Source of the DNA: Sphaerisporangium krabiense
GTDB taxonomy: Bacteria; Actinomycetota; Actinomycetes; Streptosporangiales; Streptosporangiaceae
Direction of reading: 5' to 3'
NCBI RefSeq assembly: GCF_014200435.1
Contig: NZ_JACHBR010000001.1
Location: 3,131,501-3,195,500 of the forward strand
Length of the DNA stretch: 64,000 bases
A model generated the notes under the pieces. It worked only from the letters and a program-made list of their open reading frames with translations, did no database searches and was not told the origin of the DNA. Position 1 is the first letter of the stretch. Each line of letters begins with the position of its first letter. Shown here piece after piece: positions 1 to 64,000 of this stretch. The position numbers and the translations under genes were made by a program.

Positions 1-20
1 CGGCTCGGTAGCCTTCGGGC

Positions 21-902
21 GTGGGCGACGACATCGCGGACGACACCGAGGACGACATCGACGAGGTGGAGCGGTCGCGGCTCCGGCTGCGCGCGACCTT
101 CACCGAGGACGCCGAGCTGTACGACCGCGCGCGGCCGGGGTATCCGGTCGAGCTGTACGACGACCTGGCCGAGGTCGCGGGCGTCGGCACGGGGTGCCGG
201 CTGCTGGAGATCGGCTGCGGCACCGGCCAGGCCACGGTGCCGCTCGCCGAGCGTGGCTGCCACGTCCTCGCCGTGGAGCTCGGGGAGGCCATGGCGCGGG
301 TCGCCCGGCGCAACCTCGCCGGGTTCCCGCAGGCGGAGGTCGTGGTGTCCGCCTTCGAGGACTGGACGCCGCCGGAGCGGCCGTTCGACGTCGTGTTCTC
401 GGCGACGGCCTTCCACTGGGTCGATCCGGCCGTGCGGGTGGTCAAGTCCGCGGCGTGCCTGCGCCCCGGGGGGACGATCGCCACGGTCGCCACCCACCAT
501 GTCGCGGGCGGGAGCGACGACTTCTTCCGCGAGGTGCAGGACTGCTACGAGCGCTTCGACCCCAGCACGCCGAAGGGGCTGCGCCTGTCCGACGCCTCCG
601 CCGTGGCCAAGGACGGGCGGGAGATCGAGGAGTCCCCGCTCTTCGGGCCGGTGCGCTTCTTCCGCTACGAACGGGACATCACCTACACGACCGGGCAGTA
701 CCTCGACGTCCTGCGCACCTATTCCAACCATCGCGCCCTCGGCTGGCCTGTCCTGGACGCCATGCTGGCCTGCATAGGGTCCCTCATCGACCGCCGCCAC
801 GGCGGCCGGATCACCAAGCGCTACCTGACCGAGCTCAGGGTCGCCCACCGCGTCCCATCCGGACTCGAAAAGGTCGGACCATTACCGTCCGGCGATGCCT
901 AG
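21..902 (+). CDS. Class I SAM-dependent methyltransferase
   Basis: A 293-aa soluble protein with a class I methyltransferase fold. The SAM-binding motif I reads LLEIGCGTGQAT at about residues 59-70, followed by the acidic end of strand 2 (VEL), a motif II/III region FDVVFSATAFHW and the LRPGGT post-motif. This is the layout of the UbiE/Trans-aconitate methyltransferase-like group; the substrate cannot be told from sequence. The start is a GTG at position 21, so the upstream signals lie outside the window and an earlier start cannot be excluded. The N-terminus is rich in Asp and Glu. It is separated from the next plus-strand gene by about 110 bp and is probably monocistronic. Confidence 0.85.
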   Translation: MGDDIADDTEDDIDEVERSRLRLRATFTEDAELYDRARPGYPVELYDDLAEVAGVGTGCRLLEIGCGTGQATVPLAERGCHVLAVELGEAMARVARRNLAGFPQAEVVVSAFEDWTPPERPFDVVFSATAFHWVDPAVRVVKSAACLRPGGTIATVATHHVAGGSDDFFREVQDCYERFDPSTPKGLRLSDASAVAKDGREIEESPLFGPVRFFRYERDITYTTGQYLDVLRTYSNHRALGWPVLDAMLACIGSLIDRRHGGRITKRYLTELRVAHRVPSGLEKVGPLPSGDA

Positions 903-1015
903 GGGCATGGCGCCGCCAAACTCCGCCCCGGTCGTGAAACACCGCCTGGGCGGAGGGTAGGGACAGGAAGGAGAGCGGCCCGCCGGGTCGTCGCCGCGAG
1001 CGAGAGGACGGTGCC

Positions 1016-1309
1016 ATGGCCGCCCATGACGGGAGTCCGGCGAACGGGAGACCGCGGCGCGAGGAAACCCCCGAGGCGCTGCGCGAGGAACTGCGCGTGG
1101 TGGACGAGGATCTGGCCGGCCTGCGCCAGACCGTCAGGGAGCTGCGCGAGCGCATCGGGGACCGCGCCGACGGCCCCACCGACATGACCGAGATCGGCGC
1201 GCTGATCAATATGGCCGACGAACAGGACGGCTTCATCGCCACGCTCGAAGCCCGGCGCGAGAACCTCCTGGGCCGCCTGCGCGAGGCGTCGGGCGAGGAC
1301 ACGCCCTAG
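1016..1309 (+). CDS. Small coiled-coil protein, function unknown
   Basis: A 97-aa acidic protein with ATG start behind an AGGACGG ribosome binding site. Heptad-like spacing of Leu, Val and Ile in two stretches (about residues 25-50 and 68-90) suggests a helical hairpin or dimeric coiled coil. There is no signal peptide, membrane segment or catalytic motif. Its codon use is like the neighbouring genes, so I treat it as real although I do not recognise the family. It converges on the catalase gene across a hairpin terminator. Confidence 0.6.
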   Translation: MAAHDGSPANGRPRREETPEALREELRVVDEDLAGLRQTVRELRERIGDRADGPTDMTEIGALINMADEQDGFIATLEARRENLLGRLREASGEDTP

Positions 1310-1310
1310 C

Positions 1311-1335
1311 GGGCGCGCCGCCGGCGGGCGCGCCC
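1311..1335. terminator. Hairpin between converging genes
   Basis: Arms GGGCGCGCC (1311-1319) and GGCGCGCCC (1327-1335) pair perfectly over 9 bp around a 7-nt loop, 2 bp after the stop of the small coiled-coil gene. It probably ends transcription from that gene. There is no T-run, as usual in high-GC actinomycetes. Confidence 0.55.
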
Positions 1336-1382
1336 GGGAACGGGCTGTCCGGGCTCAGGCCGGGACCGGCAGGAAGGGGCCC

Positions 1383-3455
1383 TCAGGCCGGGACGGGCCG
1401 GGTCGCGCGGCGTGGGAAGCGGTGGGCGGCGACCGCCCGGACGAACGCCTCCAGGAAGCCCTCGGTGTCGGCCTCCCCGGTGACGATCACGCCCCGGGCC
1501 GCGTCGGGCGCGACGCGGGCGAGGTCGAGGAGCTCGGCGCCCTCGCCGATCGCCCCGACGGCCTTGCCGTGCTTGTACGCCTCGGACACGAAGTGCACCG
1601 CGTCGCCGTCCTCGGCCAGCGCGCGGACGCTCTCCCGCCCGCCCGGCACCATCACCGCGTCGTACAGCACCGACGCCGTCGTCGGCATGGCCCGGGTGAC
1701 CATGACGTCCTCGCCGCCCGCGCCCCGGACGACGCCGCCGTGGGCGGCCAGGGTCTCGCAGACCGCGCCGCGCAGGGTCAGCTCGGTCATGAGGCACCGC
1801 ACCTGCGAGGCGTCCACGCCGTCCGCGACCAGGAAGGCGATCTTGCGGGTGGCGATCGTGTCCGCCGGCTCGTGGTCCATGCTCAGCGCGGGCGAGCTGC
1901 GGCCGTGGTTCGGCCGCGACGGCGCGCCCGGCGGCTCGACGCCGATGCCCTCGGCGACCAGGACCGCGAGGTCGTGGTCCACCTCGTTGAGGTTGCGCAC
2001 CACGCCTTCCTGGACGTGGCGGGCCTTGACCTTGCCGAGCTCGAACCGGAAGGCGGCGACGATGTGCTCGCGCTCCCAGTCGGACATGCTGTTCCAGAAC
2101 AGCGTGGCCTGGCCGTAGTGGTCGGCGAAGCTCTCGCTGCGCTTCTTGATCTTCCAGCCGTCCACCTTCTCCTGGTAGTGCTGGTATCCCGCGCCGTCCG
2201 CCGGCGTCGGGCCGCCGCCGTCCAGCGAGTTCGGATGGTAGGCGGCCTCGCCCTTGTCGATCCGCATCTGGTGGTAGGCGTCGCGGTGGTAGTTGTGCAC
2301 CGCGGCGATCGGCCGGTTCACCGGGATCTGCGGGAAGTTCGGCCCGCCGAGCCTGATCAGCTGCGTGTCGAGGTAGGAGAACAGGCGGCCCTGCAGCAGG
2401 GGGTCGTTGGTGAAGTCGATGCCCGGCACCACGTTGGCGAGGTGGAAGGCCACCTGCTCGGTCTCGGCGAAGAAGTTGTCCGGGTTGCGGTTCAGGACGA
2501 GCCGTCCCACCGGGCGCAGCGGCACCCGCTCCTCGGGAATGATCTTCGTGGCGTCGAGCAGGTCGAAGTCGAACGCGAACTCGTCCTCCTCGGGGACGAG
2601 CTGGACGCCGAGCTCCCATTCGGGGTAGGCGCCCATCTCGATGGACTCCCACAGGTCGCGGCGGTTGAAGTCCGGGTCCTTGCCCGCGATCTTCTGCGTC
2701 TCGTCCCACACCAGGGACCGCTTGCCGAGCTTGGGCGTCCAGTGGAACTTCACGAACGTCCCCACGCCCTCCTCGTTGACGAGGCGGAAGGTGTGCACGC
2801 CGAAGCCCTGCATCATGCGGAAGCTGCGCGGCAGCGCCCGGTCCGACATCAGCCACATCATCATGTGCGTGGTCTCGGGCTGGAGCTGGACGAAGTCCCA
2901 CAGCGTGTCGTGCGCCGAGGACGCCTGCGGGATCTCGTTGTCCGGCTCCGGCTTCACCGCGTGGACGAAGTCGGGGAACTTCACCCCGTCCTGGATGAAG
3001 AACACCGGCATGTTGTTGCCGACGAGGTCGTAGTTGCCCTCTTCGGTGTAGAACTTGGTGGCGAACCCGCGCACGTCCCGGACCGTGTCGGCGGAGCCGC
3101 GCGACCCGGCGACGGTCGAGAAGCGCACGAACACCGGCGTGCGCAGGCCGGGCGTGGTGAGGAACCTGGCCTTGGTCAGGGTGGCCAGAGAGTCGTCGTA
3201 GGGCTCGAAGTAGCCGTAGGCGCCCGAGCCGCGCGCGTGCACGACCCGCTCGGGGATCCTCTCGTGGTCGAAGTGGGTGACCTTCTCCCGGAAGTGGAAG
3301 TCATCCATGATCGTCGGACCGCGTTCGCCCGCCTTCAGCGAGTTGTCGGTGTCGTCGACGGGGATCCCCTGGTCGGTGGTCAGGACGCTGTCGCGCTTGT
3401 CCACCCGGGCCGCGTCCAACTGACGGTCCTTGGCCGTACGGTCGTCGCTGGTCAT
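1383..3455 (-). CDS. katE: Large-subunit (clade 2) catalase with C-terminal DJ-1/PfpI-like domain
   Basis: A 690-aa haem catalase that breaks hydrogen peroxide down to water and oxygen. The distal His ([12 protein letters not shown], His73), the distal Asn (VGNNMPVFF, about residue 147) and the proximal haem Tyr (RLFSYLDTQ, about residue 350) are all present. Residues from about 535 onward form the flavodoxin/DJ-1-like domain ([13 protein letters not shown]) that marks the large HPII/KatE type. The length is a little under the 750 aa of E. coli HPII. An ATG at 3455 follows a GGAGGGG ribosome binding site. It lies 75 bp downstream of the small membrane protein gene and may be cotranscribed with it. 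Confidence 0.95.
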
Positions 3456-3529
3456 CGTCGTACCCCTCCGATCACCTCGATTGACGTGACGCGATTGTGA
3501 CGATCTGGCGTCCGCCCGGGGGTCGCGGG

Positions 3530-4102
3530 CTACTGCACGGCGCCCTCGGGGGCGGCGTGTGCGGGGGAGTGCGCCCGTTCGGGCGCGGTCTGCTCATGGT
3601 CGAAGCGCCGGCGCAGGCGGTTCAGGAAGAAGGCCAGGGACGCGCCGTAGACGACGTGGCCCGCCGCCATGACGACCTGCCGGCCGGGCCGGTCGCGGTG
3701 GGCGGGTTGATGCAGGCCGAGGGCCGGCACCCACCATTCATAGCTTACGGCCCAGATCAGAAGGCCGTACGCGGCCCCCGGCACGGCGCGGGCCCGGCGG
3801 CGGCCGGTGGCGAGGGCGAACAGGGCCCCGCCGGCGCCGCCGAACGCGAAGTGCGCCGCGCCGCTCAGCACGTGCTCTCCCCGTTTGGCGCGGTGCTTGG
3901 AGCCGGGCAGCGCCGACCGGATGATGCGCTGCGGCGGCGGCTCGCCGAGCAGGCCCAGGTGTTCGCCCGCGAGCATCACGGTGGTGAAGGCGGCCGTGGC
4001 GAGGAGACCGCTGACGGCGCCCTCCACAAGGTTGCGCGTCATTGCCGCTACGTGCCCGGCGCCCGGCACGACAAACCCCGCGAAATCGCTGGTCACGGTC
4101 AT
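3530..4102 (-). CDS. Small multi-pass membrane protein, function unknown
   Basis: A 190-aa protein with about four hydrophobic segments (around residues 24-46, 82-102, 107-125 and 145-160) joined by basic loops. A Gly/Ala-rich HFAFGGAGGALFALATG stretch looks like the YagU/DUF1440 type of inner-membrane protein, but this match is from memory and weak. It sits 21 bp after the MgtC-like gene on the same strand, so it is probably in the same transcript. The C-terminal 30 residues are polar and probably disordered. Confidence 0.6.
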   Translation of the reverse strand: MTVTSDFAGFVVPGAGHVAAMTRNLVEGAVSGLLATAAFTTVMLAGEHLGLLGEPPPQRIIRSALPGSKHRAKRGEHVLSGAAHFAFGGAGGALFALATGRRRARAVPGAAYGLLIWAVSYEWWVPALGLHQPAHRDRPGRQVVMAAGHVVYGASLAFFLNRLRRRFDHEQTAPERAHSPAHAAPEGAVQ

Positions 4103-4123
4103 ATAGCAGGAAATCTGTTGAAT

Positions 4124-4843
4124 TTAGAGGAACGCCGAGTCGGCGTCCTGGCCGGCCACCGCGAGCACCCCGTCGATCTCGCTGAGCCGCGCGACCAGGC
4201 GCGCCGGAGAGCCGGACCCCTGGACGGTCAGCCACAGGGTCACCGTCCCCGGCTCCGGCCGCGCCTGCTGGTCGACGGCGACCTCGCTCAGGGTGAACCC
4301 CTCGTCCGCGCAGGCCGCCATCACCGTGCGCAGCACCCCCCTGCCGTCGACGTAGCGCAGGTGGAGCCGCGTGGGGGCGAACCTCGACACCGGCAGCCGC
4401 CGGGCCAGCGGGCCGAGCAGGAACATCAGGGTGAAGTGCCCGGCGGTGACGATGAGCGCGAGCAGCCACAGGCCCGCCCCCGCCGCCATGCCGACCGCCG
4501 CCGTGAGCCAGATCGTCGCGGCCGTGGTGAGCCCGCGCACGGCGTCGCGCCTGATGAAGATCAGGCCCGCGCCGATGAAGCCGATGCCCGACACGATCTG
4601 CGCGGCCACCCGGGAGGGGTCGAGCGTGACGTGGTCGCCGAGCACGTCGCTGAAACCGTACTTGGACACGATCATGATCAGGGCCGCCGCGAACCCGACC
4701 GAGGTGTGGGTGCGCAGCCCCGCGCTCTTCTGCCGCGCCTCACGCTCGGCGCCGATCGCCGCGGACAGCACGAACGCCAGCGCGAGCTCGCCGATCTGGA
4801 CCCAGCCCTGGCCGGTGAGGTCGACGGCGGATCGCAGCACCAT
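4124..4843 (-). CDS. MgtC/SapB family membrane protein
   Basis: A 239-aa protein with an N-terminal four- to five-helix membrane domain carrying the family signatures GAEREARQKSAGLRTH and GIGFIGAGLIF, followed by a cytoplasmic ACT-like domain from about residue 150. MgtC proteins modulate Mg homeostasis or P-type ATPases in other bacteria; many actinomycete copies are uncharacterised. The gene starts 15 bp after the stop of the metal-receptor gene and is likely cotranscribed with it. An ATG at 4843 is the first good start. Confidence 0.85.
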   Translation of the reverse strand: MVLRSAVDLTGQGWVQIGELALAFVLSAAIGAEREARQKSAGLRTHTSVGFAAALIMIVSKYGFSDVLGDHVTLDPSRVAAQIVSGIGFIGAGLIFIRRDAVRGLTTAATIWLTAAVGMAAGAGLWLLALIVTAGHFTLMFLLGPLARRLPVSRFAPTRLHLRYVDGRGVLRTVMAACADEGFTLSEVAVDQQARPEPGTVTLWLTVQGSGSPARLVARLSEIDGVLAVAGQDADSAFL

Positions 4844-4857
4844 CGATCTAGATTAGT

Positions 4858-5637
4858 TCAATCCCCGGCGAAAGGGACGGCGGCGCGGAGCGCGTCGGAG
4901 AGCACGCCGGGCGCCTCGGCCAGCGACGGGCCGTACCAGGTGAGGTGGCGCCCGCTGACCAGGGCCGCGGGAACGCCGGGGAAGAAGCCGGGGCCGTCCT
5001 CGGCGGTGAAGCGGTACGGCTCGTCCGGCAGCACGACCAGGGCGGGATCGGCCGCCAGCAGCTCGGGCAGCGGGATCCTGGGGTACCGCTCGGGGTGGCC
5101 GGCGAAGAGGTTGCGGACGCCGAGGCGCAGCAGCAGGTCCCCGGCGAAGGTGTCCCGGCCGGCGACCATCCACGGCTTGCGCCACACCGGGATCACCGCG
5201 GGGCGCGGTTCGGGCGCCGGGAGGTCCCGCCAGGCCGCCGCGGCGGCGCGCAGCCAGTCCGGCTCGGGCAGGCCCATGGCGGTGACCAGCATCCGCCGCA
5301 GCGAGGCGAGCGCGTCGTCCAGGGTGCGGACGACGGTGACCCACACCGGGACGCCCGCGGCGCGCAGCGCGTCCAGGTCCGGGACCCGGTTCTCCTCCTC
5401 GTTGGCCACGACCAGGTCGGGGGCGAGGGCGATCACGCGGGCCACGTCGGGGTTCTTGGTGCCGCGCACCCGGGCGACGTCCAGCCCCTCCGGGTGCGAG
5501 CACCAGTCGGTCGCCCCCACGAGCAGGCCGGGGGCCGTGGCCGCGACGGCGTCGGTGAGCGAGGGCACCAGCGAGACGACCCGGCGCACCCGGGCCGGCA
5601 CCGGGACGGGCGATCCGAGGTCGTCGCGCGGCGTCAT
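4858..5637 (-). CDS. BtuF/FhuD-like helical-backbone metal receptor without a signal peptide
   Basis: A 259-aa protein of the helical-backbone (type III) substrate-binding fold used by cobalamin and siderophore importers: RRVVSLVPSLTDAVAA at the N-terminus, VGATDWCSHPEG, and PDLVVANEEENR. The ATG at 5637 overlaps the stop of the upstream FhuF-like gene (ATGA), so the two are translationally coupled. There is no Sec signal or lipobox and no adjacent permease or ATPase, so it should be cytosolic. This is odd for a binding protein, although cytosolic members of the family are known. Cobalamin, haem or an iron chelate are all possible ligands. Confidence 0.8.
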   Translation of the reverse strand: MTPRDDLGSPVPVPARVRRVVSLVPSLTDAVAATAPGLLVGATDWCSHPEGLDVARVRGTKNPDVARVIALAPDLVVANEEENRVPDLDALRAAGVPVWVTVVRTLDDALASLRRMLVTAMGLPEPDWLRAAAAAWRDLPAPEPRPAVIPVWRKPWMVAGRDTFAGDLLLRLGVRNLFAGHPERYPRIPLPELLAADPALVVLPDEPYRFTAEDGPGFFPGVPAALVSGRHLTWYGPSLAEAPGVLSDALRAAVPFAGD

Positions 5638-6497
5638 GACGCGCTCCCCGCCGTGGCCCGCGTCCACCGCGCCGTGCGGTCGTCGGACGAGATCAGGGCG
5701 CAGTCGTCGCAGTAGCCGCCGCCGGGCACGCGGTAGTACAGGCAGCAGCTCGCGCGGACGTAGAAGTAGGCGCCGGGCCGCGGCCGCGCGAGCCGTCCCG
5801 CCTCGGCGAGGACGCCGAGCCGCAGCACCTCACCGGCCAGCCCGGCCGCGGCCGCCGCGAGGACGGGCCTGCCCCGGGGCAGCGTGCGCAGGACGCCGGC
5901 CAGCGCGGCGGCGGCGTTGCCCCACAGCAGCGCGGGCGCGATCTTGGTGATGCCGAGCATGGCGCGGGTCAGGGGCTCCAGCGTTTCGGTCACGACGGCC
6001 CGGTAGACCAGGCCGGCGGCCCGGCGGGTCCAGGCGGGAGATGGTCCGATGTCTTCCGGTCCGGGATGCCCCGGGACGGCCGCCCACCGGAGGGCGGGAG
6101 AAGCCCAGAGGGGGAGCGGCCCGGTCGCGGCCGGGCGCCAGAGCAGGCCGTCCGGGGCGTCCTCCGGGATCAGCCCGTGCCCGGCGGCCACGCCGACGAC
6201 CGGCGACCACAGCCGGGCCGCCAGGCCCTGGAACAGGATGGACGCCGCGACCCTGCTCTCCGGCGTGCCGAGGCGCCGCTCGAAGTCGGTGACCCTCGCG
6301 CGCAGGGCCTCGGTGTCGCGGGGCAGGTCGCGCAGCGGCCGCCACAGGATCTCGTCGTCGCGGCCGGGGCCGGTCTCGATCGCGAAGTACGGGCCCATGG
6401 CCGAGAGGTCGGCCAGCGCCGTCGCGACCGCGCCGGGGCCGGCGGGCACCGGGTCGTCCGGGGGCGGCGTAGTCGTCACACCGGCATTCTTCGTCAC
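5634..6497 (-). CDS. FhuF-like (2Fe-2S) ferric-siderophore reductase family protein
   Basis: A 287-aa protein ending with the FhuF cysteine signature C-C-x10-C-x2-C (ASCCLYYRVPGGGYCDDC), which binds a 2Fe-2S cluster. FhuF-type proteins release iron from ferric siderophores by reduction. It is the first gene of a minus-strand run with the metal receptor and MgtC-like genes, which fits a metal-handling role. The start is uncertain: GTG at 6497 gives 287 aa, but a second GTG at 6479 has a GAAGAA about 7 nt upstream. No iron-box operator was recognised upstream. Confidence 0.8.
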   Translation of the reverse strand: MTKNAGVTTTPPPDDPVPAGPGAVATALADLSAMGPYFAIETGPGRDDEILWRPLRDLPRDTEALRARVTDFERRLGTPESRVAASILFQGLAARLWSPVVGVAAGHGLIPEDAPDGLLWRPAATGPLPLWASPALRWAAVPGHPGPEDIGPSPAWTRRAAGLVYRAVVTETLEPLTRAMLGITKIAPALLWGNAAAALAGVLRTLPRGRPVLAAAAAGLAGEVLRLGVLAEAGRLARPRPGAYFYVRASCCLYYRVPGGGYCDDCALISSDDRTARWTRATAGSAS

Positions 6498-6680
6498 CGG
6501 ACGCCGCCCGTCATGCCCGCCCCCCCGGCTCCCGCGGGACGGCAGGGGAAGGTGGGTTTCGGGGGCGGGTGGGCGGCCCTCGGACAGGGCGGTTTTCTGG
6601 ACTGATCGTCTTCTCAGCGGAGCTTGACCGTTTTGGGTCTTGCCCAGTGAAGGCGCCGGAGTTATCTTTCGCTCAAACTC

Positions 6681-6697
6681 TTAGGAAACTTTCCTAA
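6681..6697. promoter_or_regulatory. 17-bp palindrome overlapping the chitinase ribosome binding site
   Basis: TTAGGAAACTTTCCTAA is a perfect inverted repeat (8-bp arms, 1-bp centre). It ends within the AAAGGAAG ribosome binding site (6696-6703) of the chitinase gene. A protein bound here would block translation initiation or early elongation of RNA polymerase. The bound regulator is not in the window; I infer control by a sugar-responsive repressor. Confidence 0.7.
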
Positions 6698-6713
6698 AGG
6701 AAGAGCCCCCCAC

Positions 6714-9275
6714 ATGCGCCGATTCTCCCTCGTAGTGCTGCTGGCGCTCGTAGCGACCGCCCTGGCGATCCCTGCGAACGCGGCAGCCGCCCGCTTGACC
6801 GCGGCGTTCACCCTGACTGGTAATCAGGGGAAGTACGTCGTGACCAACCCGGGCACCACAGCCATCTCCAACTGGTCGCTTGAGTTCGACCTGCCGTCCG
6901 GAGTGACGGCCAGCAGTCCCCAGCATGTCACGATCAACCAGAGCGGGACCCACGTCCGGCTCACCCCGGCGTTCTACATCGCCACCGTCAAGGCGAACGG
7001 GAACACCGAGCCCTACAGCCCCACGTTCAACTTGAGCTCGGCGGTCCAGCCGACGAACTGCACGATCAACGGGGCCAACTGTGACGGCAGCGGCGACGAC
7101 CCGCCGCCCCCCGCGGCGCTGAGCGCGACGTACCTGGCCTCGGGCAGCCGCGGCACCTACGTCGTCAGCAACAACTCCACCACCGCGCTCAACGGCTGGT
7201 CCATCACCTTCGACCTGCCGGCGGGCGTCACCGCCAGCGCGGCCGACAACGGCGCGATCAGCCAGAGCGGGACGCACGTCACGCTGAACCCGGCCTACTA
7301 CAACACCACGATCGGCGCAGGCCGGACCACCGACCCCTACAGCCCCTCGTTCACCCTGAGCAGCGCCTCGGCCACGCCGTCGAACTGCCGGGTCAACGAC
7401 GTGCGCTGCGACGGCCGTCCCGACACCGCGCCGGGCGCGCCGGGCAACCTGCGTTCGACGGTCAAGACCACCAAGACCGTCTCGCTCGCCTGGGACGCCT
7501 CCACCGGCGGCAGCCTGCCGGTCGTCGCCTACCAGATCTTCCAGGGCAGCACGCTCGCCCTTGAGGTCGCCGACACCAGCGCGACGGTGACCGGCCTCAC
7601 CCCGAACACCGACTACTCCTTCACGGTCAAGGCCAAGGACCGCAAGGGCAACCTGTCCCCGGCCAGCGCGGCGCTGTCGGTGAAGACCAGCAACCCCTCC
7701 GACGACACCGCGCCGCCGAGCGTGCCCGGCAACCTGCGCAGCACGGCCACCGGCCCCGCCGAGGTCTCGCTCGCCTGGAACGCCTCCACCGACAACACCG
7801 GTGTCGCCGGGTACGACATCTACAACGGCTCGACGCTGGCCCTGAGCGTGCTCGGCACCTCGGCCAAGGTCACCGGCCTGTCGCCGTCCACGGAGTACAC
7901 CTTCACCGTGCGGGCGCGCGACCTGTACGACAACGTGTCGGCCGCGAGCGCCCCGCTCAAGGTCAGCACCACCGACGTGATCGGCAGCGGGTACGCCCGG
8001 GTCGGCTACTTCGTCCAGTGGGGCATCTACGGCCGCCAGTACTTCGTGAAGAACCTGGACACGACCGGCGTCGCCGCCAAGCTGACCCACCTGAACTACG
8101 CGTTCGCCAACATCGACCCGCAGAACCTGACCTGTCTGCAGGGCGTGACCCGCGGCACCACGCAGAACCCGCAGGACCCGAGCCAGGGCGACGGCGCGGG
8201 CGACGCGGACGCCGACTACGGCCGTCCGATGAGCGCCGCCCAGTCCGTGGACGGCCAGGGCGACACCGGCTGGGAAGGCCTGCGCGGCAACTACAACCAG
8301 CTCAAGAAGCTCAAGGTCAAGTACCCCAACCTCAAGATCCTCATCTCGATCGGCGGCTGGACGTACTCCAAGTACTTCTCCGACGTGGCGGCCACCGACG
8401 CCTCGCGTAAGAAGTTCGTCGCCTCCTGCATCGACACCTACATCAAGGGCAACCTGCCCGTCTACAACGCCGCGGGCGGTCCGGGCAGCGCCGCGGGCAT
8501 CTTCGACGGCATCGACCTCGACTGGGAGTGGCCGGGCGCCGAGGGGCACGCGGGCAACCACATCGGTGCGAACGACAAGGCGAACAACACCCTGCTGATC
8601 GCCGAGTTCCGCAAGCAGCTCGACGAGCTCACCAAGACCACGGGCAAGCGCTACCAGCTCACCGCGTTCACTCCCGCCGACCCGGCGAAGATCGCGGCCG
8701 GCTGGGACCTGCCCGAGGTCGCCAAGTCGCTGGACATCTTCAACGTCCAGGGTTACGACTTCCACGGCGCCGGCAGCGACAACTCGTGGGAGCCGAACCG
8801 CACCGGCCACCAGGGCAACCTGTACGCCGACGCCGACGACCCGTACAACTTCCACTTCAGCGTGGAGAACGCGGTCAACGAGTACCTCAAGGTCGGCGTG
8901 AACCCCCGTAAGATCACCATCGGTCTCGCCTACTACGGGCGTGGCTGGCAGGGTGTGGCCGACGGCGGCAAGAGCGGCGAGTGGCAGTCCGCCACCGGCG
9001 CGGCGCCCGGCCAGTTCCAGGAGGAGGCGGGCACCCGCGGGTACTCCAACCTCCTCGCCAGCGTGCCGAACTGCACGGTGAAGCACGACACGGTGGCGGT
9101 CGCCACGTACTGCTACACCGGCAACGGCGGGCAGTGGTGGACGTTCGACGACGTGTGGGCGATCCAGCAGAAGGCCGCGTGGCTGCGCTCCAAGAACCTG
9201 CTCGGGGCGATGATCTGGGAGATGTCCGGTGACCCGGGCACGCTCACCACGGCCCTGGACGCGGCTCTGAAGTAA
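6714..9275 (+). CDS. Secreted GH18 chitinase with two CBM-like and two FnIII domains
   Basis: An 853-aa secreted enzyme that cleaves beta-1,4 links of chitin. A Sec signal peptide ends near ANAAAA (residue 25). Two related carbohydrate-binding modules of CBM2-like character follow (about 28-125 and 133-235, each with a W-S/I-x-F-D-L-P core and a terminal Cys pair), then two fibronectin III repeats (about 245-325 and 335-420), then the GH18 barrel. The catalytic signature DGIDLDWE is at residues 598-605, with Glu605 as proton donor. The tandem modules are 45-50% alike by eye. An AAAGGAAG ribosome binding site lies 10 nt before the ATG. The gene is followed by a strong terminator. Confidence 0.95.
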   Translation: MRRFSLVVLLALVATALAIPANAAAARLTAAFTLTGNQGKYVVTNPGTTAISNWSLEFDLPSGVTASSPQHVTINQSGTHVRLTPAFYIATVKANGNTEPYSPTFNLSSAVQPTNCTINGANCDGSGDDPPPPAALSATYLASGSRGTYVVSNNSTTALNGWSITFDLPAGVTASAADNGAISQSGTHVTLNPAYYNTTIGAGRTTDPYSPSFTLSSASATPSNCRVNDVRCDGRPDTAPGAPGNLRSTVKTTKTVSLAWDASTGGSLPVVAYQIFQGSTLALEVADTSATVTGLTPNTDYSFTVKAKDRKGNLSPASAALSVKTSNPSDDTAPPSVPGNLRSTATGPAEVSLAWNASTDNTGVAGYDIYNGSTLALSVLGTSAKVTGLSPSTEYTFTVRARDLYDNVSAASAPLKVSTTDVIGSGYARVGYFVQWGIYGRQYFVKNLDTTGVAAKLTHLNYAFANIDPQNLTCLQGVTRGTTQNPQDPSQGDGAGDADADYGRPMSAAQSVDGQGDTGWEGLRGNYNQLKKLKVKYPNLKILISIGGWTYSKYFSDVAATDASRKKFVASCIDTYIKGNLPVYNAAGGPGSAAGIFDGIDLDWEWPGAEGHAGNHIGANDKANNTLLIAEFRKQLDELTKTTGKRYQLTAFTPADPAKIAAGWDLPEVAKSLDIFNVQGYDFHGAGSDNSWEPNRTGHQGNLYADADDPYNFHFSVENAVNEYLKVGVNPRKITIGLAYYGRGWQGVADGGKSGEWQSATGAAPGQFQEEAGTRGYSNLLASVPNCTVKHDTVAVATYCYTGNGGQWWTFDDVWAIQQKAAWLRSKNLLGAMIWEMSGDPGTLTTALDAALK

Positions 9276-9316
9276 AGCGCGCGACGGCGTCCGACGACGG
9301 GCGCCGAGATGGACGA

Positions 9317-9351
9317 GTCCGGCCGGTCGCCCTCGTGGCGGCCGGCCGGAC
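9317..9351 (+). terminator. Strong hairpin terminator after the chitinase gene
   Basis: Arms 9317-9331 and 9337-9351 form a 15-bp stem with one G-T wobble and a 5-nt loop (ctcgt), 41 bp after the chitinase stop. A short TTTC follows the stem. Confidence 0.75.
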
Positions 9352-9498
9352 GGCTTTCGGGCGCGGAACCGGCGCGCGCCGGACGCCGACCTTGTTACCA
9401 ACTGGTCAGTAATATGTAGAGTCAGCTTGTCAATCGGGCAAAGCGGGCCGACATTCTGAGCAATGTCGCCACTCGGGGGATGACCCCAGGAGGCCCGC

Positions 9499-10326
9499 TT
9501 GCACCCCCTGCGCCGTACCCTCCTCGCCCTCACCGCCCTCGCCGCCTGCCTGACCCTCGCGACCGCGACCGCCGCCCCGGCCGCCGCCGCCCCGCCGCCC
9601 CCGGCCGCCATGGCCTCGATGGGCGACTCCATCACCCGCGCCTTCAACTCCTGCGGCTTCTACGTCGACTGCCCCTCACGATCGTGGTCCACCGGCTCCA
9701 CCGGCTCGATCGAGAGCCACTACCTGCGCATCCGGGGCGTCTCGCCGTCCCTGGCCGCCTACAACGACGCGGTGTCCGGCGCCAAGGTCGCCGACATGGC
9801 GGGCCAGGCCCAGCGCGCGGTGTCGCAGGGCGTCGGCTACGTCACGATCCTCGTCGGGGCCAACGACGTGTGCACCTCGTCGGAGTCGGCCATGACCTCG
9901 GTCGCCGACTTCGAGACCCGCTTCCGCGCCGCCGTCCAGACCCTCGCCGACGGCCTGCCGCAGGCGTTGGTCTTCGTGGCCAGCGTTCCCGACGTGAAAC
10001 GGCTCTGGGAGGTCGGCAAGGGCGACCTCGCCGCCCGCACCGCCTGGTCGACGTTCGGCATCTGCCAGTCGCTGCTGGCCAACCCCCGATCCACCGCCGC
10101 GGCCGACGTCGCGCGGCGCGACCGCGTGCGGCAGCGCGCCGCCGACTTCAACGCCGTGCTCGCCCGCGTCTGCGGCGAACGGCCGACGTGCCGGTACGAC
10201 GGCGGCGCCGTCTTCGCCTACCGTTTCACGCTCTCGGAGATCAGCACCTGGGACTACTTCCACCCCAACGCCACCGGCCAGAAGGCGCTCGCCGCCGTCA
10301 CCTACGCCGCCGGGTACGGCTGGTGA
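9499..10326 (+). CDS. Secreted SGNH/GDSL hydrolase
   Basis: A 275-aa esterase/lipase-like protein. A Sec signal peptide (basic MHPLRR, hydrophobic core, cleavage near AAAAPPPP) is followed by the block I motif MGDSIT with the catalytic Ser, block III GANDV, and the C-terminal DYFHPN carrying the catalytic Asp-x-x-His pair. Four or more Cys in the mature part suggest disulfides, as in Streptomyces secreted SGNH esterases. A TTG at 9499 follows a perfect AGGAGG (9488-9493) at 5 nt and is the best start. Upstream, TTACCAACTGGTCAGTAA (about 9394-9411) is a loose dyad that may be regulatory. Confidence 0.9.
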   Translation: MHPLRRTLLALTALAACLTLATATAAPAAAAPPPPAAMASMGDSITRAFNSCGFYVDCPSRSWSTGSTGSIESHYLRIRGVSPSLAAYNDAVSGAKVADMAGQAQRAVSQGVGYVTILVGANDVCTSSESAMTSVADFETRFRAAVQTLADGLPQALVFVASVPDVKRLWEVGKGDLAARTAWSTFGICQSLLANPRSTAAADVARRDRVRQRAADFNAVLARVCGERPTCRYDGGAVFAYRFTLSEISTWDYFHPNATGQKALAAVTYAAGYGW

Positions 10327-10362
10327 CCTTCAGGCGCCGGCCACGGCGCCGTCACGGCGCCG

Positions 10363-11151
10363 TCATGGCACGGCGTAGGCGCTGTCGCGCACGTCGGTGA
10401 TCGCCATGTGGCCGGGCGCGTGCCCGATCGCGAAGGGCGGCCGTGACGCGGCCACGGCCGCCTGTGGCGTCACCCCGCAGGCCCAGAACACCGGGATCTC
10501 GCCCGGCCGCACCTCCACCGGGTCGCCGTAGTCGGGCCGGCCGAGGTCGGCGACGCCCAGCGCCGCCGGGTCGCCCACGTGCACCGGGGCGCCGTGCACG
10601 GCCGGGTAGCGGGACGTGACCCGCACCGCGGTCGCGACCAGCTCGGGCGGCACCGGCCGCATCGACACCACCAGCGGCCCCGACAGCGTCCCCGCCGGAC
10701 GGCACGCCCGGTTCGTCCGGTACATCGGGACGTTGCTCTTGCGTTCCAGGTGCCGGACGGGCACGCCCGCGTCCAGCAGGGCCGCCTCGAAGGTGAAACT
10801 GCAGCCGATCAGGAAGCACACCAGGTCGTCACGCCAGTGGTCCCGCACGTCGCCCACCTCGGCCACCTGCTCGCCGTGCTCGTAGACGCGGTAGGCGGGC
10901 AGGTCGGTGCGCAGGTCGCCGTCGAAGATCGAGGCCGAGATCTCCCCGGGCTCGGTGACGTCGAGCACCGGGCACGCCTTCGGGTTGCGCTGCGCGAACA
11001 GCAGGAAGTCGTAGGCGCGGTCCTTGGGCAGCGCCAGCAGGTTCGCCTGCGCCCATCCCGCCGACCAGCCCGCGGTGGGGGTCACCAGGCCGTCGCGGAA
11101 GGCGGCGCGCGCGTCGCGCGGGGGCACCATCGCCGGGTCGAGCACTGTCAT
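10363..11151 (-). CDS. DUF1445 family putative hydro-lyase (D-glutamate cyclase-like)
   Basis: A 262-aa protein of the DUF1445 family, with the hallmark stretch [24 protein letters not shown] and [11 protein letters not shown] near the C-terminus. Members are annotated as putative hydro-lyases, and a related domain in mammals is D-glutamate cyclase, which makes 5-oxo-D-proline. That fits the neighbouring 5-oxoprolinase genes well. I chose the ATG at 11151 over upstream starts because it has a GAAGGGA ribosome binding site. It is the last gene of the pxp run, about 115 bp after pxpC. Confidence 0.85.
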
Positions 11152-11265
11152 CGTCCCTTCCATCTCGCCGTACCGTACGAACGGCGGTGGCACGCCACCG
11201 CCGTCCCCGCGTCGCGGCCACATCGCCGCGATCGCCCCCCGATCCGGCCGCCCGAGGGCGGGCCG

Positions 11266-12156
11266 TCATCGTGCGCGGAGCCGGAACCGGATCCGCTGCC
11301 CCGGGCGCACCTGCGCGGCGCGGTCCACGTCGCGCGAGCACAGCACCGCGATCACCGGATAGCCGCCGGTCACCGGATGGTCGGCCAGGAACAGCGTCGG
11401 CTGCCCCGACGGCGGCACCTGGAGCGCGCCCGGCACCATGCCCTCCGGGGGAAGCTCCTCTCCGCGCACCCGCTCCAGGGCCGGGCCGCGCAGGCGCATG
11501 CCGACCCGGTTGCTGTCCGCCGTGACCTCGTACGCCGCCGAGCACAGCACCCGCAGCGCGTCGGCGCCGAACCAGTCGTCGCGCGGCCCGGGCAGCACGC
11601 CGAGCACCGGCGCCTCCTCGCCCGGCTCGGCGACCGGCGCGAACTCGACGCCGGGGAACCGGTCCGGCGGCGGCCCCACCGGCAGCAGCGTGCCGGGCCG
11701 GGGCAGCTCCGGGCCGAGGCCCGCCATCATGTCGGTGGCCCGTGACCCGAGCACCTCCGGCACGTCCAGCCCGCCGCGCACCGCCAGGTAGGTGCGCAGG
11801 CCGCTTCTCGGCACGCCGAGCAGCAGCGTCGCGCCGTCCGGCAGGCGCTCGACCGCGTGGTGGCCGATGCCGCGCGCCCGCCCCGAGGCGTAGGTGACCG
11901 TCGCGGGGCACGATGCCCCGCTCAGCGCCACCAGCAGGTCGCCGTGGGCGCGCACGGCCAGCCCGCCCAAGGTGACCTCCAGCGCGGCGGCGCCCTCGGG
12001 GTTGGCGAGCAGCCGGTTGGCCAGGCGCAGCGCGCCCCGGTCCGCGGCGCCCGAGCGTCCCACGCCGAGGTCGCCCCGCCCGGGACGCCCGAGATCCTGG
12101 ACGCTCGCCAGCGGCCCGGTCGCGACGACCTCCAGCAGTCGCACCGCCTCACCCAT
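11266..12156 (-). CDS. pxpC: 5-oxoprolinase subunit C (biotin-dependent carboxyltransferase-like, KipA family)
   Basis: A 296-aa protein with the allophanate-hydrolase subunit 2 fold: VVATGPLASVQDLGRPG near the start, LGSRATDMM in the middle, and the GMRLRGP and GGYPVIAVLCSRDVDRAAQ motifs. With PxpA and PxpB it forms the ATP-dependent enzyme that opens 5-oxo-L-proline to glutamate. Its start overlaps the end of pxpB by 8 bp. Length matches the family (about 290-310 aa). Confidence 0.9.
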   Translation of the reverse strand: MGEAVRLLEVVATGPLASVQDLGRPGRGDLGVGRSGAADRGALRLANRLLANPEGAAALEVTLGGLAVRAHGDLLVALSGASCPATVTYASGRARGIGHHAVERLPDGATLLLGVPRSGLRTYLAVRGGLDVPEVLGSRATDMMAGLGPELPRPGTLLPVGPPPDRFPGVEFAPVAEPGEEAPVLGVLPGPRDDWFGADALRVLCSAAYEVTADSNRVGMRLRGPALERVRGEELPPEGMVPGALQVPPSGQPTLFLADHPVTGGYPVIAVLCSRDVDRAAQVRPGQRIRFRLRAR

Positions 12157-12769
12157 CCCGCGCCTCCGCGAACCGCACCCGCATGCCGGGGCGCAGCAGC
12201 GCGGGCGGGTCGGCGTGGACGTCCCACACGGTGAGCTCCGTGCGGCCGATGAGCCGCCACCCGCCCGGCGACTCGCGCGGGTACACCGCGCTGAACCCGG
12301 CGGCCAGCGCCACCGCGCCCGCCGGTACCCGCACCCGCGACTCGGTCCGCCGCGGGACCCGCAGCCGGGGGTGGCCGCCGACCAGGTAGGCGAAGCCGGG
12401 GGCGAACCCGGAGAACGCCACCGTCCACGGCGTGCCCGTGTGCGCCGTCACCACCTCGCGCTCCGACAGCCCGGTCAGGGCCGCCACGTCGGCGAGGTCG
12501 GCGCCGTCGTACACGACGGGCACGGTCACCTCGCCCGCCCCCGCGCGGCGTCCCCGGGACGGGGGCGCGCTCAGCACCGCCGCCTCGACCGTTCCCCGGT
12601 GCGCCGGGGGCTCGAAGCGCACGAGCAGGGTGCGGGCGGCGGGCAGGATCTCGGTCACCCCCGGCGGCGGGTCGGTGGAGAGGGTGTCGTACAGGGCGAG
12701 GACCTCCGCCGCGCCGCCCAGTTCCACCAGGACGGCACGGTCGCCGCAGCGCCGGAAGCGCGGGCTCAT
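12149..12769 (-). CDS. pxpB: 5-oxoprolinase subunit B (allophanate hydrolase subunit 1, KipI family)
   Basis: A 206-aa protein with the family marks [10 protein letters not shown] near the N-terminus, [22 protein letters not shown] and the C-terminal [13 protein letters not shown]. It partners PxpC. It overlaps pxpA by 4 bp (ATGA at 12766-12769) and pxpC by 8 bp, so the three subunits should be made in equal amounts. ATG at 12769. Confidence 0.9.
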
Positions 12770-13560
12770 GGACGCTCCCCGCCCGCGCCCCTGGTGAACG
12801 GGGCCAGCGTCACGCCCGCGGCGGTGAGCGTCTCCCGGATCCGGTGCGCCATGGGCACCGGGTCGGGGCTGTCGCCGTGCACGCAGATGGAGCCGGCCCG
12901 CAGCCGCAGCGGTGTGCCGTCCGCCGCCGCCACCGGCTCGCCCCGCGCCAGGCTCAGGACGCGGCTAGCCACCACGTCGGGATCGCGCAGCACCGCGCCG
13001 GGACGGTCACGCGGCACGAGCGTCCCCTGCGAGGTGTAGGCGCGGTCGGCGAAGAACTCGGCGATCGTGGCGAGGCCGGCCTTCTCGGCCAGCCGCAGCC
13101 ACGCCGAGCCGGGCAGGCCGAGCACCGGCAGGGCGGGATCGTAGGCGCGCACGGCCTCGACGACGGCGGCCGCCTGGGCCTCGTGGTGCACGATCGCGTT
13201 GTAGAGCGCGCCGTGCGGCTTGACGTAGCGCACCCGGCTTCCGGCCAGCCGCGCGAACGCGTCCAGGGCGCCGATCTGGTAGAGGATCTCGTCGGCCAGG
13301 GCCTCGGGCGGCACGTCGATGAAGCGCCGGCCGAAGCCCGCCAGGTCGCGGTAGCTCACCTGGGCGCCGATCGCGACGCCGTGCGCGACCGCCGTCGCGC
13401 ACGTGCGCCGCATGATGGTCGGATCTCCCGCGTGGAAGCCGCACGCCACGTTGGCGCTGGTGACGATGCCGAGGAGTACCTCGTCGTCGCCGAGGTCCCA
13501 CCGGCCGAAACCTTCGCCGAGGTCGGAGTTGAGGTCGATCGTCGTGATCACGGGAGACAT
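12766..13560 (-). CDS. pxpA: 5-oxoprolinase subunit A (LamB/YcsF family)
   Basis: A 264-aa protein with the LamB/YcsF signatures [32 protein letters not shown] and the C-terminal ICVHGDSP. It is the third subunit of the prokaryotic 5-oxoprolinase. The frame stays open far upstream through the antisense of the transporter gene, but the ATG at 13560 matches the usual N-terminus of the family. It lies 68 bp after the MFS gene. Confidence 0.92.
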
Positions 13561-13628
13561 TGTCGGGCTCCGGTTCGCTGCTTCTTTTTCCAGTGTGGTC
13601 CGCCCTCGCCAGGGCCGTGCGGCGGGTG

Positions 13629-14912
13629 TCAGCCGAGCCGCCGCGCCCGGGTCTCCGGCAGCCCGGCGAGGGCCACGACCGCGATGGCGTAGGCCAGGGC
13701 GCCGAACGCCATCGCGCCGCCGACGTCGTAGTTCTCGGCCAGGTACCCGATGACGGTGGGGAAGAACGCGCCGACGCCGCGGCCGACGTTGTAGGCGAAG
13801 CCCTGCCCGGTGCCCCGGACGTGGCCCGGGTACAGCTCGGACAGGAAGGCGCCGAAGCCGGAGAAGATCGCCGACGAGCAGAACCCGAGCGGGAAGCCCA
13901 GGACCATGACGTACCGGCCGGCCTCGGCGGGCAGCCCCGTGTACAGCAGGATCAGCGCGCCGCTGAGCACGGCGAACAGGGCGAACGTCGGTTTGCGGCC
14001 GATGCGGTCGGTGAAGAACCCGCCGGTCAGGTAGCCGCAGAACGCCCCGGTGATGAGGAAGGCCAGGTAGCCGCCGGTGCCGATCACCGACAGGCCGCGC
14101 TCGGTCTTGAGGAAGGTCGGCACCCAGGTCGCCAGCGTGTAGTAGCCGCCCTGGACGCCGGTGGCCAGCAGCGTCGCGAACAGCGTGGTGCGCAGCAGGC
14201 CGCCCCGGAAGATCGCGAGGACGGGCACGCGGCCGGCGGGGGCCTGCCGTCCGGCGAAGGCGGGGGCGTCGGTGACGTTGCGGCGGACGTAGAGGACGAG
14301 GAGCGCGGGCAGCGCGCCGGTGAAGAACAGCACGCGCCAGGCGAGGCCCTCGTCGGCGACCATGAACACGACCGTGTAGACCGCGACGGCGAGGCCCCAG
14401 CCGACGGCCCAGGCGGACTGGACGACCGCGACCGTGCGGCCCCGGTGGCGCGCGGCGGCGTACTCGGCGACCAGGATCGCGCCGGCGGCCCACTCGCCGC
14501 CGAAGCCGAGGCCCTGGAGGGCGCGGAAGACCAGCAGCGTCTCGTAGTTCGGGGCCAGACCGCACAGCGCCGTGAAGATCGCGTACGTGGTGACGGTGAT
14601 CATCAGGGTCCTGGCGCGGCCGAGACGGTCGGCGAGGACGCCCGCGAGGATGCCGCCGAGCGCCGAGGACACGAGCGTGGCGGTGGTGAGGAGGCCGGTC
14701 TGCCCGGTGGTGAGGCCGAAGGCGCCGGCGATGGCGACGAGGCCGAGAGGCAGGACCCAGAAGTCGTAGGAGTCGAGGCCGTAGCCGAGGAAGGCTCCGG
14801 TGAACGCCTTGCGGCCCTTGCGGCCGAGGGTGGTGTACCAGGCGAGGAACGTCGTGCCGTGCCGATCTTGGGGGACTTCCACCGTGGGTTCCGGCGTGGA
14901 CGATGTCGTCAT
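13629..14912 (-). CDS. MFS transporter (organic acid/sugar acid:proton symporter type)
   Basis: A 427-aa protein with twelve predicted membrane helices and the two MFS loop signatures (ADRLGRAR after helix 2, TDRIGRKP after helix 8). The N-terminal [13 protein letters not shown] and [16 protein letters not shown] motifs are typical of the aromatic acid/sialate:H+ symporter subgroup. Being the first gene of the pxp operon, it probably imports 5-oxoproline or a related acid; that assignment is inference from context. It is transcribed away from the GntR gene. Confidence 0.85.
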
Positions 14913-15080
14913 CGCGCACCTCGATCTTCGATGTCCGGCCTGCGTGTCCTAACTGTTCGCCGTGCGTGTCCGCCGCCGGCCGCCGTCCGTGCGGCGGGAG
15001 GGCGCCGCCGGGCGGGGGAGGGCGCCGTGGCGCCCTGTCAGTGGCTGGTGACGCTCACGGTACATTGGCGTGTCCTCCAT

Positions 15081-15145
15081 TTCAACAATCTGACGAGCCC
15101 ACTTCTGAGCAATCCTCTTTGAGGATCGTTGAACAATATGACAAG
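15081..15145. promoter_or_regulatory. Candidate GntR operators between the pxp operon and its regulator
   Basis: Two 17-bp direct repeats, TTCAACAATCTGACGAG (15081-15097) and TTGAACAATATGACAAG (15129-15145), agree at 14 of 17 positions. Between them lies a 15-bp inverted repeat ATCCTC-TTT-GAGGAT (15112-15126). All sit in the 266-bp divergent region, where the GntR protein would be expected to bind. Confidence 0.5.
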
Positions 15146-15178
15146 TGCTACGATGCGAGCCCAGGAAGGGTGAGGCTT

Positions 15179-15880
15179 GTGATCGACAGTGCGGATCGCG
15201 CGGACCGGCGCCTCGCGATGGACCGTGACCTGCTCGGGCGCACCAGCACCGCCGAGCGTGTGGCGTCGCTGCTGCGCGAGCGCATCATCGACGGCGTCTT
15301 CGCGCCCGGCGAGCGACTGTCCGAGGAGTCGATCGGCGCGGCGCTCCAGGTGTCGCGCAACACGCTGCGCGAGGCGTTCCGCCTGCTGTCCCACGAGCGC
15401 CTGCTCGTCCACCAGCTCAACCGCGGCGTCTTCGTCCGCCGTCTCACCGCCGGCGACGTCGTCGACCTGTACCGCGTCCGCAGGCTGGTGGAGTGCGCCG
15501 CGATCCGCGAGGCCGTGCCGCCGCCGCCCGCCGCGCTCGACCGCCTGCGCGAGGCGCTGGAGGAGGCCGGCCGCGCGGCGGCCGGCGAGCGCTGGCACGA
15601 CGTCGGCAGCGCCAACATGCGCTTCCACCAGGGCCTGGTCGCGCTGGCGGGCAGCGAGAGGCTCGACGAGATGATGCGCCAGGTCCTCGCCGAGCTGCGG
15701 CTGACCTTCCTCGCCATGAGCAACCCGCGCGCGTTCCACGGCCCGTACGCGGCCCGCAACCATGAGATCCTGAAGCTGATCGAGGCGGGGGACGCCGCGG
15801 GCGCCGAGCGCCTGCTGGCCGGCTATCTCGCCGACGCCGAGCGGCAGCTCGTCGAGGCGCACGCGAACGCGGGGGAGTAG
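15179..15880 (+). CDS. GntR family (FCD subfamily) transcriptional regulator
   Basis: A 233-aa regulator. The N-terminal winged helix-turn-helix reads ERVASLLRERIIDGVFAPGERLSEESIGAALQ in pieces around residues 25-80, with the SRNTLREAFRLL recognition helix. The C-terminal all-helical FCD domain carries the metal-binding pattern R-x-x-x-E, N-x-x-F-H-x-x-L and N-H-x-x-x. The GTG at 15179 has AGGAAGG 10 nt upstream and is preferred over ATG 15218. It is divergent from the transporter/5-oxoprolinase operon and is its likely repressor, with an organic acid as ligand. Confidence 0.88.
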   Translation: MIDSADRADRRLAMDRDLLGRTSTAERVASLLRERIIDGVFAPGERLSEESIGAALQVSRNTLREAFRLLSHERLLVHQLNRGVFVRRLTAGDVVDLYRVRRLVECAAIREAVPPPPAALDRLREALEEAGRAAAGERWHDVGSANMRFHQGLVALAGSERLDEMMRQVLAELRLTFLAMSNPRAFHGPYAARNHEILKLIEAGDAAGAERLLAGYLADAERQLVEAHANAGE

Positions 15881-15913
15881 GCGCGCCGCGCCGCCGCGCC
15901 GGTTGGGGGCTCC

Positions 15914-16396
15914 ATGAACGTGGTGGCGTTGTCCGACACCCACGCGCCCCGGCGCTGGAAGGGATGCCCGCCCCGGGTGGCCGAGCACCTGCGCGGGGCG
16001 GACGTGATCCTGCACGCGGGCGACGTGTGCACGGCCTCGGTGCTGGACGAGCTGGCGGCCTTCGCGCCGGTCCACGTGGTCAAGGGCAACAACGACGGCC
16101 CCGACATCGCCGCCCCGGAGACCTTGGAGCTGGAGCTGGACGGGCTGAAGGTGGCGATGATCCACGACAGCGGCGCGGCGGCCGGGCGCTGGGCGCGCAT
16201 GCGGCGGCGCTTCCCCGACGCGCGGCTGGTCGTCTTCGGCCACTCGCACATCCCCCTCGACCACGAGGAGGACGACCTGCGCATCTTCAACCCGGGCTCG
16301 CCGACCGACCGCCGCCGCCAGCCGCACGGCACGCTCGGCCTGCTGTGCGTCGAGCGCGGGCGGCTCGTGTCGGCGCGGATCGTGCCGGTCACCTGA
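15914..16396 (+). CDS. YfcE-like metallophosphoesterase
   Basis: A 160-aa calcineurin-like phosphodiesterase with all five metal motifs: D-x-H (SDTHA, residues 7-11), GD (HAGDV), GNND (KGNNDG), an isolated His (MIHD) and GHSH (FGHSHIP). It should bind two divalent metals and cleave phosphodiesters; YfcE-type enzymes act on small model substrates and the true substrate is unknown. It follows the GntR gene by 33 bp but is probably unrelated in function. Confidence 0.88.
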   Translation: MNVVALSDTHAPRRWKGCPPRVAEHLRGADVILHAGDVCTASVLDELAAFAPVHVVKGNNDGPDIAAPETLELELDGLKVAMIHDSGAAAGRWARMRRRFPDARLVVFGHSHIPLDHEEDDLRIFNPGSPTDRRRQPHGTLGLLCVERGRLVSARIVPVT

Positions 16397-16591
16397 CGCC
16401 GTGAATTCACGACGCGGCGCCGCCTATTCCTCAATGGCGCCGCGGTCGATTCCCGGTGACGGCACGGTGTCCGCGGCGCGTATTCGAGGAAACGGGGGGC
16501 GGGGTCGCGGGGGCGCCGAATAGGGGGGCCCAAATAGAACACGGCCGGAGCCTCGGCTCCGACCGTCTCCATGCCCCGCCAGGCGTGGCGA

Positions 16592-16792
16592 TCATCCCCA
16601 GGGGGTGTTGCCGTTCTGGTTCGTGGGGGTCGGGGTGGGGGTGGGGGCCACTTCGCCGTCGGCCAGGTGCGCGACCGCCGTGGGCTGGGCGGTTCCGGCG
16701 ATGGCGGCGGTGGCGAGCGCGGCGCCGCCCCCCGTCATGACGACCGCGACGACGACGATCCGGGTGGCGGTGTTCTTGATGGCGCTTCGCAT
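16592..16792 (-). CDS. Small secreted or membrane-anchored peptide
   Basis: A 66-aa protein with a clear Sec-type signal (MRSAIKNTATR basic start, hydrophobic core to ATAAIAGTA) and a short mature part with a Thr-Pro repeat (TPTPTPTNQNGN) ending in TPWG. ATG at 16792 follows a GAGGGG ribosome binding site. It looks real, but I do not recognise the family. Its mature peptide would be only about 35 residues. Confidence 0.6.
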   Translation of the reverse strand: MRSAIKNTATRIVVVAVVMTGGGAALATAAIAGTAQPTAVAHLADGEVAPTPTPTPTNQNGNTPWG

Positions 16793-17372
16793 CTGCTGAC
16801 CCCTCGTCTGTGGCCCTGCGGCTCACGTCCGTGCCGTTTCCCTGTTCGCGATTCAGAAGCTAATAGGGGTCGCTATCCAGTCCCTATCGGTCCGCCAAGC
16901 CCCGAAAGCCGATGCTCGATAGCGGATTGCGGCACGCGTTCGTGGGAGGCATGGGAAAGCGCCGGACGCCTGGGGCGGGCGGGACGGCGCGCCGGGGCGG
17001 CGGGGGCGGCGGGGGCGGCGGGGGCTCGGACGGGTCCGGGCGCGGCCTCGCGCGCGGAGCCGGCTCGCCGGGCCGGCCGGCGCGTCCGGTGCGCTCGGGG
17101 GTGACGCGCGCCGTCGATGACCGCCTGGGTGCTGTTCGGCTGTGCCGGAAATCTCACCGTACTCATCGCGAATTCGGTACCCGTATGACACCCCTTATCA
17201 GGCGCCGCGAAAGACCCCTAAACCAGCACAATGCCATTAATACACCCCTATAGGGGATCCTTGCCTTGACGCTGAGCTTTTCCGGATCCGAGAGTCACAG
17301 AGGCAACTGATCACCCATCGGCGACGTGTCCGCCTGACTCCCCCCAGTAGATCTGTCTTGTGAGGGTGTGCC
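16793..17372. other. Intergenic region with GC-rich tandem repeat and ACCCCT elements
   Basis: This 580-bp gap between divergent genes holds no gene I can support. It contains about three copies of a 9-bp G-rich unit (GGCGGGGGC type, 16994-17025), an ATAGGG/CCCTAT inverted repeat (16863-16887) close to the small secreted gene, and three direct ACCCCTWA elements at 17190, 17214 and 17244, the last inside a perfect palindrome CCCCTATAGGGG (17245-17256). These are probably regulatory sites for the membrane protein gene at 17373. A TTGACG at 17266 may be a -35 box. Confidence 0.5.
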
Positions 17373-18317
17373 ATGAGCTCCATCCAAGCCGCCGGAAGCC
17401 ACCGTCCCTCCGACTCCACCGCCGTCGTCCCCCACGGCCGGGCCCGCCTGGTCCTGCTCAGCGTCCTCGCGGGCGCGGTCCTCGCGTCCCTGTGGTCCTT
17501 CCACTTCGTGGACAGCGTCATCGGCGACAACGTCGCCAACACCCTGCTCGGCCACGACGCCAAGGGCACCGCCATCACCGGCGTCGTCGCCGGGGCCGTC
17601 TTCGCGTTCGTGTCCGGGCTGGCCGGCACGTTCACCGCCTGCAACGTCGCCGCGTTCGGCGCGGTGATCCCCCTCGTCCGCGAGGGCGCCACCTGGCGCG
17701 ACCGGCTGCGCGAGACCTTACGCCCGCTCAGCCGCCTCGCGCTCGGCATGGTCGTGGTCAGCGGCGTGTACGGCGCCGTCGGCGCGCTGCTCGGCGAGCG
17801 CCTGCCGCAGCTGTCGCAGGCGACCGTCGGGAACGGCCTCCCCGTCCGGCTGCTCCAGGCGTCCGTCGTCTTCGGGATCATCGGGCTGGCGTTCATCTGG
17901 CTCGGCCTCGCCACCATCAAGATCCTCCCGGACCCGCTGGCCGGCCTCGAGCGCCGCTTCCCGAACGTCCGCCTGGTCGTGCTCGGCGCGCTGGTCGGCG
18001 GGTTCCTCATCGGCCGCCCGTTCCCGCTGTTCCACAAGCTGTTCGTCTACGCGGCCGAGACCCACAACGCCCTGTACGGCGCCGCGGTGTTCGTCCTGCA
18101 GTCGCTCGGCAACGTCGTGGTGATGGCCGTGCTGTTCGCCATCCTCATGCTCGCCGCCCGGGGCCGCTTCGCCCAATGGCTGGCGGCCAGGCCGGCGCGG
18201 CTGGCCACGGTGGCGGCGGTCGCGTTCCTCGTCGCCGGCGCGTTCACGGTGATCTACTGGGACATCCGCCTGCCGTCGATGTTCGGCTACGGCTGGTACC
18301 CCGTCGCCGGCTGGTAG
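17373..18317 (+). CDS. Eight-helix membrane protein, possibly DsbD/CcdA-like
   Basis: A 314-aa polytopic protein with about eight hydrophobic segments. The segment VSGLAGTFTACNVAAFGAV recalls the Cys/Pro-containing first helix of DsbD/CcdA or TauE-type transporters, and the second half contains a related GALVGGFLIGRPFPLFHKLF stretch, suggesting an internal duplication. Only one Cys is at the expected place, so thiol redox transport is doubtful. The last 31 bp overlap the end of the opposing MEDS/HATPase gene, so neither gene can have an intergenic terminator. Confidence 0.65.
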   Translation: MSSIQAAGSHRPSDSTAVVPHGRARLVLLSVLAGAVLASLWSFHFVDSVIGDNVANTLLGHDAKGTAITGVVAGAVFAFVSGLAGTFTACNVAAFGAVIPLVREGATWRDRLRETLRPLSRLALGMVVVSGVYGAVGALLGERLPQLSQATVGNGLPVRLLQASVVFGIIGLAFIWLGLATIKILPDPLAGLERRFPNVRLVVLGALVGGFLIGRPFPLFHKLFVYAAETHNALYGAAVFVLQSLGNVVVMAVLFAILMLAARGRFAQWLAARPARLATVAAVAFLVAGAFTVIYWDIRLPSMFGYGWYPVAGW

Positions 18318-19255
18318 GCGCCCGCCAGGTCGAAGTGGAGGCGCATGCTCGTGCCGGACGGGCGGCGGTGCACGCGCACGAGATCGGCCAGCTCGTTGAC
18401 GATGATCAGCCCCCGGCCCCGCGTCGCGGTGTCCGGGGGCGGGACACGGCCGGCGAGCGGGTCGTCGAGCAGGCCGGAGTCGTCGAGCTGGCACACCAGC
18501 GCGCCGTCCTCCACCCAGACCGTCACCGTGCCAGGCCCGCAGGTGTGCTCGGCGGTGTTGGTGGCCAGCTCGTTCATCGCGATGAGCAGCTCGCCCACCC
18601 GGCGCTCGCCGAGCCCCGCGGCCGCGCCGCGCTCCGCGAGGAAGTCCCGCGCGCCCGGCAGCCCGCCCGTCCCGTTGAAGGTGTGGGACGCGGCGTGCGC
18701 GGGAGGCGCGGGCAGCGGCCGGTCGAACAGCGCGACCGCCTCGACCGGGTCGGTGTAGGCCGGGCTCGGCCAGGAGCCGGCGGGGGCCCTCATGACCGGG
18801 TGCGTGCGCTCGGCGTCGTCGAGCGCGTACGGCTCCAGCCGGGAGGTGTCGTACGGGCAGAGGATGACGGCGTCGCGACCGGCGAACGCGGCGTTGATCA
18901 GCGCCTCGTGCGCGGCGCAGGCCGGGTACTCCATCGCGGTGCGGCCCTTCCAGATCGGCTCGCCGATGACCCAAACCCGGCGTCCGGGGTGGGCCTCGGC
19001 GAAGGCCAGCAGCACCGACGGGATGATGCGCCCGGGGTTGCGGCCCGCGACCGACATGTCCCTGAAGACGACCTCGTCGGCCCGCGCCCCGAGCCGGGCG
19101 CGGATCGCCGCGCCGCCGCCGGGCACGGCCACCAGCGCCGGGCCGCCCGCGGCGAGCGCCTCCTCCAGGAAGGCCGCGCACTGGGACACGTACTCGTCCT
19201 CGTCGCGGTAGAGCAGCCCGATGTGCTCGAACGGGCCGGCCGGGGACGTGTTCAT
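18287..19255 (-). CDS. MEDS-domain anti-sigma regulatory ATP-binding protein (HATPase_c)
   Basis: A 322-aa cytosolic regulator. Residues 1-180 form a MEDS domain (FEHIGLLYRDEDEY, WVIGEPIW, ILCPYDTSRL), a P-loop-derived sensory fold found in methanogens and actinobacteria. Residues 220-310 form an RsbW/SpoIIAB-like HATPase domain with the N box (IAMNELATNTAEH) and G boxes (DDSGLLDDP, TRGRGLIIVNEL). Such proteins act as serine kinases on anti-anti-sigma factors. No STAS partner is adjacent. ATG at 19255 overlaps the stop of a small upstream ORF (ATGA). Confidence 0.88.
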   Translation of the reverse strand: MNTSPAGPFEHIGLLYRDEDEYVSQCAAFLEEALAAGGPALVAVPGGGAAIRARLGARADEVVFRDMSVAGRNPGRIIPSVLLAFAEAHPGRRVWVIGEPIWKGRTAMEYPACAAHEALINAAFAGRDAVILCPYDTSRLEPYALDDAERTHPVMRAPAGSWPSPAYTDPVEAVALFDRPLPAPPAHAASHTFNGTGGLPGARDFLAERGAAAGLGERRVGELLIAMNELATNTAEHTCGPGTVTVWVEDGALVCQLDDSGLLDDPLAGRVPPPDTATRGRGLIIVNELADLVRVHRRPSGTSMRLHFDLAGAYQPATGYQP

Positions 19256-19437
19256 GCCGGCGCGTCGCGGTCGGTGGCGCCGGAATGCGCGGTGGACATC
19301 AGGTCGAGCTCCTTCGCCGGGAAGCACTGCGGTCCGTACAGGCACGCCGCCATGGCTCGGCCGCCGGCGAACTCCCCCCGCGTCTCATGACGCCGCGGAC
19401 GCGTTGTGCCGGAATTCGCCCCCATCGCCCAGCTCAT
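19252..19437 (-). CDS. Small ORF coupled to the MEDS/HATPase gene
   Basis: A 61-codon frame from ATG 19437 (AGGTGAT upstream) ending in a 4-bp ATGA overlap with the regulator gene. A shorter start at 19299 has a much better ribosome binding site (GAAGGAG, 9 nt) and would give a 15-residue leader peptide, MSTAHSGATDRDAPA. The overlap argues for translation through this frame to couple the downstream gene. No family was recognised. Confidence 0.35.
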   Translation of the reverse strand: MSWAMGANSGTTRPRRHETRGEFAGGRAMAACLYGPQCFPAKELDLMSTAHSGATDRDAPA

Positions 19438-19588
19438 ATCGCCGATCACCTGTAGTTCCGCATATGCACTTCCCCACACGGCGGCGATCTCACGTCCCCC
19501 CGTGACTCGTCCGGTGGTGGGCGTACCAGCTAACCGTACGAGCGGGCCTGGAGGCAATGAATCCGGCATTTCGGACGTTGTCACGGTG

Positions 19589-19618
19589 TACTCGCTGACG
19601 TATATTCGTAGGCGAGTA
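19589..19618. promoter_or_regulatory. Interrupted dyad upstream of padR-like gene
   Basis: TACTCGC (19589-19595) and GCGAGTA (19612-19618) are perfect inverted arms 16 bp apart. A nested ACG (19598-19600) and CGT (19607-19609) extends the symmetry. It lies 20 bp before the start codon and is the likely autoregulatory operator of the PadR protein. Confidence 0.6.
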
Positions 19619-19637
19619 AACTGACCACGGAGGGCTC

Positions 19638-20285
19638 ATGGCGAAGAAACGCAAGGTCGGCAACCTGCTGGCGCTCGCCGTGCTCTCCGCGGTCGTCCAG
19701 CGGCCGATGCACCCCTACGAGATGGCCTCCGTGCTGCGCGACCGTGGCAAGGAGCAGGACATGGACATCAAATGGGGCTCGCTCTACACCGTCGTGCGCA
19801 ACATGGAGAGGCACGGGCTGATCGCGGCGGTCGAGACCCGTAAGGAGGGCGGCCGGCCCGAGCGGACGACCTACCGCATCACCGACGCCGGCCGTGCGGA
19901 GTACGTGGACTGGGTCCGCGAGCTGCTCGCCGAGCCCGAGCGCGAACACCCGAGGTTCGTGGCGGGCCTGTCCGTCTGCGCGGTGCTCGGGCCCGACGAG
20001 GTGGCGCGCCTGCTCCGGCAACGGCTCGACGTGCTGGAGCCCCAGATCGCCGCCGAGCGCGAGGCTCTGTCCCGCCACACCCGCGAGGTGCCCCGCGTCT
20101 TCCTCATCGAGCAGGAGTACGACCTCGCCGTGCGCGAGGCCGAAGTGTCCTGGATCCGCGCGTTCCTCGACGAGCTCACGACCGGCTCGTTCCCCGACAT
20201 CGACCGCTGGCGCGTCTGGCACGCCGCGGGAGAGCCGCCCCCCGACCTGATCGAGATCGCGGAACGGGCGGGCAAGACCCCCTGA
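19638..20285 (+). CDS. PadR family transcriptional regulator
   Basis: A 215-aa protein with the PadR winged helix (LLALAVLSAVVQRPMHPYEM, IKWGSLYTVVRNMERHGLI, GRPERTTYRITDAG) and a C-terminal dimerisation domain of the long (subfamily 1) type. The ATG has a GGAGGG ribosome binding site. It is followed after 165 bp by a methyltransferase gene that it may control. PadR proteins are usually released by small aromatic or drug-like ligands. Confidence 0.88.
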   Translation: MAKKRKVGNLLALAVLSAVVQRPMHPYEMASVLRDRGKEQDMDIKWGSLYTVVRNMERHGLIAAVETRKEGGRPERTTYRITDAGRAEYVDWVRELLAEPEREHPRFVAGLSVCAVLGPDEVARLLRQRLDVLEPQIAAEREALSRHTREVPRVFLIEQEYDLAVREAEVSWIRAFLDELTTGSFPDIDRWRVWHAAGEPPPDLIEIAERAGKTP

Positions 20286-20449
20286 CGAAGCGGGCCCCCG
20301 GCGAAGGTGCTGCAACACCGCCGCCGGAGGCCCCGGCCTCGAACCGACGCCCGCGAACGGAACCCCGGCCACGAGGTGGCAACCGCAAGGATAGCCGGGA
20401 GGGTTTCGCGCGCCGGTTCGGAGAACACCCATCCGAATCCGGAGGAACC

Positions 20450-21133
20450 ATGAAGAGCAGAACGAACGACGCCTACAAGAACACCAGCCAGGCCGCCCAC
20501 ATGGAGGGCATCGTGGCGCGGTGGTACACCCGCCAGCGCTCCTCGGCCGACCAGCTCGCGGCCGTCCGCGCGTCCGCCGCCCACCTCGCCGCCGGCCTGC
20601 GTCCCAAGGCCGACATCCTGGAGGTCGCGCCCGGCCCCGGATTCCTGGCCGTCGAGCTGGCGCGCCTCGGGCACACCGTCAGCGGCCTGGACGCCAGCCG
20701 CTCGTTCGTGGAGATCGCCCGGCGGCACGCTCGCGAGGCCGGGGTGGGCCTCGACATGCGCCACGGCGACGCGGCCGCGCTGCCCTTCGCCGACGCGTCC
20801 TTCGACCTGGTCGCCTGCCAGGCCGCGTTCAAGAACTTCGGCGACCCGGTGGGCGCCCTGAACGAGATGCACCGGGTGCTGCGTCCCGGCGGGACGGCCT
20901 TCGTCGACGACATGAACAGGGACGTCACCGCCGCCCAGGTCGACGAAGAGGTGCGTGGCATGGGACTCGGCCCGCTGAGCTCCCTCATGACCAAGATCCC
21001 GCTGCTCGGCCTGCGCCGCCGCGCCTACTCGCCGGCCCGCTTCCGCCGCCTCGCCGCCGACACCGCCTTCCGCACCTGCGAGATCGAGACCCACGGCATC
21101 ACCCTGCAGGTCCGGCTGACCAAGAACGCCTGA
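20450..21133 (+). CDS. Class I SAM-dependent methyltransferase (methyltransferase_11 type)
   Basis: A 227-aa methyltransferase with motif I ILEVAPGPGFLAVELA (residues 54-69), the VSGLDAS acidic strand and the DLVACQAAFKNFGDP post motif. Motif I has APGPG instead of the common G-x-G-x-G start, which is a known variant. ATG at 20450 follows GGAGGAACC. It probably acts on a small molecule and may be under control of the PadR protein just upstream. A strong terminator follows. Confidence 0.85.
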   Translation: MKSRTNDAYKNTSQAAHMEGIVARWYTRQRSSADQLAAVRASAAHLAAGLRPKADILEVAPGPGFLAVELARLGHTVSGLDASRSFVEIARRHAREAGVGLDMRHGDAAALPFADASFDLVACQAAFKNFGDPVGALNEMHRVLRPGGTAFVDDMNRDVTAAQVDEEVRGMGLGPLSSLMTKIPLLGLRRRAYSPARFRRLAADTAFRTCEIETHGITLQVRLTKNA

Positions 21134-21138
21134 CGGAC

Positions 21139-21177
21139 GGCGGCCGTCCGGCCCGCGCCACGGTCCGGACGGCCGCC
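21139..21177 (+). terminator. Terminator after the methyltransferase gene
   Basis: Arms GGCGGCCGTCCGG (21139-21151) and CCGGACGGCCGCC (21165-21177) pair perfectly over 13 bp around a 13-nt loop, beginning 5 bp after the stop codon. Confidence 0.8.
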
Positions 21178-21293
21178 CGCCCCGGTGACCGGGGTCGTCG
21201 CGGTTCCGGTGACGATCGCATGCTTACACGATTACAGGATTGCAGGCTAGGCTTCGCGTCCGAAGCCCTACATCCCTACCGAGGTGAACGCCC

Positions 21294-22049
21294 GTGATCG
21301 TGGAGTACATCCGTTACCGTGTCCCCGACGGCGACGGGTTCGAGGCGAGCTACCGAAGGGCGGCGGCACATCTGGCCCGCGCCCCGCAGTGCGTCGACTA
21401 CGAGCTGTCCCGTTGCGTCGAGGAGCCGGGCTCCTACATCCTGCGCATCACCTGGACGTCGGCGAAGGACCATCTCGAAGGTTTCCGGCGCAGCGCCCTG
21501 TTCAAGGACTTCTTCGCCGAGATCCGCCCCTACGTGGAGCAGATCGAGGAGATGCGCCACTACGAGCGCACCCCGGTGCGGGGCACGGGAGCCTCCGTCC
21601 CCTCGATGTACGAATGGGCGGGCGGCGCCGAGGCCCTCGAACGCCTCACCGCCAGGTTCTACGAGACCGTCGCCGAGGACGACCTCATCGGTCCCCTGTT
21701 CCGGGGCATGGACCCCGGCCACCCCCGCTACGTCGCCATGTGGCTGTCGGAGGTCTTCGGCGGCCCGGACCGGTACACCACCGAGCGGGGAGGCTATCCC
21801 CACATGCTCTCGATGCACCTCAACAGGCGCATCACCGAGCCGATGCGCCGCAGATGGGTCGCCCTCCTCATGGACGCGGCCGACGAGGTCGGCCTCCCCG
21901 ACGACCCGGAGTTCCGCGCGGCCTTCGCCGGCTACATCGAATGGGGAACCCGCATCGCCCTCACCAACTCCCAGCCCGGCGCGAACCCCATGCGCGAGGC
22001 ACCCGTACCCCACTGGGGCTGGGGCGTCGCCCCTCCGTACCAGGGCTGA
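21294..22049 (+). CDS. ABM monooxygenase-group II truncated haemoglobin fusion
   Basis: A 251-aa two-domain protein. Residues 1-95 form an antibiotic-biosynthesis-monooxygenase (ferredoxin-like, Dabb) domain (IVEYIRYRVPDGDGFEASY, YELSRCVEEPGSYIL). Residues 105-235 form a truncated haemoglobin of group II: YEWAGGAEALERLTARFYETV, DPGHPRYVAMWLSEVFGG, a proximal His in the PHMLSMH stretch and the C-terminal EWGTRIAL. A fusion of this kind has been described in Streptomyces avermitilis. It may detoxify reactive oxygen or nitrogen species or oxidise aromatics. GTG at 21294 has GAGGTGA upstream. Two near repeats, ATTACAGG and ATTGCAGG, precede the gene (about 21231-21246). Confidence 0.88.
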   Translation: MIVEYIRYRVPDGDGFEASYRRAAAHLARAPQCVDYELSRCVEEPGSYILRITWTSAKDHLEGFRRSALFKDFFAEIRPYVEQIEEMRHYERTPVRGTGASVPSMYEWAGGAEALERLTARFYETVAEDDLIGPLFRGMDPGHPRYVAMWLSEVFGGPDRYTTERGGYPHMLSMHLNRRITEPMRRRWVALLMDAADEVGLPDDPEFRAAFAGYIEWGTRIALTNSQPGANPMREAPVPHWGWGVAPPYQG

Positions 22050-22114
22050 TCCCTCCCGAACGAAGCAGGACCCCGGTTGAGGCAGGAACGGTCGTGCCCG
22101 CACGGAAACGGGTC

Positions 22115-22182
22115 GCCTCCGGCTCGGGCTGTCTTCCCCAGGGGGCTCCCGCCCCCTTCGACCCCCAGCGTGCAAGCCGTAG
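22115..22182. repeat. Left copy of a 68-bp inverted repeat
   Basis: This element, GCCTCCGGCTCGG through AGCGTGCAAGCCGTAG, is repeated in inverted orientation at 23524-23591 with only a few mismatches or a 1-bp gap. It contains an internal hairpin GGGGGC-TCCC-GCCCCC. The pair brackets the XRE/DUF397 genes. Confidence 0.85.
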
Positions 22183-22281
22183 CGGGAGACCCGAGTCGAA
22201 GGCGAGGACTGTCTCTGCGAAGTCGGTTCAGACAGAGGAGACAGCGCCGAAGAACGACAAGCCGCAGGACCGGCGAAGAGA

Positions 22282-22470
22282 TCAAAAAGTCTTCACGCTG
22301 GCAACGAAGGACCGCCACTCATGCGGGTCGAAGACGAGAGCAGGTCCGCCGGGGTTCTTGCTGTCACGGACCGCGACCACACCCGCCAGGTTAAGCGCCA
22401 CCTCAACGCACTGCGCGCCATTCGAACCAGAACGCGAGGACTTCCGCCACTGCGCGCCGCTCAGGTCCAT
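22282..22470 (-). CDS. DUF397 domain protein
   Basis: A 62-aa single-domain DUF397 protein: WRKSSRSGSNGAQCVEVA at the start, VVAVRDSKNPGGPALVF in the middle, then WRSFVASVK. Such proteins almost always follow an XRE/DUF5753 regulator, as here (10-bp overlap), and Streptomyces BldB/WhiJ-type pairs are the studied relatives. It probably antagonises its partner regulator. Confidence 0.93.
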   Translation of the reverse strand: MDLSGAQWRKSSRSGSNGAQCVEVALNLAGVVAVRDSKNPGGPALVFDPHEWRSFVASVKTF

Positions 22471-23288
22471 TGATCCATCACATCCTTGATCATATTTAGT
22501 GATACATGCTCAGGATAGGCCCACGCCCGTATGGATTCATAACGGATCCATAGGGTAGAAACCACATTAGGATCGGCCGAAACCACTCCTTCCGCTGGCG
22601 AATCAGCGTATATAACGTCCGCCTCTCCGTCCGGAAGTTCGGCGATCATGAATGCGCCAAGTAGTCCTGGAACGCAGTCCGGGTCCACGACCTGCACCAA
22701 GACGTTGGGACGTTCAGCGATCTCGATCAGAAAGGCCAGTTGCTCGCGCATCACCCCGGCCGTGCCGATGCGGCGGCGCAGGACGCCCTGGTCGAGGAGA
22801 ATCGACAACAACGGAGGGTCGGCCCTTTCGAGAAATTCGCGCCTCCGCAGGCGAGCCTGGGTACGCTCCTCGACCTCCTCTGGCCCCACGCGAGGCTCCC
22901 TGCTGAGCAGGTAGCGAGCGTAACCTTCCGTCTGCAAGAGCCCTGGAACCAGCAGCGGATCCCAGCTTCGCAGCACCGTCGCGCGCGGCTCGATCTCTTC
23001 CAGCCAGTCCATCCACCAGATCGGGCCGCCGGGGTTGGACAAGATTCGCCGGTACAGGCCGACGAAATACTCCTTATCCGACAGGCCGAACACCTGGTCC
23101 AGGATCTCGGCCTGATCGGGTTGCGGGGTTCGGAGACCCTTTTCGAGACGACTCACCTGGGTTTGTGTGCATCTCAGACGCACTCCGAGCGCAGATTGCG
23201 ACAACCTGGCCGATTCACGCAGACGGCGCATTTCCGCACCGAAACGAGCCCTCGGCGATGTCGCATCCTGGGGTTGGTCCGTTCCCAA
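22461..23288 (-). CDS. XRE family regulator with DUF5753 domain
   Basis: A 275-aa protein with an N-terminal Cro/CI helix-turn-helix (RRLRESARLSQSALGVRLRCTQ, QVSRLEKGLRTP) and a C-terminal DUF5753 ligand-sensing domain (WDPLLVPGLLQTEGYAR, REFLERADPPLLSILLDQGVLRRRIG, PDGEADVIYAD). I placed the start at TTG 23288 because GAGGAACGGAGAAGC precedes it and the length fits the family; a TTG at 23354 is the longer alternative. It forms an operon with the overlapping DUF397 gene. WhiJ-like pairs of this kind control development or secondary metabolism. Confidence 0.9.
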   Translation of the reverse strand: MGTDQPQDATSPRARFGAEMRRLRESARLSQSALGVRLRCTQTQVSRLEKGLRTPQPDQAEILDQVFGLSDKEYFVGLYRRILSNPGGPIWWMDWLEEIEPRATVLRSWDPLLVPGLLQTEGYARYLLSREPRVGPEEVEERTQARLRRREFLERADPPLLSILLDQGVLRRRIGTAGVMREQLAFLIEIAERPNVLVQVVDPDCVPGLLGAFMIAELPDGEADVIYADSPAEGVVSADPNVVSTLWIRYESIRAWAYPEHVSLNMIKDVMDQWT

Positions 23289-23670
23289 TGCTTCTCCGTT
23301 CCTCGGGGGTGGAATTCGACGGAGGTTGCGATGCTGACGGTATCCCAGGTTCAATCCGCCCAGGTTGCCTTTCCGCTTTCAACGGCTTGAGATCCATCTG
23401 GATTTATTCTTCATCGGCCGGACGTTCACCACGGGTCACCGCTTGGTGGTCGACGCGTCGCTGATGTGCAGATTTCCCCTTATCTGGCATGAGATTGGCG
23501 ACAAAACCATGTACACGTCGGTGCTACGGCCTGCACGCTGGGGGTCGAAGGGGGCGGGAGCCCCCTGGGAAGAACGGTCCGAGCCGGAGGCGAGGGCCTT
23601 TCGGGGGTTGGCCGGGCATATGTTGGATTCGTGATTGATCGGCCACGTAGCGCCATCTATGCTCGCGGCC
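23289..23670. other. Intergenic region between XRE regulator and MetE-like gene
   Basis: This 382-bp divergent gap is noticeably less GC-rich than its surroundings and carries the right copy of the 68-bp repeat. No open frame with a credible ribosome binding site is seen. Promoters of both flanking genes must lie here. Confidence 0.5.
23524..23591. repeat. Right copy of the 68-bp inverted repeat
   Basis: This is the reverse complement of 22115-22182 with a few changes, including the internal GGGGGC/GCCCCC hairpin. Together the copies enclose 1.34 kb. The pair may be a REP-like interspersed element or the ends of a small mobile cassette. Confidence 0.85.
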
Positions 23671-24735
23671 ATGGGAATCCCTACCGAACCGATCGGCAGC
23701 ATCCCCCGGCCCCCCGCCTTGCTCGCGGCGCTCTCCGCTCATGCCTCGGGTGAGATCGATGACGCGGAGCTCGCCGCGCGGCAGGACGAGGCGGTCGCCG
23801 ACACCATCCATCGGCTGGAGCTGGCGGGCTCGCCGGTGCTCGTGGACGGAGAGCAGTCCAAGCCCAGCTTCGTCACCTATCCCCTCGACGGCCTGCCGGG
23901 CCTGAGTCCCGACGGCGCCGTGATCCCGTTCGCCGACGGGCACACCCGCCGGCTGCCCTGCCTGACCTCGGGGCCGTTCGGCTACCAGGCCCACGCCGTC
24001 ACCTACCTGCGTGCCGCCCGCCGGCACACCGCGCTGCCCGTCAAGCAGGCCGTCATCGCCCCGTCGGCGCTGAGCCTGCTCTACCCCGCCGCGGGCGTCG
24101 ACGGCTACCCGCGGGAGAAGTTCCTCGACGACCTGGCCGCCGAGGCCGAGGCCGAGATCCGCGCGTGCCTCGACGCGGGCGCGCACGTCGTCCAGCTCGA
24201 CTTCACCGAGGGGCGCCTGTCGCTCAAGCTCGACCCGAGCGGTGGTGTGCTGGACGATTTCGTGGCGCTCAACAACCGGGTGCTCGAACGCTTCGGCGAC
24301 GACGAGCGCGCCCGCATCGGGGTGCACACCTGCCCCGGCGGCGACCAGGACTCCACGCACAGCGCCGACGTCGACTACGCCGGGCTGCTGCCCAAGCTCT
24401 TCGGGCTCAAGGCGGGCAACTTCTACATCCAGCTCGCCGGCGAGCCCGACCCCGAGCGGGTGCTCGGCATCATCGCCGACACCCTGCCTCCGGACGTGAG
24501 GGTCTTCGTGGGGGTGATCGACCCGATCGACCCGGTCGTGGAGACCGCGGAGCAGGTGCGCGACCGTGTCCTCGCCGCCGCCCGCCACATCCCGCCCGAG
24601 CGACTCGGCACCTGCGACGACTGCGGCTTCTCGCCGTTCGCCGACGACACCTCGACCTCCCGCGACACCGCCTTCGCCAAGATCGCCGCCCGCGTCGAGG
24701 GCACCCGCCTGGCCTCCGAGTCCCTCGGCCTCTGA
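23671..24735 (+). CDS. MetE-like cobalamin-independent methionine synthase II family protein
   Basis: A 354-aa TIM-barrel protein of the UROD/MetE superfamily. It opens with the family motif MGIPTEPIGSIPRP and carries the zinc ligands in IGVHTCPGGDQDSTHS (His, Cys), the acidic VQLDFTEGRLSLKLDP and GTCDDCGFSPF (Cys). It lacks the N-terminal domain of full MetE, so it is probably a methyl or alkyl thiol transferase with another substrate. There is no good ribosome binding site before ATG 23671, and CATCTATGCT just upstream could be a -10 box, so the mRNA may be leaderless. Confidence 0.85.
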   Translation: MGIPTEPIGSIPRPPALLAALSAHASGEIDDAELAARQDEAVADTIHRLELAGSPVLVDGEQSKPSFVTYPLDGLPGLSPDGAVIPFADGHTRRLPCLTSGPFGYQAHAVTYLRAARRHTALPVKQAVIAPSALSLLYPAAGVDGYPREKFLDDLAAEAEAEIRACLDAGAHVVQLDFTEGRLSLKLDPSGGVLDDFVALNNRVLERFGDDERARIGVHTCPGGDQDSTHSADVDYAGLLPKLFGLKAGNFYIQLAGEPDPERVLGIIADTLPPDVRVFVGVIDPIDPVVETAEQVRDRVLAAARHIPPERLGTCDDCGFSPFADDTSTSRDTAFAKIAARVEGTRLASESLGL

Positions 24736-24750
24736 GGTCTCTGACCCCAC

Positions 24751-24790
24751 GCGGCCTTCCCCGGGCTTCGACAAGGCCGGGGGAGGCCGC
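24751..24790. terminator. Bidirectional terminator between converging genes
   Basis: Arms 24751-24764 and 24777-24790 form a 14-bp stem with one wobble around a 12-nt loop, between the MetE-like stop and the tryptophan dioxygenase stop. Confidence 0.8.
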
Positions 24791-24799
24791 CGGAACTCG

Positions 24800-25519
24800 T
24801 CAGGACAGGGACGCGCGCAGCTCCCACAGTTCGGGGTAGAAGCGGTCGCGGAGCCGGTCGGCCAGGTGGGCCGCGCCGGACGTGCCGCCCGTGCCGGGCC
24901 TGCGGCCGATCTGCCGTTCGACGGTGAGCATGTGCCGGAACCGGAACGCCGCCCACGCCTGGTCGTGTTCGACGAGCGCCTCGGCGAGCTCCCACAGCCC
25001 GGCGTGGTCCTCGCGGTCGCCGGCCAGCTCCAGGAGGGCGGCCCGCCGCTCCCGCTCGGAGGCGACCGCGAAGCCCGCCTTGGCGAGGACGGCCAGGAAG
25101 CCGTCCCACAGCGTGGGCTCCCGGCCCGGCCGCGGGCGGGCGCCGGAGAGCAGCTCGATCTCGTGGAACTGCGCCGACTGCGAGCCGCTCGCGCGGCCGA
25201 GCACCCCCCGGAAGCGCAGGAAGTCCGGCGGCGCCATGGTGTCCAGCACGTCGAACTGGCTCGCCAGCAGGCGCGCGATGACATGGCAGCGCCGCAGCCG
25301 CAGGCGGGGCAGGTGTCCGTCGCCGGCCAGCATGCGGTCACGGGCGTCGGTGAGTTCGGCGATGAGCTGACGGAACCACAGTTCGCACGCCTGGTGCGCG
25401 GTGATGAACAGCACCTCGTCGTGTTCGACGGGGACGGACAGCGGCCGGAGCTGGCCGAGCAGGTCGGGCAGGCGCAGGTACTCGCCGTAGGACAGTGGCG
25501 TCGGTGGCGTCGGTGGCAT
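24800..25519 (-). CDS. kynA: Tryptophan 2,3-dioxygenase
   Basis: A 239-aa haem dioxygenase that opens the indole ring of L-tryptophan to N-formylkynurenine. Diagnostic motifs are present: LFITAHQACELWFRQLIAEL with the distal His, FLRFRGVLGRASGSQSAQFHEIE (substrate-binding Arg and the S-x-Q-S loop), and FRFRHMLTVERQIG, with the proximal His, followed by GTGGTSG. It is shorter than the common 270-280 aa but all key residues remain. It is the last gene of the operon, 12 bp after the AurF-like gene. Confidence 0.95.
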   Translation of the reverse strand: MPPTPPTPLSYGEYLRLPDLLGQLRPLSVPVEHDEVLFITAHQACELWFRQLIAELTDARDRMLAGDGHLPRLRLRRCHVIARLLASQFDVLDTMAPPDFLRFRGVLGRASGSQSAQFHEIELLSGARPRPGREPTLWDGFLAVLAKAGFAVASERERRAALLELAGDREDHAGLWELAEALVEHDQAWAAFRFRHMLTVERQIGRRPGTGGTSGAAHLADRLRDRFYPELWELRASLS

Positions 25520-25531
25520 GGTGCGGACCCT

Positions 25532-26464
25532 TCAGGGGCGCCGTGTCGGCAGGAGCTGGTGGGTGGCGAACGCCTCCAGCGCGCCGGGCGCCTCCAGCAC
25601 CCCCGCGGACTGGAAGGCCCGCACGGTGGCCTGGCAGGTGTCGGCGATCCGCGCCGCCCCGGCGTCGCCGCCGTAGCAGTCGGCGACGACCTGTCCCGCG
25701 GCGTCGGCGTCGAGGCCCGCCAGCAGGAGCGAGGAGCGCACCGGCTCGACGTCCCAGGTCAGGCAGGCGTGGATCAGCGGGGGCAGCGCCCGCGCCACGG
25801 GGCCGCGCAGGGCCGGGTCCAGCCCGGCCCACAGCTCGGCGAAGAAGGCGGCGAAGAAGCGGTGGTGGCGGCCCTCGTCCTTGGCGTGGTCGCGGGTCAG
25901 GTCGCGGACCACGGTGACCACCGTCCGGTCGTTCGGGATCTCGTTGAGCACGGCGGTGATGAGCGTCTCGAACACCACGGCCTGGAGCAGCGGCACCAGC
26001 TTGGGCGTGTCCGGCAGCAGGTCCCGGCCGGTCCGCTCCAGCCGGTCGACGAACCCGCCGTAGTCCCACGGCGGGATGGCGACGCCGGTGCCGGCGGCGA
26101 TCTGGTCGGCCAGGTCGAGGCTGTAGAGAGCGTGGTAGCCCTCGTCGCAGTACACCCGGAAGGCGTCCAGGCGCAGGCGCATCGGCAGGTGCAGTCCGGC
26201 CCGGTCGTTGGCGATCAGCTCGGCCGTGGTGTTGACGATCCGGGTCTCCAGGTGCGTGGTGGAGAGCAGGAACTGGTAGAGGTGCCGGATCGTCAGCTCC
26301 CGCCGCGTCCGCGGGGACAGCCCCGCCAGCGCCTCGTGGGCCAGATAGGGCACCAGGCTCTCCGGGTAGAAGACCTTGCCGTCCTCGCTCTCCTCGGTGA
26401 ACATGCGGCGCACGCCCCCACGGACGCCCGCCGCCTCGTACCACTGGTCGAAGGGACCGCTCAT
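25532..26464 (-). CDS. AurF-like diiron oxygenase
   Basis: A 310-aa helical protein of the AurF/p-aminobenzoate N-oxygenase family. Metal-ligand motifs occur in order: STTHLETRIVN, CDEGYHALYS, VFETLITAVLNEIPND and DEGRHHRFFAAFF. These supply the Glu and His ligands of a non-haem diiron site. Characterised members oxidise aryl amines to hydroxylamines or nitro groups. Its ATG at 26464 overlaps the aminotransferase stop (ATGA), so it is tightly tied to the kynurenine genes, and an aryl amine derived from kynurenine is a natural candidate substrate (inference). Confidence 0.85.
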   Translation of the reverse strand: MSGPFDQWYEAAGVRGGVRRMFTEESEDGKVFYPESLVPYLAHEALAGLSPRTRRELTIRHLYQFLLSTTHLETRIVNTTAELIANDRAGLHLPMRLRLDAFRVYCDEGYHALYSLDLADQIAAGTGVAIPPWDYGGFVDRLERTGRDLLPDTPKLVPLLQAVVFETLITAVLNEIPNDRTVVTVVRDLTRDHAKDEGRHHRFFAAFFAELWAGLDPALRGPVARALPPLIHACLTWDVEPVRSSLLLAGLDADAAGQVVADCYGGDAGAARIADTCQATVRAFQSAGVLEAPGALEAFATHQLLPTRRP

Positions 26465-27696
26465 CTCGTCTCCCCCAGGACTCCCGCGAGGCGGGTGACG
26501 CCGGCCGCGACCGTGCCGGCGTCGGTGGCGTGACAGAGGCGGAACCAGCCGGGCCGGGGGCAGCCGAACACGGTGCCCGGCAGGATGTTCACCCGCGCGG
26601 CCTTGAAGATCTCCTGCCACAGCGCGTGCTCGCCCTCGGTGGTGCGGGCGCTCAGGCGTCCGCGCAGGTCGATCCAGACGGAGAACCCGCCGGACGCCTC
26701 GACGTGCGGGATGCCGTGCCGGGCCAGCAGGCTCGCGGTCGCGGCGTAGGAGCGGCCGAGGCGCCGCCGGGACTCGGCCAGGAAGTCCCGCACCCACGCG
26801 GTGTCGCCGATCAGCCGGGTGAGCGTGGCCTGCGTCTGGGTGGAGACCGGGGCGAAGTACGCGAGCGCGCGGGCGGTGGCCCGCACGTCCGGGTCGCGCG
26901 TGTACAGGACGCCCGCCTTGAGCCCCGGCAGGCCGAAGTCCTTGGCGAACCCCCACACGCCGTGTACCCGGGAGGCGTGCCGCCCGGCGACGGCCGGGTC
27001 CAGCATGCTCGTGAACGCGGCGGACCCGAACACCGAGTGCGCGTAGATCTCGTCGGCGATGACGTCCACGTCGTGCTCTTCGGCCACCCGCAGCACGTCC
27101 CGCAGCACGCCCGGCGAGTAGACGTGGCCGACCGGGTTGGACGGCGACGTGAGCGCCAGCGCGCGCACGGTCACGCCGTCACGGCGCGCGGAACCCAGCA
27201 CCCGGTCCAGGACGGCGGGGCTGAGGGCGTACCCGGTGGCCTCGTCCATCGGGGCGGGCAGCAGTCGCGCGCCGGAGCGGCCGGTCAGGTCGGTCTCGAA
27301 GGCCGCGTAGTACGGCGCGGGCGTCACGACGGCCTCGCCCGGGTCGCACAGCACCGTGGCCAGGATGTCCAGCGCGGCGGTGGCGCCGCTGACCACCACC
27401 AGGTCGGCGGGGTCGATCGCGGTGTTCCAGCGCCGCGAGAGCAGCGCGGCGGTCGCGGCCCGCAACTCGGGAGCGCCGTGCAGCGGGGCGTACTGGCAGT
27501 CCGGCTCGCGCGGCGGGCCCGCCTCCGCCAGCCGGGGGGCGAGCAGGTCCCACACCAGGCGGTTCTCGGCGGTGCCGAGGTTGACGTACCCCTTGGGGTT
27601 GTCGCCGGGGTGGTAGGGATCGGACTCGGCCTCGAAGTGGGCCGCCGCGATCGCCGGGACGTCGGCGACCAGGCGGCGGGCCGTCCGCGACACCAT
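26461..27696 (-). CDS. PLP-dependent class I/II aminotransferase
   Basis: A 411-aa fold-type I aminotransferase, closest in motif pattern to ACC synthase/kynurenine aminotransferase-like enzymes: VVSGATAALDILATVL (cofactor phosphate), ALTSPSNPVGHVYS (Asn), DVIADEIYAHSVFG (Asp and Tyr), and WGFAKDFGLPGLKAG with the Schiff-base Lys. The C-terminal carboxylate-binding Arg is in GWFRLCHA. In this operon it could transaminate kynurenine (which would cyclise to kynurenic acid) or a later intermediate. Confidence 0.88.
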   Translation of the reverse strand: MVSRTARRLVADVPAIAAAHFEAESDPYHPGDNPKGYVNLGTAENRLVWDLLAPRLAEAGPPREPDCQYAPLHGAPELRAATAALLSRRWNTAIDPADLVVVSGATAALDILATVLCDPGEAVVTPAPYYAAFETDLTGRSGARLLPAPMDEATGYALSPAVLDRVLGSARRDGVTVRALALTSPSNPVGHVYSPGVLRDVLRVAEEHDVDVIADEIYAHSVFGSAAFTSMLDPAVAGRHASRVHGVWGFAKDFGLPGLKAGVLYTRDPDVRATARALAYFAPVSTQTQATLTRLIGDTAWVRDFLAESRRRLGRSYAATASLLARHGIPHVEASGGFSVWIDLRGRLSARTTEGEHALWQEIFKAARVNILPGTVFGCPRPGWFRLCHATDAGTVAAGVTRLAGVLGETR

Positions 27697-28511
27697 CAGC
27701 GCACCCCTTCCGGCTGCGCGCCGGTGGTGAGGCCGGTCAGCAGGCCGGGGTGCACCCCGAGCCCCATGGAGGCGTCGATCACCGCGCCGTGCAGGGGGAC
27801 GGCGTGCTCGCCGGTCAGCCACCACACCACCTCGGCGATCTCCTCCGGCTGCAGCAGCCGTCCCCGGGGCAGGCGGGCCTCCAGGGCGGCGCGCTGCCCG
27901 GCCGTCAGCCCCGACAGCGTGCTGGCCTCCAGCATGGTCGTCTCCACCGCGCCGGGGCTGATCGCGAACACCTCGACCGGCCGGTGCGCCAGCTCGGCGG
28001 CCAGTTGGCGGGTCAGGTACGCCAGCGCGGCCTTGCTCATGCCGTCGGCGATGTGGAAGCCGGGGAAGACCGAGACGCCGCCGCCGACGCTGGAGACGTT
28101 GACCACCTTGCCGTAGCCGCGGTCGAGCATGCCCGGCAGCAGCCGCTGGATCAGCCACAGGGGGCCGACGCTGTTGACGCGCAGGAACGCCGCCACCCGT
28201 TCGTGCTCGGGGCCGGGGACGTAGTCCTCCACGGTCTTGGAGCCGACGGCCGCGTTGTTCACCAGGACGTCGACCGGGCCCGGCAGCGCCGCGAGCAGTT
28301 GCCGGTGGCTGTCCCAGTCGCCCTGGTCGAACTCGAACGCCCCGGTCTGGGCGCCGGAGGCGGACAGCTCGGCCACCAGCGACTCGGCCCGTGCCCTGCC
28401 CGACCTGTAGGTGAACCACACGCGGTCGCCGCCGGCGGCGAACCGCCGCACGCACGCGCGGCCGATCCCGGCCGAGCCGCCGGTCACCAGCACCGTCCGC
28501 GATCCGGGCAT
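27696..28511 (-). CDS. SDR family oxidoreductase lacking the catalytic Tyr
   Basis: A 271-aa Rossmann protein with cofactor motif TGGSAGIG (residues 10-17), NNAA (85-88), the structural Asn (RVNSVG) and the catalytic Ser (VVNVSS, 140-141). At the Y-x-x-x-K site it reads DGMSK: Lys160 is present but the Tyr is replaced by Asp156. Classical ketone reduction is therefore unlikely, and it may be a dehydratase, a binding partner or use another acid. ATG at 28511 follows AGGAGGCGG. Its stop overlaps the aminotransferase start by one base. Confidence 0.85.
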   Translation of the reverse strand: MPGSRTVLVTGGSAGIGRACVRRFAAGGDRVWFTYRSGRARAESLVAELSASGAQTGAFEFDQGDWDSHRQLLAALPGPVDVLVNNAAVGSKTVEDYVPGPEHERVAAFLRVNSVGPLWLIQRLLPGMLDRGYGKVVNVSSVGGGVSVFPGFHIADGMSKAALAYLTRQLAAELAHRPVEVFAISPGAVETTMLEASTLSGLTAGQRAALEARLPRGRLLQPEEIAEVVWWLTGEHAVPLHGAVIDASMGLGVHPGLLTGLTTGAQPEGVR

Positions 28512-28563
28512 CGCCCGCCTCCTGTTCACCGACCGGCCCTTCGCCGGTTCACGCCACACGGGG

Positions 28564-29460
28564 TCACGCCGCCGTGCCCGCCCTGCCTGTCGTCCTGCGC
28601 GCCGTGCCGGGCGGGGCGGCGAGCCGGGCGAGCACCTCCCGCCCGAGGGGGTCGGACGGGTCGCCGAGGCCGAGCGGCAGGTCGAAATGGTTGCGGCCGG
28701 GCACGACCATCTCGGCGATCTCGACCCCGGCCGCGCGGGCCGCCGCGACCAGCAGGTCCTGCTGGTCGGCGAACCCGGTCGGCTCGTCGCCGCCCCTGAC
28801 GGCCAGCAGCGGCGGCATGCCCGCGCGCAGCGCCCGCACCGGGCTGTTGCGCGCCGCCTCCTCCGGATCCAGCCGGATCGCCGGCCCGACCGACGTGTGC
28901 AGCAGGGGCTCCAGCTCGTAGAGGCCGCTGATGAGGACGGCGGCGCGGATCCGCGCCGCCTCCGGCCGCGAACTCAGGCACATGGCCACGAGCTGGGCGC
29001 CGGCCGAATGCCCGGCGAGCACGACCCGCCGCCCGTCGACGCCGAGCGCCTCCGCGTCACGGCACAGCCGGCCGACGCCGCGCCGGACCTGGGCGACGAT
29101 CTCGTCCAGCCGGTGGCGCGGCGCCAGACCGTATCCGAGGGCGGCGAACGCGGCGCCGCGCGCCACCACGTCGCGCGCCGCGAACGCCGACTCCGCCGGG
29201 CCGAGTTCCTGCCAGTAACCGCCGTGCACGAAAACGAGCAGCGGCGCGCCCGGGGCGGCGGGGAAGAAATGCGCGCGTTCGTGGTCGCCAGGACCGTAGG
29301 CGATCTCGCGCCACGGCAGAACGCGCCTGGCCTCCGCGGAAAGGCGCGCGTATTCGCGCAGGAACGGGTCGGGGGAAATGGTGGCGCCCGGCAGATAAGC
29401 GCGGTCCCGGGTTTCCCGGTCGGCGCCGGGGTCTGGTAACGGGTCCGTTCCTGTGTTCAC
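28564..29460 (-). CDS. Alpha/beta hydrolase, probable kynurenine formamidase
   Basis: A 298-aa hydrolase with an HGGYWQ oxyanion motif, nucleophile elbow GHSAGAQ, and a C-terminal NHFDLP carrying the catalytic His. The HGGYWQ form plus a SGLYELEPL stretch are typical of the arylformamidase group that turns N-formylkynurenine into kynurenine. Being in one operon with tryptophan dioxygenase supports this. I chose GTG 29460 because GGAG lies 6 nt upstream; TTG 29472 is the alternative. It is the first gene of the operon. Confidence 0.85.
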   Translation of the reverse strand: MNTGTDPLPDPGADRETRDRAYLPGATISPDPFLREYARLSAEARRVLPWREIAYGPGDHERAHFFPAAPGAPLLVFVHGGYWQELGPAESAFAARDVVARGAAFAALGYGLAPRHRLDEIVAQVRRGVGRLCRDAEALGVDGRRVVLAGHSAGAQLVAMCLSSRPEAARIRAAVLISGLYELEPLLHTSVGPAIRLDPEEAARNSPVRALRAGMPPLLAVRGGDEPTGFADQQDLLVAAARAAGVEIAEMVVPGRNHFDLPLGLGDPSDPLGREVLARLAAPPGTARRTTGRAGTAA

Positions 29461-29881
29461 GTGGCACTCCAATGACCGTGCTCACCTGCGAAGACAGAGA
29501 GAGCCCGCGTTCCCGCGGGGCGGCGTCTCCGCTCGCCGGAATCTGTTCGACTCATATGTGGGGCCGCATCCTGTCGATATGACGGCCATGGTCCGGTCAC
29601 GGCGAACGGGCGTTTTCCGATGATTTCCGGGCTCGTCCAAGGTCCCACCCTCACTTGTCCGGTACGAATATTTTCCGGACAGGCCGTCGGCATATCGTTA
29701 ACTACAGATAGTGAAGAGGCGGGCGGTGGGACGTCCCTCCGCGACCGGCGCACGGTGAAGGCCGTTCCCGGTTTCGCGTCGTTTCGGAAGCGCCGCGGAA
29801 GCACGGGGGAAGTGCGCGGAGCCGGATGATTCGGATCGCCCGCAACGGGCGGAAGCGGACGCGTACCTCAAGGGGGGAACC
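29461..29881. other. Divergent promoter region between kynurenine operon and ubiquitin-like cassette
   Basis: A 421-bp stretch of clearly lower GC. It contains a dyad TGTCCGG (29656-29662) / CCGGACA (29675-29681) around a 12-bp AT-rich spacer, which is a plausible operator for the rightward cassette. No supported gene was seen in either direction. Confidence 0.5.
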
Positions 29882-30043
29882 ATGCCGGCTCCGAACGACG
29901 CCGAGACCATCCTGAACCTGCAGTCCGACGACGTTCCCGTCGTCATCAGCTCCGACGGCACCATCCACGCCGCCTCCGACGGCACGCGCGGCGTCTCCAT
30001 CCACGACGCCAAGGGCGACTACCACGGCCGGACCGCGAGGTGA
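29882..30043 (+). CDS. 53-aa small protein at the head of the ubiquitin-like cassette
   Basis: A short frame behind a very strong AAGGGGGGAACC ribosome binding site. The protein starts MPAPNDAETILNLQSDD, has a strand-rich centre (VPVVISSDGTIHAAS) and ends DYHGRTAR. Its stop overlaps a GTG and sits 5 bp before the preferred E2-like start, so it is the first gene of the E2/E1/JAB operon. By position it should be the modifier or substrate of the system. However, at 53 aa it is short for a beta-grasp fold and it lacks a terminal Gly-Gly. A JAB cut after DYHG would expose a single Gly. Confidence 0.65.
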   Translation: MPAPNDAETILNLQSDDVPVVISSDGTIHAASDGTRGVSIHDAKGDYHGRTAR

Positions 30044-30048
30044 CCGCC

Positions 30049-30474
30049 GTGTCCGACTACGACTACGTGGTGCCGCGCGGCATGCTCATCATGGAGGGCG
30101 ACGCCTCCAAGCGGCTGTACCTGGAGCAGCAGAAGCTCAAGACGTACTTCCCGCAGTTCGGCTTCTCGCAGTCGGCGGGGACCGGTGAGCTCGGCGTGAC
30201 CGGCCGCCTGCGGACCAACTCCGGCGCCAGGTACCCCCTGCGGCTCCAGATCACCGAGAACTACCCCTACGAGTTCCCGTACGTCTTCCCGATCGGCTGG
30301 GACTCCACCTGCCCGCACATCTACCCGGCCGGGAACCTCTGCATCATGCGGCCGGACCAGTGGCGGCCGTTCTACTCGATCGCCTTCGCCATCGCCAAGT
30401 CCGCCATCTGGCTGAACAAGTTCGAGGTCTTCAAACGCCGCGGCTACTGGCCGGGCAACGAGCAGGACCACTGA
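30049..30474 (+). CDS. E2-like (ubiquitin-conjugating) protein
   Basis: A 141-aa UBC-fold protein. It shows the E2 landmarks YPLRLQITENYPYEFPYVFP (strand 2/3 and the Pro-rich loop), then CPHIYPAGNLCIM, where Cys98 in GNLC sits at the position of the eukaryotic catalytic Cys and HIYPAGN replaces HPN. A C-terminal helix follows RPDQWRPFYSI. It should carry a thioester-linked peptide or Ubl passed from the adjacent E1-like protein. GTG at 30049 is chosen for its 8-nt spacing from GAGG; GTG at 30040 would overlap the previous stop. Confidence 0.82.
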   Translation: MSDYDYVVPRGMLIMEGDASKRLYLEQQKLKTYFPQFGFSQSAGTGELGVTGRLRTNSGARYPLRLQITENYPYEFPYVFPIGWDSTCPHIYPAGNLCIMRPDQWRPFYSIAFAIAKSAIWLNKFEVFKRRGYWPGNEQDH

Positions 30475-30500
30475 CGGCGGTCCGTACGGAAGGAGACCTC

Positions 30501-31367
30501 ATGACCGACGCCCTGGCCGGCGCCCCCACGGCGCCGTCCGACACCCTCGACACCGCGCGGATCGACCACCTGCTGGACGGCTTCGACGCCCGCGACGTCG
30601 AGATCACCCTCGTCGGGCTCGGCAGCGGGGGAGCGTCCCTGCTGCTCCCGCTCGTGATGTCCGGGATACGCCGCTGGCACCTGTACGACCCCGACGTGCT
30701 CGAGCCGGTCAACCTCGTCAAGCATCCGGCGACGCGCGACTGGCTCGGCAGGCCCAAGGTCGAGGCGATGAAGGCGTGGATCCTCGACCGCAACCCTGAG
30801 GCCGAGGTGGACGCGCACGCCGACGACGTGCGCAAGAGCCCTCGCTTCGAGGCCGACGCGCGGGCCTCGTCGCTCGTGGTCTGCGCGGTGGACGACCCGG
30901 TCAGCCGCGGCTGGCTGAACGCGTGGTGCGTGGAGACGGGCCGGCCCTGCCTCACCGGCTCGGTGATCCGCACCGGGCTCGGCGGCCAGGTGTACCTGTT
31001 CGTCCCCGGCCAGACCGGGTGCTTCTCCTGCATGCAGCTCGTCGCCGACCGCAACCACGCCAACCTGGAGGACGCCCTCGACCTGACCGAGGAGGAGCGC
31101 AGGCATCGTTACGGCCTCGGCGAGACCGGCTTCACCACCTCGGGCCTGGCCATCGACATCACGATGGTCGCCTCCTTCCAGGCCCACATGGCGTGGAGCG
31201 TGGTGGCCGGCGGCCGGTCCCGGTACGTGCCCCGGCTCAACTTCAACTGGCTGACCCTGGGCATCCGCCCGGAGAAAGGGGTCTTCTCCTTCCACTACCA
31301 GACCAACCGCATGCTCGTTCAGCCGCAGCGCGACTGCGTGCTCGGCTGCGGAGGAGGCGGCGCGTGA
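30501..31367 (+). CDS. E1-like ThiF/MoeB family adenylyltransferase
   Basis: A 288-aa ThiF-fold protein. The nucleotide-binding loop is VGLGSGGAS (residues 38-46), followed by LYDPDVLEPVNLVKHP and GRPKVEA, which place the ATP-binding Asp and Lys. A structural zinc tetrad is supplied by Cys174, Cys177, Cys279 and Cys283 (CxxC ... CxxxC). No obvious crossover-loop catalytic Cys is present, so transfer may go directly to the E2-like Cys. ATG at 30501 follows AAGGAG. Its last codons overlap the JAB start (GTGA). The C-terminus is GCGGGGA. Confidence 0.88.
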   Translation: MTDALAGAPTAPSDTLDTARIDHLLDGFDARDVEITLVGLGSGGASLLLPLVMSGIRRWHLYDPDVLEPVNLVKHPATRDWLGRPKVEAMKAWILDRNPEAEVDAHADDVRKSPRFEADARASSLVVCAVDDPVSRGWLNAWCVETGRPCLTGSVIRTGLGGQVYLFVPGQTGCFSCMQLVADRNHANLEDALDLTEEERRHRYGLGETGFTTSGLAIDITMVASFQAHMAWSVVAGGRSRYVPRLNFNWLTLGIRPEKGVFSFHYQTNRMLVQPQRDCVLGCGGGGA

Positions 31368-32461
31368 ACCACCAGAACCTCCGCGCCACCGCACGGGGAC
31401 GGTTCGCGTCCCGCTACCTCGCCGGGGGGCGGCCCCTGGTCAGGATGCGGCTCGAACTGCACGAGGACGTGGTCGCGTGGGCGCGCGCCGAGATCAGGGC
31501 GAACCCGCGCATCGAGGTCGGCGGGAAGTTCGTCGGCTTCGTGCGGGGCCGGTTCTCCGCGACGTCCGAGGACTGGCGGGCGGAGCTGGAGGAACTGCAG
31601 GTCTCCGTCGTCGCCTACCTGGACGCGGGGCCGGGCAAGGACCGGTCGGCCGTCCACCACTATTCCGACACCGACTACCAGTTCCGGCTGTTCCAGGACG
31701 TGGCCCGGGATTTCCCCGACCTCGATTTCCTCGGCATCTGGCACAGCCACCATCCGAACGGGCTCGACAAACTCAGCCGCGGGGACGAGGAGACGGCGAC
31801 GGTGACCGTGAGCAATCCCGGCCACGGGCACGATTTCCTGATCTCCTCCCTCGCGGTCGACGAGCGCGGCCTCATGGCGGGCCGGCACTTCGTCTTCCTG
31901 CGGGGCCACGCCGATTTCCTGGAGATAGATCCGGATTTCGTGCAGGTCGTCAGAGGGCCGAATCCGGTGGCGGAAAGAGTCGAGGCCGCCGCCCGGCGGT
32001 TGCACGCCGCCGGAGACCGTCCGGGGCCGGCCCGGGCGCCGGCGCCGTCGGGTAACCGGCCGCCGGGTGGCACGGCGTCCTGGACGGCGTCCGCCGAGGG
32101 CAAGGCGATCCTGGCCGCCGACAAGGCGTGGCTCGGAGAGTTCCCGGACATGCGTCCCTTCATGCGCGGCGGATCGCTCGTGTGGCGGGGGACGGCCGAG
32201 GCGGCGGGGGTGGTGGCCGACTGCGAGTACATCTGCCCGGAGGGCTTCCCCCAGGTCAGCCCGGTCGTCGAGGCGCGCACCCCCGACGGCGCGCACGCGG
32301 TGCGGTTCACGCTGCCGGACTCCCTGCGCCGCCGCGAGGGCTTCCACCACGCCCTGCGCACCCTGGCCGGGCTGGTGGCCGCGGGCGACGGTCAGGAGGA
32401 CGGGGGAGAGGAGGAGGCTGCGGCTCCGGACGTCCGGGAGGACCCGGCTGCCGAGGCGTAA
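31364..32461 (+). CDS. JAB/JAMM metallopeptidase fused to a C-terminal E2-like domain
   Basis: A 365-aa protein. Residues 25-200 form a JAB domain with zinc site Glu51, His127 and His129, catalytic-support Ser138 and Asp141 (IWHSHHPNG ... LSRGD); the spacer between the His pair and Ser is one residue longer than the common 7. A Pro-rich linker (about 222-242) leads to residues 245-335, where WRGTAEAAGVVADCEYICPEGFPQVSP recalls an RWD/UBC fold without an obvious catalytic Cys. JAB proteins cleave Ubl tails or conjugates. GTG at 31364 overlaps the E1 stop and has GGAGGAGG upstream. Confidence 0.85.
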   Translation: MNHQNLRATARGRFASRYLAGGRPLVRMRLELHEDVVAWARAEIRANPRIEVGGKFVGFVRGRFSATSEDWRAELEELQVSVVAYLDAGPGKDRSAVHHYSDTDYQFRLFQDVARDFPDLDFLGIWHSHHPNGLDKLSRGDEETATVTVSNPGHGHDFLISSLAVDERGLMAGRHFVFLRGHADFLEIDPDFVQVVRGPNPVAERVEAAARRLHAAGDRPGPARAPAPSGNRPPGGTASWTASAEGKAILAADKAWLGEFPDMRPFMRGGSLVWRGTAEAAGVVADCEYICPEGFPQVSPVVEARTPDGAHAVRFTLPDSLRRREGFHHALRTLAGLVAAGDGQEDGGEEEAAAPDVREDPAAEA

Positions 32462-32467
32462 CACGGG

Positions 32468-32500
32468 CGCCGGCGCGTTCGCTCCGGGGACGCGCCGGCG
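32468..32500 (+). terminator. Terminator after the JAB gene
   Basis: CGCCGGCGCG (32468-32477) and CGCGCCGGCG (32491-32500) pair perfectly around a 13-nt loop, 7 bp after the JAB stop. It separates the ubiquitin-like cassette from the CATRA unit. Confidence 0.7.
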
Positions 32501-32744
32501 TGCGGTTGATCGCCAGGGGGCTCGGCGGGAATGCCGAGCCGTCCGCCTGGAAGATAGTCGGGATATTTCTACTGTTGCGGTGCTATGCCCATTAGATGGC
32601 TATACGCCGTTGATTGTCCAAGTGCATCAGGTGGCCTTAGGGTATTAATTGAAAGACCAGGAGGTTCGCCGAACCGTGCATTGATAGGCTCGCTTCCACC
32701 GCTTTAGGAAGAAAGCGGGCAGATGACTGATCTGGGAGGCCTGG

Positions 32745-34103
32745 GTGGCGCGCATCCACGTAGGCGTTCTGGGACCCGCCACCTTCCACCGTGACGACCG
32801 CGAGATCCGTCTGACACCGCTCACGGTCAAGCTGCTGCTGCGATTGGTCGCCGCGCAGGGCGAGCGGGTCTCGGCCCGGCAGCTCTACCACGACCTGTGG
32901 GGCGCCCCGGTCGGCAGGTTCGGCAGGCTCCACCGCACCGAGGTGCAGAAACGCGTCCTCGAACTCCGCAGGGCGATCGAGCCAGGCCAGCAGGCCGGCC
33001 CCTCCGCCGTCCTGCGCACCGAGCAACTGCTCAACGGACGCGAACCCGAGTCCGCCTACCGGCTCGTCCTGGACGGCGACCAGCTCGACTGCCGGGAGTT
33101 CGAGGACCTCGTCAACCGCGCGGCGCACGCGGCGCCCGCCACGGCCGTCGTCCTGCTCTCCCGGGCGCTCGCCCTCTGGCGCGGCGCCCCGCTGCCTGAG
33201 CTGAGCGAGGCCGGGTTCGCCGCCCCCCTCGTCCACCGCCTGACGGTGACGCACCGGGCCGCCCGCCAGGCGCTCGTCCGCGCCTACATCGAGCTCAGCC
33301 ACCCCGATCTCGCCCTGCCCCTGGCGGAACGGCTCGCCGCCGAGGACCTGGACGACGCGGGCGCCGCCGAGACCCTGCGCGGCCTGCGCGAGACCCTGCG
33401 CGCCCGCCACGGCGACGAGGTCTTCCGCCGTGAGTTCCCCCGCCTGCGCGTCACCGTCGTCGTCAAGCACGGCGACCTGTTCGCCCAGGACGACGCCAAC
33501 CTCGTCGCCGGCTTCGGCGACACCTTCGACACCACCACCGACCACGACTTCGTCATCAGCAAGGACAGCGTGCAGGGACAACTCCTGGAACGCCTCTTCC
33601 GCGGCGACCGCGAACTGCTCGACAAGGAGCTCAGGCGCGGGCTGCGCCAGGTCACCCCGGTCGGCAGGGAGACCGTCCACGACAAGCCCCGCGGCAAGCG
33701 GACCCGCTACCCGATCGGCACCGTGGTCCCCATCCCGCTCCCCGGCCGCAGGGTCTTCGCCGTCGCCTACTGCCGCCAGGGCAACGACTACGTCACCCGG
33801 TCCACCGCGGACGACCTGCGGCTCGGCCTGGAACGGCTGTGGGCGTCCGTCATGGTGCACGGGCTGCTCAAACCGGTCGCGATCCCGCTGGTGGGCTCCA
33901 AGCTCGCCCGGATCACCGAGCTCGACTGGGAGCAGCTCATGATAATGATCATCGACACGTTCGTGGCGAGCTGCCGCGACAGGACGGTCACCCCCGAGCT
34001 GCGCATCGTCATCCGGCCCTGCGACCTGGCGCGCATCCGGCTGTCGGACGTCGCCGACCATCTGAACTCCCTCGACGAGGACGGACGCCCGGCCCATGCC
34101 TGA
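32745..34103 (+). CDS. SARP-type winged helix-BTAD regulator fused to a ThsA-like macro domain
   Basis: A 452-aa fusion. Residues 1-100 form an OmpR/SARP-type winged helix (RIHVGVLGPATF, LTPLTVKLLLRLVAAQGERVSA, EVQKRVLELRRAIEP). Residues 105-225 are a BTAD domain (FEDLVNRAA, LALWRGAPLPEL, ARQALVRAYIELSHPDLAL). Residues 233-445 match the ThsA-type macro domain (VVVKHGDLFAQDDANLVAGF, DTTTDHDFVISKDSVQGQLLE, GTVVPIPLPGRRVFAVAY). The macro part of Thoeris ThsA relatives is tied to ADP-ribose-type signals. The GTG has GGGAGG upstream. It heads the CATRA operon and overlaps the next gene by 8 bp. Confidence 0.8.
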   Translation: MARIHVGVLGPATFHRDDREIRLTPLTVKLLLRLVAAQGERVSARQLYHDLWGAPVGRFGRLHRTEVQKRVLELRRAIEPGQQAGPSAVLRTEQLLNGREPESAYRLVLDGDQLDCREFEDLVNRAAHAAPATAVVLLSRALALWRGAPLPELSEAGFAAPLVHRLTVTHRAARQALVRAYIELSHPDLALPLAERLAAEDLDDAGAAETLRGLRETLRARHGDEVFRREFPRLRVTVVVKHGDLFAQDDANLVAGFGDTFDTTTDHDFVISKDSVQGQLLERLFRGDRELLDKELRRGLRQVTPVGRETVHDKPRGKRTRYPIGTVVPIPLPGRRVFAVAYCRQGNDYVTRSTADDLRLGLERLWASVMVHGLLKPVAIPLVGSKLARITELDWEQLMIMIIDTFVASCRDRTVTPELRIVIRPCDLARIRLSDVADHLNSLDEDGRPAHA

Positions 34104-34413
34104 CCCCTCCGCACACCTCCTGGACGACGCCCGCGATCTGCTGGAGGACGTCCTCCAGTGGCAGATGTCCCCCGCCCGCTGGGACCACCTCACCGGCATC
34201 CTGGACGCCGCGATCGCCGCCGCCGAGTCCGGCGACCTCGACGCCCTGGACGCCGCGGTCGTCCGCATGGAGGTCGCCGGGCCGGTCCGCATCCAGCGCA
34301 TCGGCGAGGAGTCCGCCGACCCGCCGCCGGCTCCCGTCCGCGACCGCGTCAACCACCTGGTCCACCTCCTCGCCACCCCGCCCGACGCCCCCGCCGGCCA
34401 GGCCGGCGAGTGA
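34096..34413 (+). CDS. CATRA-associated small protein (CASP) family
   Basis: A 105-aa all-helical protein (ARDLLEDVLQWQMSPARWDHL, GILDAAIAAAESGDLDALDAAVVRMEVAG). Its size, the WQMSPARWDHL segment and its position directly before a CATRA gene match the CATRA-associated small protein family described by Kaur and colleagues in their work on NTP-dependent conflict systems. It is probably an adaptor binding the CATRA domain. ATG at 34096 lies inside the end of the regulator gene, so translation is coupled. Confidence 0.75.
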   Translation: MPDPSAHLLDDARDLLEDVLQWQMSPARWDHLTGILDAAIAAAESGDLDALDAAVVRMEVAGPVRIQRIGEESADPPPAPVRDRVNHLVHLLATPPDAPAGQAGE

Positions 34414-34450
34414 CCCCACCCATCCCCGTCACGATCGGGCCGGGCGCGCG

Positions 34451-36271
34451 ATGACCACGATCCTCGACCAGCAGTTGGTGGCCCACCTCTACGCCCCCAC
34501 CGACGGGCCCGACGCCGGGGCCGCCTACCGGGCGCTGCGGGAGATCTGGCGGTACTGCCGGCTCTCCCTGCACATGAGCGAGCCCATCCCCGGCATCGGA
34601 CTGCCCCACCTGCTCCCGGAAAGCCCGGACTCCTTCCCCACCGGCGGCGAGGTCGCGCTGGCCGCGCAGGAACGCCCCGGCGCCGACTGCCAGGCCGTGC
34701 TGCGCCGCCACCACGACCTGTTCAACCTGTCGATCGCGCTCGCGCCCCCCGAGGCGACCGCTCCCGACGACGGCGACTGGCCCTGGTGGCGCATGCTCGA
34801 CCTGCAGTGGGACGCCGTCCTCGCCCAGCACACGCCGCACCTCGTCGGCGAGGCCCGCCTGTACCTCGCCCGGGTCGGCGACGAGACCGGCGTCCGCGCC
34901 GCCGGCCCCGCGCTCTACGACCACCTCAACGACCTGCTGCCGAAAGCCGCCCGCGGCCGGCCGGGACGGCGCGGGGTCCCCGCCTCCGACGGCCTGGCGC
35001 TGTGGGAGACCGTCCCGGCCCCCGACGAGCGCCCCGCGCGGCGCTTCCTCCTCGCGATCGCGCCCGGCGCCGACCCCGCCGCCAGCGCCTGGGTCTGGTC
35101 GCGCGGCGACACCGCGATCCCCCCGCTGGCCCGCTACCTCCTGCACGCGGCCAAGATCCGGTACGAGCTGCGCGTCTGGCTGCGCGACGGCCAGGCACGG
35201 CAACTGCGGGACACGATCGAACGGCTCGCCACCGAACTGCGCCGGCTCGGCGCGGGCGCCGCCGTCCAGGCCGAGCTGCTCCGGCTGCGCAGGCTGGACG
35301 CCCTCATGCTGCACGCCGACCTGCGCGCCCTGCGCCACACCGTCGACATCGCCGCCGACAACCTCGGGCGGGCCTTCGACCTGTCCGCGCTCGTGGCCCC
35401 GGACGGCCCGTTCGCCGACGACGCCGGCCTCGCCCGCTCCCTCCTGGAACGCCTCGACGACGAACTGGCCTACCTGGCCATGGCCACCGACCGCGCCACC
35501 CACCTGACCGCGCACGACGTCCCCGTCCTCACACCCCCCGCCGCCGCCGTCATCCCCCCGTCCCCGGGCCGCTCGTCCGCGCCGCCGCCGGTGTCCGCCA
35601 CCGGCACGTCAGCGGACGACGTGCCGGCCGTGATCCTCCCGCCCTCGGACCCGTCGGTCGTGACCAAGCCCGAGGCCGCCCAGCCGTCCTCGATCGCCGC
35701 CCGGCCGGTCGTCCCGTCGCTCCCCGGGGTCGCCGACGCCAAGAACGTCTTCGTCGTCCACGGCAGGGACGAGCCGGTCCGCCAGGCCGTCTTCACGTTC
35801 CTGCGCGCCCTGGACCTGCGCCCCCTCCAATGGGAGGACCTGGTCAAGATGACCGGGAAGCCGTCACCCTTCCTCGGCGAGGTCGTCGCCCAGTCCATGC
35901 TCCTCGCCCAGGCCGTCGTCGTCGTGATGACCCCGGAGGACGTCGTCCACCTGCACCCCGACCTGTACGAGCCCCAGGAGTCGTCCGCCGAGGCGCGCCG
36001 CGCCCTCCAGGCCCGCCCCAACGTCCTGCTGGAACTCGGCATGGCCCTCGCCGTCCACCCCGACCGCACGCTGATCATGCTGATCGGCGACCAGCGCCCC
36101 GTCACCGACCTCGGCGGGCGCAACTACGTCCGCGTCACCGGCACGCCCGACTTCCGGGTCAAGATAGCCAACCGCCTCCGCCTGGCGGGCTGCCCCGTCG
36201 ACACCACCGGCACCGACTGGCTGACCGCCGGCGACTTCACCGCCCTCACCGCCCACGACCGCACCCCCTGA
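34451..36271 (+). CDS. CATRA domain protein with C-terminal TIR-like effector
   Basis: A 606-aa protein. The N-terminal CATRA-type region (VAHLYAPTDGPDAGAAYRALRE, WRYCRLSLHMSEPIPGIGLPHLLP) is followed by a helical middle and a Pro/Ser-rich linker (about 370-430). From residue 431 comes a TIR-like nucleotide-hydrolase domain (NVFVVHGRDEPVRQAVFTFLRAL, RPNVLLELGMALAVHP), with the putative catalytic Glu near residue 528. TIR domains of this type cleave NAD+ or make signal nucleotides. The CATRA part presumably senses an invader. ATG at 34451 has only a weak ribosome binding site. Confidence 0.8.
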   Translation: MTTILDQQLVAHLYAPTDGPDAGAAYRALREIWRYCRLSLHMSEPIPGIGLPHLLPESPDSFPTGGEVALAAQERPGADCQAVLRRHHDLFNLSIALAPPEATAPDDGDWPWWRMLDLQWDAVLAQHTPHLVGEARLYLARVGDETGVRAAGPALYDHLNDLLPKAARGRPGRRGVPASDGLALWETVPAPDERPARRFLLAIAPGADPAASAWVWSRGDTAIPPLARYLLHAAKIRYELRVWLRDGQARQLRDTIERLATELRRLGAGAAVQAELLRLRRLDALMLHADLRALRHTVDIAADNLGRAFDLSALVAPDGPFADDAGLARSLLERLDDELAYLAMATDRATHLTAHDVPVLTPPAAAVIPPSPGRSSAPPPVSATGTSADDVPAVILPPSDPSVVTKPEAAQPSSIAARPVVPSLPGVADAKNVFVVHGRDEPVRQAVFTFLRALDLRPLQWEDLVKMTGKPSPFLGEVVAQSMLLAQAVVVVMTPEDVVHLHPDLYEPQESSAEARRALQARPNVLLELGMALAVHPDRTLIMLIGDQRPVTDLGGRNYVRVTGTPDFRVKIANRLRLAGCPVDTTGTDWLTAGDFTALTAHDRTP

Positions 36272-36284
36272 CCGCCGCCCCGTG

Positions 36285-36848
36285 TCAGGGGTCGAAGCGG
36301 CGGGAGCCCTCGAGGGAGCGGCGGTACCGCACTTCTGGGACGACCTCGCCGTCCACATGCCAGGAGAGTTGACCGCCGTCCCAGTGGAAGCCGGCGCGTT
36401 CGTAGAAGCGGCGGGCGCGATGGTTGTCCCTGAGGACCCAGAGGGAGAGCCACGGGTAGCTCGCCGCGTCGGCCCGCGCGACGAGTTCCCGCATCAGCGC
36501 GCGCCCGACTCCGGCGCCGATCACGGGCGGCGCCACGTACAGGGCGTAGATCTCGCCGTGATCGTCCTCGCATCCCTCGTCCCGGCACGGCCCCATGACG
36601 CCCCATCCGACGACCTCGCCGCCGAGCTCGGCCACCAGGTTCTGCACGCGGGCGTCGCCGCCGAAGGAGTCCCTCCGCCGCTCGGCGTCCGCCTCGACGC
36701 TCATCCGGTCCAGGTAGCCGGCCGGGACCAGCCCGGCGTACGCGGCCCTCCACCCGCTGACCCGGACCGTGGAAACGGCGAGGACGTCGTCGGCCGTCAT
36801 GTTCCTGACGGCGGGGCCGTCAGCACGTCCAGCAGTAGACGCTTTCAC
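36285..36848 (-). CDS. GNAT family N-acetyltransferase
   Basis: A 187-aa GNAT protein: VRVSGWRAAYAGLVPAGYL at the N-terminus, EIYALYVAPPVIGAGVGRALM with the acetyl-CoA-binding pattern (Gly-x-Gly), and NHRARRFYERAGFHWDG at the C-terminus. The substrate is unknown. A GTG at 36848 follows GAGGAG at 6 nt. It overlaps the end of the upstream gene by 29 bp and converges on the CATRA-TIR gene with a gap of only 13 bp. Confidence 0.9.
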   Translation of the reverse strand: MKASTAGRADGPAVRNMTADDVLAVSTVRVSGWRAAYAGLVPAGYLDRMSVEADAERRRDSFGGDARVQNLVAELGGEVVGWGVMGPCRDEGCEDDHGEIYALYVAPPVIGAGVGRALMRELVARADAASYPWLSLWVLRDNHRARRFYERAGFHWDGGQLSWHVDGEVVPEVRYRRSLEGSRRFDP

Positions 36849-37248
36849 CAGGGCTCCTCTTCTGGCGGATGAGGTCGGTCACTCGGCGCAGGATGTCCAG
36901 TGCGGTGAACGGATCGAGGGCCAGGCCGTCGCGTGCCTTCTCCTCCGCCCACCATTGTGCGAGTTCGTCCATCCGCGGGTTCGACGCGGCCCCCAGCGCG
37001 CTCACGAGCGCGTCGGACAGGGCGAGGATCACGGCGTCGTTCTCACCGTCTGCGACGATTTCGGGGAGGTCGTCGTCGGCGAGGTCGTCGAACGAGCGTC
37101 CGGTGAGGTGGGACTCCCAGTCCAGCAGCGCCTCCTCGGCGTCGAAGCCGCAGGACGAGGCCGTGGGAAAGGACCGGCGCGGGCCGGAGCCAAGGACGCC
37201 GGCCGCGTTCGGTCGCGTGGTCACGAAGAAATCCACGATCTTGTTCAT
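36820..37248 (-). CDS. Hypothetical protein
   Basis: A 142-aa acidic protein starting MNKIVDFFVTTRPNAAGVL, with EEALLDWESHLTGRSFDDL and a helical C-terminal half ending in VYCWTC. No catalytic motif, signal or membrane segment is visible. ATG at 37248 has GAGGAC upstream. Its overlap with the GNAT gene suggests they form a small operon. Confidence 0.6.
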   Translation of the reverse strand: MNKIVDFFVTTRPNAAGVLGSGPRRSFPTASSCGFDAEEALLDWESHLTGRSFDDLADDDLPEIVADGENDAVILALSDALVSALGAASNPRMDELAQWWAEEKARDGLALDPFTALDILRRVTDLIRQKRSPGESVYCWTC

Positions 37249-37825
37249 GTCCGTCCTCGCCCTCGGCGGCGCGTGTCCGCGTCCGCGTGCCAATTCTCCG
37301 GCAGGTCACGCCAAGGCGGGATCACGGGCAAGAGTGCGAACCGGCCACGAACTCCGGGTGCCGCCGGCCGATGTACGGGTTTTCCCGGATGGTGTTCGAT
37401 CTCCCGGCGTCGAAGTATGGCATTGACCCGGGGGAAGGTCGGCCGTGGTTCTCGGGGCGATGGGAAGCCTGGTTTCCCATCGCCCCGAAAACCCGGTCAG
37501 GATCGCGCGCGAGGCAACGGGCGACCTCGATTATGACGCTCCTATGGCCCACACCCGCCATGTCATCCGAGGTGAACGGCGCGTCGCGGACGCGCGGGGC
37601 GCGGTATCGGTTCGGCGACGTCGTCGCGGGCCGCCAACCCACGGGGGCAGCACCACGTCTACTTACGGGTGGGTACGCACGCCGCGTACCTGTCCAGCAT
37701 GCGAGCACGGCTGATCAGCCCCGCCCACCCCGCGCCGGCGGGGCTGACGGCCCGCTCGGGCGACGACTTCGAGGCATCCCGCGTCACCGCTGGGTATGCC
37801 ACAGGCGAGGCGAAGGGAGTCGCGT
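37249..37825. other. Non-coding region with a long hairpin
   Basis: This 577-bp divergent gap holds no gene I can support. Its main feature is the perfect 15-bp hairpin at 37452-37488. The rest shows no repeats or conserved motifs that I can name. Confidence 0.5.
37452..37488. repeat. Perfect 15-bp inverted repeat
   Basis: TCGGGGCGATGGGAA (37452-37466) and TTCCCATCGCCCCGA (37474-37488) pair without mismatch around the loop GCCTGGT. It sits 200 bp from the left gene start and 340 bp before the right one. There is no T-run, so it is not a clear terminator. Confidence 0.8.
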
Positions 37826-38689
37826 GTGGACGTGGGGGCGGCGGGGGACGGGGCGATCGGGCGGGTCACGACCGTCGTGGTCAGCCGTGACCGTGCCCTG
37901 GCGCTGACGCGGTCGCTGCCCTGCCACGCCGGCCGGGTCGTCCTGGTCGACAACGGCTCCTCCGACGGCACCGCTGAGCTGGTACGGCGCCGGTTCCCGC
38001 ACGTCGAGGTGGTCGAGCTGGACGAGAACCGGGGGGCGACCGCGCGCAACCTCGGCGTCCACCTGGCGCGCACGCCGTACGTGGCCTTCGCCGACGACGA
38101 CTCCTGGTGGGCCCCGGGCGCGCTCGCCCGGGCCGCCGAGGTCTTCGACGCGCACCCCCGGCTGGGGCTGCTCGCGGCCCGCGTGCTGGTCGGTCCGCGC
38201 GAGCGGCCGGACCCGGTCTGCGCGCTGATGGCGGCCTCCCCGCTGCCCGCGGAGCCCGGCATGCCCGGGCCCGGGGTGCTCGGCTTCCTGGCCTGCGGGG
38301 CCGTGGTGCGCAGGGAGGCGTTCCTGGCGTGCGGCGGGTTCGACGACGTCGTCTTCTTCTTCGGCGAGGAGGAACGCCTCGCGGCCGACATGGCGGCGGC
38401 CGGGTGGTGGCTCGCCTACGTCGACGACGTCGTGGCCCACCACCACCCCACGCCCCCGCGCGACCCCGCGGCCCGCCGTGCCCTGGCCACGCGCAACGCG
38501 GTCCTGACCGCCGTCCTGCGCCGCCCGTGGCGGATCGTGGCCCGCAGAACGCTGGCGGCGGCCCTCGGCGACCCCGCCACCCGCCGTGGCCTCCTGGCCG
38601 TGCCGCCCCGCCTGAGCCGGGCGCTGGCCTGCCGCCGCCGCCTGCCCGCGCCCGTCGAGGGGGCGCTGCGGACACTGGAGGGGCTCTAG
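37826..38689 (+). CDS. Family 2 glycosyltransferase
   Basis: A 287-aa GT-A glycosyltransferase: VTTVVVSRDR at the start, VVLVDNGSSDGTAELVRR (nucleotide-binding), ARNLGVHLARTPYVAFADDDSWW (DxD-type metal motif) and FFFGEEERLAADMAAAGWWLAY (catalytic ED pair). It has no membrane helix. Glycosyltransferases of this short kind modify polysaccharides, lipids or small molecules. GTG at 37826 has AAGGGAG 7 nt upstream and is preferred over starts further left. Confidence 0.88.
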   Translation: MDVGAAGDGAIGRVTTVVVSRDRALALTRSLPCHAGRVVLVDNGSSDGTAELVRRRFPHVEVVELDENRGATARNLGVHLARTPYVAFADDDSWWAPGALARAAEVFDAHPRLGLLAARVLVGPRERPDPVCALMAASPLPAEPGMPGPGVLGFLACGAVVRREAFLACGGFDDVVFFFGEEERLAADMAAAGWWLAYVDDVVAHHHPTPPRDPAARRALATRNAVLTAVLRRPWRIVARRTLAAALGDPATRRGLLAVPPRLSRALACRRRLPAPVEGALRTLEGL

Positions 38690-39185
38690 ACGGTCACCGG
38701 GCCGGGGTCGGCGGTATTTGGCTGGGTGTTCTTCTTGTTCGGCGCTTTCCTGGTCCATACCCGTTTCCATAGGCGCAGGACGGAGGGGTTCTCCCAGGTG
38801 GAGGCGTTTCCGTGCTTTGCCGGATATAGGCGGCCGGCGGTAGAAGTTGACGAGAGAAGCCGCTCATTGCAGACTGATGCCAAGTAGTACAGGAGGGGAG
38901 TATCCCTTCGCGGCGGTGTCGCCATCACGGTCATGCTTTCGGGACACCCTGGTAGTTCCCGAAGGACGCATCCCCGGCGCCGCCGGTCCGCGTCTCACCG
39001 ACGCGGGCGGGAGAGACCTGCTGCCATGTATCCGGGACGATCGTCCCTCCGAGAACAACTGAATGGGATCTCGGTCCCGTCTGAGAACCCGGCCAGGGCA
39101 GGGAACTCAGCTTACCGGTGTGTCTACTGGTCGAGCTGAGCCCTGCGTGCCTGCTCGATCGGAGCAGGGACAAGAGGTATGGGTC
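38690..39185. other. Intergenic region with a structured RNA leader
   Basis: This 496-bp gap has lower GC. The left part shows only a minus-strand open frame (38686-38934) with an unusual Lys/Asn-rich end that I do not trust as a gene. The right part (39030-39180) is rich in inverted repeats leading up to the ribosome binding site at 39174. Confidence 0.5.
39034..39168 (+). ncRNA. Candidate structured 5' leader (riboswitch or attenuator-like)
   Basis: Three consecutive inverted repeats precede the small membrane gene: GGGACGATCGTCCC (39034-39047), a 13-bp stem with a 2-nt bulge (GCAGGG-aa-CTCAGCT at 39098-39112 with AGCTGAGCCCTGC at 39134-39146), and CCTGCTC-GATCG-GAGCAGG (39150-39168). The last ends 5 nt before GAGG (39174-39177). 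I could not match it to a known riboswitch class. Confidence 0.4.
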
Positions 39186-39470
39186 ATGGTTTTCTCGCTC
39201 CTCGCCGTGTGGTTGCTGGCCGTCGCGGTGCCCGCCACGACGCTCATGATCGTGGCGATCGTCGCCCTTCGCGGAACGGAACCGGACCAGCGGCCGGAGA
39301 TATTGCGCGCGCTGGCCATTCTCGCGCGGGCGAGCCATCGGCATTTCCCTTTCCTCGGCGGCAAACAGGACGCCGCCCTTCCATTCGCAGACCCCCGGCG
39401 AAATGACGTGTCCGGGAAAGGCGTCACGAGGAATTCGTTCCGCCGTGGGAGGGGTGCGTGTCGGCCCGCG
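39186..39470 (+). CDS. Small membrane protein, 3' end unclear
   Basis: ATG 39186 opens a frame with one or two membrane helices (MVFSLLAVWLLAVAVPATT, LMIVAIVAL) and a basic tail GTEPDQRPEILRALAILARA that is typical of small actinomycete membrane proteins. It lies 8 nt after GAGG and directly behind the structured leader. The frame has no stop before the converging dehydratase gene and stays open on its antisense strand, so I end it arbitrarily at 39470; a frameshift or a truncated 3' end is likely. Confidence 0.35.
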
Positions 39471-40649
39471 TCACGGGAGGGGGGACCGGCGCGCGGTGAT
39501 GAAGTCGGTGTCGAGGGTCATGCCCAGACCGGGGGTGTCCGGGACGGGGACCGTGCCGTCGGGGGAGAGGCGGAGATGGTCGGTGACCACGCCGCGGCTC
39601 AGGGTGCTCTGGGCGACGTTGAACTCGACCCAGTGCGCCTCGGGGAGTGTGGACAGGTAGTGGAGGCTGTAGGCGTGCAGGAGGTCGGTGAGCCAGGAGT
39701 GGGTGACGATCTCGCGGCCCGCGGCGGCGGCCTCGGGGGCGAGGGCCGTCGCGACCGTCAGGCCGCCGCAGCGGGACAGGTCCGGCTGCAGGACGTCCAC
39801 CCGGCCGTCCTGGATGAGGCGGCGGAAGTCCCCCAGCGTGGCCTGCTGTTCGCCCGCGGCGGCGCGCAGCCAGGGGAACTCCCGCTTGGCCTCGGCGTAC
39901 GCCTCCGGGCACTCCGGGTGGGCGAAGTCCTCCACCCAGTACGGGCCGGTCTCGGCCAGCGTCGCGAGCATCGCCCGGGTCTGCGCCGCCGTCCGCGTGC
40001 GGGGACGGCCGGCGTCCTCGACGTACCAGCCGGGGTCGACCATCAGCGTCCGGCCGGGCCCGAGGGCGGCGCGGATCGCGGCCAGGTTCTCGCGGTCGCG
40101 CCCGTGGTCGACACCGAAGCCGCCCCAGCCGAACTTCACCCCGCGAAACCCCAGCTCGGCGTACCGGGACGCGGCGGCGGCGTTGGCGGCGGGCGTGGCG
40201 CGGAACAGCGTCGAGGCGTAGGCGGGGAGCCGGTCGCGGCGGCGCACGCCCAGCAGGCCGGACAGCGGGACGCCCTCGGCCTGGGCACGGATCGACCACA
40301 GGCAGTTGTCCACGGCCGAGATGCAGTGCATGGCCACCCCGCGGCGGCCGTAGTAGGCCGTGGCGATGTACAGCTCGTCCCAGATGCCGCGGATGTCGAG
40401 CGGGTCCCGCCCGACGAGCTGTTCCCCGATCGTGCGGAACCCCAGCGCGCCCATGCCGCGCCCGCTCAGCACGCGCGCGGCGACCGGCCCGAGCGTCTCC
40501 ACGTCGGCCCAGCCCTCGATCCCCTCGTCGGTGGCGACCCGCACGAGCAGCAGCCAATCGCCCTGGTCGGTCGCCTCCTCGCGGTCGTCGCGGGCGCCGT
40601 ACCGCTCGTCGCCGCGCAGCAGGACCGGCGCGACCTCGGTGATCCTCAC
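39471..40649 (-). CDS. Enolase-superfamily (mandelate racemase/muconate lactonising) enzyme
   Basis: A 392-aa enolase-superfamily enzyme with capping domain (VRITEVAPVLLRGDERYG) and a TIM barrel. Metal ligands are suggested by LMVDPGWYV (Asp), WVEDFAHPE (Glu) and AAGEQQATLGDF (Glu); a catalytic His is in EIVTHSWLTD and a Lys in RGVKFGWGGFG. This is the sugar-acid dehydratase-like layout. GTG at 40649 overlaps the PIG-L stop (GTGA). It is the last gene of the catabolic operon. Confidence 0.85.
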   Translation of the reverse strand: MRITEVAPVLLRGDERYGARDDREEATDQGDWLLLVRVATDEGIEGWADVETLGPVAARVLSGRGMGALGFRTIGEQLVGRDPLDIRGIWDELYIATAYYGRRGVAMHCISAVDNCLWSIRAQAEGVPLSGLLGVRRRDRLPAYASTLFRATPAANAAAASRYAELGFRGVKFGWGGFGVDHGRDRENLAAIRAALGPGRTLMVDPGWYVEDAGRPRTRTAAQTRAMLATLAETGPYWVEDFAHPECPEAYAEAKREFPWLRAAAGEQQATLGDFRRLIQDGRVDVLQPDLSRCGGLTVATALAPEAAAAGREIVTHSWLTDLLHAYSLHYLSTLPEAHWVEFNVAQSTLSRGVVTDHLRLSPDGTVPVPDTPGLGMTLDTDFITARRSPLP

Positions 40650-41386
40650 AGGCCGTCCTCCTCGCCGGGGAGCGGGCCGGGCAGGCACGTGGGCCAGGGG
40701 ACGCGCCGCTCGGCCAGGCACGGCCGGAACGCCTCGGCGTACTCCACCATCAGCCGGCCGCCCTGCCGCCGGTCCTCCGCGGCCATCTCGTCGGCGTAGT
40801 CGTGCCCGCGCATCCGCCGCATGACGTCCATCTGGCTGCGGTGCAGCCGGATCAGCCGGGTCTTCTCCGCGTGGTGGTCGGACGAGAGCTGCACGAAGTG
40901 GGTGGCCTCGAACCCGTACCCTTCGCCGGGATGGGTGTAGAAGATGCCCGGCACCCGCTCCAGCGCGGCCACGTCCGGGCGGATCGAGGCGATGGTCGTG
41001 AACAGGGCCGCGTCGGTCACCGCCTTCGCCGTCACCACGTGGTCGTCGTTGTAGTCGCTCGTCCAGTGCGTGAAGACCAGGTCGGCGCGCAGCTCGCGCA
41101 ACGTGGTGATCAGGTCGTGGCGCAGCGCCGCGTCGTCGGCGAGGAAGCCGTCCTCGCGGCCCAGGCAGCGGTACGACGCGCCGAGGCTCGCCGCCACCGA
41201 CCGGATCTCGCGGTCCCGTATCTCCGTCGCGGCGTCGTACCCCACCGCGGTGTCGAAGGCCAGCCCCTTGTCCCCGAGGGTCACGCAGACCAGGGCGAGC
41301 GCGTGCCCGGCCTCGCGCAGCCGGAGCAGGGTGCCGGCGCAGCGCATCTCGTCGTCCTGGTGGGCGAAGACGCACACGACGTTCAT
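40646..41386 (-). CDS. PIG-L family deacetylase
   Basis: A 246-aa LmbE/PIG-L-fold zinc deacetylase. The metal motif AHQDDE (usually AHPDDE) is at residues 8-13 and the third ligand is in SDYNDDHV. Family members remove acetyl groups from GlcNAc-type sugars, mycothiol precursors or antibiotics. It overlaps both neighbours by 4 bp, so the substrate of the pathway is probably N-acetylated. Confidence 0.88.
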   Translation of the reverse strand: MNVVCVFAHQDDEMRCAGTLLRLREAGHALALVCVTLGDKGLAFDTAVGYDAATEIRDREIRSVAASLGASYRCLGREDGFLADDAALRHDLITTLRELRADLVFTHWTSDYNDDHVVTAKAVTDAALFTTIASIRPDVAALERVPGIFYTHPGEGYGFEATHFVQLSSDHHAEKTRLIRLHRSQMDVMRRMRGHDYADEMAAEDRRQGGRLMVEYAEAFRPCLAERRVPWPTCLPGPLPGEEDGL

Positions 41387-42162
41387 GAGAGCTCCCCTCC
41401 GGGAAGTCGCGCCAGGGACGCGGCCAGGCCGCCGTCCACCTCGAGGAACGCGCCGGAGACGTAGGCCGCCTCCGGCGAGGACAGGTACGCCACGGCTCCG
41501 GCCACGTCGGCGGGGGTGCCGAACCGTCCCATGGGCAGCGATCCCGCGACGCGGTCCAGGTGGGCCGGGTCGTACAGGACCTCCTCGCCCCGGGTGCGTA
41601 TCCACCCGGGGACGACGGCGTTGACGCGGATGCCGCGGCCCGTCCACTCGTGCGCCAGGGTGCGGACCACCTGGGCGAGCGCGCCGTGCGCGGCGTTGTA
41701 CCCGAGGCACCCGGCGAAGGGACGGTCGGCGTGCAGCGACCCGATCACGGTCAGCGCCGAGCCCGGTCCGAGGCGGCCGGTCAGCAGCAGCTCGGTGAAC
41801 AGCCCGTACGCGGCGAGCGGTCCGGCGGCGAGGCTGCGCTCGACGCTCGCCCTGCCGAGGGTCTCGGCGGGCGCGTGCTCCTCGTGGGCCACCGCGTGGA
41901 CGACCGCGGTCGCGCGGCCGAGCGGTCGGACGGCCTCGGCCACGGTCGCGCCGAACCCGGGGTCGGTGGCGTCGGCGGACAGCGCCACCGCGCGCCCGCC
42001 CCGCCCGGTCAGGTCGCGGACGGTGTCGCGCGCCCGCGCCGCGTCCAGGTCGACGCAGACCACCACGTCGGCGAAGGCCGCGAGCCGCGCCGCGCAGGCC
42101 CCGCCGATGTCCCCGCCCGCGCCGGTGACGACGGCGACGCGGGCGTCCGTCGTGCTAGTCAC
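41383..42162 (-). CDS. SDR family oxidoreductase with altered active site
   Basis: A 259-aa Rossmann protein with TGAGGDIG (residues 13-20), catalytic Ser in VIGSLH and C-terminal NAVVPGWIRT. The Tyr155 of the Y-x-x-x-K motif is present, but Lys is replaced by His159 (YNAAH), and the NNAG motif reads HAVA. It may still bind NAD(P) but with changed chemistry. GTG at 42162 overlaps the end of the aldolase gene by 8 bp. Confidence 0.82.
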   Translation of the reverse strand: MTSTTDARVAVVTGAGGDIGGACAARLAAFADVVVCVDLDAARARDTVRDLTGRGGRAVALSADATDPGFGATVAEAVRPLGRATAVVHAVAHEEHAPAETLGRASVERSLAAGPLAAYGLFTELLLTGRLGPGSALTVIGSLHADRPFAGCLGYNAAHGALAQVVRTLAHEWTGRGIRVNAVVPGWIRTRGEEVLYDPAHLDRVAGSLPMGRFGTPADVAGAVAYLSSPEAAYVSGAFLEVDGGLAASLARLPGGELS

Positions 42163-43171
42163 CGTGCCGGCCGGTGTACTGGTCGCCGTCACCGTGCCGG
42201 TCGCTGGGCCGGTCGCTGGGCCGGTCGCTGGGATGGTCGCCGAACACGGCTTCGCGCAGCAGTGCCATGCGGCGTTCGACCTCGGCCGCGGTCTCGTCGT
42301 CGAGCACGTGGGAGACCGGGCCGCGCATCGCCGCCGAGCGCAGCACCCCCTGCTTGACCAGCAGGTGCTTCTCGACCGCGACGTAGCTGTCCAGGCTGTG
42401 CTGCAGGGACACGATGAGCGCGAGCGGCCCGGCGATGCGGTACGCCCGCGCGTCATCGCCCGCACGCAGCGCCCGCCACAACGCGGCCAGCGCCCACACG
42501 AGGTCGCCCGCGGGCATCGTGCCCACGGCCCCCCTGCGGAAGCCGTCGATCAGGTACAGGCCGCCCGTGCCCTCGAACACCTTGGCCCGGCCTCCGGTGG
42601 CCGCCATCAGCTCGGTCATGCGCGGCGCCACCGGCGGCGCCTCCGGCTTGTACATCACCCGGTCGCCGAGCTCCTGATGCAGGCGCCGTTGCAGGTCGAT
42701 GGACAGCGGCGTGCCGACGTACCCGCTGGCGTCCTGGACGATCAGCGGCACGCTCACCGTCCCCGCGATGGCCATGAAGTACCGCATCAGCTCGTCGTCG
42801 GTGGCCCGGACCAGCCCCGGCGGGGTGGCCATCACCGCGTCGGCGCCCATCTCGGCGGCGTGCGCGGCGTGCCGGACCGCCACCGTCGTCGACTCCGCCC
42901 CGACGCTCACCACCGAGGCGCCGCGCCCGCGCGCCAGCTTGCAGGTCAGCGTCACCATCTCGTCCCGCTCCTCGGAGGACAGCCGCAGGACCTCGCTGAC
43001 CATGGCGAACACGACGCCGTCCGCGCCGTTGGCGAAGAGCCAGTCGAACTGGGCCTCGAGCTGCGCGGGGTCGACGCTCCCGTCCTCGGTGAAAGGGGTC
43101 TGGAACACGGCGAGCACGCCGGCGACCGGCGCGACGGGACGCGGCGTGGGTGGGGTGAACTCGGGCTGCAC
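42155..43171 (-). CDS. Dihydrodipicolinate synthase/N-acetylneuraminate lyase family protein
   Basis: A 338-aa TIM-barrel aldolase-type protein: PVAGVLAVFQTPFTEDGSVD, NGADGVVFAMVSEVLRLS, MGADAVMATPPG, and VMYKPEA with the candidate Schiff-base Lys. The usual bridging Tyr is likely in DASGYVG. It probably splits or forms a 2-keto acid such as a dehydrated sugar acid. The C-terminus carries an SDRP repeat produced by a 12-bp tandem repeat. ATG at 43171. Confidence 0.85.
   Translation of the reverse strand: MQPEFTPPTPRPVAPVAGVLAVFQTPFTEDGSVDPAQLEAQFDWLFANGADGVVFAMVSEVLRLSSEERDEMVTLTCKLARGRGASVVSVGAESTTVAVRHAAHAAEMGADAVMATPPGLVRATDDELMRYFMAIAGTVSVPLIVQDASGYVGTPLSIDLQRRLHQELGDRVMYKPEAPPVAPRMTELMAATGGRAKVFEGTGGLYLIDGFRRGAVGTMPAGDLVWALAALWRALRAGDDARAYRIAGPLALIVSLQHSLDSYVAVEKHLLVKQGVLRSAAMRGPVSHVLDDETAAEVERRMALLREAVFGDHPSDRPSDRPSDRHGDGDQYTGRHGD
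42197..42232. repeat. 12-bp tandem repeat inside the aldolase gene
   Basis: Three perfect copies of CCGGTCGCTGGG, followed by a decayed fourth, encode the SDRP repeats at the C-terminus of the DapA-like protein. Copy number may vary between strains. Confidence 0.85.
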
Positions 43172-43358
43172 GTCTTCCCCTGTCTGGAACGGGCCGTGAT
43201 GGCCGGGTTGTTCAGCCCGCCGGACGGGCGGGGCCGAGCAGGGACGGCGCGTCCCTGCCGCAGATCTGGTCGATGGCCTCGCCGGCGCGCGCCCCGCACA
43301 GGCCGCCCACCGTGCGCTCCACGGTCGGGAACGGTGCGCACGTCCACGGCCACCCGGG

Positions 43359-44120
43359 TCACGGCGCGTCCCGCCCGCCGGAGCCCACCCGGTGCGCCAC
43401 CTCGGTCAGCGCGGCGATCAGCTCGTCCAGCCGCTCGTCGATGCGCGCGGTGGGCCCGCTGACGCTCAGCGCGTGCGAGTACTGGCCGCGGTCGTCGCGG
43501 ATCGGCACGCCGACGCACTTCAGTCCGATCTCCGACTCCTCGTCGTCGAGCGCGTACCCGCGTTCCCGTACGGCGGCGAGGTCGGCGAGCACGTCGTGCG
43601 GCTCGGTGCGGGTGAACCGCGTGCGGCGCACCGGGGGCCGGGTGCGCATCAGGTGCTCCACGGCCCGCTCGGGCAGGTGGGCGAGGACGCACTTGCCGAG
43701 GCTGGAGACGAACCAGTCGTCGCGGTCGCCGACGCTGGCGCCGCGCCGGATCGACCTGCCGCTCTCCAGCGCCTCGATGATGACGATCTCGCCGCCCTCG
43801 TGGAGGGCGAGGTTGACGGTCTCGTCGAAGCGGGCCAGCAGCTCGCGCATGTGCGGCAGCACCCGGGCGCGCAGCGGGCGCGCGGTGCGCGCGGCCTGCC
43901 CGACCGTGATCAGCCGCACGCCGAGCGTGTAGGCGCGGGTCTGCTCGTCGCGCTCCAGCCAGCCGTGCTCGACGAGCCGCCGCAGGTACCGGGTGGCCGT
44001 CGAGGGGTCGATGCCGCAGGCGGCCGACACCTCCGACAGGCTCTGCCGGGGAGCGTCCACGAAGGACTCCACGATGGCGATCAGCCTGTCGCTCGACTTG
44101 GCCGACACCGTACTTCTCAT
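43359..44120 (-). CDS. IclR family transcriptional regulator
   Basis: A 253-aa regulator with an N-terminal winged helix (RLIAIVESFVDAPRQSLSEVSAACGIDPSTATRYL in parts) and the IclR effector domain (GRSIRRGASVGDRDDWFVSSLGKCVLAHL, ERGYALDDEESEIGLKCVGVPI, ALSVSGPTARI). ATG at 44120 overlaps the ATPase stop (ATGA), so it is in the importer operon. Its ligand is probably the imported compound or a metabolite of it. The palindrome at 49559-49577 is its likely site. Confidence 0.9.
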   Translation of the reverse strand: MRSTVSAKSSDRLIAIVESFVDAPRQSLSEVSAACGIDPSTATRYLRRLVEHGWLERDEQTRAYTLGVRLITVGQAARTARPLRARVLPHMRELLARFDETVNLALHEGGEIVIIEALESGRSIRRGASVGDRDDWFVSSLGKCVLAHLPERAVEHLMRTRPPVRRTRFTRTEPHDVLADLAAVRERGYALDDEESEIGLKCVGVPIRDDRGQYSHALSVSGPTARIDERLDELIAALTEVAHRVGSGGRDAP

Positions 44121-45094
44121 CCGTTCACCCCTGGGTAGTGGCAGGCCACGAAGGCCGGGGGCGATCCGGCCCCTTGTAGCGGCGGGTCCTGAGTGGCGCA
44201 CAGATCCCGACCGGCGCCGACCGGGCAGCGCGGCAGGAAACGGCAGCCGCCGGCCGCGACGGCCTCCGTGACCGGGGCGGCGCCGCTCGCGCGGGCGCGT
44301 CGCCGCGCGGGGTCGGCCACCGGGACGGCGTCCAGGAGCAGTCTGGTGTACGGGTGCCGGGGGGCGGAGAAGAAGACCTCGCGCGGCGCCTCCTCGACGA
44401 TCCGGCCCCGGTACATGACGCCGACGCGCCGGGCCATGTACCGGACGATGCCGAGGTCGTGCGAGATGAACAGGTACGTGAGGCCCAGCTCGCGCTGCAG
44501 TCCGGACAGCAGGTTGAGGATCTGCGCGCGCACCGAGACGTCCAGCGCCGAGACGGCCTCGTCCAGCACGACGAAGTCCGGGCGCAGGGCCAGCGCGCGG
44601 GCGATCGCCACGCGCTGCGCCTGGCCGCCCGACAGCTCGCGGGGCCGCCGCCCGCCCACGCCCGCGGGCAGTTGCACCAGGTCGAGCAGCTCGGCGACGC
44701 GGGCCTCACGCTCCCGTGCGGTGCCCGCGCCGTGGGCGCGCAGCGGGGCCGCCACGATGTCGCGGACCGTCTGCCTGCGGTTGAGCGACCCGTGCGGGTC
44801 CTGGAAGACGACCTGCACCCGGGCGCGCAGGCGCCGCAGGCTCCCCGGCGGCAGCGCGCCCACGTCCCGGCCGTCGAACAGCACCGTGCCCGCGTCCGGC
44901 TCGGTCAGCCGCAGCACGCAGCGGCCCAGCGTGGACTTCCCCGAGCCGGACTCGCCGACCAGGCCGTAGGTCTCGCCGCGCGGCACGGAGAGCGACACGC
45001 CGTCGACGGCCCGCGTCCTGCCGCCCTCGGGCGCGGGGAAGGTCTTCACCAGGCCGCGCACGTCGAGCAGCGGCGCGACGGTCGAATCAGGCAT
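44117..45094 (-). CDS. Oligopeptide/dipeptide-type ABC transporter ATPase (DppF-like)
   Basis: A 325-aa ATPase with Walker A GESGSGKST, signature LSGGQAQRVAIARAL, Walker B VVLDEAVSALD, and the C-terminal oligopeptide-transporter extension with Cys-rich CRFLPRCPVGAGRDLC. It pairs with the following ATPase (8-bp overlap) to drive the importer. The Walker B end has DEAVSALD rather than DEPTSALD, a common change in this group. Confidence 0.93.
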   Translation of the reverse strand: MPDSTVAPLLDVRGLVKTFPAPEGGRTRAVDGVSLSVPRGETYGLVGESGSGKSTLGRCVLRLTEPDAGTVLFDGRDVGALPPGSLRRLRARVQVVFQDPHGSLNRRQTVRDIVAAPLRAHGAGTAREREARVAELLDLVQLPAGVGGRRPRELSGGQAQRVAIARALALRPDFVVLDEAVSALDVSVRAQILNLLSGLQRELGLTYLFISHDLGIVRYMARRVGVMYRGRIVEEAPREVFFSAPRHPYTRLLLDAVPVADPARRRARASGAAPVTEAVAAGGCRFLPRCPVGAGRDLCATQDPPLQGAGSPPAFVACHYPGVNG

Positions 45095-46136
45095 CGGCGG
45101 CCTCGGCTTCCTCCGCGCGGACGCACCGCACCAGCGCGTCGCCGACCTGCCGCAACGCCACGGGTTCGCCGCAGCGGTCCACCGCCAGGGGGCAGCGCGG
45201 GCGGAAGTCGCAGCTCTGGTGGAGCGACTCGGGCGGCGGTGGCTGGCCGGGGATCGCCGGGATGGGCACGTCGAGCGGGGTGGTCAGGTCGACGGTCGCC
45301 GCCAGCAGGGCCCGGCCGTACGGGTGGCGCGGGCCCGCGTACAGCCGGTCGGTGGCGGCGCGCTCGACCACCCGCCCCGCGTACATGACGGCGATCTCGT
45401 CGCAGAACCCGGCCGCGACGCCGAGGTCGTGGGTGATGAGGACGGCGGCCAGCCCGCGTTCCCGGCAGATGCGGTCGATCAGGTCGAGCACCTGGGCCTG
45501 GGTGGTGACGTCCAGGGCGGTGGTGGGCTCGTCGCAGAGCAGTACGTCCGGCTCGCCCCCCAGCGCCATCGCGATCACGACCCGCTGGCGCATCCCGCCG
45601 GACAGCTCGTGCGGGTAGGCCCCGGCCCTGTGCCGCGGCACGCCGACCTCGGCGAGCAGGTCGCCGGCCCGCCCGGCCGCCCGGGCGCGGCCCACGTCGT
45701 GGTGCAGGCGGATGGCCTCGACGATCTGCGCGCCGACGGTCATCAGAGGATTGAGCGACGTCCCGGGGTCCTGGTAGATCATCGACACGCGGCGGCCCCG
45801 CACCCGGTCGAGTCGCCGCCGGCTCAGCCGCAGCAGGTCCGTGCCGCCGAGCACGACCTCGCCTCCGGCGACCCGGACGGGCGGCCGCAGCAGCCCCATC
45901 ACGGCCAGCGCGGTGAGCGTCTTGCCGCACCCCGATTCGCCGACGACGCCCAGCCGGCGCCCGGCCGCCACGTCGAGGCTCACCCCCCGCACGACCGGCA
46001 CGCCGCCGGCCTCCACCCGCAGGTCCCGTACCTCCAGCACCGGCGCGGCCGCCGCACCGCCCGCCGCACCGCCTGCCGTGCCGCTTGCCGAGCCGCCCGT
46101 CACGCCATCCGCCGCGCCGCCCGTCACGCCGCTCAC
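45087..46136 (-). CDS. Oligopeptide/dipeptide-type ABC transporter ATPase (DppD-like)
   Basis: A 349-aa ATPase: Walker A GESGCGKTL, signature LSGGMRQRVVIAMAL, Walker B VLLCDEPTTALD, and the C-terminal CDFRPRCPLAVDRC zinc-like extension. An unusual Gly/Ala/Thr-rich N-terminal tail of about 30 residues (GVTGGAADGVTGGSAS) comes from a short DNA repeat near 46080-46130; a start further in would remove it. GTG at 46136 overlaps the permease stop. Confidence 0.9.
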   Translation of the reverse strand: MSGVTGGAADGVTGGSASGTAGGAAGGAAAAPVLEVRDLRVEAGGVPVVRGVSLDVAAGRRLGVVGESGCGKTLTALAVMGLLRPPVRVAGGEVVLGGTDLLRLSRRRLDRVRGRRVSMIYQDPGTSLNPLMTVGAQIVEAIRLHHDVGRARAAGRAGDLLAEVGVPRHRAGAYPHELSGGMRQRVVIAMALGGEPDVLLCDEPTTALDVTTQAQVLDLIDRICRERGLAAVLITHDLGVAAGFCDEIAVMYAGRVVERAATDRLYAGPRHPYGRALLAATVDLTTPLDVPIPAIPGQPPPPESLHQSCDFRPRCPLAVDRCGEPVALRQVGDALVRCVRAEEAEAADA

Positions 46137-46972
46137 CGCGCCGCCCGCCGGGCCGCGCCGCCGAGCCGGTCGGCCGCGAGGTTGAGGCACAGGATCGTGG
46201 CCAGGATCGCCACCGCCGGGCACACCGCGTACTTCGGGTCGCTGTAGAGATAGCCGTACCCCTGTTGCAGCAGCACCCCCCACGACATGGCCGGCGGCTG
46301 CACGCCGAGGCCCACGAAGCTCAGGCTCGCCTCCAGGATCATCGCGCTCGCCGCGTTGATCACCGCCTGGCTCGCCAGCGCGGGCGCGGTGTTCGGCAGC
46401 ACCTCCCGCAGCATCAGCCGCAGCGGCCCCGCGCCGTACGCGACGCCCGCCGTGTAGTAGTCCAGGGTCATCTCGCCGAGGACGACCGCCCGCGCCATGC
46501 GCGCCGACGACGGGGCCAGCAGCAGCCCGGTGATGACGATCAACGACGTCAGCGACGCCCCGAACGCGGCCACGCACACCAGCGCGAACAGGATCTGCGG
46601 CCCGGCCATCGCCATGTCGGCCCCGCGCATCAGCAGTTCGTCCGCCACGCCGCCGCGCCGCGCGGCCAGCACCCCCCACGACGTGCCGAGCGCGAACGCG
46701 ATCGCGACGCCGCCCGCGGCCACGGCCAGCGAGAGCCGCCCGCCGTACAGCAGCCGGGCCAGCATGTCGCGGCCCAGCTCGTCGGTGCCGAGCCAGTGCG
46801 TCCCGCCCGGCGGCGCGAAGCTCGCGGCCGGGTCGGTGAGGTTCGGGTCGAGGCCGAGCACCCACGGCCCCGCGACGCAGGCGGCGGCGATGAGCGCCAC
46901 GGCGACCAGACCCGCCGGGGGGAGCGCGGCCCGGGTCCGCGCGGGGAGCGCCAGGGCGCGGCCGCTAGGCAC
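46133..46972 (-). CDS. ABC transporter permease (DppC-like)
   Basis: A 279-aa permease with six predicted helices. HWLGTDELGRDMLARLLYGGRLSLAVA is the hallmark of the DppC/OppC family, and EVLPNTAPALASQAVINAASAMILEASLSFVGLG contains the EAA loop. GTG at 46972 overlaps the end of the other permease by 8 bp. Confidence 0.92.
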   Translation of the reverse strand: MPSGRALALPARTRAALPPAGLVAVALIAAACVAGPWVLGLDPNLTDPAASFAPPGGTHWLGTDELGRDMLARLLYGGRLSLAVAAGGVAIAFALGTSWGVLAARRGGVADELLMRGADMAMAGPQILFALVCVAAFGASLTSLIVITGLLLAPSSARMARAVVLGEMTLDYYTAGVAYGAGPLRLMLREVLPNTAPALASQAVINAASAMILEASLSFVGLGVQPPAMSWGVLLQQGYGYLYSDPKYAVCPAVAILATILCLNLAADRLGGAARRAAR

Positions 46973-47921
46973 GACGGCTCCGCGTCCGCGGGTCGAGCGC
47001 CCACACGGCCAGGTCCACGGCCAGCGAGACCCCGATGAACAGGGCGCTGACCAGCAGGACCACCGACTGCAGCACCGCGTAGTCACGCTGGAACGCCGAC
47101 TCCACCGACAGCGAGCCGAGGCCGGAGAAGCCGAACGTGTACTCCACGATCACGCTGCCTCCCAAGGTGTATCCGACGATGAGGCCGAGCATCGTCAGGC
47201 TCGGCAGCGCGGCGTTGCGCAGCGCGTGCCGGACGACGACCACCCGGCGCGGCGCGCCCTTGCCCTCGGCGGTGCGCGCGTACGCCGACGCCAGCGCCGT
47301 GATCAGCTCGCCGCGCAGGTACCGCAGCACCAGCGGCGCCGCGACCGCCGACAGCGAGACCGCGGGCAGCGCCAGGCTCGCGAGGTTGCCCCCGACGCTC
47401 TCCGACAGCGGCACGAAGCCGCGGGCCGGCAGCCAGCGCAGGGTCACGCTGAAGGCCAGGATGAGCAGGATGCCCGCGACGAACGGAGGGAACGCCATGC
47501 CCGCCGAGGCGAGCGCGCCGATCAGGCGGTCCGCCCAGCCGTCCGGGCGGACCGCGGCGGCGATCGCGGCCGGCGTCGCGACCGCCACCGACAGGGCCAC
47601 CGCCAGCACGGTCAGCTCCAGCGTCGGCCCGAGCCGTGCCGCGATCAGGTCGGACACCGGCATGCGGTTGAAGTAGGAGTCGCCGAGGTCGCCCCTCAGC
47701 ATGCCCGAGACCCAGGCGAGGTACTGCGTGACCAGCGGACGGTCGAGCCCGGCCGCGGCGCGCAGCCGGTCGATGGCCGCCTGGTCGAAGCCCTGCGCGG
47801 CGCCCAGCCGGGCGGTCACGGGGTCGCCGGGCAGCGCCCGCAGCACCGCGAAGATGACCACCGACAGACCGGCGAGCATGCCGGCGCTGATCAGCACACG
47901 CCGCACCACGTACCGCACCAC
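46965..47921 (-). CDS. ABC transporter permease (DppB-like)
   Basis: A 318-aa permease starting VRYVVRRVLISAGMLAGLSVVIF, with DSYFNRMPVSDLIAARLGPTLELT and a C-terminal EAA-type loop (VRHALRNAALPSLTMLGLIVGYTLGGSVIVEYTF in parts), as in DppB/OppB. It follows the binding-protein gene by 42 bp. Confidence 0.93.
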   Translation of the reverse strand: MVRYVVRRVLISAGMLAGLSVVIFAVLRALPGDPVTARLGAAQGFDQAAIDRLRAAAGLDRPLVTQYLAWVSGMLRGDLGDSYFNRMPVSDLIAARLGPTLELTVLAVALSVAVATPAAIAAAVRPDGWADRLIGALASAGMAFPPFVAGILLILAFSVTLRWLPARGFVPLSESVGGNLASLALPAVSLSAVAAPLVLRYLRGELITALASAYARTAEGKGAPRRVVVVRHALRNAALPSLTMLGLIVGYTLGGSVIVEYTFGFSGLGSLSVESAFQRDYAVLQSVVLLVSALFIGVSLAVDLAVWALDPRTRSRRA

Positions 47922-47963
47922 GTCACCTCCGATCGGGTCGCCTCAGCGGGCGCGGTGGGCGTG

Positions 47964-49511
47964 TCACCCGGCGAATCCGGCGCTCTCCAGGTGCGGGTTG
48001 CCCGCGCCGTCCACCCACAGGCCCGTCACCGTCCGTTTGGCGGCGGTCAGCGTGGCGAACTGGAGCGGCACGTAGATGGGCACCTGCCGGTTGACGATCT
48101 CCTGCATCTGGTGCCAGATCGCCCGGCGTTCGGCGTCGTCGGCCGTGGCCAGCGCCTTCTCGTAGAGCGCGTCGAAGCCGGCGTTGTTCCAGTTGCACTC
48201 GCAGCGGCCCTTGAGCAGGAACAGGAACTCGTTGGCGGGGTCGGCGGGGAAGGACTGGAAGTTCGGGATGATCATGCCGGGGAACTTCTTGCCCGCCGGG
48301 TAGAACTTCGCGGCCCAGGCGGCGATGTCGGTGTTCTCGATCTGCAGGTTGATGCCGATCTTCTTCAGGCTGGCCTGGAGGATCTGCCCGCTGATGTTCC
48401 ACTCCGGGTACTGCCCGGCGACGCCCCACCACGTCAGCGTGCTGCCCTGCGTGATGCCCGCCTCGGCGAACAGCGCCTTGGCCTTGTCGAGGTCGTAGGT
48501 GTAGTCGGTGAGCGCGCCGCCATGGTCCGGGCTGTTGCGCGGCAGCGGGTTGTTGGTCGTCGAGACGATGCCCTGCCCGAAGTAGGCGGCCTTGAGGTTC
48601 GCCGCCTGGTCGATGGCGTACGCGAGCGCCTGGCGGGCCTTCGGGTCGTCGAACGGCGGCGAGGTCGTGTCCACCTCCCAGCTCACGTACTGGCCGATCA
48701 CCGCGGGCCGCACCACGGCCAGCCGCGGATCGTTCTCGATGGACGAGACCTGGGAGAGCGGGACCGACCACAGCACGTCCAGGTCCCCGGCCCGCAGCGC
48801 GGTGACCGCGGACGACGAGTCGGCGGCTTTGACGATCTTGATGCCGTCGAGCGGCGGCTTGGTCCCGAAGTAGCCGGGGTTGCGCTCCAGCACCAGGTGG
48901 TCGTTCGGGACGTACTCCTTGACCTTGAACGGGCCGGTGACGGCCGGGTCCTTGTCCATCGCCGCGAGCGCGCCGGTGTCGACGATCTTCACCATCTGGA
49001 TCGAGGAGGGGAACAGCGCGTTCGGCTTCTTCAGGGTGAAGACCACCGAGTCACCGGAGCCGGGCTCGACCGTCGCGATCGGGGCCACGTTGTTCTTGAG
49101 CTGGGTCGCGGTGCCGGGGTCCTTGTAGTACTCGATCGTCGAGACGACGTCGGCGGCGGTGAGCGCCTTGCCGTTGGAGAACTTCACCCCCGGCCGCAGC
49201 GTGAACGTCCAGACCTTCTGGCTTGCGTCGGCCTTCCAGCTCGCCGCGAGATCCGGCTCCAGCCGCTCGTTCCTGTCCACCTTGACCAGCCCGTTCCACA
49301 TCAGCGGAAACAGAGCCTCCTGCCAGGCGTTCTCCTTGGTCACCGGATTGAGCCCGGTCAGCCCCTGCGCCGCCGCGATCGTCAGCACACCCCCCACCCG
49401 CGGCCCCCCCGAAACCGCCCGCGACCCCGCCGTCCCCCCACCCGCCCCACCACACGCACTCACGCCGACCAGGCATAAGACTCCCGCGACGACCAGACTC
49501 CCTCGCCCCAT
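47964..49511 (-). CDS. Family 5 extracellular solute-binding lipoprotein (DppA/OppA-like)
   Basis: A 515-aa binding protein. A lipobox-type signal (LCLVGVSACGG) anchors it to the membrane. The mature part shows the SBP_bac_5 signatures LTGLNPVTKENAWQEALFPLMW, ASWKADASQKVWTFTLRPGVKFSNGKALTAADVV in parts, and VRQALAYAIDQ-type KARQALAYAIDQAANL. Family members bind peptides, but also sugars, glycosides and nickel. Given the downstream deacetylase, aldolase and dehydratase, an N-acetylated sugar or sugar-peptide is my inference. ATG at 49511 follows GGAGGAGG. Confidence 0.93.
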   Translation of the reverse strand: MGRGSLVVAGVLCLVGVSACGGAGGGTAGSRAVSGGPRVGGVLTIAAAQGLTGLNPVTKENAWQEALFPLMWNGLVKVDRNERLEPDLAASWKADASQKVWTFTLRPGVKFSNGKALTAADVVSTIEYYKDPGTATQLKNNVAPIATVEPGSGDSVVFTLKKPNALFPSSIQMVKIVDTGALAAMDKDPAVTGPFKVKEYVPNDHLVLERNPGYFGTKPPLDGIKIVKAADSSSAVTALRAGDLDVLWSVPLSQVSSIENDPRLAVVRPAVIGQYVSWEVDTTSPPFDDPKARQALAYAIDQAANLKAAYFGQGIVSTTNNPLPRNSPDHGGALTDYTYDLDKAKALFAEAGITQGSTLTWWGVAGQYPEWNISGQILQASLKKIGINLQIENTDIAAWAAKFYPAGKKFPGMIIPNFQSFPADPANEFLFLLKGRCECNWNNAGFDALYEKALATADDAERRAIWHQMQEIVNRQVPIYVPLQFATLTAAKRTVTGLWVDGAGNPHLESAGFAG

Positions 49512-49558
49512 CCCGAGGCCCTCCTCCAGTCACGCCGGCCCCCGCCACGGCTCCCAGC

Positions 49559-49577
49559 ATTTTCACTGAGTGAAAAT
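49559..49577. promoter_or_regulatory. Perfect 19-bp palindrome upstream of the importer operon
   Basis: ATTTTCACTGAGTGAAAAT has 9-bp perfect arms around a single G and lies 48 bp upstream of the binding-protein start. A partial further half site (TCACTCTCACTCA) follows. It is the likely binding site of the IclR protein of the operon. Confidence 0.7.
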
Positions 49578-49787
49578 CACTCTCACTCAATGCAAACAGC
49601 GCACGACACACCTCGTCAAGACTCGGGGTGGTCGCATCGTCAGCAGACAACTGGTGACGGGGCGTCGACGGCTACGGCACCTCGTGGTGCAAGCTGACGA
49701 ACCGCCAGTCCATATCGATGCAAGCGCTACACGAAACCCGTCGGATCCGAGGTGATCCGCGACTTCCGGCTCCCCGATATCTAGGTA

Positions 49788-50237
49788 TTACGGCGAACTG
49801 AACCAGTGCTTGGGCGGGTCGGTTTTCGGGTTGATGACGCGTAGTCGGCTCGCCGGGGTCGGGTCGATTCCCCGTAAGGTGATCAATCGCTGGCCGTCCG
49901 CCTCTTCCAGGGCCGTCAAGGCTGCCGGGAGTCCCGCGACGACCGTCGCGATCGCGACGGCCATGCCGGCCAACCCGGCGTGCTTGTGGGGATATTCGAT
50001 CCTGTGCAGACCTGAGGCTTTTATGGCCGCGACCTCGCGTGGGCGCTCCATTTGTTTGCCGTCGTTCGTCAGGATCGCTTCGAATCCCTTGGCCGCGGCG
50101 CGTGGATACAGGCTCTCGTCCCGCGTTCCCGACCAGCCCGGAAGATCGAGCAAATGGACGACTTCATGGTCCAGGATGAGGCTGATGAGCGTCTGACGGA
50201 GTGGCTTGAGGACGTTCTCATCCAGCAGCAGCCGCAC
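49788..50237 (-). CDS. DUF5615 PIN-like protein (toxin-like)
   Basis: A 149-aa Mut7-C/PIN-like protein of the DUF5615 type: VRLLLDENVLKPLRQTLI with the first acidic residue, DESLYPRAAAKGFEAILTND with the central acidic pair, and a C-terminal half of helices. PIN proteins are RNases and often toxins. GTG at 50237 overlaps the end of the partner gene by 20 bp. Confidence 0.75.
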   Translation of the reverse strand: MRLLLDENVLKPLRQTLISLILDHEVVHLLDLPGWSGTRDESLYPRAAAKGFEAILTNDGKQMERPREVAAIKASGLHRIEYPHKHAGLAGMAVAIATVVAGLPAALTALEEADGQRLITLRGIDPTPASRLRVINPKTDPPKHWFSSP

Positions 50238-50871
50238 GGGGCTCCCGGGAAGGCTCGTAACTGTCGACGTAGTCGGCGAAATCGGCGGCGTCCCTCGCGG
50301 CCGAGGCCGTGACGCCGGGGTAGTAGTCGGAAATCCGTTCGGCGGGGACGCCGTCACGCAGCAAGGCCGCGACCTCGTCGTACGGGATCCGCGTCCCCTC
50401 GATGACCGGGACTCCACCGCGGACGGCGGGATCCACGGTCACGTGCTCCCGTGGCTGAAGGAGGTCGGGGATGTGCCGGCCGTCGCGATAGAAGGGACGC
50501 AGCACGTCCACCATTTCGTGAATGACGATGTTCGCCGTGCGGTGCACGAGGTCGGTCGCCTGTTCCGGCTCCACCAGGTAAATGCTGCCTCCATCCGCCG
50601 CCAGCCGATAGGCGGACAGATGCTCACGTTCCCGCAGGCCATCGCGCAACGTGTCCAGCGCCCGCCTGATTCTCTGCAACGAGGCGTCCTGCCGGAGCTT
50701 GACGCAGGTCCGGAGCGCGACGACGTCCCTGAACGAATAAAGGATCGGGCGTACCTCGGAGAGCTCGGGCACCAGCACGGCTCCGTGGCGCGACGAAGCC
50801 TTCCGCCAGTGAGCGAGCTGGCGAAGCGTCGCACCGGACAGCGCCGCGGCGAGCGTTGGACTGTAGGACAT
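50218..50871 (-). CDS. DUF433 protein with N-terminal MerR-like helix-turn-helix (antitoxin-like)
   Basis: A 217-aa protein. The start (LAAALSGATLRQLAHWRK) is a MerR-like DNA-binding helix pair, and residues about 150-205 form a DUF433 domain (GGVPVIEGTRIPYDEVAALLRDGVPAERISDYYPGVT in parts). DUF433 proteins are the usual antitoxin partners of DUF5615 PIN proteins. ATG at 50871 has GGAGGCGG upstream. The order antitoxin then toxin with overlap fits a toxin-antitoxin operon. Confidence 0.8.
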   Translation of the reverse strand: MSYSPTLAAALSGATLRQLAHWRKASSRHGAVLVPELSEVRPILYSFRDVVALRTCVKLRQDASLQRIRRALDTLRDGLREREHLSAYRLAADGGSIYLVEPEQATDLVHRTANIVIHEMVDVLRPFYRDGRHIPDLLQPREHVTVDPAVRGGVPVIEGTRIPYDEVAALLRDGVPAERISDYYPGVTASAARDAADFADYVDSYEPSREPRAAAAG

Positions 50872-51113
50872 TCCGCCTCCTTCCCTCCTGCCGGAAGACA
50901 CGAACTACCGCGCCATCATCGCAAAGATCCCGACGATGTTCATGGTGTATCTCACACCGGTTCGCCGACCGCGCACATTTGATTAAGGCATGTAGAACGA
51001 TCCCGGTGAACCGGTACAGGTGCGCATATTGTTGTGGATCTCGTGATCCGGATCGCGGGGTAGTCGGCAGTGGCCACACCGAAACTCCGGATCGACACGT
51101 CCAGAGAAGCGTT

Positions 51114-51749
51114 TCAGCACTGGCCGCGCATCAGTTGGGCGAGCTCGTCGGGGGTGAGGGGTGGTTCGGGGAGGGGGTGGGCGGCGGGGGGGCGTAGGGC
51201 GTCGAGGAGGAGGGACAGGTGGCGGCGCCAGGCGTTGGGGCGGATGGTCGTGGTGACCTCGATGGTGCGGGCGGTGCCCCAGGTCAGGAAGGCCACGTCC
51301 TCGAGGGTGAAGTCGGGGCGCAGGGCGCCCGAGTCCCTGGCTCGGTCGATGACGCGTTTCATCAGCGTGTACCCATGGGCGAGGGCCTCGCTCGACGGGG
51401 CTTGGGGGACGCGGCCGGAGAGCAGGTCGTTGTAGCCGCGGTCGGCCGCCTGGAGTTCGCAGACGCCTTCCAGGAAGTGGACCAGCCCTTCCCAGGGAGC
51501 GTCCATGGCGAGGGCGTGCTCGGCGATGCGCGTCACGGTGGCGGCGCGGTCGGCGAAGACGGCTTCGACGAGGTCGGCGCGGTCGGGGAAGTGGTTGTAG
51601 AGGGTGCCGCTGCTGACCCCGGCCGTGCGGGCGATCTCGTCGAGGGAGACGTCGAGCCCGCGCGCGGCGTACAGCTCGCGCGCCGCCTTGATCAGCAGGT
51701 CGCGGTTGCGCTGTGCGTCCTTCCTCAGCGGTTTGGCGCGTGTGGACAT
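51114..51749 (-). CDS. TetR family transcriptional regulator
   Basis: A 211-aa protein with the TetR N-terminal domain (NRDLLIKAARELYAARGLDVSLDEIARTAGVSSGTLYNHFPDRADLVEAVF in parts) and a helical ligand domain. It is divergent from an SDR gene 108 bp away. AAGTTGA half sites in between are its probable operator. Confidence 0.92.
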   Translation of the reverse strand: MSTRAKPLRKDAQRNRDLLIKAARELYAARGLDVSLDEIARTAGVSSGTLYNHFPDRADLVEAVFADRAATVTRIAEHALAMDAPWEGLVHFLEGVCELQAADRGYNDLLSGRVPQAPSSEALAHGYTLMKRVIDRARDSGALRPDFTLEDVAFLTWGTARTIEVTTTIRPNAWRRHLSLLLDALRPPAAHPLPEPPLTPDELAQLMRGQC

Positions 51750-51764
51750 GCGCCGATCCTATCG

Positions 51765-51824
51765 AAGTTGACCGTGCTCCCAAGTTCTGCGTACGCTCGA
51801 CTAAGTTGAGAGTGCAGTCAACTT
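51765..51824. promoter_or_regulatory. TetR operator: AAGTTGA half sites
   Basis: AAGTTGA (51803-51809) and TCAACTT (51818-51824) form a dyad with an 8-bp spacer; a third AAGTTGAC lies at 51765-51772. They fall in the divergent region between the TetR gene and the SDR gene. Confidence 0.65.
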
Positions 51825-51857
51825 TCTCAGACCCCTGCCAAAGGAGCTGACTTCCGT

Positions 51858-52580
51858 ATGCCCGGAACACTCGCGATCTTCGGTGCCGGCCCTGTCCTCG
51901 GCCTGTCTCTCGCTCGTCGCTTCGGCCGGGAGGGGTTTCGGGTCGCGCTCGTGGCCCGTACCGAGCGCACGCTCGCGCCGCTCGTCGCCGCGCTCGCCGC
52001 GGATGGCGTCGAGGCGGCCGGGTTCCGCGCCGATGTCTATGACCACGACGCGACGGAGCGTGCCGTCGCGGACATCAAGCGCGCGTACGGGCGGATCGAC
52101 GTCGCGGTGTTCAGTCCGGGTGGCGGCGACATGGGGGAGGGGATCGCGGCCACGCTGGACGTCGACGTGGCGAACGCCCGGCTGATGCTCGACCGTTTCG
52201 TGGTCTCGGCGGTGTCCCTCGTCTGGCAGGTCCTGCCGGACATGGCCGAACGGGGAGAGGGCGCCGTCCTGTTCACCGCCGGCCGGTCGGGCATCCACCC
52301 GACGCCGTACCTCGGCAACGCCGGCATGGCCCAGGCCGCGCTGCGCAACTACGTCCACACGCTCAACGAGTCCCTCGCGGGCACGGGCGTCTACGCGGGC
52401 GCCGTCAACATCGGCGCGCTCATCGAGGGCAGTGTGCCGCACCAGGGCGTCACCGCGTCCGGGCAGCCGCTCGACTTCGACCCGGAGGTGATCCACCCCG
52501 ACGTGTTCGCCGACGCCTTCTGGGAGCTGTACGAGCGGCGTGACCGCGTCGAGATCCTGGTCGGCGCCTTCGGCCGGTAG
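51858..52580 (+). CDS. SDR-like NAD(P)-binding protein without the Y-x-x-x-K pair
   Basis: A 240-aa Rossmann-fold protein with FGAGPVLGLSLARRF at residues 8-22 and an RIDVAVFSPGGGD strand. Where the catalytic Tyr/Lys should be it reads GNAGMAQAAL, so the pair is missing. These atypical SDRs are common in actinomycetes next to TetR genes and may be binding or sensor proteins. ATG at 51858 has AAAGGAG upstream. It is likely repressed by the divergent TetR protein. Confidence 0.82.
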   Translation: MPGTLAIFGAGPVLGLSLARRFGREGFRVALVARTERTLAPLVAALAADGVEAAGFRADVYDHDATERAVADIKRAYGRIDVAVFSPGGGDMGEGIAATLDVDVANARLMLDRFVVSAVSLVWQVLPDMAERGEGAVLFTAGRSGIHPTPYLGNAGMAQAALRNYVHTLNESLAGTGVYAGAVNIGALIEGSVPHQGVTASGQPLDFDPEVIHPDVFADAFWELYERRDRVEILVGAFGR

Positions 52581-52605
52581 GGCGGCCGCTCCGGCGGCGC
52601 CAGGG

Positions 52606-53091
52606 TCACCGTTCGAACTCGGTCAGCCAGCGGGTGAGGATCTCTTCGAGCAGTGCCGCCTGGCCGGGGGGGAGCGCGGCGAGGAGGCGGCGTTCGTTGC
52701 GCATGTGGGCGGTGAAGGCGGCGTCGATCAGGTCGCGGCCGGCGGGGGTGAGGGCGACCACGCGGGCGCGGCCGTCGGCGTGGGAGCGGCGGCGGGTGAC
52801 GAGGCCGGCGTTTTCGAGGCGGTCGAGCCGCTTGGTCATCGCCCCGGTGGTGACCATGGTGTGCCGGGCCAGCTCGCCCGGCGCGCGTTCGAAGGGCTCT
52901 CCGGCGCGGCGCAGCGTGGCGAGGACGTCGAACTCGCCCTCTTCGAGCCCGTGCTCGCGGTAGACGGTGACGAGCTCGCCGGTCAGGTGCGCGGCGAGGC
53001 GGTGCAGGCGTCCGATGACGCCCTGCGGGGTGACGTCCACGTCGGGGCGCTCCCGTCGCCATTCCGCCTGGATTCTGGCCACATGATCCAT
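52606..53091 (-). CDS. MarR family transcriptional regulator
   Basis: A 161-aa winged helix-turn-helix protein: GEFDVLATLRRAGEPFERAPGELARHTMVTTGAMTKRLDRLENAGLVTRRRSHADGRARVVALTPAG in parts. The ATG at 53091 is chosen because GGGAG precedes it. It is divergent from the EamA transporter gene and should bind the two palindromes in between. MarR proteins respond to phenolic or drug-like ligands. Confidence 0.92.
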   Translation of the reverse strand: MDHVARIQAEWRRERPDVDVTPQGVIGRLHRLAAHLTGELVTVYREHGLEEGEFDVLATLRRAGEPFERAPGELARHTMVTTGAMTKRLDRLENAGLVTRRRSHADGRARVVALTPAGRDLIDAAFTAHMRNERRLLAALPPGQAALLEEILTRWLTEFER

Positions 53092-53114
53092 AGTCGTCAC
53101 ATCTCCCAATATAT

Positions 53115-53148
53115 CTTCCCGGGAAGCTATAGTCGCTTCCATGGAAGC
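53115..53148. promoter_or_regulatory. Two MarR-type palindromes over the EamA start codon
   Basis: CTTCCCGGGAAG (53115-53126) and GCTTCCATGGAAGC (53135-53148) share a CTTCC-N2-GGAAG core and are centred 21 bp apart, two helical turns. TATAGT (53128-53133) between them looks like a -10 box, 7 bp before the ATG at 53141, which lies in the second palindrome. No ribosome binding site is seen, so the mRNA is probably leaderless. Confidence 0.75.
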
Positions 53149-54040
53149 TACATGGCGCTGGGTCCTCGTGACGGCGATCGCGCCGGTGACGTGGGGGACG
53201 AACTACTTCGTCATCCACGAGTACCTGCCGGCCGGCCACCCGTTGTGGGGCGCGGTGCTCCGGGCGCTCCCGGCGGGCCTGCTGTTGCTGGCCGTGGGCC
53301 GGCGACTGCCGACAGGCTCGTGGTGGTGGCGCTCGGCGGTGCTCGGCGCGCTGAACATGGGGGCGTTCTTCGCCCTGATCTACGTGTCGGCGCAGCTCCT
53401 GCCGACCAGCGTGGCCTCCACGATCATGGCCTCGTCGCCGGTGGTGATGATGCTCATCGCCTGGGCGATGCTGCGCGAACGCCCCGCCCTGCCCGCCTGC
53501 GCCGGTGCGGTGCTGGGCGTCGCGGGGGTGTACCTGATGCTCTTCAGCGGGCTCACCGCCGTGAACCTGTGGGGCGTGGCCTCGTCGGTCACGGCGATGC
53601 TGCTGTCCAGCCTCGGGTACGTGCTGGCCAAGAAGTGGGGGGACGGCACGAGCGTGCTCGCGTCCACATCCTGGCAGCTCATCGCCGGAGGGCTGGTGCT
53701 CGTCCCGTTCGCCGTCGTCGCCGAGGGCGCGCCCCCCGCGCTGGACGGCCCGGCCGTCGCCGGGTTCGCCTACGTCACGGTCGTCGCCACGGCGGTGGCC
53801 TTCGCGGCCTGGTTCGCCGGCCTGAAGCACCTGCGTGCCGGGACGGTCGGGCTGGTGGGCCTGCTCAACCCCGTCACCGGAGTGCTGCTCGGCACGCTCG
53901 TGGCCGCCGAGGCCCTCACCGTGCGGCAGGGGGCGGGTCTGGCGCTCGTCCTGGTAGGCATCCTCCTCGGCCGTCCCGCGACCCGGCCGCCGCGCGTCCC
54001 CGCGGAGACGGGCGCGGCCCCCGCGCCGTGCGCCCGGTGA
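53141..54040 (+). CDS. EamA family (drug/metabolite) transporter
   Basis: A 299-aa protein with ten predicted helices in two EamA repeats (AIAPVTWGTNYFVIHEYLP and ASSVTAMLLSSLGYVLAKKW). Such proteins export amino acids or small compounds. The start at 53141 matches the usual N-terminus of the family. Regulation by the divergent MarR gene follows from the operator position. Confidence 0.9.
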   Translation: MEATWRWVLVTAIAPVTWGTNYFVIHEYLPAGHPLWGAVLRALPAGLLLLAVGRRLPTGSWWWRSAVLGALNMGAFFALIYVSAQLLPTSVASTIMASSPVVMMLIAWAMLRERPALPACAGAVLGVAGVYLMLFSGLTAVNLWGVASSVTAMLLSSLGYVLAKKWGDGTSVLASTSWQLIAGGLVLVPFAVVAEGAPPALDGPAVAGFAYVTVVATAVAFAAWFAGLKHLRAGTVGLVGLLNPVTGVLLGTLVAAEALTVRQGAGLALVLVGILLGRPATRPPRVPAETGAAPAPCAR

Positions 54041-54107
54041 GGGAGGGCTTGAACCCCCGTGACGGGCTCGGCCCGCGCCGCCTGAGGGGTGACGCCGGTT
54101 CGAGGTC

Positions 54108-55430
54108 TCAGGTCGCGCGGGGGGCGCAGGAGACGCCGGTGAGGAGGAGGGTGGGGGCGATGTTGCGGTTGGCCACGGTCTGCTGCTGTTTGACGCAGCC
54201 GGTGTCGTAGACGGCCGGATCGTCGCAGACGGCCCTGATCGAGGACAGGGTCTGCACGACGTCGCCGGTGACGTGGATGGGCGACAGAGGCTCGCACAGG
54301 CGGCCGTCGCGTATCCGGCGGGCCCGGTCGACCTGGGCGACGAAACGGCCGGTCACCGGGTCGCAGGTCGCGCGGCCGATGGCCTCGGCGTAGACGCCGT
54401 CGCGGACGTCGGCGAGCACGCCGGGCGCGGAGTCGGGGCCGGGGAGCACCGACAGCGTGGTCATGCGCGGCAGGGCCGCGTAGCGGTAGTCGGTGCGGTG
54501 CGCGTGCCCGCCCGGGTCGCCGGCGGCTCCGGAGGCCGGCCCGTCCGCCGAGGTGAGCGCCCCGGAGGTGAGCGTGCCCGCGACGTGGCCGGAGTCCAGG
54601 AGGGTGACCGCGCGGCCGGGGTTGCCGTGGTCGTCGGCGTGCAGGCTGGCCCACGAGGACGGGGCGGCGGAGTCGTCCACCACGGTGAGGCCGGGGTGGG
54701 AGAGCCGCCGGCCCATCAGCGCGCGCAGCCGGTTCTCCGGGTGCCGGAACACGTCGGCCTCCAGCAGGTGGCCGCACAGCTCGTGGAGCAGCACGCCCGA
54801 GCAGGCGGGCGCGGCGAGCATGACCGTCTCGCCGTCCGGGGGCGGGACGCGGACGGCGTGCAGGCGGTAGGCGGCGACGGCGTCGTCCGCCGCGGCGCCC
54901 ACGGCGTCGGGCGGGAGGCGCGTGCCGGCGAAGGCGGGGCCGGTGAAGACCGCGGAGTCCGGCGGCCCCGCCCAGAGCAGCAGGCGGCCGCGGTGCCGGT
55001 CGGCGGACCGCACTGGGCCGCCCCTGCGGCACGCGGCGATCGACTCCAGCAGGACGAACACCCGGCCGCGGACGGGGACGCCGCCGGCCCGCTCGCGCAC
55101 GACCGCCACCGCCGCCAGCAGCTCGTCCAGAACGCCCGCGTACGCGTCCTCGCCCGCCCCGGACCGCGCGTGGTCGCCGAGGCCCGCGACCACCTTTTCG
55201 CGGCGCGATTCCAGCCCGGACAGCGTCATGCCCTCGATGCCGTGATAGGAGCCGCGTTCCCCATGTTCGTCGAAATCGACGAAGAGGGCGCGGCGGGCCT
55301 GCGCGTAGACGTGGGCGGTTTCGGCGTCGCGCGCGGCGGCGTGGTGCGCGGCGTCCTGGACGGCCGCGGCGGTTCGCGCCCACGCGGCGGCGAGATCGGC
55401 CTGCGCGCCGTCCGTCACGGTAAAGGTCAT
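54108..55430 (-). CDS. TldD/PmbA-like zinc metalloprotease
   Basis: A 440-aa TldD-family protein with the zinc motif HELCGH inside LLHELCGHLLEADVF (normally HExxGH, with the downstream Glu) and a C-terminal third Cys/His-containing stretch (GDVVQTLSSIRAVCDD, NIAPTLLLTGVSC). TldD/TldE enzymes digest unfolded peptides and cut the leaders of some RiPPs. No TldE partner is adjacent. ATG at 55430 follows GGGGGAT. It is divergent from the RiPP-like cluster, separated by 350 bp. Confidence 0.85.
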   Translation of the reverse strand: MTFTVTDGAQADLAAAWARTAAAVQDAAHHAAARDAETAHVYAQARRALFVDFDEHGERGSYHGIEGMTLSGLESRREKVVAGLGDHARSGAGEDAYAGVLDELLAAVAVVRERAGGVPVRGRVFVLLESIAACRRGGPVRSADRHRGRLLLWAGPPDSAVFTGPAFAGTRLPPDAVGAAADDAVAAYRLHAVRVPPPDGETVMLAAPACSGVLLHELCGHLLEADVFRHPENRLRALMGRRLSHPGLTVVDDSAAPSSWASLHADDHGNPGRAVTLLDSGHVAGTLTSGALTSADGPASGAAGDPGGHAHRTDYRYAALPRMTTLSVLPGPDSAPGVLADVRDGVYAEAIGRATCDPVTGRFVAQVDRARRIRDGRLCEPLSPIHVTGDVVQTLSSIRAVCDDPAVYDTGCVKQQQTVANRNIAPTLLLTGVSCAPRAT

Positions 55431-55779
55431 ATCCCCCGATATTAGCCGCCGAGTTGCGGGTCCGCGCATATCTCGCGCATATAACTCCGACTATAGAAAC
55501 TGCCGGGCGCGTACCGTGATCATGCGGCCGCTGACCGTGTGTAAACCGCACCCCCAGGTGCGGATAATTGTTAAGGCGCGCCTTGAATAAAGGTGGCCGC
55601 ACTGGCTCTGACCTGCGGTTTCATGTGTTATCGATTGCCCCGGTTCCGCGATGCACAATAGTCAGGAACGACGGCTTTTCGGGTCTTGCGATGCCCCAAA
55701 CCGGCTACTACGATCGAGCCTCAATCCCGGTGAGATGGGGTCGTCTGCCTCATCTACCAGCCTGCTTTGGAGGTGAACT
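55431..55779. other. Divergent promoter region of the TldD gene and RiPP-like cluster
   Basis: This 349-bp stretch is less GC-rich than its surroundings and holds no other supported gene. It contains the direct repeat described at 55463-55482, a hairpin CCGCAC-CCCCAG-GTGCGG (55546-55563), and the ribosome binding site GGAGGT of the small peptide. The 5' leader of the peptide gene would be long (about 275 nt) if the TATAGA at 55492 is used. Confidence 0.5.
55463..55497 (+). promoter_or_regulatory. SARP-like direct repeat and -10 box
   Basis: CGCGCATAT occurs at 55463-55471 and again at 55474-55482, an 11-bp period. TATAGA (55492-55497) starts 9 bp after the second copy. Repeats of 11-bp period close to the -10 box are the known layout of SARP-activated promoters, where the activator replaces a -35 box. 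Confidence 0.45.
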
Positions 55780-55830
55780 ATGGGCGAGGACATCGTGGTC
55801 GAAGAGGAGCTGGGCACGAACGCCATCTGA
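55780..55830 (+). CDS. 16-aa acidic peptide, candidate RiPP precursor or leader
   Basis: ATG 55780 has GGAGGT (55769-55774) at 5 nt, the best ribosome binding site of the region. The peptide is MGEDIVVEEELGTNAI, then TGA. After the TGA the same frame continues with FPFECAGVV and ends at TAA (55858-55860), giving a 26-residue reading if the TGA is read through. The acidic VVEEEL part and a CxGV-type end recall mycofactocin precursors (VEE..., CGVY). It stands before an RRE-bearing gene, which supports a precursor role. Confidence 0.6.
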   Translation: MGEDIVVEEELGTNAI

Positions 55831-55847
55831 TTCCCCTTCGAATGCGC

Positions 55848-55865
55848 CGGCGTCGTATAACGCCG
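55848..55865 (+). other. Hairpin just after the peptide gene
   Basis: CGGCGT-CGTATA-ACGCCG forms a 6-bp stem with a 6-nt loop, 17 nt past the TGA. It could limit read-through into the downstream genes, or, if the TGA is recoded, act as a recoding element. Both are inference. Confidence 0.4.
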
Positions 55866-55987
55866 TGAAACGGCAACGACGGCGCCGGGTCGATTGGATT
55901 CGGACAATGCGTGTTCGTCCTCGTAGATCGAGCCCCCAGGGCCCGGTCTACGAGGACCTGGGTCCGCTGGAACGCTTCCTGGGAGGG

Positions 55988-57103
55988 ATGAATTCATTGG
56001 CCACCGCACCGCCCGCCCCCGGCGAGGGCTGGGCACTGAGCGACGAGGTTGAGCACCTTATTCGCTGGGCGGCGAAGGTCGCGGAGGAGGAGTTCACGGG
56101 CGCCGACGGCGTCGACTCCGTCTACCTGGGCGGTTCGCTGCTCGCCGGCCTGGGCAGCCCCACCAGCGACATCGACGTCTTCGTGGTGCGGCAGGGCGTC
56201 ACGGGCGACGAGGTCCCGGCACAGGTGGTGTCCGACTCCCGGCGTTTCGACGTCGAGTCGCTCCCTCCCGGCCACCTCCTGAAGCTCGCGCGCGACGTCA
56301 CCGCGTTCCCGCGGGCGGCCTACACGAACCTGGAGGTCGTCCACCTCAGCGAGAGCCGGTACGACGCCGCGGTCCGCCTGCTCTACAGCAGGCCGGTGGC
56401 GGAGGGCGACGAGTACCGCGAGGCGGTCGCCCACCTGCGCGAGAACACGGTCCCGCTGACCCGCATGATCATGGCGAAATGGTCCACCGAGTGCATCAAC
56501 ATCCTGGAGGACGCGCTCGGCGCCCTGGCCGGGGAGTCCTACGACGACGCCCTGTTCAGCTCGGCGGAGCTGATGCAGCCCGCGGCGCAGGTGTTCCTCG
56601 CCGGATGCGGCGACCTGTACGTGAAGTACAAGTGGATACTCCGCAAGCTCCGCAGAAGCGCGGGGGAGAACTTCCCCTACGACGGGTTCTGCCGGCTCAT
56701 GGGCTCCTGGCCGGACGGTGTCGCGGACAAGAAACGGCTGGTCGAGGACCGGATCCGCCTGTGCCAGGCCATGGCGGTGGCCGGGCTCACCGGCGGCTGG
56801 GACGGGCCCGCGGCCTCACGCTGGTCCACCTGGGACGTCCGCGGCCCGGGCCTGGTGCGCGCGCCGGAATGGATGCCGCTGCGCGCCGCCGACCGCATCG
56901 TGCTGGCGAAGTCCATCGACTCGGTGTACCGGCTGTCGGAGCAGGGGCTGACGCTGTGGGGGCTGTGCGACGGCCGCGAGCACTCCGTGGTGGTGGACGA
57001 CATGGTGCGCCGGCTCGGCGACCCCGGGTTGCGGCCCGACGTCGAGAGATACCTCGACCGGTTCCTCCAGATGGGGCTGGTACGCGCGGGAGCGGGGGAC
57101 TAG
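55988..57103 (+). CDS. Nucleotidyltransferase fused to a PqqD-like RRE domain
   Basis: A 371-aa protein. The N-terminal third carries the pol-beta/MNT-type nucleotidyltransferase motif GGSLLAGLGSPTSDID (Gly48-Asp63), with the D-x-D metal site at 61-63. A helical middle follows (CINILEDALGALAGESYDDALFS in parts). Residues about 295-370 look like a PqqD-type RiPP recognition element: SVYRLSEQGLTLWGLCDG, DDMVRRLG, VERYLDRFLQMGLV. I know of no described RiPP enzyme with this fusion. The start is uncertain: ATG 55988 and TTG 55997 share GGGAGGG (better spaced for the TTG), and ATG 55907 is in frame. Confidence 0.75.
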   Translation: MNSLATAPPAPGEGWALSDEVEHLIRWAAKVAEEEFTGADGVDSVYLGGSLLAGLGSPTSDIDVFVVRQGVTGDEVPAQVVSDSRRFDVESLPPGHLLKLARDVTAFPRAAYTNLEVVHLSESRYDAAVRLLYSRPVAEGDEYREAVAHLRENTVPLTRMIMAKWSTECINILEDALGALAGESYDDALFSSAELMQPAAQVFLAGCGDLYVKYKWILRKLRRSAGENFPYDGFCRLMGSWPDGVADKKRLVEDRIRLCQAMAVAGLTGGWDGPAASRWSTWDVRGPGLVRAPEWMPLRAADRIVLAKSIDSVYRLSEQGLTLWGLCDGREHSVVVDDMVRRLGDPGLRPDVERYLDRFLQMGLVRAGAGD

Positions 57104-57106
57104 GAG

Positions 57107-58441
57107 ATGGGGACCGCAGAGGGTCCGGAGCCCGCGCTGCACGCGGGCGTGGTGCTCGGCGCGGAGGGGACGCGCGCCCAGACGGCTCGTCTTGAGGGCC
57201 GTGAGCTGGTGTTGGAGAGCGGCTCCGGTGCGCCGCGCGACCTGGCCGGCGGCGGGTACTTCGTCGAGGCGCTCCCGGTCGAGATGCACTGCCACAGCAT
57301 CGGCCAGGTCGACTTCTCCGACTTCTCCGGCATCGACCTGATCGAGCTCAACGCCGCCGCGGCCCGCGAAGGCGTCGTGTGCGTGCCCACGGTCTACCTC
57401 CGGCACGACAGGCTGGAGGAGTTCGTCACGTTCATGCGCCGGTTCCACGAGCTGCGCAAGCGCGGCGCGCTGCCGTTCGTGCCCGGCATGGCCCTGGAGG
57501 GCCCGCTGCTGGCCAGCCACGGCGGCACCCCCGCCGCCACGGTGTGGCCGCCGAACCGGCACGAATGGGAACGCCTGGCCATGTGCGGACGGCTCGGCCT
57601 GCTCTACATGGTCATCTCGCCCGACTCGCTGACGCCCGACTCCGACCTGTACGACCGGCTCGACCGCAAGCACCCGGACCTGCCGTGGATCATCAGGCTC
57701 CTGGTCGAGTCCGGCGTGCGCCCCGCGCTCGGCCACTACACCAAGGCCGACGCCGCGCGGGCCGCCGAGCTGACCTACGAGCTCGTGAACGTCGCCTGGT
57801 CGGTGGAGACGCCGCTCAAGGGCACCCGGGTGGTCACCGACCACCTGTTCAACGACATGCCCCTGCCGATCAAGCACGCGTTCCGCACCCGCAGGGCCCG
57901 GGAGCGGCGCGACGCCCTGATCGCCTCCTACGACCTGCCGTCCTGGAACCTGTCGGACCTCCCCGAGCAGGTCGGCCCGGTCGCCGCCGCCATCATGCGG
58001 CTGTGCGCGGCCGGTCGCGTGGCCTCCTGCGTGAACTTCGACGGCGAGCACGTCGACCTGGCGATCGCCGCCCGCGCGGTCGAGGTCGTGGACCGCAGGA
58101 ACATCATGCTCATGACCGACCGCTGCGACGCCGCGCGGCTCGGCGGCCAGGCGCTGCACCACAACCCCGAGAACTCCCTGTGGTACCAGGACGACGACGT
58201 CGTGGCGGCGGGGTCGCAGCCCATCGACCGGCAGATCGGCAACGCCCGCGCGGCCGGCGTCGGCGAGGACGAGATCTGGGACCTGGTCTCCTTCACCGCC
58301 TACGCCGCGTTCGGCCTCGGCGACGACCCCTGGCTCGGCCCGGGCGTCGGCTCGTTCGTCCTGCCCGAGGACGCGGCGGGGGACGCCTCCCTGCGGCGCG
58401 TCGCGACGCTCGCCGCCGCGCCGCCGCGGAGGCCCCGGTGA
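57107..58441 (+). CDS. NagA-like amidohydrolase-superfamily protein
   Basis: A 444-aa TIM-barrel hydrolase with the N-acetylglucosamine-6-phosphate deacetylase pattern: VEMHCHS (His61, His63), MALEGPLL (Glu), ALGHYTKAD (His), TDHLFNDMP (HLFN-type), NFDGEHVD (D-G-x-H) and LMTDRCDA (catalytic Asp). It is a metal-dependent amidase or deacetylase. In this cluster it probably acts on a cluster product or donor rather than on GlcNAc-6-P. It starts 3 bp after the previous stop and its own stop overlaps the ATPase start (GTGA). Confidence 0.8.
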   Translation: MGTAEGPEPALHAGVVLGAEGTRAQTARLEGRELVLESGSGAPRDLAGGGYFVEALPVEMHCHSIGQVDFSDFSGIDLIELNAAAAREGVVCVPTVYLRHDRLEEFVTFMRRFHELRKRGALPFVPGMALEGPLLASHGGTPAATVWPPNRHEWERLAMCGRLGLLYMVISPDSLTPDSDLYDRLDRKHPDLPWIIRLLVESGVRPALGHYTKADAARAAELTYELVNVAWSVETPLKGTRVVTDHLFNDMPLPIKHAFRTRRARERRDALIASYDLPSWNLSDLPEQVGPVAAAIMRLCAAGRVASCVNFDGEHVDLAIAARAVEVVDRRNIMLMTDRCDAARLGGQALHHNPENSLWYQDDDVVAAGSQPIDRQIGNARAAGVGEDEIWDLVSFTAYAAFGLGDDPWLGPGVGSFVLPEDAAGDASLRRVATLAAAPPRRPR

Positions 58442-59400
58442 GCGGCCCCGCGCCGCACGGCGGCCTCGCCGTGCGCGAGCTGCGCCGGGTCTTCACGAGC
58501 AGGAAGAAGCCGCCCCGCACGGCGCTGGACGGCGTCACCTTCGACGTCGCGCCCGGCGAGCTGGTCACCCTGCTCGGCCCGAACGGCGCGGGCAAGACCA
58601 CGACCGCCCGCATCCTCGTCACCCTGCTCGAACCCACCTCGGGGACGGCCACCGTGGCGGGCGCGGACGTGCGGACCGAGCCCCGCGCGGTCCGCCGCCG
58701 CTGCGGATTCTCCTTCGGCGGCGACACCGGCCTCTACCCCCGGCTCACCGCCCTGGAGAACCTCAGGTTCTTCGGCACCATGTACGGCATGGCGGGCCGC
58801 CCGCTGACCGCGCGCGCGTCCGAGCTGCTCGGCGAGATGGGCCTCGGCGACCGCGCCGGCGACAAGGTGGAGACCTTCTCGCGCGGCATGCGGCAGCGCC
58901 TGCACATCGCCAGGGCCCTGCTGCACGACCCGCCCGTCCTGGTCCTGGACGAGCCGTCCGCCGGCCTGGACCCGGCGGCGGGCCGCCAGCTCAGGACGCT
59001 GGTGCACAAGCTCGTCGACGACGGCCGCGCCGTGCTGCTGACCACGCACGACCTGGTGGAGGCCGAGCAGCTCAGCGACCGGGTGCTGGTGCTGCGCGCG
59101 GGGGTCGTCATCGCCGAGGCGTCCCCCGCCCGGCTGCGCGCGCTCGCCGGCGACGCGCTCGGCACGCGCATCCAGCTCGAACTGCACGAGGACGTGGCGG
59201 CGCCGGAGGCGGCCCTGGCCGCGTGCCCCGGACTGCGCGGCGTCCGCGTGGAGGGCGGGGTGTGGGCGGTCGACGTGACCGACGGCCCCGCCGCCGCGAC
59301 GTGGATCCTCCAGACGTTCGGCTCCCAGGTCGTCAACCTCAGCGTCGCGCCGCCGTCGCTGGAGGACGCCTACCTGGACCTGGTCGGGGACCCGGCGTGA
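58438..59400 (+). CDS. ABC-2 type transporter ATPase
   Basis: A 320-aa ATPase of the drug/peptide exporter class: Walker A GPNGAGKTT, signature FSRGMRQRLHIARAL, Walker B VLVLDEPSAGLD, and switch His in LLTTHDLVEAEQLSD. A C-terminal domain of about 90 residues follows. GTG at 58438 overlaps the amidohydrolase stop. It serves the two permeases downstream. Confidence 0.92.
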   Translation: MSGPAPHGGLAVRELRRVFTSRKKPPRTALDGVTFDVAPGELVTLLGPNGAGKTTTARILVTLLEPTSGTATVAGADVRTEPRAVRRRCGFSFGGDTGLYPRLTALENLRFFGTMYGMAGRPLTARASELLGEMGLGDRAGDKVETFSRGMRQRLHIARALLHDPPVLVLDEPSAGLDPAAGRQLRTLVHKLVDDGRAVLLTTHDLVEAEQLSDRVLVLRAGVVIAEASPARLRALAGDALGTRIQLELHEDVAAPEAALAACPGLRGVRVEGGVWAVDVTDGPAAATWILQTFGSQVVNLSVAPPSLEDAYLDLVGDPA

Positions 59401-60128
59401 CCGCCGTCGTCCTCGGCTCGGCGCGCACCCACCTGCGCCAGCAGGGCATGACGCCGCTGACGTGGATGACCGGCGGGGTGCTGCCCGTCTGCCTGGCGTG
59501 GATCCTGCACGTCAAGACCGGCGAGTCCGGGCTGCGGCTCGTCGCCGGGGTCAGCGCCGCCGCCATGATCGACACCGTGGCGATCCTCATCGTGTTCGCC
59601 GTCCTGTTCGAGCGCCAGTGGAACACGCTGGAGATGGCCGCCGCCGCGCCCCGGGGCGTCCTGCCCATGCTCGCCGGGCGGTTCCTCGGCATCGCCGTGC
59701 AGGCCCTGCCGTCGCTCGTCGTCAGCGGCGTCTTCGTCCAGCTCGTCTGGGGCGGCGTCAGGATCGACCGGCCGCTGCCCACGCTGCTCGGCATGCTCGT
59801 CCTCACGGTGTCCGTCGTGGTCGTCATGCTCCCGCTCGCGGTCACCGTGCTCCGGTTCCGCTACGCCGCCGGCATGACCAACGGCGTGCCCGCCCTGCTG
59901 CTCGCGGTCAGCGGCGCGCTGATCCCCATCTGGCAGATGCCGCCGCTCCTGCAGAGCTGGGCCAGGGCGCTGCCGCTCACGTGGGCCGTGGACGCCGTCG
60001 AGGGCGGCGACTGGAACGACCTCGGCGTCGCGACCGCCCTCGCGGCGGCGTGGGCCGTGGTGGGCGCCGCGCTGTTCCACCTGGCCCTGCGCGGCATGCG
60101 CGGCGAGCCCGACGCCTACCGGATGTGA
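59397..60128 (+). CDS. ABC-2 type transporter permease
   Basis: A 243-aa protein with six predicted helices and an ABC-2 layout (ERQWNTLEMAAAAPRG, the conserved coupling helix; PLPLTWAVDAVEGG-like end). GTG at 59397 overlaps the ATPase stop by 4 bp. It pairs with the next permease to form the export channel. Confidence 0.85.
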   Translation: MTAVVLGSARTHLRQQGMTPLTWMTGGVLPVCLAWILHVKTGESGLRLVAGVSAAAMIDTVAILIVFAVLFERQWNTLEMAAAAPRGVLPMLAGRFLGIAVQALPSLVVSGVFVQLVWGGVRIDRPLPTLLGMLVLTVSVVVVMLPLAVTVLRFRYAAGMTNGVPALLLAVSGALIPIWQMPPLLQSWARALPLTWAVDAVEGGDWNDLGVATALAAAWAVVGAALFHLALRGMRGEPDAYRM

Positions 60129-60132
60129 CGCG

Positions 60133-60888
60133 ATGAACCGCGTGCTCACCCACGCCTGGCTGTCCTACAAGGGCCTGTTCACCTGGCTCAACCCGTGGGG
60201 GTACCTGTCGTCGCGCATCGTGCGCCCGCTGGCCCTCGGCGCGGTGTTCGTCTCGCTCGGCGGGGGCGCCTTCGCCGACCGGGAACGGCTGCTGGTCGGC
60301 GCGACGCTGCTCACGATGTCCGGCAGCGTCCTGCTCGGCGTCGGCCTCGCGGTCGGCAACGAGCGCGGGTACAACACGATGGGCGGCCTCCTGGCCGCGC
60401 CGCACCGCCTCCCGGGCACGCTCGTCGTCCGGGCGCTCCCGCACGTGGTCGACGGCCTGATCACCACCGCGATGACCGCGGCCATCGTGGCGGGCCTGTT
60501 CGGCATCTCCCTGGACGCCGGCCAGTGGCTGCGGCTCGCCGCCGCGGTGGCGGCCGTCGGGCTGAGCGGTGCGGGCCTCGGCCTGGCCGCCTCCTCCTAC
60601 GCCGTGCGCTACCGCGACGTGTTCCTCGTGCCGAACCTGTCCCAGGTCGCGCTGATCGGACTGTCCGGCGCGCTGGTGGAGGTGGAGCACCTGCCGGAGG
60701 TCCTGCGGTGGGTGTCGGCCGTCCTGCCCGTGCACCACGCGATGGAGGCGGTCGCCCCGGGCGGCGGCCTGGCCGCCGGGCTCGCCGCCGAACTGCTCGT
60801 CGGCGTGGCCTGGGGGGCCGCCGGCTGCGCGCTCATCACCTGGACCGCGCGCCTGGCGCGCACGCGCGGTTCGTTCGACCTGACCTGA
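60133..60888 (+). CDS. ABC-2 type transporter permease
   Basis: A 251-aa six-helix permease (NERGYNTMGGLLAAPHRLPGT coupling helix, LPEVLRWVSAVLPVHHAMEAV). It starts 4 bp after the first permease. With the ATPase and its partner it would export the product or act in self-resistance. Confidence 0.85.
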   Translation: MNRVLTHAWLSYKGLFTWLNPWGYLSSRIVRPLALGAVFVSLGGGAFADRERLLVGATLLTMSGSVLLGVGLAVGNERGYNTMGGLLAAPHRLPGTLVVRALPHVVDGLITTAMTAAIVAGLFGISLDAGQWLRLAAAVAAVGLSGAGLGLAASSYAVRYRDVFLVPNLSQVALIGLSGALVEVEHLPEVLRWVSAVLPVHHAMEAVAPGGGLAAGLAAELLVGVAWGAAGCALITWTARLARTRGSFDLT

Positions 60889-60914
60889 TGGCATGGACTG
60901 GAGGGTGAACCGAC

Positions 60915-61601
60915 GTGTCCGACGTTCTCGATGCGCTCGACAAGCTCGACGTGGACTGGACGAACCTGCCCGAGACGCACCGCACGACCCGTGAGATCCT
61001 CGCCGAGCTGGCCGCCGACCGGCGGACGCTGCGGACGATGATCGACCGGGTCCGCGAGACGCCGTCGCTGCTGGCGCTGTGCGAACGGCACCGCCTGCTC
61101 GACAAGATCGTCGTGCACGACGCCCCGAACGGCGTGCGGCTGCGCGTCCACATCTCCACCAAGGAGCACCGCGACCGCCCGCACGACCACCGGTTCTCCT
61201 TCACCAGCAGGATCCTCACCGGCGCCTACCGGCACACCCGCCACGAGCTGGTCGGCGAGCTGGACGAGTCCGTCCCCTGGCACGTGCAGGACGACGTCGA
61301 CGCGGTGCTGTCCGAGGCCAAGGCGGTGCCGCGCTTCGTCACCCGGCAGACCGCGGGCAGCACGTACTCGCTGCACCACACCGAGGTCCACACCACCTTC
61401 ACCACGCCCGACACCGTCTCGCTGTTCCTGCGCGGCCCCTCCGAGAAGGACCGCTCGCTGATCACCGAGCGGGAGACCGGGCGGCTGTGGTGGCGGTACG
61501 GCGCGGACAAGGAACGGCAGGACCGCCGCGCCCGCAAGCAGATGCAGCCGGCGGAGTTCGAGGAACTGGTCGGCCGGCTGCACCGGCTCGACGTGATCTG
61601 A
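60915..61601 (+). CDS. Conserved His-rich protein, cupin-like, function unknown (copy 1)
   Basis: A 228-aa soluble protein. The core has DKIVVHDAPNGVRLRVHIS, RPHDHRFSFTSRILTGAYRHT and YSLHHTEVHTTFTTPDTVSLFLRG. The paired H-x-H and later His residues are spaced as in a cupin barrel metal site, but I cannot place the family. The next gene is a clear paralogue, so the pair arose by duplication. GTG at 60915 follows GGAGGGTGAACC. Confidence 0.6.
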   Translation: MSDVLDALDKLDVDWTNLPETHRTTREILAELAADRRTLRTMIDRVRETPSLLALCERHRLLDKIVVHDAPNGVRLRVHISTKEHRDRPHDHRFSFTSRILTGAYRHTRHELVGELDESVPWHVQDDVDAVLSEAKAVPRFVTRQTAGSTYSLHHTEVHTTFTTPDTVSLFLRGPSEKDRSLITERETGRLWWRYGADKERQDRRARKQMQPAEFEELVGRLHRLDVI

Positions 61602-61615
61602 CGGGGGACGCGCAC

Positions 61616-62314
61616 GTGACTTCCATCCAGACCTCCGGGACCCGCCCCGTGCCCACCGAGGACGAGATCCTGGCCGTGATGCACGACCTGCCCGCGGTGA
61701 ACTGGGACGACATCGAGGACGCCGCCCGGGTCACCCACGAGATCGCCCACCGGCTCGGCGACGACCGCGCGCTGCTCGCCGCCCTCGTGGACCGGGTGCC
61801 CGGGGTGCCCGCGCTGCGGGAGAAGTGCGAGTGCCACGCCCTCGACGACAAGATCGTCATCTGGGACGAGCCGGAGAAGGGCCTGCGCATCCGGCTGCGG
61901 CTGGCCAACACCGACCAGTACGAACGGGTGCACAACCACCGCTACTCGTTCACCGCCTACCTGCTGCACGGCGTCTACCACCACACGCTGTACGCCACCG
62001 ACCAGGTCCTGGACGAGAACGCCGACGTCAGCCGGTTCTGGCCGTACTTCGTGCGCGAGGAGCGCACCGGCGACGTGATCACCCTGCACCACGAGCAGCT
62101 GCACACCACCATCACCGACCCGGACACGATCTCGCTCATGATCCAGAGCCCCGCCCAGAAGCGCAGGGCCTTCATGATCAGAAGGTCGGACGGCCACGTG
62201 TGGTGGCGTCTCGGCGCGGCCGACGAGGACGACGCCCGCAAACGCGAGATCCGCATGCCCGACGAGCGCTTCACCTACTGGCGCGACCGCCTCGCGCACC
62301 TGGGCGTCCTGTGA
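61616..62314 (+). CDS. Conserved His-rich protein, cupin-like, function unknown (copy 2)
   Basis: A 232-aa paralogue of the previous protein, sharing DDKIVIWDEPEKGLRIRLRL, VHNHRYSFTAYLLHGVYHHT, ITLHHEQLHTTITDPDTISLM and the VWWRLGA end. The conserved His set in both copies argues for a metal-dependent enzyme, perhaps an oxygenase. GTG at 61616; its stop overlaps the next start (GTGA). Confidence 0.6.
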   Translation: MTSIQTSGTRPVPTEDEILAVMHDLPAVNWDDIEDAARVTHEIAHRLGDDRALLAALVDRVPGVPALREKCECHALDDKIVIWDEPEKGLRIRLRLANTDQYERVHNHRYSFTAYLLHGVYHHTLYATDQVLDENADVSRFWPYFVREERTGDVITLHHEQLHTTITDPDTISLMIQSPAQKRRAFMIRRSDGHVWWRLGAADEDDARKREIRMPDERFTYWRDRLAHLGVL

Positions 62315-63120
62315 ACGACCTGCTCCCCGCCACCGGCACGACCGACCGGGTCCTCGTAACCCCGGCGACGCCGGCCGGCACGTCCGGGACACCCGGTACG
62401 TCCGGCGTGACCCGGCTGGACTACGGGCCCGGCGAGCGTCAGCACGTGCTGGTCTACCGGCCCGCCACTCCCGCCAGGGCCGCGGTGGTGCTCGTGCACG
62501 GCGGCTTCTGGCGTCCGGAGAAGGACGCGGCGAGCATGGAGGCCGCCTGCCTGGACCTCGCCGCGCGCGGGGTCCTCGCCGCGAGCGCCGAGTACCGGAC
62601 CGTGGGCGCGGGCGGCGAGTGGCCGGGCTGCGCCGACGACGTGACGGCGGCCGTGCGGGCGCTGTGCGAGAGCTCCGGCGTGCCGCTCGCGGCGACCGTC
62701 CTCGCCGGGCACTCGGCGGGCGGGCACCTCGCCCTGGTCGCCGCCACGCGCCTCGGCGGGCTCGGCGCCGTGGCCGGCCTGGCCCCGATCACCGACCTGG
62801 AGGCCGCAGAACGCGACGACCTCGGCACGGGGGCCGTGCGCGGCCTGCTCGGCGGCCGGGCCGCCGCCGAACGGCCGGACGCGTCCCCGCTGCGCGGCCC
62901 GGCGCCCGGCTGCCCGGTACTGCTCGTGCACGGCGCCGCCGACCAGGCCGTCCCGGTCTCCCAGACCACCTCCTACGCCGACGCCGTGCGCGCGAAGGGC
63001 GGACGGGTCCGGGTCCGCCTGATCCCGGAGGCCCGCCACATGCACCTGGTCAAACCCGGCCGCCCGGCCTGGCGGGACGTGTCCGACGAGCTCCTGTCCC
63101 TCACCGGGAACCTCCGATGA
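62311..63120 (+). CDS. Alpha/beta hydrolase (kynurenine formamidase/esterase-like)
   Basis: A 269-aa hydrolase with the HGGFWRP oxyanion motif, nucleophile elbow AGHSAGGHLAL, Asp in VHGAADQAVP and His near ARHMHL. An N-terminal Thr/Gly/Pro-rich stretch (TPATPAGTSGTPG) precedes the fold. It may hydrolyse an ester or amide in the cluster product. GTG at 62311 overlaps the previous stop and the stop overlaps the formyltransferase start. Confidence 0.85.
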   Translation: MNDLLPATGTTDRVLVTPATPAGTSGTPGTSGVTRLDYGPGERQHVLVYRPATPARAAVVLVHGGFWRPEKDAASMEAACLDLAARGVLAASAEYRTVGAGGEWPGCADDVTAAVRALCESSGVPLAATVLAGHSAGGHLALVAATRLGGLGAVAGLAPITDLEAAERDDLGTGAVRGLLGGRAAAERPDASPLRGPAPGCPVLLVHGAADQAVPVSQTTSYADAVRAKGGRVRVRLIPEARHMHLVKPGRPAWRDVSDELLSLTGNLR

Positions 63121-63974
63121 CCGCCGCGCCGCTTCTCGACGGGCGGCCGCGGCCGTTGCGGGTGATGGCGCTGGTCTCGGCCACGGGGGCGAACCTGACG
63201 ACCACCCTGGAGCTGGCCGCGGAGCGCCCCGACCTGCTGCGGGTCGTGCTCGTCGCCTCCGACCGCGAGCGGGCGGGCGCGCTGGACGTCGCGGCCCGCG
63301 CGGGGGTGCCCACCTGGCCGGGCCGGTTCGCCGCCGAGTGCGGCAACCACCGCGCGTGCGTCACCGAGGAGGACCGCGCCGCCTACCGGGCGCGCGCCGA
63401 GGCGTTCCACGACCGCCTGCTCGCCCGGGTGCGGGAGTTCGAGCGCGCGGACGGCGAGATCGACCTCGTCGTGCTGGCCTACCACCGCTGGATCCACGGC
63501 GGCTTCCTCGCCCACTTCCGCGACCGGATCATCAACCAGCACCCCGGCGACCTGGCGTCCCTGGACGGCTCCGGCGCGCGTGCCCTGGTCGGGATGGACC
63601 CGGTGGGCGTCGCGCTGCGCCGGGGCGACACGGCCACCCGCACCTCGACGTTCCTGGTCGACGACACCCACGACGGCGGCCCCGTCCTCGCCCGCGGCCC
63701 CGCGCTGGAGTACCACGGCCCGAGGCCGCCGTCCCGCGAGGACGTCGACGCGCACGAGCGGCGCCAGAAGGCGCACAGCGACCGCCCGGTCCTGCGCTGG
63801 GTCCTCACCGCGCTCGCCGAGGGCCGCCTCGCCCTCGACCCGTCCCGCCCCCGCCCGGACGGCACCGCGGCGGTCCTGCTGGACGGCGCCGAGACCCCTC
63901 TCGGCGGCCACGACCTCGCCGCGGACCCCACCCACGAGCAGGACCGTGCCGGGGCGAAGGCGGGTGCCTCGTGA
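63117..63974 (+). CDS. Formyltransferase-fold protein (PurN/GART-like)
   Basis: A 285-aa protein with the formyltransferase fold: MALVSATGANLTTTLELA at the phosphate-binding start, DLVVLAYHRWIHGGFLAHFRDRIINQHPGDL with the catalytic N-x-H motif, and a later D (TFLVDDTHDGGPVLARG), as in GART. It may transfer a one-carbon unit from formyl-folate to an amine of the product. ATG at 63117 overlaps the previous stop (ATGA). Confidence 0.82.
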   Translation: MTAAPLLDGRPRPLRVMALVSATGANLTTTLELAAERPDLLRVVLVASDRERAGALDVAARAGVPTWPGRFAAECGNHRACVTEEDRAAYRARAEAFHDRLLARVREFERADGEIDLVVLAYHRWIHGGFLAHFRDRIINQHPGDLASLDGSGARALVGMDPVGVALRRGDTATRTSTFLVDDTHDGGPVLARGPALEYHGPRPPSREDVDAHERRQKAHSDRPVLRWVLTALAEGRLALDPSRPRPDGTAAVLLDGAETPLGGHDLAADPTHEQDRAGAKAGAS

Positions 63975-64000
63975 CCGCGCTCGCCGACGCCGCCCTCGAC
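63971..64000 (+). CDS. Start of a further cluster gene, cut by the window edge
   Basis: GTG 63971 overlaps the formyltransferase stop (GTGA) and opens a frame VTALADAALD that runs off the window. By spacing it belongs to the same operon. The product cannot be judged from ten residues. Confidence 0.5.
   Translation, partial: MTALADAALD

Follow-up and report, generated by a model that had tools for sequence, protein, structure and literature searches.

What does a cluster make that pairs a 16-residue gene-encoded peptide with a nucleotidyltransferase (NTase) fused to a leader-binding RRE domain? We addressed this in the soil actinomycete Sphaerisporangium krabiense, in a 64,000-nucleotide stretch of DNA (the window). 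A first-pass annotation had read the locus as a RiPP-like cluster; we found every gene that it had named in place, and the reading is supported by the RRE and NTase domains, by a conserved precursor and by linkage to a protease and an exporter. With slightly better than even confidence, we propose that the window holds a RiPP cluster of an undescribed class, in which the RRE would bind an acidic leader, the NTase would nucleotidylate a short core (or add a phospho-sugar), a tailoring cassette would remodel the added group, TldD/TldE would trim the peptide and an ABC-2 transporter would export it.

The features of the locus are collected in Table 1. From 57107 onward the genes are densely packed with many 4-nt overlaps, in agreement with the single overlapping operon described initially; the intergenic gaps are 3, -4, -4, 4, 26, 14, -4, -4 and -4 within the window and -4, -11, -4 and -4 past its end. 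When the locus is extended past 64000, as had been recommended, the operon continues to ~68.5 kb with genes for an NDK-like protein, a class III aminotransferase, a HAD phosphatase, a Bfd-like ferredoxin and TldE, followed by a HemK-like methyltransferase. The ABC-2 exporter and the hydrolase seen in the first pass are borne out by Pfam matches to the ATPase, both permeases and an alpha/beta hydrolase.

Table 1. Features of the S. krabiense locus, in window numbering.
Feature	Position	Strand	Evidence
TldD-type zinc metallopeptidase subunit, divergent	54108..55469	-	PF19289 1.1e-30; NCBIfam TldD models 2e-26
Shine-Dalgarno GGAGGTG of tiny peptide	55769..55775	+	sequence; kept in S. corydalis
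Precursor peptide, 16 aa, MGEDIVVEEEL-GTNAI	55780..55830	+	conserved in relatives
Nucleotidyltransferase-RRE fusion, 371 aa	55988..57103	+	Pfam, alignment, AlphaFold2, KNTase fold match
RRE/PqqD domain of fusion (~residues 288-371)	56849..57100	+	PF05402, secondary-structure order, TbiB1 profile match
NagA-like amidohydrolase (N-acetylglucosamine-6-phosphate deacetylase fold)	57107..58441	+	structure model, Foldseek
ABC exporter ATPase, DrrA type	58438..59400	+	PF00005; TIGR01188 1e-73, under subfamily cut-off
ABC-2 exporter permease 1	59397..60128	+	PF01061
ABC-2 exporter permease 2	60133..60888	+	PF01061
Cupin-like (by motif) His-rich protein A (tailoring cassette)	60915..61601	+	motif only
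Cupin-like (by motif) His-rich protein B, paralogue of A	61616..62314	+	37% identity to A; shared conserved histidines
Alpha/beta hydrolase	62311..63120	+	PF20434 1.8e-15, PF00326
Formyltransferase-like protein (PurN-related)	63117..63974	+	PF00551 1.4e-10; TIGR00639 PurN 3.8e-12, under equivalog cut-off
NDK-like protein, start	63971..64000, on to 65014 (= L002:9471-10514)	+	PF00334 above cut-off; profile matches NDPK structures

In the fusion enzyme, both proposed domains pass their Pfam gathering cut-offs narrowly: NTP_transf_2 (PF01909) spans residues 34-67 with 23.3 bits (cut-off 21) and PqqD (PF05402) spans residues 312-365 with 24.0 bits (cut-off 23.4). At E<=0.1, NTP_transf_2 is found in 10 and PqqD in 8 of the 11 aligned homologues. 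A structure prediction had been suggested as a check that could overturn the RRE assignment; the AlphaFold2 model (mean pLDDT 91.9, pTM 0.91) predicts with high confidence a C-terminus of strands and then three helices (E296-299, E304-309, E312-316, H318-326, H332-343 and H346-361), and this modelled order is that of an RRE. The best PDB match to a profile of this domain is the lasso-peptide RRE TbiB1 (5v1u), a weak match (E 0.018). The N-terminal part, taken at first for a pol-beta-type nucleotidyltransferase, matches the fold of kanamycin nucleotidyltransferase, ANT(4') (Z 12.0-12.4 over 235-241 aligned residues), with the pol-beta NTase fold, the helical domain and an intact triad of metal-binding acids (D61, D63 and D88, invariant in the alignment). 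In contrast to ANT(4'), to which it is 12-14% identical, the window enzyme has an added RRE domain and sits in a peptide cluster instead of serving aminoglycoside resistance. This gene context argues for a peptide over an aminoglycoside as the substrate: the enzyme, of the kanamycin-adenylating type, probably captures the 16-residue peptide and modifies it chemically.

The tiny acidic peptide noticed ahead of the fusion gene, MGEDIVVEEELGTNAI, is made up of a leader motif, EDIVVEEEL, and a putative core, (G)TNAI. The lone window protein retrieved nothing in a homologue search, and the relatives came from a profile search. An identical peptide is present in genome G587, and in Sphaerisporangium corydalis, where the enzyme is ~54% identical, MGDEIIEEEELGMIVI lies at the equivalent place with a similar ribosome-binding site; the codons of the S. 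krabiense and S. corydalis precursors show 7 synonymous and 7 non-synonymous differences. In nine further genomes (Nonomuraea, Micromonospora, Kitasatospora and Streptomyces), the equivalent ORF encodes a (D/E)DIxEF leader followed by tripeptides in tandem as cores: (ANV)n, (GNI/ANI)n, (NNI)n, (VDV)n or (VDA)n. The unit of three residues recurs as many as 18 times, every unit holds one invariant Asx and, in most of the nine, codons vary synonymously between units. The tandem ANV precursors of S. seoulensis and S. abyssomicinicus are 56-59 aa long. The short peptide expected upstream in homologous loci is therefore present, as a short acidic peptide or, in distant loci, as a tandem tripeptide precursor; neither TNAI (window) nor MIVI (S. 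corydalis) is an exact fit to the X-Asx-Val/Ile core pattern. Across 2.27 Mb strand-bases of scanned loci (duplicate locus copies included), 16 ORFs have a strong period-3 C-terminus and all but one of them sit just upstream of an NTase-RRE gene, a pairing that exceeds chance. Conservation in S. corydalis and the tandem cores of the relatives led us to reject a chance ORF, and, as expected of a RiPP, genes for modifying enzymes lie beside a precursor gene whose product has a conserved leader and a variable core.

We sorted the related loci into classes. Class A loci, including the window, have an NTase-RRE, TldD/TldE, an ABC exporter and a short or tandem-core precursor; in all of them TldD hits and the exporter adjoin the enzyme, with a TldE-type partner. 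In class B, members of the NTase-RRE family have a radical SAM gene as neighbour and a further, conserved precursor family, whose leader motif is similar to that of class A. In class C, an NTase without an RRE adjoins a discrete RRE, with an asparagine-synthetase-like enzyme and 22-aa peptides. Precursors were located in 12 loci of class A, 8 of class B and 8 of class C; we found none with the Streptosporangium saharense, G635, L093, L094 and L096 enzymes or with the distant enzyme matches G623, G446, G685 and G631.

These data also bear on a reading in which the locus is not a RiPP cluster at all: the short ORFs would encode attenuator peptides, the NTase would be an enzyme of self-resistance or of antitoxin type, and the PqqD-like domain would be a winged helix with a regulatory role. 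MNT antitoxins and aminoglycoside NTases do have this fold, and in S. corydalis the alignment covers little beyond the ribosome-binding site and the short ORF, most flanking intergenic DNA failing to align, as in a regulatory upstream ORF. However, the relatives' tandem tripeptides are kept at the protein level while their codons vary synonymously; TldD/TldE and exporter genes accompany the precursor ORFs; and the class B precursors, next to radical SAM enzymes, have a leader motif resembling that of class A. Such evolution is unexpected for attenuator peptides. We consider a non-RiPP function very improbable.

In the RiPP pathway that we favour, the RRE domain of the fusion would bind the acidic leader EDIVVEEEL, and the NTase domain would then attach either a nucleotidyl or a phospho-sugar unit to the core, which is TNAI in the window and consists of X-Asn/Asp-Val/Ile units in the related loci. 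PF19289 is above cut-off in both the TldD and the TldE of the cluster, and the TldD carries HELCGH, matching the HExxxH zinc motif, as expected of a TldD/TldE pair. The divergent TldD and the TldE beyond the window are likely the cluster protease, with TldD as the candidate leader peptidase or core-releasing protease. TldD/TldE would digest the leader to free a modified mini-core, which the ABC-2 transporter would then export.

The attached group may be made or remodelled by the NagA-like deacetylase, the two cupin-like proteins, the alpha/beta hydrolase and the PurN-like, NDK-like, class III aminotransferase, HAD phosphatase and Bfd ferredoxin proteins. The first pass had called the first of these an amidohydrolase; the gene is present, and its fold refines the call to NagA-like. 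Its model (pLDDT 63, pTM 0.70) matches NagA (Foldseek 3e-11; VIA Z 23.5 over 303 residues) and H61, H63, E131, H210, H246 and D338 are invariant; a search of the PDB by sequence found no match, and the fold match is clear. The two His-rich proteins are indeed paralogues; they have no Pfam match and no PDB sequence match, and H90, H92, H155 and H159, invariant across five relatives, suggest by motif a cupin-like protein. The formyltransferase-like gene is PurN-like by PF00551 and TIGR00639, and is not the defining step, because several loci that share the core lack the mobile tailoring cassette to which it belongs. Whole-genome searches found no NagA-like gene in S. corydalis, Nonomuraea deserti, Micromonospora MW-13, S. 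viridochromogenes and G1045, and 14 Streptomyces genomes have the gene without an NTase-RRE hit in the same sample; on these grounds we rejected the cassette as class-defining, and the attached group may thus differ between loci. A strict linkage of Asn cores to this gene is broken by S. viridochromogenes, which has ANV repeats and lacks it.

Which chemistry the NTase performs is the point on which the readings diverge: the group transferred could be a nucleotide, a phosphate, a sugar or a formyl group. Aminoglycoside NTases of resembling fold adenylate hydroxyls. Since the tandem cores ANV, NNI, VDV and VDA lack hydroxyls, transfer would need another acceptor: the side chain of Asx, a terminus or a group installed in a preceding step. 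A specific form of our reading, which we put forward tentatively and hold to be unlikely as a whole, is a class of ribosomal peptide-nucleotides: the NTase-RRE would nucleotidylate the Asx of each three-residue unit, with a nucleotide that is perhaps unusual given the NagA/PurN/NDK/aminotransferase cassette, and many nucleotidylated tripeptides per precursor (up to 18 units) would be exported, possibly as a Trojan-horse antibiotic.

Alternatively, the NTase domain could work as a (phospho)glycosyl transferase, adding a sugar after an NDK-like or kinase-like step has phosphorylated the peptide, to give a (phospho)glycopeptide. PsmN, annotated as a nucleotidyltransferase, puts hexoses on the phosphorylated Ser of pseudomycoidin, although the cited review does not exclude nucleotidylation by PsmN (PMC9266682). 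Sugar-type folds occur in the cassette (the NagA-like protein, and the HAD phosphatase, which matches hexitol-phosphatase and beta-phosphoglucomutase models under cut-off), and an AXE1 esterase lies in the Kitasatospora locus and a Gfo/Idh/MocA oxidoreductase in SID14478. On the other hand, no glycosyltransferase was recognised, the tandem cores offer no hydroxyl and several class A genomes wholly lack the NagA-like gene; we regard a glycopeptide as a possible but doubtful outcome.

The NTase could also merely activate, adenylating the core at its C-terminus or at the side chain of Asx, after which the nucleotide would leave to give a succinimide, nitrile, isoAsp, amide or other condensed product. 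Each tandem unit has its one invariant Asx, the enzyme tree places those with Asp cores and those with Asn cores in clades of their own (support 100/99 each), and class C adds an asparagine-synthetase-like enzyme. The nucleotide reaction of microcin C takes place at Asn. This compound shows that nucleotide chemistry can act on a ribosomal peptide of very small size (PMC9239234). Yet pol-beta-fold NTases normally pass NMP to stable acceptors and the elimination step is hypothetical, and we judge activation quite unlikely.

Turning to known systems, we found no described RiPP class with this gene set, as the first pass had suspected, and we find the NTase-RRE cluster undescribed in the literature searched, in which coverage of subscription journals and bioRxiv is thin and absence is not proof; the main text of the 2025 RRE survey does not mention nucleotidyltransferases (PMC12710340). 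The relatives' precursors with up to 18 tandem three-residue units point to a ribosomal product kind without description there. Closest in precursor design are the thiovarsolins, TfuA-YcaO RiPPs with an actinobacterial tandem short-core precursor, a tripeptide-sized product (APR) and a family that spans non-repeating to repeating precursors; however, they depend on YcaO-TfuA thioamidation, their cores contain Pro-Arg and not Asx-Val, and their minimal cluster (seven genes described) has no NTase-RRE and no TldD/TldE (PMC6511847). Among the cluster proteins scanned with Pfam, there was no YcaO, TfuA or ThiF (MccB-type) match. MccB of microcin C is a ThiF-like adenylyltransferase (cf. review PMC12250964). 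If nucleotidylation is true, the window cluster shares with microcin C a very short ribosomal peptide, nucleotide chemistry and export (PMC9239234), but its enzyme combines the kanamycin-nucleotidyltransferase fold with an RRE, and its leader is separate. PsmN likewise is a nucleotidyltransferase-annotated protein acting on a ribosomal peptide, but it targets the phosphorylated C-terminal Ser of a lasso peptide, is not class-defining and is not described as an RRE fusion in the review's passage on it (PMC9266682). Daptides (PMC10036551) and the 2025 survey (PMC12710340) share RRE-guided discovery with this work, and daptides also a class III aminotransferase and, in some clusters, ancillary nucleotidyltransferases; the window aminotransferase scores 104 bits against the daptide model (cut-off 450), and no decarboxylase is found among the cluster proteins, so that the daptide set of an oxidative decarboxylase, an aminotransferase and an RRE-containing DUF is absent.

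RiPP genome mining could use the NTase-RRE fusion as a class-defining handle, with the (D/E)DIxEF leader and tandem X-Asx-Val/Ile cores as precursor rules; the products, expected to be roughly the size of a tripeptide, could bear a chemistry so far not known from RiPPs. Otherwise different clusters have a simple core set in common: a precursor, one enzyme, TldD/E and an exporter. No lasso cyclase (asparagine-synthetase-like) or B2-type protease is present among the window-cluster proteins scanned, the window core has 4-5 residues, and cores of ~3-4 residues cannot form a lasso; class C, in contrast, resembles lasso peptide clusters (B1 RRE and cyclase) in its discrete PqqD/RRE, asparagine-synthetase-like protein and YxxP-type leader, and has nearly the same tailoring cassette as the window. 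The fused-RRE and class C NTases are homologous (probability 99.2%), and the comparison of the fused RRE with the discrete class C RRE is too weak to establish a shared ancestor of the two RREs (probability 33%). With fused and separate RREs and at least three precursor types in one enzyme family, the acquisition of leader-guided peptide substrates is directly testable.

The first-pass annotation had read the 371-aa protein as a nucleotidyltransferase fused to a PqqD/RRE leader-binding domain (NTase-RRE), and both parts score above the Pfam gathering score (NTP_transf_2 and PqqD, respectively). We ran the structure prediction it had called for with AlphaFold2 and 11 sequences (mean pLDDT 91.9, pTM 0.91) and found the strands and helices at the C-terminal end arranged in the order of an RRE; the best PDB chain for the profile of this domain is the lasso RRE TbiB1 (E 0.018). 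Residues ~1–280 resemble kanamycin nucleotidyltransferase/ANT(4') (Foldseek 1e-5), with a VIA Z of 12.0–12.4 over ~240 residues as compared to 9.5 for LinB. When 11 divergent homologues were aligned, G49, S60, D61, D63 and D88 were invariant, thus the three expected metal-binding acids (D61, D63, D88) are retained. The evidence for each of the two domain calls is independent and modest in sequence score.

In this 8.5 Mb genome (window, C1:3131501–3195500), the reading frames reported for 55780–64000 were borne out by the sequence, and extending the locus past 64000, as had been proposed, revealed further genes (see table). Weaker homologues of the HemK/PrmC-like methyltransferase are present elsewhere in the genome, so the operon copy may be a tailoring enzyme that methylates the peptide rather than release factors, perhaps on an amide nitrogen. 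For the NagA-like protein we found no sequence match in Pfam or the PDB; its predicted model (pLDDT 63, pTM 0.70) matches NagA with Z 20–23.5, as compared to Z 15 for the next family. K59, N179 and H182 are invariant in the NDK-like protein, which is related to NDPK. Streptomyces abyssomicinicus carries a second, more distant NagA-like homologue (E 5e-72) ~1 Mb from its cluster on the same contig.

Coordinates of features (window numbering unless a locus, L, or contig, C, is given; subtracting 54500 from a window position gives that in L002)
Feature	Position	Remark
Precursor peptide MGEDIVVEEELGTNAI	55780-55830	GGAGGTG RBS upstream
Class III aminotransferase	65011-66315	beyond window
HAD phosphatase	66305-66979	beyond window
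Bfd ferredoxin	66976-67179	beyond window
TldE	67176-68486	beyond window
HemK/PrmC-like methyltransferase	68568-69497 (L002:14068-14997)	operon end, 81-base gap before gene
Second short peptide MKSTTKIKKITVRRTSDVRLTSATCQCTYPAAN	70688-70789 (L002:16188-16289)	with RBS
Membrane protein (407 aa) and TPR protein	L002:16394-19733	after MKSTTKIKKITVRRTSDVRLTSATCQCTYPAAN
Second NagA-like homologue, S. abyssomicinicus (G1130)	C5:1808196-1809176	
RFGCHPKAAS-tailed NTase homologue, G623	L027:13417-14586	minus strand
RFGCHPKAAS-tailed NTase homologue, G446	L029:9914-10996	
Acidic peptide MIANNDDDFEIEGEEPTTLPT	L095 reversed, 10689-10754	9-base RBS match

In the genome G587, whose enzyme is 96% identical, the window peptide is unchanged. 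In Sphaerisporangium corydalis (enzyme 53–55% identical), the ORF MGDEIIEEEELGMIVI, preceded by AAAGGAGGTG, matches the window peptide at 9/16 residues; in the intergenic alignment the RBS and ORF align while most other sequence does not. The two ORFs differ by 7 synonymous and 7 non-synonymous codons and share the leader MGxxIxxEEELG, and of the last four residues the final Ile alone is kept. A conserved short peptide upstream of the enzyme, on which the first reading depended, is thereby present in G587 and S. corydalis, as it is in distant class A loci (NTase-RRE with TldD/TldE, ABC exporter and short precursor).

Searching named genomes with a profile yielded ten loci, and the enzyme was found in 12/393 Streptomyces genomes searched (~3%). 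The distant class A loci come from Nonomuraea deserti, Micromonospora MW-13, Kitasatospora xanthocidica and six Streptomyces (SID14478, abyssomicinicus, viridochromogenes, seoulensis, G1097 and G1045); in all of them TldD and an ABC exporter adjoin the enzyme, and a TldE-type protein is present. ORFs directly upstream include MEDILEF(DAV)n, MEDIKEF...(xDV)n, MENLDVIEVEDDIVEFESDSDNAANVANIGNI..., MQDVIEIDEDIVEF...(NNI)n, MENIDVIEL(E/D)DDIVEF...(ANV)n and similar others. Read from the C-terminus, the arrays repeat X-(Asn/Asp)-(Val/Ile/Ala), and within an array the middle Asx does not change. Units vary in synonymous codons in most precursors (the exception is the NNI array of SID14478), indicating that the tripeptide is kept, beyond mere DNA. 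Scanning 2.27 Mb strand-bases yielded 16 ORFs with period-3 tails, 15 of them class A precursors (duplicate locus copies counted) and one unrelated. The enzyme tree separates the tandem-core enzymes into two clades (each 100/99), one with Asp cores and one with Asn cores; neither includes the window enzyme, which clusters with that of S. corydalis (100/100).

The window's tailoring cassette recurs in class C loci (L109–L117), in nearly the same order in L113 (NagA-like, cupin A, cupin B, hydrolase, PurN-like, NDK-like, aminotransferase, Bfd; proteins 38–74% identical). Here an NTase of ~265 aa without RRE, homologous to the fused NTases (hhalign 99.2%), adjoins a 94–104-aa PqqD protein (Pfam 1.7e-11 and 3.8e-13), together with an asparagine-synthetase-like and an AurF-like diiron protein. 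Eight of these loci encode a 22-aa peptide, MK(K/Q)YxKPxxKK..., which in L109 ends in SNAV, resembling TNAI of the window; class C is a further RiPP-like family. In class B (L041, G204, L072, L088–L092; presence per gene checked in part of the loci), NTase-RRE neighbours a radical SAM protein (weak B12-binding match), a cyclophilin-domain protein and an ABC exporter, and in L041 additionally a PEP-utilising enzyme. Relatives of the L072 peptide MEDLMEDLQELEFSALAPEEAIALEDRVYLFGVHADRSRIQ occur in 7/7 other class B loci (tblastn 2e-12 to 5e-8), and class B leaders carry E(L/I)(E/D)F.

The domain structure, precursor conservation and gene linkage are established here, and we are highly confident that the locus is a RiPP system. 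In our proposal, the RRE would bind the leader ((D/E)DIxEF/EDIVVEEEL) and the NTase would transfer a nucleotidyl or phospho-sugar group onto the mini-core. TldD/TldE, proteases that act in this way in other RiPPs, may then strip the leader or digest up to the modified residue, and the ABC-2 exporter would ship the product. The tandem cores contain no hydroxyl, so the acceptor is likely the Asx side chain or the core terminus. Since the NagA-like gene is optional across class A genomes, as the whole cassette probably is, they probably elaborate the attached group rather than perform the defining step. We lean slightly towards the proposal with both donor alternatives; nucleotidyl transfer specifically, even transient, has a little under an even chance.

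In the literature searched, we found none that describes a cluster with an NTase-RRE fusion as its defining feature. Nucleotidyltransferases appear in the daptide paper only as ancillary genes (PMC10036551), and they go unmentioned in the main text of a 2025 RRE survey (PMC12710340). PsmN is a lasso tailoring enzyme and does not define a class (PMC9266682); thiovarsolins are the nearest tandem-tripeptide precedent (PMC6511847). If this literature gap holds, the RiPP class is so far undescribed.

Downstream of the operon, MKSTTKIKKITVRRTSDVRLTSATCQCTYPAAN, present with one difference in G587, precedes a TPR protein and a membrane protein that has no Pfam match but carries HEASH and, by eye, is M50-like, and looks like a separate RiPP-like neighbour. 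The C-terminal tail RFGCHPKAAS, which could itself be a substrate or else a signal, is exactly the same in two distant NTase homologues that belong to different genera. Just 3' of a divergent NTase gene, the 21-aa acidic peptide MIANNDDDFEIEGEEPTTLPT is a possible further precursor type.
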